From NCBI GenBank assembly GCA_028338895.1, contig JAOLAV010000005.1, positions 1 to 48,677 on the forward strand: 48,677 nt of DNA, in the 5' to 3' direction. The translations under genes were made by a program, and so were the position numbers. The notes below the pieces were generated by a model. The model had not been told where the DNA came from, ran no database searches, and saw only the letters and a list, made by a program, of their open reading frames with translations. This document shows, piece by piece, positions 1 through 48,677 of the stretch. The DNA comes from Fidelibacterota bacterium (lineage in GTDB: Bacteria; Fidelibacterota; Marinisomatia; Marinisomatales; UBA1611). The first letter of the stretch is position 1; every line of letters starts with the position of its first letter.

Positions 1-2
1 TA

Positions 3-470
3 CTTAATTCATCAAAGAATATTGGCCTAGGAAATAAAATAGAAAAAAAATGGCCAAAATTAATTACAGAAGTAATGGACAGTGACAATATCGATATAAT
101 TTTAAATAGTGGAGTTGAAGACTTTATGGTTTCCAACCAATTTGTGTCACAGATAATGGCTCAAGTTTCTGAAGAACCTTTAGCTTTAGATGTCTATGAT
201 GATTTATTTAAAGCCGAAGGCAGTGAACTTTATATTAAACCCGCTAGCTACTATTTTAATTTTGCGGAAAAAGACTCTATTTCTATTCAATATGGTGAAT
301 GCGTTCAAGCTGCGCAGCTAAGAGATGAGGTCATTTTAGGAGTACAGCTCCAATCAGAACAAAAAAATAAAGATAAGATGTTTGGTATTTCCTTAATACC
401 AGATAAAAACACTATTTTTACCTTAACCGCAAATGATGGTTTGATATCACTTGCTCAGGATGAGGCCTAA
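3..470 (+). CDS. CASTOR/POLLUX-type ion channel, C-terminal part (cut by window start)
   Basis: The reading frame is open to the first base of the window, so this is the 3' end of a longer gene; the first internal ATG (75) is not the real start. The visible part resembles the cytoplasmic regulatory (RCK-like) end of CASTOR/POLLUX/SYM8-related putative ion channels. Recognisable stretches are 'MVSNQFVSQIMAQVSE' followed by 'DLFKAEGSELYIKP', an arrangement typical of that family. The pore and the first RCK domain would lie upstream, outside the window. The protein would sit in the inner membrane with this domain in the cytoplasm. It ends 7 bp before selD on the same strand. The family call rests on remembered motif similarity; the ion carried cannot be inferred. 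Confidence 0.65.
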   Translation, partial: LNSSKNIGLGNKIEKKWPKLITEVMDSDNIDIILNSGVEDFMVSNQFVSQIMAQVSEEPLALDVYDDLFKAEGSELYIKPASYYFNFAEKDSISIQYGECVQAAQLRDEVILGVQLQSEQKNKDKMFGISLIPDKNTIFTLTANDGLISLAQDEA

Positions 471-477
471 TTAATAA

Positions 478-1515
478 ATGAATGATAAAAAAAAAATAAG
501 ACTTACGCTACATAGCCACGGTTCTGGATGAGCATGCAAAATTGGTCCGGGTGACCTTTCTGATGTATTAAGCAAATTAAAAGTAGAGAAACACGACTCT
601 GTACTCATTGGGTTTGATGGTGCAGATGATGCCGCTGCTATACGTCTAGATGATGGGCGAATCTTAATCCAAACTGTAGACTTTTTCACACCAATCGTTG
701 ATGATGCTTACGAGTTCGGTCAAATTGCCGCTGCAAATGCCCTTTCAGATATATATGCCATGGGTGGAAAACCGCTCTTTGCTCTAAATATTGTTGGTTT
801 CCCAATCAATGATTTGCCAAAAGAGATTCTCCAACAAATATTACAAGGTGGGGCAGATAAAGCGGAAGAAGCAGGGATACCTATTGTTGGCGGTCACTCA
901 GTTGACGATAAAGAGCCTAAATATGGTCTTGTTGTTACTGGTGAAGTCGAAGAGCATAAAATGTGGCGGAATTCAGATGCAAAAGTTAATGATTCTATTA
1001 TTTTGACTAAGCCATTAGGAACGGGGATTATTGCAACAGCAACAAAAAAAGGATTAGCCTCGATTGAGAGCATTGAAGCGGCAAGTAAATCAATGAGTTT
1101 ACTTAATATGCAAGCTGCAGAGGATCTTAAAAATTTTGATGCCCATGCCGTTACAGATGTAACAGGTTTTGGTCTTTTAGGTCATTTAAAGGAATTATGC
1201 CAAGCAAGTAACCTTTCAGCATCAATAGACTTTTCAAAGCTAGAGTTCTTACCCTCTGTTTTCGAATTAGCTGAGTCTGGTATCATACCTGGTGGGACAA
1301 AAAGAAATTTAAACTATGTTAAAGACTTTATAAACTTTGATATAGGACTAAACACTACCCAGCAACTGCTAACAGCAGATGCTCAAACATCAGGAGGATT
1401 GCTCATCACTCTCCCTCAAGATCAAGCAAAAAAGTATGTTGAACTCACGAATTATTCAGCAAAAATTATTGGGGAAATAACAACAAGAAGACACCACCTC
1501 ATCACAGTCAAATAA
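478..1515 (+). CDS. selD: Selenide, water dikinase SelD, a selenoprotein (TGA 529-531 read as Sec)
   Basis: SelD makes selenophosphate from selenide and ATP, the selenium donor for selenocysteine synthesis and tRNA 2-selenouridine. Starting at ATG 478 the frame reads 'MNDKKKIRLTLHSHGSG', then TGA, then 'ACKIGPGDLSDVL', and stays open to 1515. This lines up with the E. coli start (RLTQYSHGAGCGCK). The TGA falls exactly on catalytic Cys17 (Sec18 here), and the essential Lys is conserved (Lys21). Later hallmarks include 'GFDGADDAA', 'NALSDIYAMGGKP' and 'GGHSVDDKEP'. With Sec the product is 345 residues, normal for the family. A conventional caller would start at the Met of 'MGGKP' (760) and lose the catalytic N-terminus. 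A hairpin just downstream fits a bacterial SECIS. The alternative, a Cys-to-stop mutation, is unlikely because everything around the codon is conserved. Confidence 0.9.
539..559 (+). promoter_or_regulatory. Candidate bacterial SECIS hairpin of selD
   Basis: GGTC (544-547) pairs perfectly with GACC (553-556), closing the loop CGGGT (548-552). A lower AAA (539-541)/TTT (557-559) pairing is possible with a two-base bulge. The loop begins 16 bases after the TGA and has G at its second position. As I recall, bacterial SECIS elements require a short stem beginning soon after the UGA and a G within the first two loop bases, so this fits. The stem is short and no folding energy was computed. Confidence 0.5.
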
Positions 1516-1518
1516 CTT

Positions 1519-1543
1519 ATACCCGACTAATTTAGTCGCAATA
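1519..1543 (+). promoter_or_regulatory. IscR-type operator upstream of the SUF operon
   Basis: A perfect inverted repeat, CGACTA (1524-1529), spacer ATT, TAGTCG (1533-1538), sits in a longer stretch beginning ATACCC. From memory, the E. coli IscR type 1 site has the core GACT-RWWWY-AGTC flanked by ATA-type ends; the core here matches it and the left half matches throughout. The site is about 55 bp before the rrf2 start. Candidate -10 boxes are TATACT (1555-1560) and TATAAT (1568-1573); with the first, the -35 region would fall inside the operator, as expected for repression. Negative autoregulation of the operon by its own [2Fe-2S] regulator is inferred. Confidence 0.65.
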
Positions 1544-1596
1544 ATCTATTTGTTTATACTCTACTATTATAATTAAATTTATCGTGGAAAATCACT

Positions 1597-1995
1597 ATGT
1601 TAAAAATTACAAGAAAAGTTGAGTATGCCCTTATTGCTTTGCGTCATTTACAGCAAAACCAAGAAGGTGATTTATCTTCATCGAAAGAGATAGCTCTGAA
1701 ATATGATATCCCGAAAGAATTATTAGCAAAAATATTACAAAGTTTAGTTAAAAATAAAATTTTAATATCCATTAAAGGCCCTTTAGGTGGTTACAAACTA
1801 GCAACGGATCCAAGAAAAATAAATATGACTAGTTTTTTTGAGATTATGGAAGGCCCTGTAGGCATTATGGATTGTTATTTTGATTCTAGATGTGACCAAC
1901 TTAATAATTGTACTATTCGTACTCCAATTAACAGAATAAATGATTCAATCAGAGCTATGTTTGATAAAATGACACTGGCCGAGATTACGTACTAA
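1597..1995 (+). CDS. iscR: Rrf2-family [2Fe-2S] regulator, IscR-like
   Basis: A winged-helix transcription factor of 132 residues. The N-terminus 'MLKITRKVEYALIALRHL' is the usual Rrf2 first helix, and 'LVKNKILISIKGPLGGYKLA' is the wing region with the conserved GGY. Three cysteines at 93, 99 and 105 (C-x5-C-x5-C) have the same spacing as the cluster ligands of E. coli IscR (92/98/104), so it very probably binds a [2Fe-2S] cluster and senses Fe-S status. It is the first gene of the SUF operon, with an IscR-like operator just upstream, and its stop overlaps the next start by one base (TAATG). In many bacteria a SUF-linked Rrf2 protein is named SufR or IscR; the exact name is a judgement. Confidence 0.85.
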   Translation: MLKITRKVEYALIALRHLQQNQEGDLSSSKEIALKYDIPKELLAKILQSLVKNKILISIKGPLGGYKLATDPRKINMTSFFEIMEGPVGIMDCYFDSRCDQLNNCTIRTPINRINDSIRAMFDKMTLAEITY

Positions 1996-2354
1996 TGAAT
2001 ACAAAAGAAGAAATAATAGAACTCTTAAAAACATGCTATGACCCGGAGATTCCAATTGATTTATGGAACCTAGGTCTAATATATGAGATTGATATTAAAG
2101 AAGAAGACAAAGTTCAAAATGTTAAGATAGTCATGTCGCTCACTACTCCAGGGTGTAGCATGGGGCAACAGATGGCCGATGATATTAAAGAAAAAATTAA
2201 AACGTTAAATCATATTCAAAAAACACAAGTTGAAGTCACCTTTGATCCACCTTGGAAGCCTGAAATGATGACTGATTTAGCGCGCGAAAAACTAGGTTTC
2301 GACCCTGTCGTTTCTCAAAAAAACGAACAAAAAGTCAATTTGGAGTGGGAATAA
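1995..2354 (+). CDS. DUF59 (MIP18-type) Fe-S assembly protein
   Basis: A 119-residue stand-alone DUF59 protein. Family motifs are visible: 'CYDPEIPIDLWNLGLIYEI' near the start, 'TTPGCSMG' with the conserved Cys in the middle, and 'DPPWKPEMM' near the end. DUF59 proteins (SufT, Cia2/MIP18, PaaD) help mature or deliver Fe-S clusters. It is clearly a paralogue of the C-terminal half of SufT further down the same operon (6638-7180) but lacks SufT's N-terminal domain of about 75 residues. It overlaps its neighbours by one base on each side, so it is translated with the rrf2 and sufA genes. Two DUF59 proteins in one operon is worth noting; their division of labour is unknown. Confidence 0.85.
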   Translation: MNTKEEIIELLKTCYDPEIPIDLWNLGLIYEIDIKEEDKVQNVKIVMSLTTPGCSMGQQMADDIKEKIKTLNHIQKTQVEVTFDPPWKPEMMTDLAREKLGFDPVVSQKNEQKVNLEWE

Positions 2355-2740
2355 TGAATGAAATGATAAAGAGTGAAAAGTCTATTGAGACTCAACAAAA
2401 TGAGTTTAAAGATGCTTCCATCACTGTAACAAAAAATGCTGTTAATCAGCTCAAAACTGTGATGAAAGCAGATAGCAAGGAAGATTATCTTCTTCGTATG
2501 TCTGTCGAAGGTGGCGGTTGTTCCGGTATGACTTATAAAATGGACTTTGAAAAAGAAAAATTAGAATTTGATAAAGTTTTTAAATCTAATGGATTGACAG
2601 TCATCTGCGAGCTCAAAAGCTGGTTATACCTACAAAATGTAGAAATTGATTACTCTAATGATTTATTAAATGGCGGATTTAAGATTAAGAATCCAAATGC
2701 CGAACGGACTTGTGGTTGTGGAACCAGTTTTTCCGCTTAA
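2354..2740 (+). CDS. sufA: A-type Fe-S carrier SufA/IscA
   Basis: A 128-residue HesB/IscA-family carrier that accepts clusters from the SufBCD scaffold and passes them to target proteins. The three cluster cysteines are in place: '[11 protein letters not shown]' and the C-terminal 'TCGCGTSFS' (C-x-C). The core begins at '[12 protein letters not shown]', so there is an N-terminal extension of about 20 residues. I chose ATG 2354 over an in-frame GTG at 2345 because it overlaps the previous stop by one base (TAATG) and has GGAG at 2342-2345 at good spacing. It is the third gene of the operon; sufB follows after 32 bp. Confidence 0.9.
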
Positions 2741-2772
2741 TAAATTTTCATCCCTCAATAATTTATAAAAAT

Positions 2773-4218
2773 ATGTCAAATGAACAACAAATAATAGACT
2801 CAAACCTTAACAAGGACTATGAATATGGCTTTGTTTCAGATATTGAATCCGATACAATACCGCCTGGGTTAAATGAAGAAGTCATTCGTACAATATCAAA
2901 AAAGAAAGAAGAACCTCAGTGGCTTTTAGATTGGCGTTTAAAAGCTTTTTCACTTTGGAAAAAATCTCCTGAACCAACATGGGCGAATGTAAAATATGAA
3001 AAAATAGACTATCAAGCGATAAGCTATTTTTCAGCACCAAAAAAGAAAGTGCTTGGAAGCTTAGATGAAGTAGACCCCGAACTACTTGCAACATATAATA
3101 AACTGGGTATTCCATTAGAAGAGCAAAAAATGCTTTCTGGAGTAGCAGTTGATGCTGTTTTTGACAGTGTTTCGGTAGCAACAACTTTTAAAGAAGATTT
3201 GAAAAAAGAGGGAATAATTTTTTGTAGTTTTTCTGAAGCAGTTAAAAAATATCCTGACATGGTACGAAAATATCTTGGTAGCGTTGTACCTCACAGCGAT
3301 AATTATTATGCAACTCTTAATTCTGCTGTTTTTACGGACGGATCCTTTGTTTATATACCCAAGGGTGTGCGCTGTCCAATGGAGCTTTCAACTTATTTCA
3401 GAATAAATGAAGCAAATACAGGTCAATTTGAAAGGACACTTATTATAGCTGATGAGGGAAGTCACGTTAGCTACCTTGAAGGTTGCACCGCTCCGATGCG
3501 CGATGAGAATCAATTACACGCCGCAGTAGTAGAATTAGTTGCTCATAAAAATGCAACAATTAAATATTCAACAGTTCAGAACTGGTACCCTGGGAATCCT
3601 GAAACTGGCGCTGGTGGAATCTATAATTTTGTGACCAAGCGTGGTATCTGCCTTGAAGAAAACTCGCGGATTTCTTGGACTCAAGTTGAAACGGGTTCAG
3701 CTGTAACGTGGAAATATCCTTCTTGTATTTTAAAAGGTGATAACTCAGTCGGTGAATTTTATTCAGTCGCTGTTACAAATAATTTTCAGCAAGCAGATAC
3801 TGGAACTAAGATGATTCACATCGGTAAAAACACAAAAAGTACAATTATTTCAAAAGGGATCTCAGCTGGGAAAGGACAACAAACATATCGTGGCGAAGTA
3901 AAGATTATGAAAGGTGCTGATAATGCAAGAAACTTTTCACAGTGTGATTCCATTTTAATAGGTGATAAATGTGGAGCTCATACCTTTCCTTATATTGATG
4001 TGAGAAACCCTTCAGCTCAGATGGAGCATGAAGCTACCACATCAAATATTGGAGAAGATCAAATGTTCTACTGTAATCAAAGAGGCATCTCTACTGAGGA
4101 TGCCGTTTCCATGATCGTGAATGGATTTTGTAAAGATGTTTTCAAAGAATTACCTATGGAGTTTGCTGTTGAGGCAACCAAATTAATGGAAGTTAGCTTA
4201 GAAGGAAGTGTCGGTTGA
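2773..4218 (+). CDS. sufB: Fe-S scaffold subunit SufB
   Basis: SufB is the scaffold subunit of the SufBC2D complex, on which nascent Fe-S clusters are built. At 481 residues it is close to family length. Hallmarks are '[20 protein letters not shown]', '[20 protein letters not shown]', the core '[17 protein letters not shown]' containing the conserved cluster-forming Cys, and '[20 protein letters not shown]' near the end. I placed the start at ATG 2773 ('MSNEQQI'). The frame is open further up, but that part overlaps sufA and does not resemble SufB. sufC follows after 16 bp. Function is certain at family level. Confidence 0.97.
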
Positions 4219-4234
4219 AAATGGGTTTATACAA

Positions 4235-4975
4235 ATGTTAACAATAAAAAATTTACATGCAGAGATCGATAACAAGTCTATTCTTAAGGGTGTTGATCTA
4301 GAAGTCAAGCCAGGTGAAATGCACGCTATTATGGGGCGAAATGGATCAGGGAAGAGTACACTTTCTAATGTGATTACTGGTCGTGATAACTACTTAATAA
4401 CAAATGGTAACATACATTTAGAGAATGAATCAATTGTTGACTGGACACCCGAAAAACGTTCATTAGAAGGTATCTTTATGTCTTTCCAATATCCAGTAGT
4501 GATCCCTGGAGTGAACAACACATATTTTCTGAAAGCTGCATTGAATGCAAAACGAAAATATTTAGGTCAAAAAGAACTAGATGCTGCGGGATTCTTGAAA
4601 GTAATTAAAGAGAAATTAAATGAACTTGATATGGACCCAAAATTTTTACAACGCCCCGTAAACCAAGGTTTTTCTGGTGGTGAAAAAAAGCGTAATGAAA
4701 TTTTACAAATGCTGACTCTCGAACCAAAGCTTGCAATATTAGATGAAACGGATTCAGGACTAGACATTGATGCACTAAAAATCATTGCTGAAGGTGTTAA
4801 TAGGTATCGTAATTCTAAACGCTCATTCTTAGTTATTACTCATTACCAGAGATTATTAAAATACATTCAACCTGACTTCATACATGTTCTTATTGACGGT
4901 AAGATTGTCAAATCAGGTGGAAAAGAATTAGCTTTAGAATTAGAAGAGAAAGGTTACAACTGGCTTGATTCATGA
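4235..4975 (+). CDS. sufC: Fe-S assembly ATPase SufC
   Basis: SufC is the ABC-type ATPase that drives SufBCD. Visible motifs are Walker A 'GRNGSGKST', Q-loop 'FQYP', the SufC version of the signature 'FSGGEKKRNEI', Walker B 'LAILDETDSGLD' and the switch His in 'VITHY'. Starting at ATG 4235 ('MLTIKNLHAEI') gives 246 residues, the usual size. An in-frame GTG at 4208 would overlap sufB and add nine residues that the family lacks. The stop overlaps the sufD start (ATGA, 4972-4975), so the two are translationally coupled. Confidence 0.96.
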   Translation: MLTIKNLHAEIDNKSILKGVDLEVKPGEMHAIMGRNGSGKSTLSNVITGRDNYLITNGNIHLENESIVDWTPEKRSLEGIFMSFQYPVVIPGVNNTYFLKAALNAKRKYLGQKELDAAGFLKVIKEKLNELDMDPKFLQRPVNQGFSGGEKKRNEILQMLTLEPKLAILDETDSGLDIDALKIIAEGVNRYRNSKRSFLVITHYQRLLKYIQPDFIHVLIDGKIVKSGGKELALELEEKGYNWLDS

Positions 4976-6234
4976 AAGTAGAAAATTTTCAATCTGAATT
5001 TGAAAAAGTATTAAATAAAACTAACTTTTCAAAAAAATTTAAGCCAATACAAGAAAAAGCTTTCCATCAGTTTTTAGATACGGGATTACCTAGTAAAAAA
5101 TGGGAAGATTGGCGTTTTACAAAGCTTAATAAATTTTCGAAGACTTTGTACAAAGTCTCAGAAACAGAGCATAGCCAAATAACTGATTTTAATTTTTCAA
5201 AGCATCATATCTCGGACGTTAGCACATTAACTTTTTTCAATGGTCATTACAAAAAAGAATTTTCTGATCATATTCCAGAAATTGAGATAATTGATGGATT
5301 AATAGATTCGAAACACAAAGAGGAAATAAGCTCCCCTACCGATTCACCTTTTGAGCTTCTGAATACCGCATTTATGGATAGCAGTTTCAATATTTTTACA
5401 AAAAAAAATCAGATTCTTGAGAAACCAATTCGTTTCCTTATTGTCAGCTCTAGTGAGGATAAACTAATGGTCTCACCTAATATAAATATAAAGCTTGAAG
5501 AGAACAGTGAACTGACTCTTATTGAACATCATGTTGGAGAGAGCTCTAATTTTTTTATTAATACGTCTACACATGCTCAATTATTAGATAATTCAAAACT
5601 TAGACATATTAGAATTCAATCAAATTCTGATAGCACTATAAATTTTAGTAATATTGATGTAAATCAAAACCAAAACAGTCAATATGATTTTTTTCAGTTT
5701 GCTTCAGGGCCTGAATTATCCAGGCTTAATATTCATACTAAATTAAATGGCCAGGGTGCTGAATGCTCATTGAATGGTTTATCTTTATCAAGTAGCAGCC
5801 AACAACTGGGTGCGCACATTATAACAAATCATTTTTCTCCCAATTGTATTAGTAAACAAAACTTTAAAAATATCCTACAAGATAAATCATCTGGTATCTT
5901 TAATGGGAAAACAATTGTGAATATCGATGCCCAAAAAACAGATTCAAAACAATCAAATAAAAACTTATTACTATCTAAAGATGCAATCATGAATTCAAAT
6001 CCTCAGTTAGAAATCTATGCTGATGACGTAAAATGCTCGCATGGATCAACGACAGGATCATTAGATGAGGAAGCTCTTTTTTACCTTCGGTCAAGAGGTC
6101 TAAGTTTAGATCGTGCGCGTAACCTTTTGGTAAGAGGGTTTGCTACTGAACTATTTGATATAATAAAACATGAATCAACCAAAAGCTTTATTTCTGACCG
6201 TTTTGAAAATTGGCTTAAAAACAACGCATCTTAA
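4972..6234 (+). CDS. sufD: Fe-S scaffold subunit SufD
   Basis: SufD is the SufB-like partner in the SufBC2D scaffold and is needed for iron acquisition during assembly. The protein has 420 residues. The N-terminal region contains the typical 'PSKKWEDWRFTKL' motif. The C-terminal core 'LEIYADDVKCSHGSTTGSLDEE' carries the conserved His that faces the SufB cysteine, followed by 'FYLRSRGLSLDRARNLLVRGF'. The middle beta-helix part is divergent and Asn/Ser-rich, as is usual for SufD. It overlaps sufC by four bases and sufE by one. Confidence 0.95.
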   Translation: MKVENFQSEFEKVLNKTNFSKKFKPIQEKAFHQFLDTGLPSKKWEDWRFTKLNKFSKTLYKVSETEHSQITDFNFSKHHISDVSTLTFFNGHYKKEFSDHIPEIEIIDGLIDSKHKEEISSPTDSPFELLNTAFMDSSFNIFTKKNQILEKPIRFLIVSSSEDKLMVSPNINIKLEENSELTLIEHHVGESSNFFINTSTHAQLLDNSKLRHIRIQSNSDSTINFSNIDVNQNQNSQYDFFQFASGPELSRLNIHTKLNGQGAECSLNGLSLSSSSQQLGAHIITNHFSPNCISKQNFKNILQDKSSGIFNGKTIVNIDAQKTDSKQSNKNLLLSKDAIMNSNPQLEIYADDVKCSHGSTTGSLDEEALFYLRSRGLSLDRARNLLVRGFATELFDIIKHESTKSFISDRFENWLKNNAS

Positions 6235-6641
6235 TGAAAGTTCAAGAAAACTTAGATGATCTCCATAACATTTTTTCAATGTTTGAAGATCCGAAAGATA
6301 AATTTATTCAATTAATGGATATAGCCAAAGATTCGACTTCTTTTCTAATGGATAATCGAACGAACGAAAATAAAATTAATGGTTGTACTTCACAGGCATG
6401 GGTAGTCGTTATAAAAAATGACGATAAAACTTATTCTGTCAAAACAGATTCAGATGCACAAATTGTAAAAGGATTATTAACTATTTTGGAAAAAATATTT
6501 TACAATCAACCAGCAAAAGAAATTTTGTCAATTAGTGGTAATCAGATTTTATCTTCTATTGGATTGGATGGTTCAATCTCCAGTCAAAGAACAAATGGAT
6601 TTTCTAGTGCTATTGAAAAAATACAAGGACTTGTGCGATGA
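6234..6641 (+). CDS. sufE: Sulfur acceptor SufE
   Basis: SufE takes persulfide sulfur from the cysteine desulfurase SufS and hands it to SufB. The protein has 135 residues. The active-site motif 'KINGCTSQAWV' matches E. coli SufE 'RIHGCQSQVW', and its Cys is residue 51, the same number as in E. coli. The C-terminal 'SSIGLDGSISSQRTNGFSSAI' is also typical. It overlaps sufD by one base (TAATG) and sufT by four (ATGA). Confidence 0.95.
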   Translation: MKVQENLDDLHNIFSMFEDPKDKFIQLMDIAKDSTSFLMDNRTNENKINGCTSQAWVVVIKNDDKTYSVKTDSDAQIVKGLLTILEKIFYNQPAKEILSISGNQILSSIGLDGSISSQRTNGFSSAIEKIQGLVR

Positions 6642-7180
6642 ATCAGATCCCTACAGAATCAGTTCGTTTACTTCGTGACGTTGATGCTTATATGGTTCCC
6701 TCTGGCGATGAAGTAAAACTTTTAGCTGGAAACCTAGTAAAGATAACCCAAACTCTCGGTGGTAATTACACTGTCATCATGAATGGAAACATGGTCCAAA
6801 TTCGCGAAGAGAATGTCGATGCTTTAGGAATAAAGATTGAAAAGAAAGCAATTGAAAGTGATCAGAATGGTGATGTCCAACAGCAAATATGGGATCAATT
6901 AAAAACATGTTATGACCCCGAGATCCCGGTTAACATAGTTGAGCTAGGGTTGATTTATGATCTTAATATTGAAGGCCCAGAGCAAAATAAAAAAGTTGTA
7001 ATTAAAATGACTCTTACCGCTCCTGGATGTGGTATGGGTCCTGTTATAGCAGAAGAAGTTGATCGGAAAATTAATGCTGTAAATGGAGTAGAAAGCGTTT
7101 CAGTTGATTTAGTATGGGAGCCAATGTGGAACCGTGATATGATGAGCGAGGAAGCAAAACTTGAATTAGGAATGCTATAG
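6638..7180 (+). CDS. sufT: Fe-S assembly protein SufT (long form with DUF59)
   Basis: A 180-residue two-part protein. An N-terminal domain of about 75 residues ('VRLLRDVDAYMVPSGDEV' ... 'NYTVIMNGNMVQI') matches the long SufT architecture. It is followed by a DUF59 domain with 'CYDPEIPVNIVELGLIYDL', 'TAPGCGMGPVIAEEV' and 'VWEPMWNRDMM'. SufT helps mature Fe-S proteins, especially under high demand. It overlaps sufE by four bases and its stop directly abuts the sufS start. The DUF59 half is a paralogue of the small protein at 1995-2354. Confidence 0.92.
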   Translation: MNQIPTESVRLLRDVDAYMVPSGDEVKLLAGNLVKITQTLGGNYTVIMNGNMVQIREENVDALGIKIEKKAIESDQNGDVQQQIWDQLKTCYDPEIPVNIVELGLIYDLNIEGPEQNKKVVIKMTLTAPGCGMGPVIAEEVDRKINAVNGVESVSVDLVWEPMWNRDMMSEEAKLELGML

Positions 7181-8383
7181 ATGAATCATTTCTCCACTGA
7201 TATTAAAGCCGATTTCCCCATCTTCAATTCCTCAGACCTTATTTATTTAGATAATGCTTCTACAACACAAAAGCCGAGCAAGGTTCTTGAAGAGATTGAT
7301 TCTTTTTATAAAGAAACAAATGCAAATGTTCATCGAGCTATTTATTCCATTGGTAATGAAGCGACTAGAAGATTTGAATCTGCTCGAGAAAAAGTAGCAA
7401 AGTTTATTAATGCTCCGAGTTCTAAAGAAATTGTATTCACGAGTGGTGCTACAGAATCTATTAACTTATTAGCGAGATCATTGGTTAGTAATCTAGAACC
7501 TGGCGATGAAATTTTACTATCCGAAATGGAGCATCATTCGAACATAGTACCTTGGCAGATGATGGCTGAAAAGTTCAAGGTTAAGATCAAGTATCTTCCA
7601 ATTAATAAAATTGGTGAATTAGATTTAAATAACTCTGAACAATATTTTACGTCGAGAACTAAGATAGTTTCTATCACGCATATTTCTAATGTTTTGGGTA
7701 CAATAAACCCAATAGAAGACCTTGCAAAAATGGCGCATAAAGTCGGAGCTCTTTTTATTTCAGATGGAGCTCAAGGGGTGCCTCACATGCAAGTCAATGT
7801 TGCAAAACTAGGTTGTGATTTTTACGCTTTTTCTGGACATAAAATGCTAGGCCCTACGGGTATTGGTGTATTATGGGGTAAAACTAAATTATTAGAAGAA
7901 TTAGATCCTTTTATGGGCGGTGGTGAAATGATAGAAACTGTTTCATTTGAAGAGTCTACTTGGAATGAAATACCCTATAAATTTGAAGCAGGTACCCCAA
8001 ACATAGCCCAAGCAGTTGGCCTAGGTGCGGCGGTTGACTACCTTGATTCTATCGGTATGAAGAATATTCAGGAACACGAAAAAAAACTTACAGATTATGC
8101 TTTTGATAAGATTAAAGACATAGAGGGTATTCGAATTCATGGGTCTTCCAAAAAAAAATCTGGTGTAATTAGCTTTAATATTAAGGATATACATCCTCAA
8201 GATTTAGCTCAATTCTTAGATCAAGATAATATCGCAATTCGTGTTGGGCATCATTGTGCACAACCATTGTTATCTCTCTTAAATGAAACCTCTACCGCAA
8301 GAATTAGTTTTTACATATACAATAGTGAAGAAGATATTGATAAATTTTGTGACTCAATGATCAAAATAAAAGCATACTTTTAA
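7181..8383 (+). CDS. sufS: Cysteine desulfurase SufS
   Basis: A PLP-dependent group II cysteine desulfurase that releases sulfur from cysteine as an enzyme persulfide, passed to SufE. The protein has 400 residues. Visible features are 'IYLDNASTTQKP' at the N-terminus, 'SGATESINLLA', 'SEMEHHSNIVPWQ', the PLP lysine in 'FYAFSGHKMLGPTGIG', and the persulfide Cys in 'VGHHCAQPLL'. The short active-site loop marks it as SufS rather than IscS. Its placement after sufT is unusual compared with E. coli (sufABCDSE) but common outside Proteobacteria. Confidence 0.96.
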   Translation: MNHFSTDIKADFPIFNSSDLIYLDNASTTQKPSKVLEEIDSFYKETNANVHRAIYSIGNEATRRFESAREKVAKFINAPSSKEIVFTSGATESINLLARSLVSNLEPGDEILLSEMEHHSNIVPWQMMAEKFKVKIKYLPINKIGELDLNNSEQYFTSRTKIVSITHISNVLGTINPIEDLAKMAHKVGALFISDGAQGVPHMQVNVAKLGCDFYAFSGHKMLGPTGIGVLWGKTKLLEELDPFMGGGEMIETVSFEESTWNEIPYKFEAGTPNIAQAVGLGAAVDYLDSIGMKNIQEHEKKLTDYAFDKIKDIEGIRIHGSSKKKSGVISFNIKDIHPQDLAQFLDQDNIAIRVGHHCAQPLLSLLNETSTARISFYIYNSEEDIDKFCDSMIKIKAYF

Positions 8384-8384
8384 G

Positions 8385-8636
8385 ATGGAAACTATTTCTC
8401 TTGATGATTTTTTAGATAATGGGATTATAAGAGAAAAGCCATTTAGAGAGATGGTTGCTAAAATAGATTATCGTTTATATCAAGATAAAAAAGTCATTAT
8501 AAAAGGTTGTGCTGGAGTTGTAGTGCCAACTTGGGCATATTTAATTTTAGTTTCTCATGTCTCTCAAGTTGCCGATAAAATCTATTATGGAGAGCCAAGA
8601 CAAGCTGTTAAAATTTTTGATAAACAATTAATTTAA
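8385..8636 (+). CDS. DUF2480-like small protein linked to the SUF operon
   Basis: An 83-residue protein starting 1 bp after the sufS stop, so it is the last gene of the operon. The stretch 'IIREKPFREMVAKIDYRLYQ' followed by 'GCAGVVVPTWAYLILVSHV' resembles the C-terminal half of the Bacteroidetes family DUF2480, which I recall near suf genes in that phylum. It is only about half the usual length, with a short alternative N-terminus. The conserved 'VPTWAY' and a single Cys before it are the only possible functional clues. Its role is unknown; an accessory role in Fe-S assembly is suggested by position only. Confidence 0.6.
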   Translation: METISLDDFLDNGIIREKPFREMVAKIDYRLYQDKKVIIKGCAGVVVPTWAYLILVSHVSQVADKIYYGEPRQAVKIFDKQLI

Positions 8637-8695
8637 AAAAATAATTTTGTTATTAAATTTTGCATCTTGAGAAGAATTAAAAGGATTTCAGTCTA

Positions 8696-9127
8696 ATGGA
8701 AAAAAAGCCCCGTATCAGTTGGGAAAAATATTTTATGAATATCGCTACTGAGGTTGCAACCCGCTCAACCTGCGATAGAAAACATGTTGGTGCTGTTATT
8801 ATCCGTAAAAAAACAATTTTATCTACTGGATATAACGGTAGTATTAAAGGACTCCCACATTGTGATGACTCTGGTCATGAGATGGTCGACGGTCATTGCG
8901 TTAGAACAACTCATGCGGAAGCAAATGCAATCGTCCAAGCAGCTAAAAATGGTGTTCGAACGGATAAAGCTGAAATTTTTGTTACAGCTTCACCATGTTA
9001 TAATTGTTTTAAACTCATTGCAAATGCAGGTATAAAAACAATTTATTACCATGAATTTTATCGAGATGAGAGAATTATTGAGCATGCAAAAAAAGCAGGC
9101 ATTAAATTGATCAAAATCACGGAATAA
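8696..9127 (+). CDS. Deoxycytidylate (dCMP) deaminase
   Basis: Converts dCMP to dUMP, the substrate of thymidylate synthase. The protein has 143 residues. The zinc site is complete: 'THAEANAI' (His plus catalytic Glu) and 'ASPCYNC' (P-C-x2-C). 'STCDRKHVGAVI' and 'TGYNGSIKGLPHC' are typical of the dCMP deaminase/ComEB family rather than cytidine or tRNA deaminases. AAGGA lies about 10 bp before ATG 8696. A 59 bp gap separates it from the SUF operon. The flavin-dependent thymidylate synthase gene at 46563-47522 supplies the next step. Confidence 0.92.
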   Translation: MEKKPRISWEKYFMNIATEVATRSTCDRKHVGAVIIRKKTILSTGYNGSIKGLPHCDDSGHEMVDGHCVRTTHAEANAIVQAAKNGVRTDKAEIFVTASPCYNCFKLIANAGIKTIYYHEFYRDERIIEHAKKAGIKLIKITE

Positions 9128-9142
9128 AGCTATTTTTTACAC

Positions 9143-9979
9143 ATGAATGTCAAAACAGTAAACTATACAGATAAAAACGCACCATCAACATTTACTAACT
9201 CACTGCACCAAACAGGTTTTAGTGTTCTGACAAATCATCCTATAAATAAAAGTTTAATAGATGAAGTATATGAAGAATGGGACATGTTTTTTAGTCGTAG
9301 CATCAAGAAAAACTATCTTTACAACAAAAGTACTCAAGATGGCTACTTTCCTTTTGGTTTAGAGAATGCAAAAGGAAACCCAATAAAAGACCTTAAAGAA
9401 TTTTACCATTTTTATCCTTGGGGAGCTTTCCCAAAAGAGCTGAGTAATAAAACGAGTTTATTGTTTGACCAACTTGTGCAATTAACATCCACACTTTTAG
9501 GCTGGATTCAGGACCAGACACCACCAAATGTCAAAATTTTATTCTCTATTCCTTTACCTCAAATGATTGATTCAAGTCCAAATAACCTTTTAAGGATAAT
9601 ACACTATCCACCATTAACCGGAAATGAAGATCCAGGAGCTATTCGAGGTGCTGCACATGAAGATATTAACTTGATCACCCTTCTTCTTTCAGGAACGGAA
9701 CCAGGTTTACAATTAAAAGATAACTCTGGAAATTGGAAAAACATTGTTTGTAACCCCGGAGAGATTGCAGTGAACACTGGTGACATGCTACAAGAAGCAT
9801 CTAGCGGCTACTTTCCATCCACAACTCATCAAGTCATAAATCCATCAAAAAAAGATAAAAATAAAAGTCGATATTCTATGCCGTTATTTCTTCATCCAAA
9901 TAAAGAGACGATACTCTCCAAGCGATATAGTGCTGAGGAGTACCTAAATGAGAGATTAAAAGAAATCGGTCTAAAATAA
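9143..9979 (+). CDS. Isopenicillin N synthase-like 2-oxoglutarate/Fe(II) oxygenase
   Basis: A 278-residue non-haem iron dioxygenase of the IPNS-like family. The iron facial triad is visible: His172 and Asp174 in 'AAHEDINLITLLLSG' and His229 in 'STTHQVINP'; the oxoglutarate-anchoring R-x-S is Arg243/Ser245 in 'SRYSMPLF'. The N-terminal 'LHQTGFSVLTNHPI' fits the DIOX_N domain. Relatives hydroxylate or cyclise diverse small molecules, so the substrate cannot be named. It lies 15 bp after dCMP deaminase and just before the COG3044 ATPase, probably one transcript, though neither neighbour hints at its substrate. Confidence 0.85.
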   Translation: MNVKTVNYTDKNAPSTFTNSLHQTGFSVLTNHPINKSLIDEVYEEWDMFFSRSIKKNYLYNKSTQDGYFPFGLENAKGNPIKDLKEFYHFYPWGAFPKELSNKTSLLFDQLVQLTSTLLGWIQDQTPPNVKILFSIPLPQMIDSSPNNLLRIIHYPPLTGNEDPGAIRGAAHEDINLITLLLSGTEPGLQLKDNSGNWKNIVCNPGEIAVNTGDMLQEASSGYFPSTTHQVINPSKKDKNKSRYSMPLFLHPNKETILSKRYSAEEYLNERLKEIGLK

Positions 9980-9986
9980 ATTGAGA

Positions 9987-11732
9987 ATGGATGAAAAAGA
10001 CCTTCGAATAATCCTTAATGACATTGATAGTAAAGGATATAAAGCATACAAACGACTTAAAGGTTCCTATCAATTTTCTCTATTTACTCTTTGTATAGAT
10101 CATGTACAAGGAGACCCTTTTTCAACTCCATCCAAAATTAGAATTAAAATAGATACATCTATTAACTCTATACCCAAAAATTTATCAGATAATCATTATC
10201 GAAAACTTGCCCTTCAAGACTTTTTATCAAGGCGCGTTAATATTCAAATTACCAAAAAATCAAATTCTCGAAATGGGACCGGAAATAGTGGTGTTGTTTT
10301 TATTGATAGTGGAGGTCAAGAAGTTATTGAAAGAACTGCATTGGTAATAAAAGAGAATTTTATTGAAGCAAGAATGCAGATTGGTCTTCCTGCCAGAAGT
10401 CGAAGAATTTTAAGTAAAGAAGCAATCCAAATTTTTTTTAACGATATCCCAAACATTATTGAAGCATCCCTTATTTGGAAAAATCTTAATCAAGAAAAAT
10501 GTATTGAATTTGTTGAGTGTATCGAAAACTATTACTCTATAAGTGCTCAACTAAAAGAAAAAAAACTGGTTGCTTTTATTGCAAATGGCTCAAACCTTGC
10601 GCGTGAGTCAGGTGTAAGTCAAAATCCCTTAAAGTCTGAAAATTCTATACTATTTAAATCACCAAAGACATTTGAGACATCCTTTATTTTACCAAATCCG
10701 ATTAAAGGAGATAATCATTTAATACTGGGAATGGGTATACCGGAAGGTATTACATTAATTGTTGGTGGAGGGTACCATGGAAAGTCGACTTTTTTAAAAT
10801 CTCTAGAAAGAGGTGTCTATCCGCACATACCAAACGATGGACGTGAATATGTGGTTACTCGAAAAGAAGCGGTAAAGATAAGAAGCGAAGAAGGACGCAA
10901 TATTGAGAATGTAGATATCAAACCATTTATTAATAACTTGCCGAATAATATAAAGACATCTTCTTTTTGCTCTGAAAATGCAAGCGGAAGTACGAGTCAA
11001 GCCGCAAATATTATTGAGGCATTAGAATTAGGTGCACAATTTCTTTTAATTGATGAAGATACGTCAGCAACAAATTTTATGTTCCGAGATATTCGAATGC
11101 AAACATTAGTTCCAGGTCGACATGAACCCATTACTCCATATTTAGATAGAATAACAGAATTTTATGAAGATTTTAATATCTCAACCATCCTAATTATGGG
11201 TGGAACTGGAGATTATTTTGAGGTTGCAGATAATATTATAAAAATGGAATCATATGTCCCCTACGATGTTAAACATGAGACATCTTTAATTATAAAAGAA
11301 CATCCTTCAAAAAGGGTAACAGATGATGTCATTAAAATAAAAAAAATTACCCAGCGAGTGCCAAAACCCTTCAGTATAAACTCTTTAAAAAGTCATAAAA
11401 GAATGAATATCAAGGCACCAAGAAAAGCAGTGCTATTGTTCGGTGATGATGAAATTGATTTAAAATACCTAGACCAATTAATCGAGAAGAGTCAAACAAA
11501 AGCAATAGGTTTTGCTTTGCACTTAGCTTCAAAATATATAAGTGAAAAGAGTAAGACACTACAAGAGGTCATCGATAAAATTGAAACATTTATTAACAAA
11601 AATGGCTTGGATCAATTAGACCCTTATTTCACTGAAAATAACCACCCTGGTAATTTCTCAAGACCAAGAAAATATGAGATAGGTGCCGCGATCAACAGAT
11701 TAAGGTCTCTTTCTGCTAAAATAATAGATTAG
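9987..11732 (+). CDS. Predicted ATPase of the ABC class (COG3044)
   Basis: A large soluble protein of 581 residues matching the 'ABC class predicted ATPase' family. The N-terminal half contains 'LKGSYQFSLFTLCIDHVQGDPF' in split form (residues about 25-45) and a typical 'LPARSRRILSKEA'. The P-loop is 'GGGYHGKSTFLKSLERGVYPH', Walker B is 'LLIDEDTSATNFM', and 'FCSENASGSTSQAA' stands in for the ABC signature. Conserved after that is 'ILIMGGTGDYFEVAD'. I preferred ATG 9987 over an in-frame TTG at 9981. The family's function is unknown; a nucleic acid or protein-remodelling role is only speculation. The gene ends 5 bp from the convergent oxidoreductase gene. Confidence 0.85.
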   Translation: MDEKDLRIILNDIDSKGYKAYKRLKGSYQFSLFTLCIDHVQGDPFSTPSKIRIKIDTSINSIPKNLSDNHYRKLALQDFLSRRVNIQITKKSNSRNGTGNSGVVFIDSGGQEVIERTALVIKENFIEARMQIGLPARSRRILSKEAIQIFFNDIPNIIEASLIWKNLNQEKCIEFVECIENYYSISAQLKEKKLVAFIANGSNLARESGVSQNPLKSENSILFKSPKTFETSFILPNPIKGDNHLILGMGIPEGITLIVGGGYHGKSTFLKSLERGVYPHIPNDGREYVVTRKEAVKIRSEEGRNIENVDIKPFINNLPNNIKTSSFCSENASGSTSQAANIIEALELGAQFLLIDEDTSATNFMFRDIRMQTLVPGRHEPITPYLDRITEFYEDFNISTILIMGGTGDYFEVADNIIKMESYVPYDVKHETSLIIKEHPSKRVTDDVIKIKKITQRVPKPFSINSLKSHKRMNIKAPRKAVLLFGDDEIDLKYLDQLIEKSQTKAIGFALHLASKYISEKSKTLQEVIDKIETFINKNGLDQLDPYFTENNHPGNFSRPRKYEIGAAINRLRSLSAKIID

Positions 11733-11737
11733 AGTCT

Positions 11738-13753
11738 TTAGTTATTTAAACCTTTTGAAACCATTTCAGCAATATCCATTATATTAACCTCTTCATCATT
11801 CCCCGTTGTTTTCAAACCATCTTCCAACATGATGTTACAAAAGTTACAAGCAGCGGCAACAGTTTTTGCCTTGGTTTCAACCGCTTGCTTCACACGGGTC
11901 TGATTTATTCTATCTCCTGTTTTTACTTCATACCACATATTCCCACCACCAGCACCACAACAAAAACTTTCTGATTTAGACTGTTCCATTTCCTTGAGCT
12001 CACCATCCCTTAAAATAGACTGGATAACATTGCGAGGTGCATCATACTCATTATTATGTCTTCCTAAGTAACAAGGGTCATGAAAAGTGACATCCTCATC
12101 CATCCAAGGCTTTGGTTCTATTTTCTTGGTTTCGATAAGCTCGTCAATAAACTGAGAATGATGGACAACCTCAAGTTCAACTCCTAATTCAGCATAATCA
12201 TTTTTTAGCGTAGTAAAGCAATGCGGGCATTGAGTTACTATTTTTTTAAACTTATACTGATCAAATGTTTCCTTATTTTGTTCTGCCATTGTCTGGAAAA
12301 GATACTCATTACCAATTCGACGAGCTGAATCGCCAGTGCAGGTTTCCTCATTACCAAGAGAAGCAAAATCCACTCCGGCTTTATTCATTACATCTACTAC
12401 TGCTTGAGAAATTTCACGTCCTCTTGAATCATAAGCCCCACTGCATCCGGCCCAATACAAAACCTCAGCTTCTTTTTTCTCTCTCATTAATGGAACATCC
12501 CTGCCTTCCATCCAATTTTCTCTATCTTGAGGCGACAAACCCCATGGATTACCATAATTTTCCATTTTTTCAAAAGTTTCCATTGCATCTTTTGGAAACT
12601 TAGATTCCATCATAACTAAATCCTGCCTCGCTCTTAAAATATCTACCATCGGTTCATTACCAACAGGGCAAACTTCGACACAATATCCACAAGTGGTACA
12701 ACTCCAAGCTGCTTCCTCGGTTAACATCCAATCTGTGAGCGGAATATCAATCTCTTTACCATCCGCTAAATCTGTAAGGTTTTCATTTAAAAAATAGCGT
12801 TTATTAATTTCAAGAGCGGAAGGCGATAATTCTTTCCCCGTTACATAAGCAGGGCAAGCATCCTGACATCGACTACATTGTATACATGCATATCCATCAA
12901 GGAGCTGTGTTTGGGGAAGGTGATGAAGCCTCGAAGAACCAAATTGTTCTATACTATCGTCTTCAAAATCAATTTTTTCAATTGCAGCCATGGATCTTCT
13001 TTTTTCTTTAGCCATTATGTTTAATGGCCCCATAAAAAGGTGTGCATGCTTAGACATTGGGAAATAGGGTAAAAATAGCAAAATAAGACCAAGAGCCATC
13101 CACCAGGTAATATGTTCCATCATTACAATACTGTCCGGTTGTAAACCGATCCATAGTTTGGACATCATATTCGCACCCGGCTGAGACCAATCTGATTGAG
13201 TATGCGCTATTTCAAAAGAAGCAGATAAAAATCTAGAGCCAACATGAAGAATAATAAAAGATCCAACTAAAAGAGAATCGAAACGCATCCCACTTACTGC
13301 AAGCTCCGATAACATTACGGGTTTATTTATTTCCAGACGTTGATCTTTTAAAATAAATCTTCGAGCTAAAAAATAGACAACACCAAAAAGGATGAGCAAA
13401 CTGAAAACATCAACAAAGAGTCTATAAATATTGCCAAAAATATTATTTGGTAAGAAACTAAAACCAGGTATAAAACCATATAGCACGTCAACAATGTTAA
13501 CGATTAGATATAGAGTAAATCCCCACGCTACGAACGCATGTATTAGGCCAACAACAGGTCTTGTTTTAAAGAGTGTCTTTTGTGAAAAAAAAGCAAACAG
13601 CCCCACCTGCCAATTTTTAAGAATATCTTTCCAATTTAGTGGGTTTGTACCAATGCTTATCGCTCTAAACATCCGACCAAAGGTAACAAAAGAGGCTCCA
13701 AAACAACCCAGAGCTAAAAGCACAAACACTATTTTTTCAATAAAAGATAGCAA
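11738..13753 (-). CDS. Membrane Fe-S oxidoreductase, ETF:(mena)quinone oxidoreductase (EMO) type
   Basis: 671 residues. The N-terminal 235 residues hold about five membrane helices with histidines suited to b-haem binding ('GLIHAFVAWG', 'ILHVGSRF', 'MMEHITWW'), like a NarI/HdrE cytochrome b domain. Two [4Fe-4S] motifs follow (Cys290/293/296/300 and Cys352/355/358/362), then two CCG domains ('CPHCFTTLKNDY', 'HDPCYLGRHN', 'FCCGAGGGNMW', 'ACNFCNIM'). This architecture, directly behind etfB-etfA, matches the membrane proteins described as ETF:methylmenaquinone oxidoreductase, which carry electrons from acyl-CoA oxidation into the quinone pool. The start is TTG 13753 with a GAGGA ribosome site five bases ahead. 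A 119 bp leader separates it from etfA. Confidence 0.88.
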   Translation of the reverse strand: MLSFIEKIVFVLLALGCFGASFVTFGRMFRAISIGTNPLNWKDILKNWQVGLFAFFSQKTLFKTRPVVGLIHAFVAWGFTLYLIVNIVDVLYGFIPGFSFLPNNIFGNIYRLFVDVFSLLILFGVVYFLARRFILKDQRLEINKPVMLSELAVSGMRFDSLLVGSFIILHVGSRFLSASFEIAHTQSDWSQPGANMMSKLWIGLQPDSIVMMEHITWWMALGLILLFLPYFPMSKHAHLFMGPLNIMAKEKRRSMAAIEKIDFEDDSIEQFGSSRLHHLPQTQLLDGYACIQCSRCQDACPAYVTGKELSPSALEINKRYFLNENLTDLADGKEIDIPLTDWMLTEEAAWSCTTCGYCVEVCPVGNEPMVDILRARQDLVMMESKFPKDAMETFEKMENYGNPWGLSPQDRENWMEGRDVPLMREKKEAEVLYWAGCSGAYDSRGREISQAVVDVMNKAGVDFASLGNEETCTGDSARRIGNEYLFQTMAEQNKETFDQYKFKKIVTQCPHCFTTLKNDYAELGVELEVVHHSQFIDELIETKKIEPKPWMDEDVTFHDPCYLGRHNNEYDAPRNVIQSILRDGELKEMEQSKSESFCCGAGGGNMWYEVKTGDRINQTRVKQAVETKAKTVAAACNFCNIMLEDGLKTTGNDEEVNIMDIAEMVSKGLNN

Positions 13754-13872
13754 TAAAGTCCTCTCTATTTTTAGATTACTTAATCGTAATCAATATGGCA
13801 TATATTTTCATAAAGACTAAAAGAATCATAAGAGAATATTTTTTCATCCTCCATTATAATAGCTTTTAAAGT

Positions 13873-14817
13873 CTATGAATTTTCCAAAGCCTCAATCAGC
13901 TTTGGTACAATTTCTAAGACATCGCCTATAACAGCATAATCTGCAATCTCAAATATAGGGGCATCTGGATCTTTATTAATAGCAAGAATGGACTTTGAAC
14001 CTTTCATACCGACAACATGCTGAATTGCACCTGAAACACCTAGAGAAAAATATAGCTTCGGAGCAACATTACTACCAGAACTTCCAACTTGTCTAAACGA
14101 ATCTATCCAACCAGCATCAACGACAGGCCGACTTGCCGATACTTCAGCATTTAGAACTTTAGCCAGTTCAAATGCAATTGGAATATTTTCTTCTTTTTCA
14201 ATTCCACGTCCAACAGAAACTAATATTTCGGCTGATTCCAGATCCACATCGCCAGCTTCTTCTTGAAAAGGATCTTCTGATTTTGAACGAACTATTGTAG
14301 AATCTAAATTTATATTTAATAAACGAACTTCTGAACCGCCAGCCTCTAAGCTTTCATCACTAAAAGCAGCGGATTGGAAACTTAGGATTACCTGATCATT
14401 CGTTGAAGAAATGGAAGCGTTGAGCTTTGCATTAAGCACTTGCTTCACAAAAGAGCTTTCTGAAAGTGAAATAATATCTGGAATGAAAGGGATATCTAAT
14501 CTTGCAGAGACTCTAGGAACAAAATCTCTTGTCTGATACGTATGACCAAGGACAATATTTTTTGGCGATTCAGATTGAATAACTTGCGAAACAATTTCCG
14601 CATAACCATCTGCATTGTATGATTCAACGTATTCATTTTTAACGATCAAAATCTCATCTAACTGTACACCTGATAACTCTTGTGCTATTGAGTCAGCGTC
14701 TTTGCCAATTGTAAGTACGGATACGGTACCACCAAGACTTTTTGCCCCAGCGATAGCCTCTTTACTTAGACGATGAAGAGAACCTCTACTACTTTCGAGA
14801 ACAACTAAAGTATCCAT
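13873..14817 (-). CDS. etfA: Electron transfer flavoprotein alpha subunit
   Basis: The FAD-carrying subunit of ETF, accepting electrons from acyl-CoA dehydrogenases. It has 314 residues. The C-terminal FAD domain is clear: 'RPVVDAGWIDSFRQVGSSGS', 'LYFSLGVSGAIQHVVGM' and 'ILAINKDPDAPIFEIADYAV'. The N-terminal half is the usual adenine-nucleotide-like fold. It starts 3 bp after etfB on the minus strand and is followed by the membrane oxidoreductase that would discharge it. The glutaryl-CoA dehydrogenase at 37715-38887 is a likely electron donor in this window. Confidence 0.96.
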   Translation of the reverse strand: MDTLVVLESSRGSLHRLSKEAIAGAKSLGGTVSVLTIGKDADSIAQELSGVQLDEILIVKNEYVESYNADGYAEIVSQVIQSESPKNIVLGHTYQTRDFVPRVSARLDIPFIPDIISLSESSFVKQVLNAKLNASISSTNDQVILSFQSAAFSDESLEAGGSEVRLLNINLDSTIVRSKSEDPFQEEAGDVDLESAEILVSVGRGIEKEENIPIAFELAKVLNAEVSASRPVVDAGWIDSFRQVGSSGSNVAPKLYFSLGVSGAIQHVVGMKGSKSILAINKDPDAPIFEIADYAVIGDVLEIVPKLIEALENS

Positions 14818-14820
14818 ATT

Positions 14821-15591
14821 TTAAATTACCTTTATATCTTTTTTAAGAACATCGACTATGCGAGCAACAATCGCTTCCGTATCGCCTTCGATAACTTCTG
14901 TTTGTTTGGATGTTTGTGGAATAGAGACCTTATCCATGGATTGTAAATTAGAAAGTTGGTTTTGTGCTGATAAAAGAATTTCTTTTATCTCTTTTTTCTT
15001 CGCTCCCATAATCCCTTTTAGTGATGGATATCGAGGAATATTTAAACCCGATTGTATACTTATAGAGGCAGGCAAGGGCAATTCTACCCATTGAAACCAT
15101 CCAGACTCAAGTTCTCTTTTAACCTTAATTTTATTCTCTTTTACCTCCGTCTTTATAGCGAGGGTCGCGGTTGACATTCCTAAAAGCTCACCTATCAGCA
15201 CACCTGTTTGCCCCATACCTGTGTCATCTGATTGTAGCCCCGAAAGAACTAAGTCAAAGTTTTCTTCTTTTAATACTGATGCAAATTTTTTGCCTACAGT
15301 TAAAGGATCTTTTTCAATATCATCACTCTCTTCAATTTGAATTCCCCTGTCAGCTCCTTTTGCTAAAGCTTCTCGGATTACTTTTTGAATTCTTGATGGC
15401 CCCATAGAGATAACAACAACTTCACCCTCTCCATTTTTTTCTTTTATTAGTAGGGCTTCTTCAAGAGCAAAATTATCTGGTGGGTTCATGACGAAAGTAA
15501 CAGAAGATTCATCTATCCATTTTTCATTTGGACTTAGAGGTAGAGCAGACTCTGATCCCGGAACTTGTTTAACTAAAACGGCAATTTTCAT
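14821..15591 (-). CDS. etfB: Electron transfer flavoprotein beta subunit
   Basis: The AMP-binding subunit of ETF, 256 residues. The start 'MKIAVLVKQVPGSESAL', the internal 'NPPDNFALEEALLIKEK', 'LVLSGLQSDDTGMGQTGVLI' and 'PRYPSLKGIMGAKKKEI' are all standard EtfB features, the last being the recognition loop. It is the first gene of the minus-strand etfB-etfA-oxidoreductase operon. The promoter must lie in the region after 15591 shared with the plus-strand genes, but I could not identify it confidently. Confidence 0.96.
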   Translation of the reverse strand: MKIAVLVKQVPGSESALPLSPNEKWIDESSVTFVMNPPDNFALEEALLIKEKNGEGEVVVISMGPSRIQKVIREALAKGADRGIQIEESDDIEKDPLTVGKKFASVLKEENFDLVLSGLQSDDTGMGQTGVLIGELLGMSTATLAIKTEVKENKIKVKRELESGWFQWVELPLPASISIQSGLNIPRYPSLKGIMGAKKKEIKEILLSAQNQLSNLQSMDKVSIPQTSKQTEVIEGDTEAIVARIVDVLKKDIKVI

Positions 15592-15668
15592 AATGTTTTT
15601 ATATTATTTAATATTTTAATAAATTTGAAGATACAATTTATGTATAAGTTTAGGATAGATTCAATAAT

Positions 15669-15818
15669 ATGAAAGATTTTTGGGTAAGAATGATCGTTGA
15701 AATGGTTTTTATTTCAGGCAGCATAATCACACTCTATTGCCTTTACATCCTTTGGGCTAAAAGAAGCTATAAAAAATCAAAAAAACCCTACGAATGAAAT
15801 TGCTTTGATGATAGGGTA
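15669..15818 (+). CDS. Small single-pass membrane protein (hypothetical)
   Basis: A 49-codon reading frame in the otherwise empty 302 bp between etfB and the secreted-protein gene. It reads 'MKDFWVRMIVEMVFISG...', then a hydrophobic stretch (residues about 10-29, ending 'LYCLYILW') and a basic tail ('AKRSYKKSKNPTN'), a pattern consistent with one membrane helix and a positive cytoplasmic end. AGGA sits 13 bases before the ATG, rather far. I recognise no family. It could be chance; the membrane-protein-like composition is the only argument for it. Confidence 0.35.
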
Positions 15819-15893
15819 ATCTTGCTTTAGTTTCTAGCTAATAGGTTTTAATTCTTTAAAGTCTATCAATCAAATAAAAACCGGAGAAGTAAT

Positions 15894-17678
15894 ATGAAAA
15901 AATTGTTAAAAATTTCTTTTGCCTTCCTTTTTCTCACTCAGAGTGTTTTTTCACAGTCTGTAGAGGGAACTTGGAAAGCCGTATCTGCAATAGTTAGTTA
16001 CGACTATGTTGCTAGAGATGTATCAACTAGTCCAGACGATGAAACAAATACATCATTAACCACGACAATCTCATGGCCTAGCTCTGATCAACCTTTAGTA
16101 ACTTTTCCAACCAAAACTTTTGAGGTTGGTGAATTAATTACTACTCAATTAGTACCTCTTGTGAATCCAACTTTACTACAAATGTTAGGTATCGATATTA
16201 ATGTAGATTTCAATGACGATGGTAATTTTACAATTATTGATGGTAGTACATACCCAACAACAGAAGAACAGAATTGTTCAACATATGCAGTAGTACCAAA
16301 TGTTGCCGAGAATGGTACCTGGGCATCAACAACTGGTTTTGATCATCCCGATGATCTAACCAAACATTCTATGGGATGGGGTATTACACAGTCTGAGGTC
16401 TTTGCTCAGTTTAGCCCAGCAGACCTTGTGAATGGAACTCTTGGAGTCGATTATGGTCCTGGTACTGATATGCCAAACTGGGGTCAGATTACAATAGGCT
16501 ACAATGATGAAGCTCATACAACGCCTACTTCTTTAGCAACTTACTGGGAAGCAACAGATGGTTCCGCAAGTGGACTGGGTGTTGATGATGATGGTCTTTT
16601 AAATTCATTCCTAGGTGTTCCTATTGCTCCAGCAGATACCGTGACTATTCATAATGTAGAAGCATTGTTATACGCCACCGCTCCAGAATATTGGGCTTCT
16701 CTAGGATGGACAGATGGTGGATACGATCCAATAGCTTACCCAATGATTGGTGGACCAGGACAAACTATTGATATGGAAAACCCTCTTACTTACGAAACTG
16801 ATCCATTTACGGGAGAAATATCTCCTGCTGGAATAGTGGACGCTAACCATGTCTATTACTTTGACCCAGCCGGTCCTGATGGAGGAGTTTTTAACGGAGA
16901 TGAACCATTCTCTTCAACAGGTCATTTTTTAACTTCCAATTTCGCAGAAGCTTCACAAATATTTGCAGGAGTATTTGATGCTGTATATGCAGCAACAAGT
17001 GACCTTCAAACTGCGGCGACAGCGGCAGCAGATAGTGTGGCTGTTCTTTACGTCGGTGCTGATACATCAGCGAATCTCGCGGCTATTGTAGGAGAAGACT
17101 TATACGGACAGTTCGTGGAGTGCTTTGGAACTACTGGAGACGCAGATTTATGTAACGCTGTTTTTGCACAAGGTCCAAACAGTACTCTAACTCTTGTTGA
17201 TTATACATGCCAAGGTGATTGTGGAGTCGACGACTCAGGTTGGGATGTTGACTTGTCACACCCTGATTCTGCTGCTTATGGTGGAAGATTAGTCTTAGAA
17301 GTTGATAACGTCTGCATTAGAGATATTACAACTCAAACGGTTGCTGTAAATTGGGCAAATACTCAATTTGTTAATGTCGATGAAGACGCTCCAGTTTCTT
17401 CAGAGTTTAAATTACATGGTAATTATCCAAACCCTTTTAACCCATCAACCAAAATTAAGTTCTCAACAGAAATGCTTTCTAATGTAAGCATAAACGTATA
17501 CTCTCTCATTGGAGAAAAAGTATATTCTGTTGATCAAGGCGCAATGAGTGCTGGTACTTATGATATTTCTTGGTATGGTGTTGATAATGCCGGAAATAAA
17601 GTTTCATCAGGTGTTTACTTTTATGAAGTCCGATCTAATGATCGTATTGCTCGAGGTAAAATGCTGTTAATGAAGTAA
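15894..17678 (+). CDS. Secreted protein with C-terminal sorting/FlgD-like domain
   Basis: 594 residues. A Sec signal peptide is clear (basic 'MKKLLK', hydrophobic core, cut after 'SVFSQ', about residue 21). The last 90 residues form an immunoglobulin-like module with 'HGNYPNPFNPSTKIKF', '...SGVYFYEV' and a basic end 'RIARGKMLLMK'. This is the form used for type IX secretion or surface display in the FCB group and abundant in Marinimicrobia. The body, about residues 22-500, is acidic and rich in Ala, Asp and Thr, contains a few Cys ('CQGDCG'), and matches no family I know. A strong GGAG ribosome site precedes ATG 15894. It lies just upstream of a TonB receptor, separated by a terminator-like hairpin, so it may be a surface partner of that receptor (inference). 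Confidence 0.8.
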   Translation: MKKLLKISFAFLFLTQSVFSQSVEGTWKAVSAIVSYDYVARDVSTSPDDETNTSLTTTISWPSSDQPLVTFPTKTFEVGELITTQLVPLVNPTLLQMLGIDINVDFNDDGNFTIIDGSTYPTTEEQNCSTYAVVPNVAENGTWASTTGFDHPDDLTKHSMGWGITQSEVFAQFSPADLVNGTLGVDYGPGTDMPNWGQITIGYNDEAHTTPTSLATYWEATDGSASGLGVDDDGLLNSFLGVPIAPADTVTIHNVEALLYATAPEYWASLGWTDGGYDPIAYPMIGGPGQTIDMENPLTYETDPFTGEISPAGIVDANHVYYFDPAGPDGGVFNGDEPFSSTGHFLTSNFAEASQIFAGVFDAVYAATSDLQTAATAAADSVAVLYVGADTSANLAAIVGEDLYGQFVECFGTTGDADLCNAVFAQGPNSTLTLVDYTCQGDCGVDDSGWDVDLSHPDSAAYGGRLVLEVDNVCIRDITTQTVAVNWANTQFVNVDEDAPVSSEFKLHGNYPNPFNPSTKIKFSTEMLSNVSINVYSLIGEKVYSVDQGAMSAGTYDISWYGVDNAGNKVSSGVYFYEVRSNDRIARGKMLLMK

Positions 17679-17697
17679 TTTTTTTTATTTCAACCTT

Positions 17698-17733
17698 AAA
17701 TAAAAGCCTTACAATCGTAGGGCTTTTATTTTA
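17698..17733 (+). terminator. Rho-independent terminator or attenuator between secreted protein and TonB receptor
   Basis: An 11-bp perfect stem, AAATAAAAGCC (17698-17708) with GGCTTTTATTT (17721-17731), and a 12-base loop, followed by further T/A bases. It begins 19 bp after the secreted-protein stop and ends only about 14 bp before the receptor ATG, leaving no room for a promoter after it. It could therefore act as a partial terminator that lowers receptor expression relative to the secreted protein. Confidence 0.75.
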
Positions 17734-17746
17734 TAAAAATGACCCT

Positions 17747-20700
17747 ATGATAAAATATTTTTCAATCCTTTTTTTACTAAGCAATCTAATTTTGGGTAAT
17801 AACTTTAAAATTTCAGGCAAGGTTGTTGATTCCACAAATAAAAAACCTCTTATCGGTGCCAATGTTATTATAGAAAACTCGTCTCAGGGAGCCGCTACAG
17901 ATATCAATGGTGATTTTGTTATCAAAAACATTGGACAAAAAACCTGTAAAATAAAAGTTCAATATATTGGGTATAAAACTTTTAGTGATAAAGTGACTAT
18001 TCCCAATGATGGAAATAAAATTTTGAATATCTCATTGGAGCCCGAAGTTCTTGAACTTGAAACTTATATTGTTACAGCCTCAAGAAGAAGAGAAAGGATT
18101 GAAGACGCACCAGCAGCAATTTCAGTAATAACAAAAAGTGAGATACGAAGGCAGAGTAATACCAACCTTGGCGATTATATAAAAGGTACAAAAGGAATTG
18201 ATTTTACTCAATCGGGTATAGACAGTTACAATATCACAGCTCGAGGGTTTAATTCCTCCTTTAGCTCAAGAATGCTTACGCTTACAGATGGTCGCATGGC
18301 GAATGTACCATCTTTAAGACTTACCGCTTATAATGTGATACCAGTTTCATTTGAAGATGTCGAACAAATTGAAGTTGTCCTCGGACCAGCGTCCGCTCTT
18401 TATGGACCAAATGCCCACAGTGGAATATTAAATATTGTTACGAGTTCACCGTTACGATCTCAAGGAACGACCTTCAATATTCAAGGTGGGTTACTCGATC
18501 AAGAGAATACTAGTCTATTAAAAAAACTAACTTTTAGAACTGCGCATAAGTTTAAAAACTTCGGATTTAAAGTCTCCGGGGTAGCACTTTCAGGTCAGGA
18601 CTGGACTCACTATAATATAGATGAATTCGAAGGTCATGACCCCGTCTTTATTGGACGTCCAAATTTGATCCATAATCGAATTGAAGATGGAGGAAATCCC
18701 GCCGAAGCAGATAGCCCAATATTTACGAGCGAGATGATTGAACATGTGGATGGCGCCGACGAGAGTTGGGTTGGGAAATATTGGGGTGATAAAATTTCGA
18801 CTAATGGAGAGAGTGGGTCACCTAAGATTACCCAAGATATGATTGATGATGCATCAGGCACTTCTTTTAACCGTTTCACCTTAGACAATGGTACCGTATT
18901 ATGGTTTGTCACTCAAGATCGTTTAGGCCATTTCTATGCAGATGGGATTGATAATGATGGTAATGGTGCGATTGATGAAAGAATTGATTTAGGTATTGAT
19001 GATCAAACTGAAAAATGGACTGATGGTATTGACAATGATGGCGATGGCTTAATTGATGAGGCTGATGAAATCGGTACCTCTTGGCTTGACCGTTTCGAAA
19101 GTAGCGCCTTAGGTGGTGTAAATATTAATGACAATGACCATAAGTCAGGATTTGGTGATTATACATATGATTCTCAGGGTAATATTGTTTTTGATACCAA
19201 CGAGAATGGCATTTTCAACGATGACCTTGGTACAAATGGACTCGACGATGATGGAGACTGGGGGCTTTATATTGACTCTCAAAATAATCCTTTTGGTATT
19301 CCAGAAGAATTGTTTGTTGACTTAAATAGCAGCGGTGAATTTGAAGAAGATGCTCGAGAAAGCTTTTTTGATGGTAACAATAATGGTTTTTGGGATAGTG
19401 CTGAACCTTTTGATGATTTGAATGGAAACAATACGTGGGACGAGGGAGAGTCATTCACAGATTTAAATGGAAATGGTACTTGGAATCAAGCTGAAATCTT
19501 ATTGGACTGGGGAATTGACAATGTTGATGGTACCGGAGATTACGGAGAAGGTAATGGCGTATGGGATGGAGAATCATTCACCGATTTAAATGGAAATGAT
19601 ATTTGGGAACAATTCACTTTTAACGACCTCGATGGGGATGGACTCCCAAGCCCAAATGAAGTCGGAGTTGATGAACTTGATGAAAAAGATTTTTCTGTCA
19701 ATTATGGAGGTCTTCCCAATAAATATAAAGATGCTAATGATGATGGTATTAATGATTATCCTGAGTTTAATGTTCGGAACCTTCGATACGATTTACGTCT
19801 GGATTGGGAGCCGAATGATGACGCAAGCATTGTTCTTTCGCATGGATATGCATGGGCCAGAAATATAAATATTACTGGTATTGCTCGTTACATCGCAGAT
19901 GGTTGGGTGTACAGATATTACCAAGCACGGGCACGTTATAAGAACTTATTTTTTCAGACCTATTTAAATAGTAGTTACTCTGGTAGCTCAAATAACCCTA
20001 CCCGAAACTTAGCAACAGGAAGCATTATTTATGATCGATCGAAAAAGTTCAGTGCACAATTACAACAAGTAAATAGCTTTTTAGATGAAAAAATTCGTTT
20101 TGTTTGGGGAATTGATTATTTCTTGACCTTACCAGACACTAGGGGTTCTATTTTATCCGATAAAAATCTTAATGATCGTATCGATAATAATAGCAATGGT
20201 GAGGCCGGCTCTCCTTATATTTTTGATGATAAGAATGATAATACATGGTATGACAATGGCGAGCGATATACCAGGTGGAAAACAAGTGATGGAACCCCTT
20301 CTGGTACTCTTTCTGATTCTACAGATAATGTTTTGAGTGCAATAGCTGACGGCCTTGATAATGATGGGGATAGTGATGACTACGAAGATCTAAATAGTAA
20401 TGGTATCCCTGATTATGTTGATGCCAACAACAACTCAACATATGACTCCGGTGATTTATTAGAGCCAGGAGTTAAATGGTTAGGGGGGGCAAGATTTCTG
20501 GTTTATGCTGATGGCCTTGATAATAATGGAGATGGTCAGACGGATGAAAATATTGATGAAGGTATTGACGAAGCCTCTGAAGATAATAGATATACTGTCA
20601 ATGAACTTGGCGGCTATTACCAAATGAATTGGAAAATAAATCCAAAGTGGGAAATAATACAAGCTACCAGGCTAGATATCCATGATAGGCTAACAGACTT

Positions 20701-21874
20701 AGTTAACTTTAACAATCAGGCGTTTGGTTCTGGATATAGCCCTTTAAATTGGGACTTCAATTCAAAAGAATCATCGGGTCTACAGATATCTCCAAAAGTT
20801 GGATTAGTATATAGACCCAAAGAAAATCAAAACTTTAGATTAACTTGGGCAAAAGCTTTTAATACACCAACAAATCAAGCGTTATTTCTGGATATTTTTG
20901 TAACGCGTGTCTCTATTTTTAAGGTCTATGCGCGAGGAGCAGATGGTGGCTATGTATTCCCGAGAGACTCCCTCCAAAACCCCTATTACTATAGCACTAA
21001 AGAATTTAATTATCAGCCAGTGAACCTTGATGAAAGTATCTATTTTTATCCTTCTACTGATCCCAGAATTGATGGGTATTACAGTAAAAATGTTAATGAC
21101 CTCCCAGAGGTTTCAGCGGAAGTTATAAAATCATGGGAGTTTGGATATAAAGGTCGAATAACCCCTTTGCTCTATGGTACTCTCGATGTTTACACAAGTC
21201 ATTACTCTAGCTTTATTAGTCCTGTAACCTTTATAACACCAATTGTGGTTGAAAAAGATGTTTTAGAGACAGACTATAATAATGATGGAATTATTAATAC
21301 TATTGATGATTTAGAGAATGATGTGATCAATGATTTAGAAGACTACGATGAATCGTTCGAAAATTGGAGAGACGGTATTCAAGGTGTCACAGCTATGGAT
21401 ACTACCCCTGGTTATGCTCCTCCTGTTGTCGTAGGCTACATTAATTATGGTGAGGTTGACATGTGGGGCTTCGATGGAAGTTTAACCTATATATTCCATC
21501 CTGAGTGGACAATGGATCTAAATTATTCATATTTAGGAATGACTGAGTTTTTTAACCCCGTGACGAAAAACAAAGACCCAATTAATGCGCCGAGACATAA
21601 AGCTGGTTTAAAAGTAAACTATAAACCAAGAAAATGGCCTCTCACCTACTCCTTAAATACAAGGTATGTAGATGGATATCAATGGTCATCAGGAATATAT
21701 TTTGGAGATATTAAACCTTATTTTATTTTTGATTTACATCTCGGATATGAATTTAATAAAAATTTAAAAGTTAATTTCACCGTAAATAATCTTCTCAACC
21801 ACTACCATACTGAGATTGTTGGTGGCCCAAGCTTAGGTCGAGTTTCATTAATTCGTTTACAAACCAATTTTTAA
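17747..21874 (+). CDS. TonB-dependent outer membrane receptor with Asp-rich calcium-type repeats
   Basis: 1375 residues, much longer than a typical receptor (700-1000). In order: signal peptide (1-17), carboxypeptidase regulatory-like domain (about 20-110; 'GKVVDSTNKKPLIGANV'), TonB plug (about 120-225; 'IEDAPAAISVITKSEI', 'RGFNSS', 'VEVVLGPASALYG'-like with Ile for Val), then a beta-barrel ending 'VSLIRLQTNF' with a terminal Phe. Segments at about residues 398-670, 800-950 and 1170-1205 are packed with D-x-D/N-x-D/N-G loops ('DGIDNDGDGLIDE', 'DLNGNGTW', 'DGLDNNGDGQTDE'), resembling thrombospondin type 3/EF-hand calcium loops. In a receptor these most likely lie in extracellular loops. The ligand is unknown. 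The gene ends in a strong terminator. Confidence 0.9.
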   Translation: MIKYFSILFLLSNLILGNNFKISGKVVDSTNKKPLIGANVIIENSSQGAATDINGDFVIKNIGQKTCKIKVQYIGYKTFSDKVTIPNDGNKILNISLEPEVLELETYIVTASRRRERIEDAPAAISVITKSEIRRQSNTNLGDYIKGTKGIDFTQSGIDSYNITARGFNSSFSSRMLTLTDGRMANVPSLRLTAYNVIPVSFEDVEQIEVVLGPASALYGPNAHSGILNIVTSSPLRSQGTTFNIQGGLLDQENTSLLKKLTFRTAHKFKNFGFKVSGVALSGQDWTHYNIDEFEGHDPVFIGRPNLIHNRIEDGGNPAEADSPIFTSEMIEHVDGADESWVGKYWGDKISTNGESGSPKITQDMIDDASGTSFNRFTLDNGTVLWFVTQDRLGHFYADGIDNDGNGAIDERIDLGIDDQTEKWTDGIDNDGDGLIDEADEIGTSWLDRFESSALGGVNINDNDHKSGFGDYTYDSQGNIVFDTNENGIFNDDLGTNGLDDDGDWGLYIDSQNNPFGIPEELFVDLNSSGEFEEDARESFFDGNNNGFWDSAEPFDDLNGNNTWDEGESFTDLNGNGTWNQAEILLDWGIDNVDGTGDYGEGNGVWDGESFTDLNGNDIWEQFTFNDLDGDGLPSPNEVGVDELDEKDFSVNYGGLPNKYKDANDDGINDYPEFNVRNLRYDLRLDWEPNDDASIVLSHGYAWARNINITGIARYIADGWVYRYYQARARYKNLFFQTYLNSSYSGSSNNPTRNLATGSIIYDRSKKFSAQLQQVNSFLDEKIRFVWGIDYFLTLPDTRGSILSDKNLNDRIDNNSNGEAGSPYIFDDKNDNTWYDNGERYTRWKTSDGTPSGTLSDSTDNVLSAIADGLDNDGDSDDYEDLNSNGIPDYVDANNNSTYDSGDLLEPGVKWLGGARFLVYADGLDNNGDGQTDENIDEGIDEASEDNRYTVNELGGYYQMNWKINPKWEIIQATRLDIHDRLTDLVNFNNQAFGSGYSPLNWDFNSKESSGLQISPKVGLVYRPKENQNFRLTWAKAFNTPTNQALFLDIFVTRVSIFKVYARGADGGYVFPRDSLQNPYYYSTKEFNYQPVNLDESIYFYPSTDPRIDGYYSKNVNDLPEVSAEVIKSWEFGYKGRITPLLYGTLDVYTSHYSSFISPVTFITPIVVEKDVLETDYNNDGIINTIDDLENDVINDLEDYDESFENWRDGIQGVTAMDTTPGYAPPVVVGYINYGEVDMWGFDGSLTYIFHPEWTMDLNYSYLGMTEFFNPVTKNKDPINAPRHKAGLKVNYKPRKWPLTYSLNTRYVDGYQWSSGIYFGDIKPYFIFDLHLGYEFNKNLKVNFTVNNLLNHYHTEIVGGPSLGRVSLIRLQTNF
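19448..19612 (+). repeat. Internal direct repeat within the receptor gene
   Basis: Two copies of a segment of about 42 bp, 19448-19489 and 19571-19612, offset by 123 bp (41 codons). Both encode E-S-F-T-D-L-N-G-N-x-x-W followed by a Gln. The nucleotides are nearly identical, including the shared core ATTTAAATGGAAATG, so the calcium-type repeats are probably expanding by recent tandem duplication. Confidence 0.7.
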
Positions 21875-21891
21875 ATTATAACTACTTAGAC

Positions 21892-21936
21892 AAGAGATCT
21901 CTGCTCAGATCTAAAAATCAGAGATCTCTTCTTTTC
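21892..21936 (+). terminator. Rho-independent terminator after the TonB receptor
   Basis: AAGAGATCTCTG (21892-21903) pairs over 12 bp with CAGAGATCTCTT (21919-21930) around a 15-base loop, followed by CTTTTC. The stem starts 18 bp after the receptor stop. It separates the receptor from the acyl-CoA operon. Confidence 0.8.
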
Positions 21937-22023
21937 ATATTTTACTCTTCTTTATTTATCTACTATAGCTTTAAAATATAGTACTCTAAATAAATTAATT
22001 CTGAAATGACTAGAACATAAAAT

Positions 22024-24153
22024 ATGGCTTTTAAATATCAAAAAAATGAAGATCAAATTGTTACCTTAACAATGGATATGGCAAATAGATCTGTGAATGT
22101 GATTAACAAAGAATATCTATTCTCACTTCAAAGAAATATAAAAAAGATCGAAAACGAAAAAGATTTAAAGGGTGTAATCATTACATCTTCAAAAGCCTCT
22201 TTTTTAGCTGGTGCGGATCTAGAACTCATTTTTAAGCAAGAAGACTCGCAAGAGTGTTTTCAATTGGTCGAAGAGAATAAAGCCGTTATGCGCAGACTCG
22301 AGAAGTTAAGCATTCCTGTCGTTGCTATCATTAACGGGAGCTGTTTGGGTGGTGGTCTGGAATTTGCGTTATGTTGTAATTACCGAGTTACCTTAAACAA
22401 TCCAAAAATAAAATTTGGTTTTCCTGAAGTTACTTTTGGACTTCTTCCTGGCGGTGGTGGCTTAACTCGAGTACCTCGCATGATTGGGATTAAGGACTCT
22501 CTCCCACTATTTTTGCAAGGGAAACAATTTGATCCTTTAAAAGCTCTTGAGATCGGTTTAATAGATCAGATTGCAAATACAAATATTGAAATGTTCAAAA
22601 TTGCGGAAAAATGGATTTTAGAGAATCAATCTTCTAAGCAGCCATGGGATCTAGATGGATTTATCTTTCCAGGAGGTAATACTCAAAACCCAGAAATCAA
22701 TTCTTTCATGAAAGATACTTTAGCAAATACAATAAAAAAAACAGGAGGTAATTATCCGGCACCAGAAGCAATAATAAATGTAATGATTGAAGGTTCACAT
22801 CTAGATTTTGAAACTGCAAGTAAAATAGAGTCTCGTTATTTTGCATCTTTAGCAACCAATAGAACTTCTAAAAATATGATAAACACTTTTTGGTTTCAGA
22901 TGAATAAGATTAATGCGGGTACGAGTCGTCCTCTAAATGTAGAGCCGACCTCTTTATCTAAAATTGGAGTTTTAGGATCAGGACTCATGGGTCATGGGAT
23001 TGCATATGTCTCGGCATTGGCAGGAATGGATGTTGTCATGATCGACTCAAATCAGCAAAATGCAGAAATTGGTTTGTCTAAAATTCGAGATATTTTAGAA
23101 AAGAAAAGTAAAAACAGTAATTTCAATAAAAATCAAGTTGAAAAGACCCTCGCTAAGATAACAGCAACATCAAACTATAAAGATCTGAGCGGTTGTGAAT
23201 TGATTATTGAAGCGGTTTTTGAGGATCAAGATCTAAAAGGAAAAGTTACTAAAAAAGCGGAAAAAGAAATAAATGCTGATGGTTTCTTTGCATCGAATAC
23301 TTCAACAATTCCTATTTCAGAACTAGCCAAAAATTATTCAAGACCTAATAACTTTATTGGCTTACATTTTTTTTCACCAGTTCACAAAATGAAACTTGTT
23401 GAAATTATCAAAGGAAAAAAAACGAGTCCGGAAACTTTAGCAAAAGCTTTTGACTATGTTTTGCAAATTAATAAAATCCCAATCGTCGTCAATGATAGTA
23501 GGGGATTCTATACCACTAGAGTCTTTGAACGGTATACCTGCGAAGGTATGGCTCTTCTAGAAGAAGGCGTTTCGGCTCAGGACATTGAAAGTGCTGGAAG
23601 AAAAGCAGGCTATCCTATCGGGCCACTTGCAATACTAGATGAAATTAATATTTCCCTTGCGGCTCATATCAGGACTCAAAATAAAAAGAGGCAACCATCA
23701 AATAAAGAAGATTTATCCGTTGAGCCATGGGATAGAGTCATGAAATTTATGGTTTCAGATATAAAGCGGACTGGTAGATCTAATTCTGGTGGTTTTTATG
23801 AATATCCGAAAAATAAGAAAAAATATTTATGGCCTCAATTAACAGAACATTTTCCTTTAAGTAAAAATAAAATAAGTGAAATAGATATTATTGATCGTTA
23901 TTACTTTTCTCAGGCGATTGAAAGTATTCTTTGTTACGAAGAAAATGTTATCACTGCAGTTGCCGATGCTAATGTTGGAAGTATCTTAGGATGGGGCTTT
24001 CCTTCTTTTAAAGGTGGTACTTTACAATTTGTAAATGACTATGGTTTGGAACAGTTTAAAAATCGAGCTGAAGAGCTTTCAAAAAGATATGGGAAACGAT
24101 TTACACCTCCAAAAATTTTAATTAAAATGATTCAAGAACAGACTATTTTTTAA
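22024..24153 (+). CDS. fadB: Enoyl-CoA hydratase / 3-hydroxyacyl-CoA dehydrogenase fusion (FadB/FadJ type)
   Basis: A bifunctional beta-oxidation enzyme of 709 residues, normal for FadB/FadJ. The N-terminal crotonase half has the oxyanion-hole motif 'SFLAGADLELI' and both catalytic glutamates, in 'GGGLEFALCCNYRV' and 'GFPEVTFGLLPGGGG'. The C-terminal half has the NAD site 'GVLGSGLMGHGIAYVSALAG' and the catalytic His in 'FIGLHFFSPVHKMKLVEIIKG'. It is the first gene of a plus-strand operon running to 29409, with spacings of 3-29 bp. No thiolase (FadA) follows; instead AtuA and a second hydratase do, suggesting a role in branched-chain or terpenoid acyl-CoA breakdown as much as straight fatty acids (inference). 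Confidence 0.93.
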   Translation: MAFKYQKNEDQIVTLTMDMANRSVNVINKEYLFSLQRNIKKIENEKDLKGVIITSSKASFLAGADLELIFKQEDSQECFQLVEENKAVMRRLEKLSIPVVAIINGSCLGGGLEFALCCNYRVTLNNPKIKFGFPEVTFGLLPGGGGLTRVPRMIGIKDSLPLFLQGKQFDPLKALEIGLIDQIANTNIEMFKIAEKWILENQSSKQPWDLDGFIFPGGNTQNPEINSFMKDTLANTIKKTGGNYPAPEAIINVMIEGSHLDFETASKIESRYFASLATNRTSKNMINTFWFQMNKINAGTSRPLNVEPTSLSKIGVLGSGLMGHGIAYVSALAGMDVVMIDSNQQNAEIGLSKIRDILEKKSKNSNFNKNQVEKTLAKITATSNYKDLSGCELIIEAVFEDQDLKGKVTKKAEKEINADGFFASNTSTIPISELAKNYSRPNNFIGLHFFSPVHKMKLVEIIKGKKTSPETLAKAFDYVLQINKIPIVVNDSRGFYTTRVFERYTCEGMALLEEGVSAQDIESAGRKAGYPIGPLAILDEINISLAAHIRTQNKKRQPSNKEDLSVEPWDRVMKFMVSDIKRTGRSNSGGFYEYPKNKKKYLWPQLTEHFPLSKNKISEIDIIDRYYFSQAIESILCYEENVITAVADANVGSILGWGFPSFKGGTLQFVNDYGLEQFKNRAEELSKRYGKRFTPPKILIKMIQEQTIF

Positions 24154-24164
24154 GAAGCAATATT

Positions 24165-25166
24165 ATGAAAACAAAACTAACTGAACATACGGGTGTAGAA
24201 TATCCAATCATTTGTGGAGCAATGTACCCTTGCTCTAACCCTGAACTAGTTGCTGCAGCTGCAGAAGGTGGCGGTATGGCTATAATGCAACCCGTCTCAC
24301 TAACATATGTGCATGGATGGGATTTGAAGGATGGTATTCGATATATAAAGTCAAAAACATCCAAACCTTTTGGTTTTAATGCTTTAATTGAAAAAGGCAG
24401 TAAGAAATATATGAATCGTATGTCTTCTTGGATCGATATTGCACTTGAAGAAGGTATTCGATTCTTTGTTACTTCTCTTGGCAAACCGGATTGGGTTTGT
24501 GAACGAGTTCATCAAGTAGGAGGACGTGTTTATCATGACGTTACAAACAAACAATGGGCTCGAAAAGGTATCGATGCAGGAATAGATGGTTTAATTTGCG
24601 TCAATAATCGTGCAGGTGGACATCTAGGCCCTTCATCAATGGAAAATTTGTTTGAAGAACTTTCAGGACTTGGTAAACCATTGGTTTGTGCTGGAGGTAT
24701 TGGTAGTAGAATAGAATTAAACAAAGCCATGAACTTGGGTTACGATGGCGTTCAAATGGGAACACGATTTATAGCAACAAATGAATGCAACACACCTGAA
24801 GACTGGAAAGGAGCAATAATTAAAGCTTCTGAAAATGATATTGTGACAACAAAACGTTTTTCAGGAGTTCCGGTATCGGTTATAAAGTCGGATAATTTCA
24901 AGTCAGACAATAATTGGATTATCCGAACACTTTTAAAGAGCCCTTTCAAACATACAACACGAACATTGTTAAATATTGAATCTATTTTATATTTAAAATA
25001 CCTTTCTAAGCAAAAATCATCTGGGAATAAAAATAATAAAAAACAATTTTACTCAGCGGGAAAAAGTGTTGAGACCATCAAGGGTATAGATTCTGCGAGT
25101 ATTTTAATGAGAACATTAGGTGAATCATTGAAAAATATGGATAGAACTATTATCCACAAGGATTAA
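24165..25166 (+). CDS. Nitronate monooxygenase-like (NPD family) FMN protein
   Basis: 333 residues of the 2-nitropropane dioxygenase/nitronate monooxygenase TIM-barrel family. The start 'TEHTGVEYPIICGAMYPCSNPELVAAAAEGG' (shown here in family form across residues 6-36) and the FMN-site motifs 'NNRAGGHLG' and 'VCAGGIGSRIELNKAMNLGYDGVQMGTRF' (residues about 165-205) fit well. Members in acyl-CoA operons are often wrongly named; some relatives are enoyl reductases (FabK type) and others of unknown function. Lying between fadB and atuA suggests a flavin enzyme acting on an acyl-CoA intermediate, but no substrate can be read from sequence. Confidence 0.8.
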   Translation: MKTKLTEHTGVEYPIICGAMYPCSNPELVAAAAEGGGMAIMQPVSLTYVHGWDLKDGIRYIKSKTSKPFGFNALIEKGSKKYMNRMSSWIDIALEEGIRFFVTSLGKPDWVCERVHQVGGRVYHDVTNKQWARKGIDAGIDGLICVNNRAGGHLGPSSMENLFEELSGLGKPLVCAGGIGSRIELNKAMNLGYDGVQMGTRFIATNECNTPEDWKGAIIKASENDIVTTKRFSGVPVSVIKSDNFKSDNNWIIRTLLKSPFKHTTRTLLNIESILYLKYLSKQKSSGNKNNKKQFYSAGKSVETIKGIDSASILMRTLGESLKNMDRTIIHKD

Positions 25167-25171
25167 AGACT

Positions 25172-26968
25172 ATGCCAAACAATAAAAAAGTCAGTATTGG
25201 ATGTGCTTCCGGGTTTTGGGGTGATACTTCAACGGCAGCAAAGCAACTTGTTGATGACAATAACATTGATTATTTAGTATTCGATTTCTTAGCTGAAGTA
25301 ACGATGTCAATCTTGGCGGGAGCTAAAACAAAAAATCCAGACCTAGGATATGCCACTGATTTTGTGACCCAACTTTCACCACTATTAAAAGATATAAATA
25401 AAAATAAAATTAAAGTGATATCCAACGGAGGAGGTATCAACCCTGAGTCCTGCAGATCAGCATTGATAAAAGAGGCTGAAAAAAGTGGACTCAAATTAAA
25501 AATTGCGGTTGTATATGGTGATAACTTACTTGATGACTTAGTCAATTTAAAAAAATCAAATTTAAAAGAAATCGATAGCAATGCTTCTCTTCCTGAAAAA
25601 GTATTAAGTATAAACTCTTATCTTGGCGCGGCTGGAATTGTCTCTGCGCTAGAAGAAGGTGCAGACATTGTAATCACAGGCCGCTGTGTGGATAGTGCAA
25701 TGGTTTTAGGACCTTTAATGTATGAGTTTAATTGGAAATATAATGACTACAACCTTTTAGCAAGTGGAAGCCTCGCTGGACATATTATTGAATGCGGAGC
25801 ACAGTGTACTGGTGGTAACTATACTGATTGGGAAGATATTACAGGATTTGATAATATGGGTTTCCCGATAGTCGAGGTAGAGTCGAATGGTGATTTCACC
25901 GTAACTAAACCAGCTGGGACCGGAGGTTTGGTTAGTTTTGGCACTGTTGGGGAGCAGCTTTTATATGAAATTGGGAACCCCTCTCACTACATTCTCCCAG
26001 ATGTAATATGTGATTTTTCTCAAGTCACAATAAAGGACCTCGGTAATAATTTAGTTCAACTAAAGAATGCAAAAGGACTCCCCCCTACTAACACATACAA
26101 AGTTTCAGCAACCTATATGAATGGATATAATGTGATCGGGAAACTTGTAATTGGAGGTATGAAAGCAAAAAAGAAAGGTGAAATAATAGCAAATGCAATA
26201 ATTAAAAAATCCCTCCGGATTCTTCGCGAGAATAATTTTGCCCCATTTAGCGAAAGTAAGTTTGATCTTATCGGAACAAATTCTATTTATGGATCAAAGG
26301 GAATAAATCCGGATTCAAAAGAAATTGTTCTACGAATAATGGCAAAGCACGAGAAAAAAGAAGCACTTATTTTATTCTCAAAAGAAATTGCACAGGCTGT
26401 TACAGGAATGGCTGCGGGCGTTATGAATTATATGGGCGGGCGCCCAAGAGTATCACGTTCTATTCACTTATTTTCATTTTTACTCAACAAAAATAAAGTT
26501 AGAGTTGGTGTAGACTTTAATGACAAAAAAAAGCTTATATCAATTCACTCAATAAAGGGCCTTCAAGCACCAATAAATAAAAGTAGAGTAATACCTGGTC
26601 TACAAGAACTAACCCTTGATAAGACCGTACCATTGATCCAATTAGCTTATGCTCGAAGTGGAGACAAAGGAAATCATGCGAACATCGGTATTATCGCTAG
26701 ACGCTCCGAATATCTGCCATTTATTCAAAATGCTTTAACAGAAAAAATGGTTGCTCTTTATTTTGAACATGTTTTAAATGGAAAAGTTAAATCATGGGAT
26801 GTTCCTGGAATCTCTGGTTTAAACTTTTTATTGAAAAATTCTTTAGGGGGTGGCGGAATGTCTAGTCTAAATATTGATCCCCAAGGTAAATCTTATGCTC
26901 AGCAAATTCTAGAATATGAGATTCCAGTTACATCATCTATCGCAGATAAATCAAAGTTAGGATTATAA
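25172..26968 (+). CDS. atuA: Acyclic terpene utilisation AtuA family protein
   Basis: 598 residues. The N-terminal AtuA domain (DUF1446, about 1-450) starts 'KVSIGCASGFWGDT' and has 'ISNGGGINPESCR', 'GRCVDSAMVLGPLMYEF' and 'TGRCVD'-type glycine-rich motifs. The C-terminal AtuA-like ferredoxin-fold domain (about 485-590) has 'LAYARSGDKGNHANIGI' and 'LGGGGMSSLNIDPQGKS'. AtuA is genetically required for citronellol/geraniol breakdown in Pseudomonas and occurs near biotin-dependent acyl-CoA carboxylases and hydratases, but its biochemical reaction is not established. Here it sits between an NPD enzyme and an enoyl-CoA hydratase with 3-5 bp gaps. No carboxylase is in the window. Confidence 0.88.
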   Translation: MPNNKKVSIGCASGFWGDTSTAAKQLVDDNNIDYLVFDFLAEVTMSILAGAKTKNPDLGYATDFVTQLSPLLKDINKNKIKVISNGGGINPESCRSALIKEAEKSGLKLKIAVVYGDNLLDDLVNLKKSNLKEIDSNASLPEKVLSINSYLGAAGIVSALEEGADIVITGRCVDSAMVLGPLMYEFNWKYNDYNLLASGSLAGHIIECGAQCTGGNYTDWEDITGFDNMGFPIVEVESNGDFTVTKPAGTGGLVSFGTVGEQLLYEIGNPSHYILPDVICDFSQVTIKDLGNNLVQLKNAKGLPPTNTYKVSATYMNGYNVIGKLVIGGMKAKKKGEIIANAIIKKSLRILRENNFAPFSESKFDLIGTNSIYGSKGINPDSKEIVLRIMAKHEKKEALILFSKEIAQAVTGMAAGVMNYMGGRPRVSRSIHLFSFLLNKNKVRVGVDFNDKKKLISIHSIKGLQAPINKSRVIPGLQELTLDKTVPLIQLAYARSGDKGNHANIGIIARRSEYLPFIQNALTEKMVALYFEHVLNGKVKSWDVPGISGLNFLLKNSLGGGGMSSLNIDPQGKSYAQQILEYEIPVTSSIADKSKLGL

Positions 26969-26971
26969 AAT

Positions 26972-27775
26972 ATGAGCAATATGACATTACCTAAGACTCA
27001 GAACTGTATTCTAGAATTAAAAAATAGCTGGCTAACTATTTGGCTCAACAGACCTGAAAAACGCAATGCCCTTTCGGAAGATCTAATAGAAGAAATAAAA
27101 CGCACTTTAAAGTCCATAAAGGATAATAGGTCTATTCGAGGAATTATTTTTAGAGGAAAAGGAGGTGTTTTTTGTGCTGGAGCAGACTTAAATGATCTAA
27201 AAAAAATTGCTAATTCAGGAAATGAATCTCGGGATTTAGCTTTAAAAATGAGTAAAAAAGTGGGTGAACTTTTTGAATTAATTATTAAAACTCCACAAAT
27301 AACAGTCTCCGTGGTGGAAGGAGCTGCAATGGCTGGAGCTTTTGGAATTGCATGTACAACAGATTTTCTTATCAGTATGTCTAATGCTAAATATGCACTC
27401 ACAGAGACTAAAATAGGCCTCACCCCTGCTCAAATAGCTCCATATGTTTTAAATCGATTTGGTTTTAGACAAGGTCGAAAACTTTTATTAATGGGAACAG
27501 TCTTCGATGGTGATAAAGGATATCAAATGGGGATGGTTGATTATCTTGCTGAAAATGATGAAGAATTAAATAAGCACATAATGACTATTAAGGAAAATGT
27601 TGAAAAATGCTCTCCAAATGCTATTGCAATAACAAAAGAAGTCCTTTTCTCAAATTATAATATTAATGTAACTAAAGCAGCAGAATACTTTTCAGACTGT
27701 GTAATACATGAAGAGGGGCGCGAAGGTTTTTCCTCTTTTTTTGAAAAAAGAAAGCCCGGCTGGATGAATGATTAG
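26972..27775 (+). CDS. Enoyl-CoA hydratase/isomerase (AtuE/methylglutaconyl-CoA hydratase-like)
   Basis: A crotonase-fold enzyme of 267 residues. 'LNRPEKRNALSEDLIEEI', the oxyanion-hole segment 'GKGGVFCAGADLNDL' and 'VVEGAAMAGAFGIACTTDF' are standard. The first catalytic Glu position of enoyl-CoA hydratase ('GGG-x-E' type) is replaced by Gly-Ala-Phe-Gly, while 'ETKIGLTPAQIAPYVL' keeps the second Glu region. This pattern is seen in methylglutaconyl-type hydratases and other crotonases that do not use two glutamates. Coupling to atuA (3 bp) suggests an AtuE-like or leucine-pathway role; the exact substrate is unresolved. Confidence 0.85.
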   Translation: MSNMTLPKTQNCILELKNSWLTIWLNRPEKRNALSEDLIEEIKRTLKSIKDNRSIRGIIFRGKGGVFCAGADLNDLKKIANSGNESRDLALKMSKKVGELFELIIKTPQITVSVVEGAAMAGAFGIACTTDFLISMSNAKYALTETKIGLTPAQIAPYVLNRFGFRQGRKLLLMGTVFDGDKGYQMGMVDYLAENDEELNKHIMTIKENVEKCSPNAIAITKEVLFSNYNINVTKAAEYFSDCVIHEEGREGFSSFFEKRKPGWMND

Positions 27776-27804
27776 CAAATTTAAGATTTACTAGAGAAAA
27801 ATAA

Positions 27805-28794
27805 ATGAGTAAATATTTTAAAGCATTAACCACATCATTAAATAATAATGGAAAATATATAAATAGAATTACCAAAAGAGCGATTGGTGATCTACCCAAT
27901 TATGAGCTATTGGTAAAGGTCAAATACTCATCGTTAAACTATAAAGATGCTTTGTCAGCGACTGGTATAAAAGGGGTTACACGCGATTACCCACACACTC
28001 CAGGTATTGATGCTGCTGGTGTTGTCGAAGAGTCTTCCAATACGTCTTTCCCCGTTGGTACAGCTGTTATTATTACGGGGTATGATCTTGGTATGAATAC
28101 TTCAGGTGGGTTTGGACAGTATATTAGAGTACCTAGTAAGTGGGCTGTTAAATGCCCAGCATCCCTATCTACGAAAGAGGCTATGATGATTGGGACAGCT
28201 GGTTTAACAGCTGGTTTATCAATATCTGCTATCGCTGAAAAATTAAAACTAATGAATCTCAGTGTTATCGTTACTGGTGCAACTGGAGGTGTTGGAAGCA
28301 TTGCGGTCAGAGTATTATCCTCATTGGGTGCTAAAGTCACTGCAGTTACAGGTAAAAAAGAAGGAACAAGTTTTTTAAAAACATTGGGAGCAGAAAAAGT
28401 TATTTTACGAGATGATTTTTTAAATTCTACTAAGTTTCCTTTAAATAAAGCTCTTTATAGTGCAGCCGTTGATGTTGCTGGTGGAAATATTTTATCAGCT
28501 GTTTTAGCAAGCATGAAATATAATAGTATTATTGCTGTATGTGGAAATGTAGCAGGAGCAAAATTTGAAACGAGCGTATTTCCTTTTATACTTAGAAGCA
28601 ATTCATTAGTTGGTATAGATTCAGCAGAAGCATCCATTAAAACAAAAAAAAATATCTGGAATAATTTTGCAAATGCTTGGAGAATTAAAAACATAAAATC
28701 AATGTGTAAAGAAGTGGATTTAGATGATTTATTACCTGAAATTCATAAAATAATTGCTGGAAAACAAACTGGCAGAGTTCTAATAAAATTATAA
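27805..28794 (+). CDS. acuI: YhdH/AcuI-family acryloyl-CoA reductase (MDR superfamily)
   Basis: A 329-residue zinc-independent medium-chain dehydrogenase/reductase. The family signature is clear: 'VKVKYSSLNYKDALSATG' , 'YPHTPGIDAAGVVEES', 'ITGYDLGMNTSGGFGQYIRV', and the NADPH site 'VTGATGGVGSIAVRVLSSLGAKVTAVTGK' (residues about 152-180). AcuI reduces acryloyl-CoA to propionyl-CoA, which detoxifies acrylate from DMSP or 3-hydroxypropionate metabolism in marine bacteria. With the methylmalonyl-CoA mutase at 31647 this would feed propionyl-CoA into central metabolism. The family also holds uncharacterised quinone reductase-like members, so the substrate is probable rather than certain. Confidence 0.8.
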   Translation: MSKYFKALTTSLNNNGKYINRITKRAIGDLPNYELLVKVKYSSLNYKDALSATGIKGVTRDYPHTPGIDAAGVVEESSNTSFPVGTAVIITGYDLGMNTSGGFGQYIRVPSKWAVKCPASLSTKEAMMIGTAGLTAGLSISAIAEKLKLMNLSVIVTGATGGVGSIAVRVLSSLGAKVTAVTGKKEGTSFLKTLGAEKVILRDDFLNSTKFPLNKALYSAAVDVAGGNILSAVLASMKYNSIIAVCGNVAGAKFETSVFPFILRSNSLVGIDSAEASIKTKKNIWNNFANAWRIKNIKSMCKEVDLDDLLPEIHKIIAGKQTGRVLIKL

Positions 28795-28806
28795 AAAGAC
28801 GAATGA

Positions 28807-29409
28807 ATGATTGAGAAAATTAAATACGTTGACCAATCAATTCTTTTATGGGTTCATAATAACCTGTCTAATCCCATTTTAGATAAAGTAATACCATTTC
28901 TAACCGAAGAAGATAATTGGATTTTCCCGATACTATTTCTGATTCTATTTTTAAGTACTATTGGAAAAAAGAAAGGTCGAATTTCTCTTATTTTAATATT
29001 AATAACCCTCGGATTAGCCGATTTTTTTTGTGCTCAATATATAAAACCTTTTATTGAAAGAGTAAGACCTTCACATTTAAATCTAGATGGTCTTCATTTA
29101 CTCGTTCATAAAGGTGGTAAGTGGAGTATGCCTTCAAATCACGCAGCAAATATGTATGGCTTAGCTGTTATTCTCTCTTATTTTTACAATAGATATAAAA
29201 GAACTCTATTTAGTCTTGCCTTTATCATTGCATTTTCAAGAGTATATGTTGGAGTACATTATCCAGGTGATGTAATTGTAGGAGGACTTATTGGATACAC
29301 TCTTGGTTGGATAGTATTAACGGGATGGGCGAAGTTAAAGATAAGAGAACTGAAAAAAGGAAGGACATGGGTTTGGTATGGAACTACCTCACCAATATTT
29401 AAATTTTAA
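28807..29409 (+). CDS. PAP2-family membrane phosphatase
   Basis: 200 residues with several membrane helices. The three phosphatase motifs are complete: 'KPFIERVRP' (K-x6-R-P), 'PSNH' and 'SRVYVGVHYPGD' (S-R-x5-H-x3-D). Bacterial members dephosphorylate undecaprenyl pyrophosphate, phosphatidylglycerol phosphate or phosphatidic acid at the membrane. It follows acuI by 12 bp but is functionally unrelated to the acyl-CoA genes. Its stop overlaps the convergent DUF3467 stop by four bases (29406-29409). Confidence 0.88.
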   Translation: MIEKIKYVDQSILLWVHNNLSNPILDKVIPFLTEEDNWIFPILFLILFLSTIGKKKGRISLILILITLGLADFFCAQYIKPFIERVRPSHLNLDGLHLLVHKGGKWSMPSNHAANMYGLAVILSYFYNRYKRTLFSLAFIIAFSRVYVGVHYPGDVIVGGLIGYTLGWIVLTGWAKLKIRELKKGRTWVWYGTTSPIFKF

Positions 29410-29732
29410 TTAGGAAGACCATCCTCTGGTGGTTTCACATTAAATGGAGAAAAACCTTCATTTCGCTTTGGCATAATTATCTCACCATGCTTTGATTCAA
29501 ATTTTTTAATATTGTCATTAAGTGCACCTAAAAAAGCTTTCACATGCTGCGGAGCCATTATGATTCTTGAATGTACTTTTGCTTTGGGTAAGCCTGGAAG
29601 AATACGAGTAAAATCCATAACAAATTCAGCGGGCGAGTGTGTTACCACAACAAAGTTTGCATATTCTCCGGAACTTATTTTTTCATCAAGTTCAATATTA
29701 ATTTGTTGAATATTTTTTTTATCTTTTTCCAT
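29406..29732 (-). CDS. DUF3467 family protein
   Basis: 108 residues. 'INIELDEKISSGEYANFVVV' , 'HSPAEFVMDFTRILPGLPKAKV' (residues about 32-53) and 'SRIIMAPQHVKAFLGALNDNI' (about 55-75) match DUF3467, a small conserved family common in Bacteroidetes and relatives and of unknown function. It follows the zinc-ribbon gene by 8 bp and is read with it. No catalytic motif is evident; the conserved pattern suggests a compact binding protein. Confidence 0.85.
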   Translation of the reverse strand: MEKDKKNIQQINIELDEKISSGEYANFVVVTHSPAEFVMDFTRILPGLPKAKVHSRIIMAPQHVKAFLGALNDNIKKFESKHGEIIMPKRNEGFSPFNVKPPEDGLPN

Positions 29733-29740
29733 TTATTGGC

Positions 29741-30139
29741 CTATGAGCTTTTACTTGAAGTACCACGTTCGTTAAATTCTTCCCAATCATCATTTATTCC
29801 ATCAAATTGAGTGTAGTCTTTGATACCCTCATGCTCCTCAATATTTTTAGGATGCAGTTCATTTTCATAAATATTGAAAAGATCTTTTTTCTTTTCATAT
29901 TCACTAGGGTCACCTTCTTCGGTGGTTGTCTGATCAAGATCCTCGACATCATCACTGTAAACTTCTGGATCAAAGAAGTCTAGATTCTCGACGATACCAT
30001 TCGCCATCAGAAATTCAAGAAAATCTAAAAATTTTCTATTTTTTAGATCCACTGAACAACTAGGACATTTCAATGAGTCTTTTAAATCAATCTCATCAAT
30101 TGTGTTTTCACATACGGGGCAGATTAAACCTTCAAGCAT
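29741..30139 (-). CDS. Zinc-ribbon hypothetical protein with acidic tail
   Basis: 132 residues. The N-terminal 30 residues form a zinc ribbon: 'ICPVCENTIDEIDLKDSLKC' followed by 'PSCSVDLKNRKF' (two C-x2-C pairs). The rest is strongly acidic and low-complexity ('EVYSDDVEDLDQTTTEEGD', ending 'NERGTSSKSS'). I recognise no family. Its position directly upstream of DUF3467 suggests the two act together. A good sigma-70-like promoter precedes it at 30167-30195. Confidence 0.7.
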   Translation of the reverse strand: MLEGLICPVCENTIDEIDLKDSLKCPSCSVDLKNRKFLDFLEFLMANGIVENLDFFDPEVYSDDVEDLDQTTTEEGDPSEYEKKKDLFNIYENELHPKNIEEHEGIKDYTQFDGINDDWEEFNERGTSSKSS

Positions 30140-30166
30140 ATTTTTTTCTCTCTAAAACCGGCGGAT

Positions 30167-30195
30167 AATATAGTCTCGAGTATTACCGTTGGCAA
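30167..30195 (-). promoter_or_regulatory. Sigma-70-type promoter of the zinc-ribbon/DUF3467 pair, with overlapping palindrome
   Basis: On the minus strand, TTGCCA (30190-30195) and TATATT (30167-30172) are separated by exactly 17 bp; each hexamer differs from consensus at one base. The -10 lies about 28 bp before the zinc-ribbon start. An interrupted palindrome, AGTATT (30179-30184) and AATACT (30194-30199), with inner CC/GG, overlaps the -35, so a repressor site is possible. Confidence 0.55.
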
Positions 30196-30258
30196 TACTT
30201 TTAGAATCTATTTAAATATATATTTTTTTTACTTTTCATTTATAGTAAAGCTTTCGTC

Positions 30259-30810
30259 TTAGATATCTTGATTTATATTTAATAATGTTTCAATCAATTT
30301 ATATTTTTTTTCTAAAAGACCATTCTCTTCTGGCTGCACAACTAATGTATATAGATTATCTGCTAAAGGAGATTGAAAACCAACTTTTATAGGAATATTA
30401 ATTTTTAGACAGACTAATGAGATTACTCTATCATAATTTTGATTGAGATCAACCAAAGCATCATATTCTTTTTTATTAATTTGATTAATTATTGATGTTG
30501 TTTTTAATATACCTAACCAACTTAAATCATCATCATTGTAAATAATACAATCGGCTAAAATTTCATTAGAGTAAAATGTTAAAGCTTTTTCATGGACAAA
30601 ATAGTTTCGTTTGAGAGAGTCCTCTTTTTTGCGTTTTTTAATAAAATGGGATGCAATTTGCGCATCACTTTTTTTAACGGGTAAGAGAAATAGAATGTTG
30701 GATACACCTCTGCCTGTTTTGTGTATTTTAAATAATTCACCATCTTCTAATCTGTATCTAAAATTTAAATACCACCAAAATAGGAATCTAATTCGCCAAG
30801 GAATATTCAC
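30259..30810 (-). CDS. DUF6913-like protein (distant GT9-like fold)
   Basis: 183 residues with a basic, aromatic N-terminus ('IPWRIRFLFWWYLNFRYRL') that may touch the membrane. 'LLPVKKSDAQIASHFI', 'DDLSWLGILKT', 'KKEYDALVDLNQNYDRVISL' and 'IPIKVGFQSPLADN' resemble DUF6913 of Bacteroidetes, and the last two stretches recall the N-terminal half of family 9 glycosyltransferases. It is too short to be a full GT-B enzyme and no nucleotide-sugar site is visible, so catalysis is doubtful. It is divergent from the DjlA-like gene across a 102 bp gap. Confidence 0.55.
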   Translation of the reverse strand: MNIPWRIRFLFWWYLNFRYRLEDGELFKIHKTGRGVSNILFLLPVKKSDAQIASHFIKKRKKEDSLKRNYFVHEKALTFYSNEILADCIIYNDDDLSWLGILKTTSIINQINKKEYDALVDLNQNYDRVISLVCLKINIPIKVGFQSPLADNLYTLVVQPEENGLLEKKYKLIETLLNINQDI

Positions 30811-30861
30811 ATCAAAATATAAGGGATTCTAAAATAGATCAAAACCGGTTCGAGATACTCC

Positions 30862-30881
30862 CATTAATAAAATTATTAATG
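30862..30881. repeat. Palindrome in the divergent intergenic region
   Basis: CATTAATAA (30862-30870) and TTATTAATG (30873-30881) are perfect 9-bp arms around AA. It lies between the divergent starts at 30810 and 30913, where an operator would be expected. Being entirely AT-rich apart from the ends, it could be chance. Confidence 0.4.
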
Positions 30882-30912
30882 TAATTTTATAGCAACAAAG
30901 AGAAAAATATTA

Positions 30913-31647
30913 ATGTCATTGAATAAAAAATTATTATGGGGTGGTTTAGGCTGGGCTTTTGGTGGCCCGATTGGTGCTATTTTTGGCTACGCGATTGCAT
31001 CTATGGGCGATAATAACAAAGGGCAATGGAGTAGCTCAAATCGTTTTCCAAATAATCAAAACTCAACAAAGCCTGCAGACTTCATAGTCTCAATTCTAGT
31101 CTTATTTGCAAAAGTAATGAAAGCTGATGGTCAATTATTAAAATCTGAATTAGACTATGTTAAACAATTTTTAAAACAGCAGTTTGGAGTACAACAAGCA
31201 CGTGAGTTGATGCTTGTATTGAAAGATATTTTAGATCAAGATTACCCGCTTAAAGATGTTTGTCGACAAATTCAACGTTCTATGGATCATCCAAGCAGAC
31301 TTCAATTAATACATGTATTATTTGGTCTTTCCGCGGCTGATGGGCACATTCATCCAGATGAGGTAAAAATAATTATTACTATATCTAATTATTTAAACAT
31401 AAACCAAAATGATTTTGAATCTATCAAAGCAATGTTTTCAAGTGATAAAGAAGCTCCGTACAAAATTTTAGAGATCAATTCAGATTCAACTAATGAAGAA
31501 TTAAAAAAAGCCTTTAGAAAAATGGCAAATAAATATCACCCAGATAAAGTTGCTCACTTAGGTGTAGAGATGCAAAGACTAGCTGAAGAAAAGTTTAAAT
31601 CGGTTAATGATGCATATCAAAAGATTAAACAAGAACGAGGACTCTAG
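30913..31647 (+). CDS. DjlA-like co-chaperone (TerB-like domain plus J domain)
   Basis: 244 residues. The N-terminus 'WGGLGWAFGGPIGAIFGYAIA' is Gly-rich and hydrophobic (about residues 9-29), like the dimerising membrane segment of DjlA. A TerB/DjlA-like helical domain follows (about 55-165; 'KVMKADGQLLKSELDYV', 'LSAADGHIHPDEV'). A C-terminal J domain (about 178-243) contains the essential His-Pro-Asp in 'NKYHPDKVAHLG'. DjlA recruits DnaK at the inner membrane. The stop overlaps the GTG start of the mutase gene by one base, an odd pairing that hints DnaK help for mutase assembly or simply operon packing. Confidence 0.85.
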   Translation: MSLNKKLLWGGLGWAFGGPIGAIFGYAIASMGDNNKGQWSSSNRFPNNQNSTKPADFIVSILVLFAKVMKADGQLLKSELDYVKQFLKQQFGVQQARELMLVLKDILDQDYPLKDVCRQIQRSMDHPSRLQLIHVLFGLSAADGHIHPDEVKIIITISNYLNINQNDFESIKAMFSSDKEAPYKILEINSDSTNEELKKAFRKMANKYHPDKVAHLGVEMQRLAEEKFKSVNDAYQKIKQERGL

Positions 31648-33131
31648 TGGTAAAAGAAGAACCTGGTAAATATCCATATACTCGCGGTATCTATGAGAAC
31701 ATGTATAAGGATAGATTATGGACAATGCGTCAATATGCGGGTTTTACTACAGCAAAAGAGTCAAATGAACGATTTAAGTTTTTAATAAAAAACGGAGTTA
31801 AAGGACTCTCTGTCGCTTTTGATCTTCCGACTCAAATTGGATACGACTCCGACCATATTATGGCTGAAGGAGAAGTAGGAAAAGTCGGTGTCCCAATTTC
31901 CTGTTTAAATAATATGGAAAACTTATTCAAGGGTATACCTCTTGATAAGGTTTCTACTTCAATGACAATAAATGCTACAGCACCAATACTACTAGCCTTA
32001 CATATTGCATTAGCGGAAAAAAACGGTATAAAGATAAAGGACCTCCAAGGTACTATTCAAAATGATATTTTAAAAGAATATGTCGCCAGAGGAACGTACA
32101 TATATCCTCCTCGCCCCTCACTCCGACTGGTCACCGATGTTTTTGAATTTTGTTCTAGTCACCTACCTAATTGGAATACTATTTCAGTTTCAGGCTATCA
32201 CATAAGAGAAGCAGGAAGCACGGCTTCTCAAGAATTAGGTTTTACGTTCGCTAATGCAATCACATATGTACAATCGGCTATAGATAAGGGCTTAGACCCA
32301 AATATTTTTTGCCAAAGAATCTCATTTTTTTTGAATTCACATAATGGGTTTTTAGAAGAAATCTCAAAATTTCGTGCTGCTAGGCAAGTTTGGGCAAATA
32401 TCATGAAAAATCGTTTTGGTGTAACGGCCAAAAAAGCTCATATGTTTCGTTTTCATACTCAAACCGGTGGCTCTACTCTAACAGCTGCAGAAGTAGACAA
32501 CAATGTTGTAAGAACTACTTTGCAAGCACTCTCAGCTGTTTTAGGAGGGACTCAATCCTTGCATACAAATAGTAAAGACGAAGCTCTCTCCTTACCTTCC
32601 ATTGATGCTGCTAAATTAGCTCTTAGAACACAACAAGTTTTAGCATATGAAAGTGGAATATCAAATCATCCAGATCCTTTTGGAGGTAGTTACCTTATTG
32701 AAGATATGACTCGTAACTATGTGGAAGAAACGATGTCTATCATTGATGAAATTGATAATTTAGGTGGATCTATTTCAGCTATTGAGAGTGGTTATATGGA
32801 GAATCAAATATCAGCAAGTGCTTATGAGTATCAAAAAGATATTGAAAATAATAGTAAAATAATTTTAGGGTTAAATAAATTTAAAAATGAAAACGAGCTA
32901 GATCCTATATTGCATGAGATTGATCCTCTAAAAGTAGAAGAACAAATTTCATCTCTCAAAAAGATAAAGCGAAGTCGAAATAATATCCAAGTTGAACAAC
33001 AACTTCTAAAATTAAAAAAAATTGCTAAGAGTAAAATAAACGTAATGCCTTCTATAATTAAATGTGTTAAAAATGAATGTACATTAGGTGAAATTTCAGA
33101 TACACTCAGAAGTGTTTTTGGTGAATATTAA
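31647..33131 (+). CDS. Methylmalonyl-CoA mutase large subunit, catalytic domain only
   Basis: 494 residues of the B12-dependent acyl-CoA mutase TIM-barrel. 'YPYTRGIYENMYKDRLWTMR' , 'QYAGFTTAKESNERF', 'GLSVAFDLPTQIGYDSDH', 'SGYHIREAGSTASQE', 'FRFHTQTGGSTLTA' and 'AVLGGTQSLHTNSKDEAL' are typical of methylmalonyl-CoA mutase. Two things are missing. There is no C-terminal B12-binding domain, so it needs a separate small subunit encoded elsewhere. The N-terminal 50-70 residues usually preceding 'YPYTRG' are also absent; the GTG start at 31647 overlaps the previous stop. The mutase interconverts (R)-methylmalonyl- and succinyl-CoA. Isobutyryl- or ethylmalonyl-CoA mutase cannot be excluded. Confidence 0.85.
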   Translation: MVKEEPGKYPYTRGIYENMYKDRLWTMRQYAGFTTAKESNERFKFLIKNGVKGLSVAFDLPTQIGYDSDHIMAEGEVGKVGVPISCLNNMENLFKGIPLDKVSTSMTINATAPILLALHIALAEKNGIKIKDLQGTIQNDILKEYVARGTYIYPPRPSLRLVTDVFEFCSSHLPNWNTISVSGYHIREAGSTASQELGFTFANAITYVQSAIDKGLDPNIFCQRISFFLNSHNGFLEEISKFRAARQVWANIMKNRFGVTAKKAHMFRFHTQTGGSTLTAAEVDNNVVRTTLQALSAVLGGTQSLHTNSKDEALSLPSIDAAKLALRTQQVLAYESGISNHPDPFGGSYLIEDMTRNYVEETMSIIDEIDNLGGSISAIESGYMENQISASAYEYQKDIENNSKIILGLNKFKNENELDPILHEIDPLKVEEQISSLKKIKRSRNNIQVEQQLLKLKKIAKSKINVMPSIIKCVKNECTLGEISDTLRSVFGEY

Positions 33132-33147
33132 TTCCAGATAAAAAGAT

Positions 33148-33726
33148 TTGATTAACCTCGCATATCTGATATCACAATTCTTCCATCCGTTAATCGTTGA
33201 GATAACAACATTTACAATTCTTAACCTTACTTTTGCAGGTATTTTCGTAGACTATAAAATACTTTTTATTTCAATACTCCCTGGAATTTCAGTTCTTGCA
33301 ACAGCTATTTATTTGAAAAAGATAGGATCTCTATCTGATTATAATGGCATTATTAGGCAAGAGCGACTTTCTTTAATATCATTTGGTGTCATATATCATG
33401 GAATTGGTTTTTTACTTTTAAGATATTTAGATGCTGCACCCATTATACAAGGTCTCATGTTTTGTTATTCCTTAAATACAGGTTTTGTTTGGATCATAAC
33501 TACAAAATGGAAAATTTCAATTCATTTAATTGGTTTAGGAGGTCCTTTAGCTGCTCTATGGTTAAATGGAGCCCAATATCCAATTATCATGTTTACATTT
33601 ATATTTTTATTGTGTTATTCAAGGTTAATTTTAAAAGCCCATACGCCAATGCAAGTAATTATTGGTTCTCTTTTTTCAATAAGCTTTACTTATTTTCAAC
33701 TTAAATACTTATTTTTATATTTATGA
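33148..33726 (+). CDS. PAP2-like multi-pass membrane protein
   Basis: 192 residues, about six hydrophobic helices, start at TTG 33148. The C-terminal part 'WKISIHLIGLGGPLAALW' and 'YSRLILKAHTPMQVIIGSL' recalls the last two PAP2 motifs (S-R...H-x3), but the Asp and the K-x6-R-P motif are not clear, so it may be a catalytically weakened member. It lies 16 bp after the mutase and overlaps birA by four bases. Confidence 0.6.
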   Translation: MINLAYLISQFFHPLIVEITTFTILNLTFAGIFVDYKILFISILPGISVLATAIYLKKIGSLSDYNGIIRQERLSLISFGVIYHGIGFLLLRYLDAAPIIQGLMFCYSLNTGFVWIITTKWKISIHLIGLGGPLAALWLNGAQYPIIMFTFIFLLCYSRLILKAHTPMQVIIGSLFSISFTYFQLKYLFLYL

Positions 33727-34484
33727 TTTTTACAAATCTCATTCAGGCAAACCTTCGTACAAAAACTTTTGGTCGTCAAATTGAGTATTACCAAAGACTG
33801 GGTTCAACAAATGTTGAGGCTTGGGATTTAATTAAATTGGGTGAAGCTGAGAATGGTATGATTATTATAACCGATAATCAATTTGCTGGTAAAGGTCGCA
33901 ATGCGAACAATTGGTATATGAGCCCGAGTAAAGGTTTAGCTATGACCTTAATAATTCTAGACTCTTTGCCTATTGAAACTGCACTTTTAATCCCGCTAGC
34001 CGCAGGTTTAGCCACTGCAAAAGCTTTAACAAATCGTGGTGTTGATCCAAAACTGAAATGGCCTAATGATATATTCATTAATGAAAAAAAATGTGGTGGA
34101 ATTCTCTGCGAGACTCAAATATCAAATGGAATTGTACAGAAAATGGTAATTGGGTTTGGTCTCAATATTAATGAAAAGGAAGAAGATTTAGACTTAACAA
34201 TTAAAGAAAAATCAACATCTTTATCAATAGAGACAGGATACTCCAACCAACGAGAGTTAATTGCCGCTATTATTACAACATATTTCGAACAGATTTTAGA
34301 TAACACATCTATCGTTCAGGCAGAATGGTCGAACTATTGCTATCATCAAGATAAAGAGATATCCTTTAAATATAATGGTATTGTACAGAGTGGTATCTTT
34401 CGAGGTATTAGCTCCAAGGGAATAGCTAATATAGAAGTCGATAATGAGATCAGAGAGTTTCCATCAATAACTCTAAATAGTTAA
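33723..34484 (+). CDS. birA: Biotin--[biotin carboxyl-carrier protein] ligase
   Basis: 253 residues, lacking the N-terminal DNA-binding domain, so it is a monofunctional ligase that attaches biotin to carboxylase carrier domains. Motifs are 'YQRLGSTNVEAWDLI', the biotinyl-AMP loop 'GKGRNANNWYMSP', 'LKWPNDIFINEKKCGGILCE' and 'GFGLNIN'. The small C-terminal domain ends 'ANIEVDNEIREFPSI'. It overlaps the preceding membrane-protein gene (ATGA). Propionyl- or geranyl-type acyl-CoA carboxylases expected with the mutase and AtuA would be its clients (inference). Confidence 0.93.
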   Translation: MIFTNLIQANLRTKTFGRQIEYYQRLGSTNVEAWDLIKLGEAENGMIIITDNQFAGKGRNANNWYMSPSKGLAMTLIILDSLPIETALLIPLAAGLATAKALTNRGVDPKLKWPNDIFINEKKCGGILCETQISNGIVQKMVIGFGLNINEKEEDLDLTIKEKSTSLSIETGYSNQRELIAAIITTYFEQILDNTSIVQAEWSNYCYHQDKEISFKYNGIVQSGIFRGISSKGIANIEVDNEIREFPSITLNS

Positions 34485-34553
34485 AAATAAATTTGGCTAA
34501 ATACAGTAGAAATATTTGACATAGGATATTACAAAATTTTAATTTTTATTATA

Positions 34554-34570
34554 TAAAATGTCCCATTTTA
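34554..34570. repeat. Short inverted repeat before the DUF3050 gene
   Basis: TAAAATG (34554-34560) and CATTTTA (34564-34570) are perfect 7-bp arms around TCC, in the 119 bp gap after birA. A TTGACA at 34516-34521 could be a -35, but no good -10 is found at proper spacing. It may be an operator or a weak terminator. Confidence 0.35.
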
Positions 34571-34603
34571 ATTCTTTTAATAAATCAACAAGATAAGATA
34601 CAA

Positions 34604-35422
34604 TTGCCAAATAAAAATATTCATGAATTTGAAAGAAAACGAGTAGTCTTAATTACTCATCTTAAAAATCATATCTTATATAATAATCTAAAATCCATAG
34701 GAGATGTTCGAATTTTTATGGAGTCACATATCTATGCGGTTTGGGACTTTATGTCTTTACTTAAATCATTACAAATTGAGCTAACTGGTACTGTCATTCC
34801 TTGGACTCCTAAAAAAAATCCAATTTTAACAAGATTTATAAATGAAATTGTTCATGTTGAAGAAAGTGATCTAGACCAATTTGGTCAGCCAAAAAGTCAC
34901 TTTGAGATGTATCTTGAGGCTATGGAAGAAGTCAAAGCAAAGACAACAGGCATTAGGCATTTTATAAAATGTGTTCAAAAGAATAAAGATGTTGATGTTG
35001 CACTAAAAGACCTAAAAATTGATACTAGAATAAAAGATTTTGTTCAATTTACTTTTGAAATTATAAATACAAAGCAAGCCCATCTAATTGCCTCGGCTTT
35101 TACATACGGACGAGAAGATATTATTCCTGATATGTTTATAAAAATTTTAGGTGAGGTAGATCCTAATAATAAGCTGTATTCTAAACTGAAGTTTTACTTA
35201 GATAGACATATTGAAATAGATGGAGATACGCACGGGCCCTTAGCATTGAAAATGATGCAAGAATTATGTGAGAATGATGCGAAAAAATGGATTGAGGCAA
35301 TGCAGGTTGGGGAATCCGCGCTTGAACATCGAATAAAACTGTGGGATGCAATTAATGAATTAATTGAATTTGATAAAGAAGGAAGAAATCTTAAAAAGCT
35401 TAAGATTCAAAAAATAGCCTAA
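34604..35422 (+). CDS. DUF3050 (haem-oxygenase-like fold) protein
   Basis: 272 residues starting at TTG 34604. 'FMESHIYAVWDFMSLLKSLQ' , 'TRFINEIVHVEESDLDQFG', 'SHFEMYLEAMEEV', 'SAFTYGREDIIPDMF' and 'YLDRHIEIDGDTHGPLAL' match DUF3050, an all-helical family related to TenA/haem oxygenase folds. The conserved His, Glu and Asp residues in these segments resemble the diiron ligand pattern of haem-oxygenase-like oxidases (HDOs), so an iron-dependent oxidase role is possible but unproven. It is a single-gene unit between birA and a convergent hydrolase gene. Confidence 0.8.
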   Translation: MPNKNIHEFERKRVVLITHLKNHILYNNLKSIGDVRIFMESHIYAVWDFMSLLKSLQIELTGTVIPWTPKKNPILTRFINEIVHVEESDLDQFGQPKSHFEMYLEAMEEVKAKTTGIRHFIKCVQKNKDVDVALKDLKIDTRIKDFVQFTFEIINTKQAHLIASAFTYGREDIIPDMFIKILGEVDPNNKLYSKLKFYLDRHIEIDGDTHGPLALKMMQELCENDAKKWIEAMQVGESALEHRIKLWDAINELIEFDKEGRNLKKLKIQKIA

Positions 35423-35425
35423 TAA

Positions 35426-36382
35426 TTAACTTTGTATTAAACCATTAATTTTATAAAGCTTGTTAGATCCATTTTTAGCTAACGCATACTCAAAAGACCA
35501 CTTCAAACACGCCGAACCTATTTCACCATCTTTCCGAAGCGCAATATAACCAATTTGAAAATCAGGATTTCCATTGTGACGTTTGATGACTCGTTTTAAT
35601 GCTTCTTCGCAAGCTTCTTGAGGACTCCTTCCTTGACGCATTAATTCAACAACTAAAAAACTACCAGTCGTCTTAAGCACTTCCTCTCCTAATCCTGTTG
35701 CAGCAGCACTTCCAACCTCATTATCAAGAAAAAGTCCGGCTCCAATAATTGGGCTATCTCCTACACGACCATGCATTTTATAAGCCCAGCCACTTGTAGT
35801 ACATGCACCGGCTAAATCACCTTTTTTATCTTGAACTAAAATAGATAAAGTATCATGCGTCTCATGCGGAGTCATTTCTCTTCTATTTTGCAGCCATTTT
35901 TTCCACTCATTTTTTGACTTTTTGGTTAAAAGTTTTTTTTCTTTAAAACCATTTTTAATTGCAAATTGATTTGCACCTTCACCAACAAGCATAACATGTT
36001 TTGTCTCTTCCATTACTTTACGAGCAACTGAGACAGGGTGCTTAATATTTTGTAAAAATGCAACAGACCCTGCATTCCCTGAACGGTCCATAACACAAGC
36101 ATCTAAAGTAACTTTCCCTTTCTCATCCGGGAGCCCACCAAATCCAACAGAAGTATTTTCAACATCCGATTCAGCATGCATTGCCCCTTTTTCAGCTGCA
36201 TCCATGGCATTGCCACCATTTTTAAGCTCTTTTAAAGCTTCAATGTTTGCGTTTAAACCAAAATTCCAAGTTGATAAAATAACTGGATTATTTTTTGAAA
36301 TATTTATTTTTTGCCCCTTTATAATTGTCGAGGGAATCGTTAATCCAATTGCGCTAGCTTTAAAAAAATCTCTTCTTTTCAT
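35426..36382 (-). CDS. N4-(beta-N-acetylglucosaminyl)-L-asparaginase-type Ntn hydrolase, Tat-exported
   Basis: 318 residues. The N-terminus 'MKRRDFFKASAIGLTIPS' is a twin-arginine signal, so the folded enzyme is exported to the periplasm. The mature protein is an aspartylglucosaminidase/isoaspartyl peptidase relative that self-cleaves before a catalytic Thr, most likely Thr178 in 'ETHDTLSILVQD'. 'GRVGDSPIIGAGLFLDNEVG' and 'SAAATGLGEEVLKT' form the rest of the active site. It would cut the Asn-GlcNAc link of glycopeptides or isoaspartyl peptides, a scavenging role. It lies 31 bp after the metallophosphoesterase on the same strand. Confidence 0.88.
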   Translation of the reverse strand: MKRRDFFKASAIGLTIPSTIIKGQKINISKNNPVILSTWNFGLNANIEALKELKNGGNAMDAAEKGAMHAESDVENTSVGFGGLPDEKGKVTLDACVMDRSGNAGSVAFLQNIKHPVSVARKVMEETKHVMLVGEGANQFAIKNGFKEKKLLTKKSKNEWKKWLQNRREMTPHETHDTLSILVQDKKGDLAGACTTSGWAYKMHGRVGDSPIIGAGLFLDNEVGSAAATGLGEEVLKTTGSFLVVELMRQGRSPQEACEEALKRVIKRHNGNPDFQIGYIALRKDGEIGSACLKWSFEYALAKNGSNKLYKINGLIQS

Positions 36383-36413
36383 ATTTTAAACTAGATGTAA
36401 AATAGATAAAAGT

Positions 36414-37589
36414 CTATAATACTGTAGATTTGAGCCGAATTAATGTTACCTCAGCAGGAACTCCTAATCTAAGTGGTGGCCCCCAGTATCCTGTACCTCT
36501 ATTAACATAGATTTGTGTTCCATTATGGTTATGCAATCCAGAGAGGTAAGCATTTGCCAACTTAGTAGGATAGGTAAATGGCCAGAATTGGCCACCATGA
36601 GTATGTCCCGAAAGTTGTAAATCAGCACCCTCTTCATTAACAGCATAAATACTATTTGGCTGATGAGCTAAAATAATTCGAGTTTGATCTTTTGGAACAT
36701 CTTTCAATGCTATTTTAGGCGAAGATTTATGACTTTTTTTTATCTGATGAGCTTTAAAGTCTGTTATCCCAGCAATGACAATTTTTGATTCTAATTTAGA
36801 AATTATTTGATTTGTATTAATCAGGTTAATCATTCCTAGTCTATCTGTTTCATCTAACCATTGATCTACACCAGAATAGTATTCGTGGTTTCCAGTGACA
36901 AAGAATGTGCCATAAGGAGCAACTAAATCCATGAATGGTTCTAAGTCTTTTCTTAAGTGTTTAACAGAGCCATCTATTAAATCACCGGTTACAGCAATAA
37001 CGTCTGGATTAATTTTTGAGATTGTTTCTAAAACTTTTAAAACATAGGTCTTTTTAATAGTAGGACCAACATGCAAGTCAGAAATTTGTGCAATCGTAAA
37101 ATTATCAAATTCTAAAGGCAAATTTGGTAGAAAAATATCTTGGTTGAAAACTTCTGGACCACGTCTACTATTATAGAATCCAAATGCGGAGCTAACTCCT
37201 GTTGAACTAATGATAGCAATACTACTCATTTTTATTAGAAAATCTCTTTTTGAATTATCAATAGGTGGATCACCACCAAAAAGATTTTCAGCAAAGTAAA
37301 TAATTTGCAAAGTAAAATCTCTAAAAGCAAAAATCATGAAGGATAATGAGAAAAAACCAAAACTAGTGTAACCAATCAAGGAAAATTTATCGATAATTTT
37401 ATGTTCCCAACCCAGAGTTCTTAAGAGTATCGGAAAAATAGGAAGAAAGCTTAATATCAAAATAATAGGATATATTATCCAATAGGATATTTGGCCTAGT
37501 TCAAATACTGGCAAAAGCCGAGTGATCACATAACCATGAATAATGGTAAGAATAGAAATAACGAGCAATAAAAAAAATAAGTTTGGCAT
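36414..37589 (-). CDS. Membrane-anchored metallophosphoesterase (YkuE-like)
   Basis: 391 residues. Three or four N-terminal membrane helices occupy about residues 1-90, then a short loop and a further hydrophobic anchor (about 118-135). The calcineurin-like domain has all metal motifs: 'ISDLHVGP', 'VTGDLIDG', 'TGNHEYYSG', 'LAHQP' and 'SGHTHGGQFWP'. Relatives hydrolyse lipid or nucleotide phosphoesters on the periplasmic side; the substrate here is unknown. It is followed by the asparaginase-type gene. Confidence 0.87.
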   Translation of the reverse strand: MPNLFFLLLVISILTIIHGYVITRLLPVFELGQISYWIIYPIILILSFLPIFPILLRTLGWEHKIIDKFSLIGYTSFGFFSLSFMIFAFRDFTLQIIYFAENLFGGDPPIDNSKRDFLIKMSSIAIISSTGVSSAFGFYNSRRGPEVFNQDIFLPNLPLEFDNFTIAQISDLHVGPTIKKTYVLKVLETISKINPDVIAVTGDLIDGSVKHLRKDLEPFMDLVAPYGTFFVTGNHEYYSGVDQWLDETDRLGMINLINTNQIISKLESKIVIAGITDFKAHQIKKSHKSSPKIALKDVPKDQTRIILAHQPNSIYAVNEEGADLQLSGHTHGGQFWPFTYPTKLANAYLSGLHNHNGTQIYVNRGTGYWGPPLRLGVPAEVTLIRLKSTVL

Positions 37590-37649
37590 ATTAGATGGTT
37601 AAATAATTGAAATATTAAATAAAAGCATATTTAAAGAAAGTTCTGTTTA

Positions 37650-37674
37650 TAAACACCCAAAAATAGGATGTTTA
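37650..37674 (-). terminator. Possible weak terminator after glutaryl-CoA dehydrogenase
   Basis: On the minus strand TAAACATCC pairs with GGGTGTTTA (37666-37674 with 37650-37658), nine pairs including one U-G, around a U-rich 7-base loop. It is about 40 bp past the stop of the dehydrogenase. There is no good U tract after it, so it may be a processing or partial stop signal. Confidence 0.35.
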
Positions 37675-37714
37675 CTGTCTTAGTTTTTATAAAAGTACGA
37701 AATTAAAAAATATT

Positions 37715-38887
37715 TTAATTATCGTATGCTGGTATTCCTGTTATTTCTTGCCCTAAAATAAGAGTATGCATTTCATGTGTTCCTTCATATGTAAAAACAG
37801 ATTCTATATTTACCATATGCCTAATAGGTGAATATTCACCCATTATACCATTACCACCTAAAATTTCTCTCGCTGTTCTTGCAATATCTCGAGCTATCGA
37901 ACAATTATTTCTCTTCGCCATAGAAACCTGTTGAAAGGTCATCTTCTTTTCATCTTTCAATCTACCTAAACGATGAACTAATAATTGTGCTTCTGTTATT
38001 TGGGTAGCCATTTCAGCTAATTTTGCTTGGGTTAATTGATAACCAGCTATCGGTTTAGAAAATTGTTTTCTATCTTTTGAGTATTCAACGGCAGTATTGT
38101 AACAGTCAGTAGCAGCACCAACCATACCCCATGCAATTCCGTACCTTGCCTGCGTCAGACAACTTAGAGGACCTTTTAGACCTTTAATATTGGGTAGTCT
38201 TGATGAATCTGGAACTCTAACATTACTAAATGATAGTTCCGAGGTAATTGATGCTCTTAAACTAAGTTTGCCATGAAGGTCACTTGAAGTAAATCCTGCC
38301 ATACCTTTCTCAATTAAAAAACCTCGAATTAAGCCTTCTTCGTCTTTAGCCCACACTACTGCGACATCAGCTAAAGAACCATTCGTTATCCACATTTTAC
38401 TACCGTTAATGATCCAATCATCTCCATCTCTTACACATCGTGTAACCATACCACCAGGATTCGATCCATAGTTTGGCTCGGTTAGTCCAAAACATCCAAT
38501 TTTTGTTCCTAATCCTAAGCCCGGTAACCATTTTTTCTTTTGTTCATCTGAGCCATATTTATGTATCGGATACATTACGAGAGAGCCTTGAACACTTGCA
38601 AATGATCGCAGTCCAGTATCGCCTCTTTCAAGTTCGTGAAGGATTAAACCATAAGCAACGTTGCTGACTCCTGATCCACCTGATTCCTCGGGTAATGAAG
38701 AACCTATAAATCCAAGTTGCCCAAGCTTAGGTATCAGATCAAGCGGAAAAGTCCCATTCTCGTGATGTTCTTGTATTAGAGGCATAAACTCATTTTGTAC
38801 AAATTCATAAGCGGTCTTTTGTACTAATAGTTCTTCAGATGTTAACAAATCTGTTATGTTGTAAAAATCAGGTCCGTATGCTTTCAT
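37715..38887 (-). CDS. gcdH: Glutaryl-CoA dehydrogenase
   Basis: 390 residues of the acyl-CoA dehydrogenase family. Glutaryl-CoA dehydrogenase features are present: the carboxylate-binding Arg in 'LRSFASVQGSLVMYPI' and the base Glu in 'TYEGTHEMHTLILG'. 'CFGLTEPNYGSNPGGM', 'MWITNGSLADVAVVWA', 'KRNNCSIARDIARTAREILGG' (in family form, residues about 325-345) and 'NGIMGEYSPIRH' also fit. It oxidises and decarboxylates glutaryl-CoA to crotonyl-CoA in lysine/tryptophan breakdown, giving electrons to ETF (genes at 13873-15591). Crotonyl-CoA could then go through FadB (22024). It is divergent from ribD with an 80 bp gap. Confidence 0.9.
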   Translation of the reverse strand: MKAYGPDFYNITDLLTSEELLVQKTAYEFVQNEFMPLIQEHHENGTFPLDLIPKLGQLGFIGSSLPEESGGSGVSNVAYGLILHELERGDTGLRSFASVQGSLVMYPIHKYGSDEQKKKWLPGLGLGTKIGCFGLTEPNYGSNPGGMVTRCVRDGDDWIINGSKMWITNGSLADVAVVWAKDEEGLIRGFLIEKGMAGFTSSDLHGKLSLRASITSELSFSNVRVPDSSRLPNIKGLKGPLSCLTQARYGIAWGMVGAATDCYNTAVEYSKDRKQFSKPIAGYQLTQAKLAEMATQITEAQLLVHRLGRLKDEKKMTFQQVSMAKRNNCSIARDIARTAREILGGNGIMGEYSPIRHMVNIESVFTYEGTHEMHTLILGQEITGIPAYDN

Positions 38888-38967
38888 AATTGTCCAAATT
38901 TATTTATTAATATTAAGACCAAAAAGTAGTTGAAAAATCAAGGTTTATTCATAATTACATAAAAATA

Positions 38968-39978
38968 ATGTATAAAAATGATGTAAAATATATGAGTGTC
39001 GCTTTAGATGAAGCTCTGAAAGCTTTCCCTGAGGTATACCCAAACCCAAAAGTAGGTGCAGTTATCGTTCATGATGATAAAATTATTTCATGTGGGCATA
39101 CACAAGATTTTGGGGGGAAACATGCTGAAGTAATGGCTATTGAAAATATGCCATCCACATTAAAAGGATGTACCTTATATGTGACTCTTGAGCCCTGTAC
39201 TCATAAAGGGAAAACAGATGCTTGCATTGATTTAATCACACCTAATATTTTCAAAAGAGTGGTTATCGCTAATCTAGATCCGAATCCAATAGCAAAAGGT
39301 GGAGTAAAGAAACTAATTAAGGATGGAATCATTGTTGAAACGGGGATCTGCTCTAAAAATGCAAAAAAAATAAATCGAAGATTTTTTACTTTTTTTGAAA
39401 AAAAACGCCCATATATAATTTTAAAAATTGCGTCCACTTTGAATGGAGTTATAGCTGAAAAAGATGGTAATTCAGAATGGATAACTTGTCAAGAATCTAG
39501 AACTTCTGGGCATAAAGCAAGGTCTTGTTGTGATGCAATCATGGTAGGTCGGAAAACCATAGAATTTGACAATCCATCATTAACCAGCCATGGCCTTGGT
39601 AAAAATCCGCGCATCATTATAATTGATCCAAAAAACAAATTAGATCATAAAGCAAATGTATTTAAGTCAGATCCAATCGTATTTTCAGATATACTCAATA
39701 GTAAAAAACCGATTGAAAACGTAAGTATTATTTTAAAAAAATTATATGATTTATCAATTCAATCATTATATGTCGAAGGTGGAGGTCAAACAATCTCATA
39801 TTTTATTGATGCCAATTTATACGATGAATTACAAATTTATTATTCCCCTAAAATGATTGGAGAAGGAAAACCTCTATATAATGGAATGAAAAAATTAAAG
39901 GATAACCTCAATTTAACTTTAAATAAGATTGAACAATTTGATAATGATATAAAAGTAACATATTTAAAAGGTTATTAA
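38968..39978 (+). CDS. ribD: Bifunctional riboflavin deaminase/reductase RibD
   Basis: 336 residues with both catalytic halves. The N-terminal deaminase has 'YPNPKVGAVIV', the zinc site 'GGKHAEVMA' and 'EPCTHKGKTDAC'. The C-terminal reductase has 'ILKIASTLNGVIA', 'AIMVGRKTIEFDNPSLTS' and 'SLYVEGGGQTISYF'. It performs the second and third steps from GTP to riboflavin. The first gene of a tight four-gene riboflavin operon, its stop overlaps ribE by one base. I saw no FMN riboswitch in the 80 bp upstream gap, which is also too short for one. Confidence 0.95.
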   Translation: MYKNDVKYMSVALDEALKAFPEVYPNPKVGAVIVHDDKIISCGHTQDFGGKHAEVMAIENMPSTLKGCTLYVTLEPCTHKGKTDACIDLITPNIFKRVVIANLDPNPIAKGGVKKLIKDGIIVETGICSKNAKKINRRFFTFFEKKRPYIILKIASTLNGVIAEKDGNSEWITCQESRTSGHKARSCCDAIMVGRKTIEFDNPSLTSHGLGKNPRIIIIDPKNKLDHKANVFKSDPIVFSDILNSKKPIENVSIILKKLYDLSIQSLYVEGGGQTISYFIDANLYDELQIYYSPKMIGEGKPLYNGMKKLKDNLNLTLNKIEQFDNDIKVTYLKGY

Positions 39979-40577
39979 TGTTTACAGGACTAGTCGAAGA
40001 AACAGGTACAATTTCTGGTATTATTAAAAATGCAGATGGTCTAGAATTGAGAATAAAAGCATCGAAGGTACGATCTGATTTAAAAGTGAATGATAGTATA
40101 TCTTGTTCTGGTATCTGCCTTACAGTTACTAATTTAGAAGAGGACTACTTCAACGTACAATTAGTGAATGAGACTTTAGATAGAACAAATGCAAAATTAT
40201 GGAAGATCGGTGATCTTATTAATCTAGAACGTGCACTTTTACCAACATCCAGAATGGGTGGTCATATCGTCCAAGGACATATTGACACAATCTCAAAAGT
40301 CAAAAAAATTATAATCAATGAAAAATCAGCAGTATGGGAATTTGAATTAAATAATAAGATTAAAAAATATATCGTTGAAAAAGGTTCAATTTGTTTAGAT
40401 GGTATCAGCCTAACGATTGCTAATAAATTTGAAAATTCTTTTTCAGTGGCACTAATACCTCATACTATCTCTGTGACAAGCTGGAAAGAGAAAAAAATCG
40501 GTGATTTTATAAATGTTGAAGTAGATATTCTAGGTAAATACTTAGAAAGTATCATGGGAGCAAAAAATGATATTTAG
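39978..40577 (+). CDS. ribE: Riboflavin synthase alpha chain
   Basis: 199 residues, two lumazine-binding barrels. The start 'MFTGLVEETGTISGI' is diagnostic, each repeat has a 'VSCSG-x-CLTV'-type motif ('SISCSGICLTVTNL' and 'GSICLDGISLTIAN'), and the linker 'RMGGHIVQGHIDTIS' is typical. It dismutates two molecules of 6,7-dimethyl-8-ribityllumazine to give riboflavin. It overlaps ribBA by 11 bases, so translation is coupled. In some nomenclatures the gene is ribC. Confidence 0.95.
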   Translation: MFTGLVEETGTISGIIKNADGLELRIKASKVRSDLKVNDSISCSGICLTVTNLEEDYFNVQLVNETLDRTNAKLWKIGDLINLERALLPTSRMGGHIVQGHIDTISKVKKIIINEKSAVWEFELNNKIKKYIVEKGSICLDGISLTIANKFENSFSVALIPHTISVTSWKEKKIGDFINVEVDILGKYLESIMGAKNDI

Positions 40578-41763
40578 TACAATTGAAATGGCGATAGAAG
40601 ATATTAGGAATGGAAAACAGATTATTGTTGTTGATAGCCAAGATCGAGAGAATGAAGGAGATCTAGTAATGGCATCAGAACTAGTCACTCCAGAAAAAAT
40701 AAACTTCATGGCAAAAGAAGGTCGTGGCTTAATATGTGTTTCGTTAACAAACGAAAGGGCTACCGAACTAGATTTAGAACCAATACAAAATAAGAATACA
40801 AGCTTACATGAAACAAATTTTACTGTAAGTGTCGATGCTCGAGAAAATACGACAACAGGTATTTCAGCATTTGATCGTTCTGAAACGGTTAGAGTCCTTA
40901 TTGATGATAAATCAAAAGCAAAAGAACTAGCTCGACCGGGTCATATTTTCCCGATTGTTGGTAAAGAAGGTGGCGTTTTAAGAAGAGCAGGCCATACAGA
41001 GGCCAGTATTGACTTATCTGTTCTTGCTGGTTTAAAACCAAGTGGTGTTATTTGTGAAATAATGGATGATGATGGTACCATGTCGAGGGGAGAAGGACTT
41101 CAGAAATTTGCTGAAAAACATGACTTGAAAATTATCTCAATATCTGATTTAATCCATTTCAGACGTAAAAGGCAAAAATTAGTAGAAAAAGTTGAGGAAA
41201 TTAACCTTCCAACTAAATTAGGAGATTTCAAACTACATTTATATGAAGGAATCTTTGATAACCACTCCCATCTTGCTCTTACTAAGGGTGATTATTTATC
41301 GAGTAAATCAGTTTTGGTCAGAATGCATTCAGAGTGCTTAACGGGAGATGTATTTCATTCTCTTCGGTGTGATTGTGGAGACCAGCTGGATGCAGCAATC
41401 AACGCAGTTAACCAGAATGGATCTGGAATTATCGTTTATCTAAGACAAGAAGGACGAGGAATAGGTCTAAAACATAAAATCAAAGCTTACAAACTTCAAG
41501 AAGAAGGGTTAGACACTGTAGAGGCAAATGAGAAACTCGGATTTAAGCCTGACCTTAGAGATTATGGTGTTGGAGCTCAGATTCTTAAAGATCTAGGTGC
41601 AACTAAGATTACTGTTTTAACGAATAATCCTAAAAAATTAGTTGGCCTTAAAGGACATGGATTAGAAATTATAGCTCGCGAGCCAATAGAAATAGAAGCA
41701 GGAGAAAGTAATGAAAAATATCTTAAGACTAAAAAACAAAAGCTAGGACACTTATTAAGCTGA
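40567..41763 (+). CDS. ribBA: Bifunctional DHBP synthase / GTP cyclohydrolase II
   Basis: 398 residues. The N-terminal 3,4-dihydroxy-2-butanone-4-phosphate synthase has 'VVDSQDRENEGDLVMASE' and 'RPGHIFPIVGKEGGVLRRAGH' (residues about 122-142). The C-terminal GTP cyclohydrolase II has the zinc cysteines in 'ECLTGDVFHSLRCDCGDQLD' and 'YLRQEGRGIGLKHKI'. Together they provide both precursors of the pathway. All catalytic motifs are intact in both halves. It overlaps ribE by 11 bases and ribH by one. Confidence 0.95.
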   Translation: MIFSTIEMAIEDIRNGKQIIVVDSQDRENEGDLVMASELVTPEKINFMAKEGRGLICVSLTNERATELDLEPIQNKNTSLHETNFTVSVDARENTTTGISAFDRSETVRVLIDDKSKAKELARPGHIFPIVGKEGGVLRRAGHTEASIDLSVLAGLKPSGVICEIMDDDGTMSRGEGLQKFAEKHDLKIISISDLIHFRRKRQKLVEKVEEINLPTKLGDFKLHLYEGIFDNHSHLALTKGDYLSSKSVLVRMHSECLTGDVFHSLRCDCGDQLDAAINAVNQNGSGIIVYLRQEGRGIGLKHKIKAYKLQEEGLDTVEANEKLGFKPDLRDYGVGAQILKDLGATKITVLTNNPKKLVGLKGHGLEIIAREPIEIEAGESNEKYLKTKKQKLGHLLS

Positions 41764-42185
41764 TGATTGGAATAGTAATGAGTACATTTAACAATCCTGT
41801 AACAGAGGGCCTACTAAAAGGCTGCATGAAGGCACTAGAAGAAAAAGATATAAGCAAGGATAATATCAAAATTTTCAAAGTTCCTGGTGCATTTGAAATT
41901 CCTGGGTTAACAAATTCATTAATTCATAAAAATGTCTATAATGCCATAATAACTCTTGGATGCATTATACGAGGTGAAACAGATCATTATCAATTTATTT
42001 GTCAAGCCGTTTCTAACGGAATGATGGATATTACTATTAATAGTAATATTCCAATTCTTTTTGGAGTTTTGACCTGTCAAAATAAAGATTTAGCTTTTGC
42101 TCGATCTGGGAATAACAATAAAAATAAAGGCTATGAAGTTGGTCTTGCAGCAGTAGAACAAATAAAGACTATGAACTCTCTTTAG
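41763..42185 (+). CDS. ribH: 6,7-dimethyl-8-ribityllumazine synthase
   Basis: 140 residues, slightly short at the N-terminus. 'FKVPGAFEIPGLTNSLI', 'ITLGCIIRGETDHYQFICQA' (with the catalytic His) and 'PILFGVLTC' identify it. It condenses the two precursors to lumazine and completes the set RibD-RibE-RibBA-RibH in this operon. Its last 17 bases overlap the convergent synthase gene on the minus strand, so the two operons meet tail to tail. Confidence 0.94.
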   Translation: MIGIVMSTFNNPVTEGLLKGCMKALEEKDISKDNIKIFKVPGAFEIPGLTNSLIHKNVYNAIITLGCIIRGETDHYQFICQAVSNGMMDITINSNIPILFGVLTCQNKDLAFARSGNNNKNKGYEVGLAAVEQIKTMNSL

Positions 42186-43298
42186 TATTATTTACTAAGT
42201 TATAGAGCTCATCATCTGACCAGTCATTTTTAAGCTTAAAAGATTTAATCTCTTTTAATAGATTTTCTAATTCAACCTTTGTCAGGTTTAGTTGAAGATT
42301 TTTAAGCTTCTCCTTTAAAATAAATTTTCCTGAATATTTGTTTATTACGAACTTTCTTTTTCTACTAATTATTTCTGGTGAAAAAGGCTCGTAGGTCTTA
42401 GGATTTTTCAATACAGATTTTGCATGTATACCACCCTTATGGGTAAATACATTTTTCCCAATTATTGGTTGGTTAAAATTTGAACTCGAGTTACAGATCT
42501 CATTAAGCATATTTGTTAATTCAGGAATCATTTTTAGCTTCCATGAATGATCTTTTATTTTATAAATATTAACCAATGCAGCAACAACCTCTGCTAAAGG
42601 AGGCAGCCCAGATCTTTCACCTAGTCCATTAATAGATAAATCAATACATTGTGCTCCAGCTTCAATAGCTGAAAGTGAGTTAGCTGTACCCATTCCAAAA
42701 TCATTATGACAATGAACATGTACAGGAATGTCTAATTGCGAGGTTATTCTCTTTATTATATTTTTTATTTTTGTTGGAGTGAGACAACCTACAGTATCGG
42801 CTAAACTATATCTATCAGCACCTGCTTTCTGAGCAAGGATCCCAACTTCGATTAAAAAATCTATTTCGGTTCGGCTTGAATCTTCAGCGGTAAACCTTAA
42901 TTTAAGGCCTTGATCTTTCGCGTACTTAATTGAACTCTCAATTTGATTCAAAGCTTCTTTTTTATTTACGTTATGTTTGTATTTTCGACTTAAAGGCGAT
43001 GTCCCGTAAAAGATACCAATCCATTCGACATCTAAAATTTTGGCATCATTAATATCTGATTTTGTAGCTCGACCATGAACTATTTTTTTGAATTTAGCTC
43101 AAGTGAATTTAGCGCTTCAACTGCTTCATAAATATCTGGCGCAACTGCAGGGTGACCTAGTTCAATAAAATCAACACCAAATAAATCAATTTTCTTGGCA
43201 ATATCTAATTTTTCGTTTAACGTGAAGAGAACTCCTGGTGTTTGTTCGCCTTCTCTTAAAGTTGAATCAAGAATTTCAATTTTTCTATTCTCTAGCAT
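42169..43298 (-). CDS. Homocitrate/isopropylmalate synthase-like enzyme, interrupted by a -1 frameshift at an A run
   Basis: The first frame (43298 down to a stop at 43080-43082) gives '[20 protein letters not shown]' to '[12 protein letters not shown]'. The next frame continues without a gap as '[17 protein letters not shown]', on through '[12 protein letters not shown]', the metal motif '[16 protein letters not shown]', '[18 protein letters not shown]' and '[16 protein letters not shown]'. Joined, it is a full-length HMGL-like acyl-CoA:2-oxoacid synthase of about 375 residues, closest in my memory to homocitrate synthases (NifV/LysS type). The shift lies in a run of seven A on the coding strand (T run 43083-43089). 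It could be a sequencing error, a slippage-decoded gene or a fresh pseudogene. It overlaps the acyltransferase gene by seven bases. Confidence 0.8.
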
Positions 43299-44305
43299 AC
43301 CAACCTTCGTTGAGATTCCTCACCCATTGATATTAAAAAAGGATCTTCTTTTTGCTTCTCAACAAAATCTATTTTTGACCCAATACTTAACCAATGATTC
43401 TCAATCATTATTTGGCCAATCGCTCCTCCTAAAGAATTTCCAGGGCCGAGGAGAATTATATTATCTGGACAAAATTCTTTTAAGGCAACTTCAATCGATG
43501 CGGTAAAATTATATGAGCTTAAGACCTGCTCTCTTAAAGTATAGTCCATAAGATCTTTGGAAGTTGTACTAAAAGGAGTCCATATATATCCTCGACCATC
43601 AATTAAAGGGATACTCGGTTTATTAAAAATTGATTTTGATATTTTTTTAAAGGCTTTTTTAGAAACGTCCTTCATTAGTGGAGTATGAAAAGCAGCATGA
43701 TATGGAATTTGGAATGGAAACTTATCCTCTTTAGGAAGAATATTTAATAGTTTATCTAATGAGTCTTGATTGCCACCAATTACTAAATATCCACCTAGAA
43801 TAATTGAAATAAATGCACCACACTGCTCAATTTTTTCTATGATATTTTTTCTTTTATTAACATCTAAATTCCATTTTTCATTAATCATTGGGTAAATAAT
43901 TTGACCACCAATTATATCATCTTTCATCATTGATCCCATTTTTTGAACAAGATCAAATCCATTTTTTATCTCTAATGCACTACTCAGAGATAATGCTGTA
44001 TACCAGCCCATTGAATTTCCAGTAATTGCTACAATCTCATATTTATTTTGGTCTATTGTAAAAAAGTCTGACAAGCTACAAGCATAGATAAGAGAGGATG
44101 CATTTTCACCGACCATATGGCTCTTTGCTTTAAATAATTCATTATCAAGTTCTGACAAGGTTTTCAACCCTTGTTCTTTCCGACGATTATCCATCCAAGA
44201 AATATGATTTTTTAAAGAAGAATTACCACTTTTTAGATAGCCTGTTGTTTCTCTTGTGTATGTCCCTCTTCCAGGTGCGACAACCACGACTCGCTTTCTA
44301 TTCAT
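43292..44305 (-). CDS. Divergent FabD-like acyltransferase
   Basis: 337 residues with the malonyl-CoA:ACP transacylase fold. The nucleophile is Ser98 in '[15 protein letters not shown]' and the catalytic His is His207 in '[10 protein letters not shown]'. Three usual FabD features are changed: 'PGQG' near the N-terminus is 'PGRG' (11-14), 'GHSLG' is 'GNSMG', and the Arg that holds the malonyl carboxylate (E. coli Arg117) is Met123 in 'LVQKMGSMM'. Loss of that Arg fits an enzyme using a plain acyl group rather than malonyl. It is overlapped by E1 upstream (8 bp) and the synthase downstream (7 bp). It is probably not the housekeeping FabD. Confidence 0.75.
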
Positions 44306-46505
44306 TAAGAAGCTCTATTGAATGATCGATAATTGACTGCTTACTTGGGAGCGTTGCCGTTGCGGAAACACCAAGGGAGATAAAACTATTCTCTGCTGCA
44401 TGTAACCTTATTTTTACATCTGTATTTACTCTTTTGTGAAGCTCATAATAGAGGCCTTCTCCATGACAACCTGTTTTGCGACATTCATCAACGAGTAAAA
44501 CTTTTTTACATCTACTAAGCTCTTTTACTAAGGAATAAAATTTAATATCTGAAAGCCATCTTAGATCAATAACTTTTATTTTCTTTTTAATCTTTTTTTC
44601 AATTTCTTTTTGAGCTTGCAGAGAAAGGTATAAAGCATTTCCGTAAGTAATAATTGTTAATGTATTCCCACTACCATAAACCTTGAACTTCCCAACTGGA
44701 ATCTCTTCTTCAATATTCGGATATAAAAAATTCCATTTACCATCTTTTTCTTCATGTAAATCTTTAATCATATAAAGTGCAATCGGTTCTACAAATATTA
44801 CAACACGTCCATTTTGGCTCGCTTCATTAACCGCTGTTCTTAACATTCTGGCAGCATCTGCTCCATTTGATGGAACAGCTAAAATTAATCCGGGAATATC
44901 TCTGAAAATAGTTAATGAGTTGTCATTGTGAAAATGCCCTCCAAAACCTTTCTGATAGGCTAATCCTGGAATACGCAGAACCATTGGGTTCGTAAATTGA
45001 CCATTAGAAAAAAATGGTAGTGTCGCTGCTTCTCCTCTTATTTGATCTTCAGCATTATGGAAATATGCTAAGAATTGAATCTCAGGTATCGGTATAAACC
45101 CGTTATGAGCAAAACCTATTCCAAAACCAATAATAGACGTTTCATCTAAAGGGCTATCAAATACTCTCCTAGCTCCAAATTGATTATACAAATCGGCTGT
45201 AACATGGTAAACACCCCCTTTTATAGCAACATCTTCTCCAAAAATAAGTGTATTAGGAAACCTAATTAAAAGGTCGAATAGAGCATAATTAATTAATTTG
45301 GCCATATGCTGAGGCTTATTAATTCTTACAAACTCTTTTCCAAATTTCTTTTTTCTAATAAAATCATTAGGATAGGTTGGAAGCAAAGATCTTTCACAAT
45401 TCTCTGTTATTGCAGTCATTACTTCCGGGGCTGTTTTTAGCTTCGGCCTATTTACAGAATAATTAAAAACATGCTCAACTTGGACACGTTTTTTTTCATA
45501 CAAATTCAAGATCTGTTCTTTGTTTAATAAATTATTTTCTATCAGTATGCGAGCTGCATGTAGAAGCGGATCATTCTCCTCCGAAGATTGTATGTTTGAC
45601 AAAGAATTATACCCAGCCTCAACATCAGAACCAGCGTGTCCCATTAAGCGAATTGTCTTCATATGTAAAAAAACTGGTTCTCTTTTAAGTCGACATATTT
45701 TTTCAGCTTCTTGAGCTTTTTTTATCAGATCAATTAAATGTAGTCCATCTGTTTTTATATAGTGTAAGCCATCTCTTTTGGAAAATGTATCTTCAATCCA
45801 ATTCGTTTCTGTTTTTACCGAGATACCTGTTCCATTATCTTCACAAATAAAAATAATTGGAACGTGCCCACCTTTGCCAATCACCCACCGCGCGGTATTT
45901 ATGGCACTTAATGCCGAAGCATGGTTTGAGCTTGCATCTCCAAAACTACATAAAACAATACTACTTGAGTCTAATGTACTTTCTTTTAGGCTTAAATTAG
46001 TTGCACGATCAATCGAAAAAGCGGTACCAACCGCTTTTGGTAAATGGCTTGCGATAGTACTTGTTTGAGGAGGTATATTAAGAAGTTTACTACCTATAAC
46101 TTTATGCCGCCCACCGCTAATAGGATCCTCTGAAGAAGCCATAAAAGATAAAGCCAAATCATAAAGAGGTGTCATCTTGGGAATTTGTTTTGACCTTTCT
46201 ATAAAAAAAGGACCACTCCTATAATGTAAAAAAGCCATATCGGTATAAGGAAAAATATTACCAAAAACTGCATTCCCTTCATGGCCTGAGCTACCAATAG
46301 TGTAAAAACATGCGCCTTCATCTTTTAACAATCTTGCTTTTATATCAACATGCCTACTTGAGACCATTGATTCAAAAATTCTAATTAAATCACTTTTTCC
46401 AAAATTTATATCATTTATAACTAAATTGGATTTAGAGCTTGGTAATTCACCAGATTCAACTTTTACTGTAAAGTTTTTGTCTATAACCTCAGCTCTATTA
46501 AACAT
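44298..46505 (-). CDS. 2-oxoacid dehydrogenase E1, alpha-beta fusion
   Basis: 735 residues joining E1 alpha (about 1-360) and E1 beta (about 395-735) of the branched-chain/pyruvate type. Alpha has 'YRSGPFFIERSKQIP', 'PISGGRHKVIGSK' and the TPP motif 'CSFGDASSNHASALSAINTA' (Ala for the usual second Gly). Beta has 'LIFGEDVAIKGGVYHVTADL', 'RVFDSPLDETSIIGFGIGFA' and 'LLVDECRKTGCHGEGLYYEL'. It decarboxylates a 2-oxo acid and passes the acyl group to an E2 lipoyl protein, not encoded here. The preference for branched-chain 2-oxo acids is a guess from the fusion type. First gene of a coupled trio with the acyltransferase and the synthase. Confidence 0.87.
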   Translation of the reverse strand: MFNRAEVIDKNFTVKVESGELPSSKSNLVINDINFGKSDLIRIFESMVSSRHVDIKARLLKDEGACFYTIGSSGHEGNAVFGNIFPYTDMAFLHYRSGPFFIERSKQIPKMTPLYDLALSFMASSEDPISGGRHKVIGSKLLNIPPQTSTIASHLPKAVGTAFSIDRATNLSLKESTLDSSSIVLCSFGDASSNHASALSAINTARWVIGKGGHVPIIFICEDNGTGISVKTETNWIEDTFSKRDGLHYIKTDGLHLIDLIKKAQEAEKICRLKREPVFLHMKTIRLMGHAGSDVEAGYNSLSNIQSSEENDPLLHAARILIENNLLNKEQILNLYEKKRVQVEHVFNYSVNRPKLKTAPEVMTAITENCERSLLPTYPNDFIRKKKFGKEFVRINKPQHMAKLINYALFDLLIRFPNTLIFGEDVAIKGGVYHVTADLYNQFGARRVFDSPLDETSIIGFGIGFAHNGFIPIPEIQFLAYFHNAEDQIRGEAATLPFFSNGQFTNPMVLRIPGLAYQKGFGGHFHNDNSLTIFRDIPGLILAVPSNGADAARMLRTAVNEASQNGRVVIFVEPIALYMIKDLHEEKDGKWNFLYPNIEEEIPVGKFKVYGSGNTLTIITYGNALYLSLQAQKEIEKKIKKKIKVIDLRWLSDIKFYSLVKELSRCKKVLLVDECRKTGCHGEGLYYELHKRVNTDVKIRLHAAENSFISLGVSATATLPSKQSIIDHSIELLNE

Positions 46506-46562
46506 TGATATATTTGAGTAAAATTAAAAAAATGATTAATACTCAGATTAGAAATACCTGAT

Positions 46563-47522
46563 TTACTTTAAAGAAGTTAGTTTCTCTTTAAATTCTCTTA
46601 ACTCTCTAACATTACCAGTTTTGATTTCTCCTGAATCCCATTTCAACTTAAAATCATCCAGAGTATCATCTCCACCTTGTTTTTGATAAAGAGGAAAAAG
46701 ATCTCCATCTTCACGAGGTTTATTATGATGCAGAGTTGCTGTAATTTGATAATCAACATCTCCAATAAGATCATCGACAACACGATCTGGTAAATTTTGC
46801 TCAAGCAGACTTTGTTCTATTCTTGAAAACCGTAGACCTTTTACAGCATAATCTTGATACGCTTCCCAAGCAAATGGGGCGACAGATTTAATAGATTCAG
46901 CCATAGCATCAGAAAAAACTCTAATCTCATATTGTGCATGACTATCTGAACGTAAACCAACAAAATGTAGAAGGTTATGCAAATCATTCTTCCAATACCA
47001 TTCTGTATATAAATTCACGGGTAAAACTGCTCTTGCTAGTTCACGAGCAACTCCAGCTTGATTCAATTCAGAATAAATTTGAAAACTACGATCAGAAATT
47101 TCTTGAAAATAGTTTTGAACTTTTTCTTTTAACTCTTTGGAAACTTCACCCATTCTTCCTTGCTTATTTAAAGCGCTTTGAAATTGAATATGCTCTGATT
47201 TCGGAATATAGAAATCATCCCTCGCTTCTGAATACCTCAGTGAATATTCATTTATATTTGCAGTTCTGTGCCGAACCCATTGCCTTGCCACAAAAATTGG
47301 CATCTTACAATGAAATTTAAATTCAACCATCTCAAAAGGAGTTGTATGGCGATGTCGCATTAAGTAACGAATTAAACCTCTATCTTGTGAAACTTTACTC
47401 GTTCCTTTTCCATAGCTAACTCTTGCCGCTTGTACGATGGCATCATCGCCACCCATTGAATCAACAAGTCGAACAAAACCTTTATCTAAACATTTTATAG
47501 CATTATCTGGCGCTTCTAACAT
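46563..47522 (-). CDS. thyX: Flavin-dependent thymidylate synthase ThyX
   Basis: 319 residues. The signature R-H-R-x7-S is 'RHRTANINEYS', and 'LMRHRHTTPFEMVEFKFHCK' , 'ELARAVLPVNLYTEWYWKND' and 'LRSDSHAQYEIRVF' are typical. It makes dTMP from dUMP with methylene-tetrahydrofolate and FAD-bound NADPH electrons. It is about 70-90 residues longer than many ThyX proteins because of a C-terminal extension (about 240-319). The substrate can come from the dCMP deaminase at 8696-9127. It follows the methyltransferase gene by 9 bp. Confidence 0.95.
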   Translation of the reverse strand: MLEAPDNAIKCLDKGFVRLVDSMGGDDAIVQAARVSYGKGTSKVSQDRGLIRYLMRHRHTTPFEMVEFKFHCKMPIFVARQWVRHRTANINEYSLRYSEARDDFYIPKSEHIQFQSALNKQGRMGEVSKELKEKVQNYFQEISDRSFQIYSELNQAGVARELARAVLPVNLYTEWYWKNDLHNLLHFVGLRSDSHAQYEIRVFSDAMAESIKSVAPFAWEAYQDYAVKGLRFSRIEQSLLEQNLPDRVVDDLIGDVDYQITATLHHNKPREDGDLFPLYQKQGGDDTLDDFKLKWDSGEIKTGNVRELREFKEKLTSLK

Positions 47523-47531
47523 GAATTCTCA

Positions 47532-48170
47532 CTATTTTATTTTTCTAAAAATCATTACACCATCACGAACTGGTAATAATAATGGCTCTAAATTAGGGTT
47601 GTTTTTTATTATTTTTGCAGTTTCTCTAATCGCTATGGAATCTGGATCATTAGGAGTTAGAACTTTCCCGCTCCAAAGCATATTATCAAGCACTCCAATA
47701 CCTCCAACTTTAAGTAAATTTAAACTTTGTTCAAGGTATCGAGGATAGTTTCCTTTATCAGCATCAATAAAAAAGAAATCATAAGATCCAGGATTAAATT
47801 TTTTCAAAGATTCAAGTGCTTTTCCTTCATGAATAAAAATTTTATTTTTAGCACTTGATTTTTCAAACCATTTCTTTGCTGTTTTTATATACTCTGGATT
47901 TAATTCACAGGTGTGTATTCTACCATCTTCTGGGAGCACTTCAGCCATTTTTAAAGCACTGTAGCCAGTAAACATTCCAATTTCAAGAATATTTTTTGAA
48001 CCTGAAATTTTTATTAACATTTGTAATAGACCGCCAATTAAAGATCCAGAAATCATCTGAGGTGATTCTTCTGATTCCCAAGTTTTTTTTGATAAGTCTA
48101 AAAGTATTTTACTCTCTTCAGTCGAAAACTGTTTGCAATAATCTTCAATTTCTTTAGGAGTGAATTCCAT
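47532..48170 (-). CDS. Class I SAM-dependent O-methyltransferase (CCoAOMT-like)
   Basis: 212 residues of the Methyltransf_3/caffeoyl-CoA O-methyltransferase-like family. The SAM site is 'ILEIGMFTGYSALKMAEVLP', the acidic motif II is 'IHTCELNPEYI', and the metal-linked motifs are 'FFFIDADKGNYPRYLE' and 'VLDNMLWSGKV'. Bacterial members methylate catechol-like or other small hydroxyl compounds; the substrate is unknown. Its start overlaps the stop of the upstream phosphatase gene by one base, and thyX follows 9 bp later. Confidence 0.88.
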   Translation of the reverse strand: MEFTPKEIEDYCKQFSTEESKILLDLSKKTWESEESPQMISGSLIGGLLQMLIKISGSKNILEIGMFTGYSALKMAEVLPEDGRIHTCELNPEYIKTAKKWFEKSSAKNKIFIHEGKALESLKKFNPGSYDFFFIDADKGNYPRYLEQSLNLLKVGGIGVLDNMLWSGKVLTPNDPDSIAIRETAKIIKNNPNLEPLLLPVRDGVMIFRKIK

Positions 48171-48677
48171 TATCTTTTTAAAGCATTCAAAGTTTTATCT
48201 ACAGAAGAATACTCACCAGCAATTAATCCCGGTGTAATCAAGGTGTTCTCTTGGTTATATAATCTATTTTCACCATTAAGATCTACTAACTTGCCACCGG
48301 CTTCATTTATGATGCAATTCCCGGCACAAATATCCCATTCATTTTTGGGTCTAAGAGATGCAAAAATATCTGATTTACCAGCTGCAGTTAAGCCCAGCTT
48401 GTAAGCAACCGATCCAATAGGTTTTAATTCGTAGAAGACACTCTTAAATGGCTCCCAAAGTCCGTGCTTTGTCTCGGAACGACTATTTAAAAGGACCATT
48501 TCTTTTAGGTTCTCTTTTTTGACACAGTGAATACGTTGATTATTTAAGTACGCACCCTCATCTTCTGCAGCAGTAAATAATTCTAATGTTACCGGATTAT
48601 ATAAGACACCAACAATCGGCTTCCCATTATTGACTAGAGCAACACTTACAACAAAATTTGGAACACCTTCTATAAAT
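48170..48677 (-). CDS. Inositol monophosphatase/CysQ-family phosphatase (start outside window)
   Basis: The minus-strand frame is open to the window edge; the internal ATG at 48499 is not the start because the upstream part is conserved. Reading from the edge, it gives 'FIEGVPNFVVSVALVNNGKP', then 'GVLYNPVTLELFTAAEDEGA', matching the middle of inositol monophosphatase-type enzymes. The C-terminal motif 'KNEWDICAGNCIINEAGGKL' is the family's second metal motif (W-D-x-x-A-G). Members hydrolyse inositol phosphate, fructose 1,6-bisphosphate or PAP; which one cannot be told. It is coupled (1 bp overlap) to the methyltransferase gene. Confidence 0.88.
   Translation of the reverse strand, partial: FIEGVPNFVVSVALVNNGKPIVGVLYNPVTLELFTAAEDEGAYLNNQRIHCVKKENLKEMVLLNSRSETKHGLWEPFKSVFYELKPIGSVAYKLGLTAAGKSDIFASLRPKNEWDICAGNCIINEAGGKLVDLNGENRLYNQENTLITPGLIAGEYSSVDKTLNALKR

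Follow-up and report, generated by a model that had tools for sequence, protein, structure and literature searches.

The operon and its gene products

The window, that is, the whole stretch of 48,677 nucleotides that was analysed, carries the five genes named in a preliminary description as real and intact open reading frames, tightly packed on the plus strand with intergenic gaps of 3–29 bp. These genes, the two parts of AtuA and the adjoining phosphatase gene are located as follows:

22024–24153, plus strand: FadJ/FadB-like fusion of enoyl-CoA hydratase and 3-hydroxyacyl-CoA dehydrogenase (709 aa; ECH and 3HCDH)
24165–25166, plus strand: NPD, an NMO/FabK-like FMN enzyme (333 aa; PF03060, 111 bits)
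25172–26968, plus strand: AtuA, proposed 3-hydroxy-3-alkylglutaryl-CoA lyase (598 aa; PF07287 and PF23544)
25190–26512, plus strand: main part of AtuA (PF07287; Pfam residues 7–447), counterpart of 9evf chain A
26627–26923, plus strand: C-terminal domain of AtuA (PF23544; Pfam residues 486–584), counterpart of 9evf chain B
26972–27775, plus strand: AtuE-like enoyl-CoA hydratase of the crotonase type (267 aa; nearest solved structure 4zu2)
27805–28794, plus strand: YhdH/AcuI-family enoyl-CoA reductase (329 aa; TIGR02823 over cut-off)
28807–29409, plus strand: PAP2-family phosphatase, 12 bp after the reductase gene

As previously described, there is no carboxylase gene among the five genes; atuC, atuF and atuD are all missing. 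Since the gap between atuA and the hydratase gene is just 3 bp, there is no space for a carboxylase remnant either. The best NCBIfam model for the fusion protein is FadJ with 573 bits, compared to 508 bits for FadB, both being below cut-off. FadJ homologues are found within the AtuA operon of many relatives among the mapped loci, and we infer a role in the beta-oxidation of the released chain. NPD, whose closest solved structures are FabK/NMO, probably carries out an acyl-CoA double-bond redox step; it is present in 10 of 32 mapped loci and in one of 80 named AtuA loci. Judged by its sequence, the reductase belongs to the YhdH family in the wider sense but not to the AcuI equivalog, as it scores 383 bits with TIGR02823 (cut-off 297) and 293 bits with the AcuI acryloyl-CoA reductase equivalog NF051456, below the cut-off of 440. 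The PAP2 gene adjoins the operon in 12 loci and is probably co-transcribed with it.

The hydratase has AtuE (4zu2, 184 bits) as its best solved relative, is below the cut-off of the PRK05674 equivalog (158 bits, cut-off 426) and is kept in 24 loci. At the alignment position which we take to be the first catalytic Glu of crotonases, the hydratase has Gly, as seen in 12 of 12 aligned relatives. The absence of this Glu had been noted before and is confirmed; the view that the crotonase is therefore atypical can be discarded, because 4zu2 also shows Gly at this site and Gly is thus an ordinary trait of AtuE. The known substrate of AtuE bears an added carboxyl group. From the sequence relationship we propose that the hydratase is a 3-alkylglutaconyl-CoA hydratase which takes the place of LiuC.

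Relation of AtuA to citramalate lyase

AtuA matches PF07287 over nearly the complete model length with 482 bits (gathering score 22.8) and PF23544 (AtuA_ferredoxin) at its C-terminus with 96 bits. Both parts are fused as in the full-length Pseudomonas-type AtuA, whereas in other families the counterpart of PF23544 is a separate protein of about 109 aa beside a short AtuA (for example, L040:6703–7029). The protein aligns over its full length with the AtuA proteins encoded at 80 named loci in other genomes (50–62% identity) and is 50–54% identical to Pseudomonas AtuA. No membership in the HMG-CoA lyase family (NF004283) was found; AtuA matches only PF07287 and PF23544 and no NCBIfam model.

The structural model of AtuA (pLDDT 86) matches chain A of 9evf in the VIA comparison with Z 32.1 and an rmsd of 3.4 over 415 aligned residues (model residues 3–451), the next-best match having Z 10.6. 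Sequence identity is 14% and the profile match has an E value of 5e-7. For the model of the C-terminal domain, 9evf chain B is the top match (Z 10.5, rmsd 2.8, 97 residues), followed by a match with Z 7.2. Beyond the named fold matches, the VIA matches to AtuA cover residues 317–431 only. Chain A of 9evf is labelled in the PDB as ‘Acyclic terpene utilization AtuA family protein | Citramalate lyase, subunit A’. According to these models AtuA looks like a fusion of CmlA- and CmlB-like subunits. Citramalate lyase, too, splits acetate from a tertiary alcohol. The two subunit folds are shared with citramalate lyase CmlA/CmlB (PDB 9evf, 9erq); in contrast to AtuA, the subunits of this enzyme are separate, they are only 14–16% identical to AtuA and, by the PDB titles, the substrate is a free dicarboxylic acid.

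Carboxyltransferases and HMG-CoA lyase in related genomes

The preliminary description noted an operon without a carboxylase and suggested that its combination of genes may define a variant route. When 32 AtuA loci were mapped, window included, this exact contiguous order was found in the window alone, and NPD, AtuA and hydratase genes are contiguous in 8 of these loci, the window being one of them. Within the same taxonomic family and order, 11 of the 32 loci have a gene for a carboxyltransferase of ∼540 aa (AtuC) immediately after atuA and before the hydratase gene; its closest PDB relative is geranyl-CoA carboxylase beta. A carboxylase in the same operon of related genomes is what the preliminary description had named as refuting its view. 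Moreover, the window genome encodes a LiuB-type carboxyltransferase on another contig (G000:C23:49274–50866). On these two results we reject the carboxylase-free operon as a defined variant. The PDB matches of the LiuB-type proteins carry mixed names (AccD1, 687 bits; a ‘propionyl’ beta subunit, 678 bits; MCC beta, 676 bits), and it is therefore the linkage to liuC and liuE that justifies the MCC label. In the relative G003, which is 96% complete, AccA, AccD and the LiuB-type protein are present, and a separate propionyl-CoA-carboxylase-type carboxyltransferase was not found. Together with the low score of the reductase for AcuI, this does not bear out the previously suggested end of the route in propionyl-CoA; such an end stays conceivable because a methylmalonyl-CoA mutase gene lies 2.9 kb downstream of the operon.

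Mapping the gene content of the 80 GC-rich named loci by tblastn placed AtuC within the fetched flanks in 73 and revealed the order A-C-D-E-F in 64. A fused biotin-carboxylase subunit was not found in the AtuA-bearing relatives searched. AtuC and LiuB are mutually exclusive within one genome in a set of 33 genomes; G134 carries both. LiuB-like carboxyltransferases (45–52% identity, at least 450 bits) occur in 43 genomes, 35 of which have AtuA; the other eight are G154, G176, G183, G184 and G186–G189.

The site between the PpiD gene and the thioesterase–accA genes was compared in 38 of 46 LiuB genomes. AtuA-less relatives have liuC-liuE-liuB at this site, whereas liuB stands alone in all 15 LiuB genomes with AtuA. 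LiuE is present in 19 of 23 AtuA-less LiuB loci and in none of the 15. The distance between the PpiD and LiuB genes is 32–123 bp in 15/15 AtuA genomes and 979–1766 bp in those 13 AtuA-less loci that contain LiuE and allow the gap to be measured. Two AtuC genomes, G015 and G046, have no gene at this site, and in G214 and G035 LiuB is present without AtuA and without a canonical lyase. On the LiuB tree AtuA requires four changes; the three independent pairs that these yield do not suffice for a test.

A survey of the phylum that covered 245 genomes shows canonical HMG-CoA lyase (defined as >330 bits) in 25 of them and AtuA in 74; both never occur together (7.6 genomes expected). Of 29 high-quality AtuA genomes, 24 have no match to the HMG-CoA lyase model of at least 178 bits. 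An HMG-CoA-lyase paralogue is retained in 16 of the 74 AtuA genomes, and in 15 of these 16 the Cys of the catalytic loop is replaced by Ser or Thr. Among 20 AtuA genomes tested for CitE-type lyases, just 6 have a match above the cut-off.

If AtuA produced acetoacetyl-CoA, acetoacetate activation should be lost alongside. Pairs of 3-oxoacid CoA-transferase genes are present in 4/27 AtuA-less LiuE genomes versus 0/32 AtuA genomes, and acetoacetate-CoA ligase in 24/27 versus 19/32, the window genome included (G001 was left out of both groups). The predicted loss is not supported, as 19 AtuA genomes keep the ligase. The retained ligase looks as if acetoacetate were still produced, which counts against AtuA replacing LiuE.

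Proposed role of AtuA

We suggest that the operon is of the Neomarinimicrobiota atu/liu type and that the carboxylation step is encoded elsewhere in the genome. The LiuB-type carboxyltransferase, presumably served by shared AccC/AccB biotin proteins, would yield 3-alkylglutaconyl-CoA, which the AtuE-like hydratase would convert to 3-hydroxy-3-alkylglutaryl-CoA (HMG-CoA in the case of leucine or isovalerate). AtuA, related to the two subunits of citramalate lyase but with both parts fused, would then cut the C–C bond in place of HMG-CoA lyase (LiuE). This reaction would probably release acetate and is perhaps nucleotide-dependent, because ADP is present in 9evf. The rest of the branched chain may be processed by FadJ, NPD and the YhdH-type reductase.

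Although the substrates are inferred, we consider it probable that AtuA is such a fused citramalate-lyase-like 3-hydroxy-3-alkylglutaryl-CoA lyase replacing LiuE, as three independent lines, the observed gene loss at the same site, the phylum-wide exclusion with HMG-CoA lyase and the citramalate lyase fold of both halves, agree. Against this, the independent events are few, a common fold at 14% identity to 9evf is no proof of the same reaction, LiuE and AtuA coexist in Pseudomonas, and G214, G035 and several genomes with a LiuB-like carboxyltransferase have neither AtuA nor a canonical or strong lyase match. In the available text of the literature the role of AtuA is likewise unsettled: PMC9973270 speculates on a lyase, whereas the review PMC4097962 assigns the cleavage step to LiuE.

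Compared to atuABCDEFGH of Pseudomonas (acyclic terpene utilization), the operon shares AtuA and AtuE homologues in a setting of acyl-CoA degradation, and the operons of relatives also carry AtuC and acyl-CoA-dehydrogenase genes. It differs by lacking atuC, atuF and atuD and by the addition of FadJ, NPD and YhdH, plus MaoC in relatives. With the leucine/isovalerate pathway liuRABCDE it has the LiuB-type carboxyltransferase and the proposed reaction order in common, but AtuA genomes lack liuC and liuE beside liuB. HMG-CoA lyase itself belongs to an unrelated family, and AtuA would be at most a functional analogue of it, the proposed step being the only likeness.

Alternatively, AtuA could be an accessory of the carboxylation or hydration step or could catalyse another reaction, and cleavage could be due to the Ser-type HMG-CoA-lyase paralogue or some other lyase. 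A carboxyltransferase gene usually adjoins atuA, the Ser form of the retained paralogues accompanies AtuA as if both belonged to one pathway, and genomes such as G183–G189 have the LiuB-like carboxyltransferase (45–52% identical) without AtuA or a strong lyase match, so that a further lyase or another substrate must be assumed there. However, genomes with an intact liuC-liuE-liuB have a LiuB that functions in the absence of AtuA, and therefore AtuA is not an obligate partner of the carboxylase. As in addition most high-quality AtuA genomes have no paralogue, CitE-type lyases are infrequent and the fold of AtuA points to a lyase, we regard this explanation as unlikely.

A route along the lines of the preliminary description, in which branched or terpenoid acyl-CoA is degraded to propionyl-CoA independently of a carboxylase, would fit the gene content of the operon, its YhdH-type reductase and the mutase gene downstream; it is very improbable given AtuC in the same interval of relatives, LiuB in the window genome, a hydratase resembling an enzyme for carboxylated substrates and the lack of a PCC-type carboxyltransferase in G003. 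About equally improbable is that AtuA functions here as an ordinary citramalate lyase, with a free hydroxy acid as substrate, and came to lie beside the hydratase by chance during operon building, as AtuA tracks the loss of liuC and liuE and is >50% identical to AtuA of terpene-degrading Pseudomonas versus 14% to 9evf chain A, even though both halves have this enzyme as top fold match and DUF1446 genes adjoin methylaspartate ammonia-lyase in enterobacteria, as far as the available text of PMC4682846 goes.

Returning to AtuA as the lyase in place of LiuE, we tentatively extend this proposal: AtuA might have repeatedly displaced HMG-CoA lyase in leucine/isoprenoid catabolism, acting on HMG-CoA and longer 3-hydroxy-3-alkylglutaryl-CoAs by the opposite split into 3-oxoacyl-CoA and acetate (or activated acetate). 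Leucine degradation would therefore no longer need its liuC-liuE half. What the widespread AtuA (DUF1446) does in the degradation of terpenes has so far only been guessed. If AtuA does replace LiuE, annotation that seeks LiuE or labels such operons carboxylase-free errs, and a marine phylum of high abundance breaks down leucine and isoprenoids with a second lyase unrelated to the first.

Composition and neighbourhoods of the operon

The preliminary description placed five genes at 22024–28794 of the window, which is the complete contig C45 of its genome (G000, 1.18 Mb, 55% complete). Their coordinates (+ strand), close packing and families (FadJ-like protein, NPD, AtuA, AtuE-like hydratase, YhdH-type reductase) were all confirmed by an ORF map and family profiles; in the profile search, AtuA matches PF07287, and its C-terminal end matches PF23544. 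The crotonase indeed lacks the first catalytic Glu and keeps the second (E145, window protein numbering), as seen with 12 of 12 relatives aligned. Its description as atypical has to be dropped, because AtuE itself (4zu2), its best solved relative, carries the identical Gly at the first position; judged from its sequence, the protein is an AtuE-type hydratase.

We mapped 32 AtuA loci, the window and 31 fetched regions, which represent all 32 AtuA genomes among the 101 relatives searched; one locus (L055) is interrupted by a contig end. A carboxyltransferase of ∼540 aa lies between atuA and the hydratase gene in 11 loci, 14 including the window have a full-length AtuA without this insertion, and in six AtuA is short and accompanied by a separate partner protein of ∼109 aa. 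In three relatives (L036, L051, L059) tblastn upstream of atuA found neither FadJ nor NPD in the interval that begins at the TonB receptor gene, and the order left is AtuA–hydratase–YhdH–PAP2. Downstream of the operon, at 31647–33131 (+), a methylmalonyl-CoA mutase gene (494 aa) is kept in several relatives; the window protein matched the catalytic domain alone in the family profile search, with no B12-binding domain match.

For the in-operon carboxyltransferase of the relatives, geranyl-CoA carboxylase beta (537 bits) is a better match than MCC beta (460 bits). A distinct carboxyltransferase is encoded on contig C23 of the window genome; it is LiuB-type given its 676 bits against MCC beta versus 440 against geranyl-CoA carboxylase beta. 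Both types occurred together in none of the 33 genomes checked; G134, from the wider survey, has both. The carboxyltransferases probably have AccC and AccB in common, since the biotin carboxylase matches are of AccC length (about 450–467 aa; the exceptions are a fragment at a contig end of G031 and an additional protein of 498 aa in each of G034 and G047) and three f15 genomes tested have one biotinyl protein each. No PF02785 match was found in the 55% complete G000. By eye, 33723–34484 (+) is a candidate biotin-protein ligase gene (BirA).

Proposed replacement of HMG-CoA lyase by AtuA

LiuB was found in 46 genomes (identity at least 57%), and the liu site was examined in 38. There, LiuB is flanked by a PpiD-like gene on one side and a thioesterase–accA pair on the other. 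LiuE adjoins LiuB in 19 of 23 AtuA-less loci, mostly in the order liuC–liuE–liuB, whereas neither LiuE nor LiuC stands beside LiuB in any of the 15 AtuA loci (Fisher's exact p = 5e-7 for LiuE, kinship disregarded). The PpiD–LiuB gap measures 979–1766 bp in the 13 AtuA-less loci where LiuE is present and the gap could be measured, versus 32–123 bp in all 15 AtuA loci. The four AtuA-less loci without LiuE belong to G001 (60% complete) and G131 (70% complete), whose genera also include AtuA genomes, to G016, at a contig edge, and to G214. On the LiuB tree AtuA requires four changes and marks three clades, and a tree-based test is powerless because it has only three independent pairs. No carboxyltransferase was found at the liu site of G015 and G046, which have AtuC in the AtuA operon, or beside accA in G094. 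In families f3 and f7 (L033, L040) the liu site itself consists of carboxyltransferase, short AtuA, partner and hydratase. At L176 (G057:C76:30724-30915) a short AtuA beside carboxyltransferase and hydratase has decayed to a 63-residue match with a stop; G057 also has a full-length AtuA elsewhere, beside FadJ.

Of 245 genomes surveyed in the phylum, 74 have AtuA and 25 have a canonical HMG-CoA lyase (NF004283 score above 330 bits); none has both, against 7.6 expected (hypergeometric 7e-5, uncorrected for kinship). Weaker HMG-CoA lyase paralogues lie at other loci in 16 AtuA genomes; in 15 of them, G068 being the exception, the catalytic-loop Cys is replaced by Ser or Thr, and it is kept in seven of nine paralogues inspected from AtuA-less genomes. 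These Ser/Thr-type paralogues (L228–L238, L185–L187, L204, L205) are almost restricted to AtuA genomes. In 24 of 29 high-quality AtuA genomes no match to the HMG-CoA lyase model reached 178 bits, and CitE-type lyases exceed the Pfam cut-off in six of 20 AtuA genomes tested. G183–G189, G154 and G176 have a LiuB-like carboxyltransferase, no AtuA and no strong HMG-CoA lyase match (G176: one, 187 bits).

Fold of AtuA and proposed reaction

One structure stands out as a match to the predicted AtuA model (mean pLDDT 85.9): chain A of 9evf, titled 'Citramalate lyase - ADP - pyruvate complex', with a Foldseek E of 4e-22 and Z 32.1 over 415 residues at 14% identity. The PDB also labels the sequence of this chain AtuA family protein. 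The C-terminal domain, modelled separately (pLDDT 90.5), best matches 9evf chain B (Z 10.5; next 7.2). Citramalate lyase yields acetate and pyruvate, and the bond it cuts is like that of the Atu step, beside a tertiary alcohol. According to a passage of PMC4847356, the Atu pathway must cut acetate from 3-hydroxy-3-isohexenylglutaryl-CoA. AtuA as acetate lyase appears as speculation in passages of PMC9973270 and PMC4847356, the review PMC4097962 assigns cleavage to LiuE, and our literature search, with subscription journals mostly outside its coverage, found no publication on AtuA replacing LiuE. In enterobacteria, DUF1446 adjoins methylaspartate ammonia-lyase, as described in PMC4682846.

Two further genes of the window lie on the minus strand: at 42169–42951, an isopropylmalate/homocitrate synthase homologue missing about the first 115 model residues (matches begin at model position 110–125), which by its sequence is possibly truncated or frameshifted, and at 44298–46505, a 2-oxoacid dehydrogenase E1 with alpha and beta parts fused, which might supply branched acyl-CoA.

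The products of AtuA could be acetate and 3-oxoacyl-CoA or those of LiuE. Acetoacetate-CoA ligase is kept in 19 of 32 AtuA genomes, among them that of the window, which speaks against the acetate split for short substrates. From the genome comparisons we suggest that LiuB with shared biotin proteins would carboxylate the 3-methyl group, the AtuE-like enzyme would hydrate the product and AtuA, in place of LiuE, would cleave it; FadJ, NPD and the YhdH reductase may handle the remaining chain.
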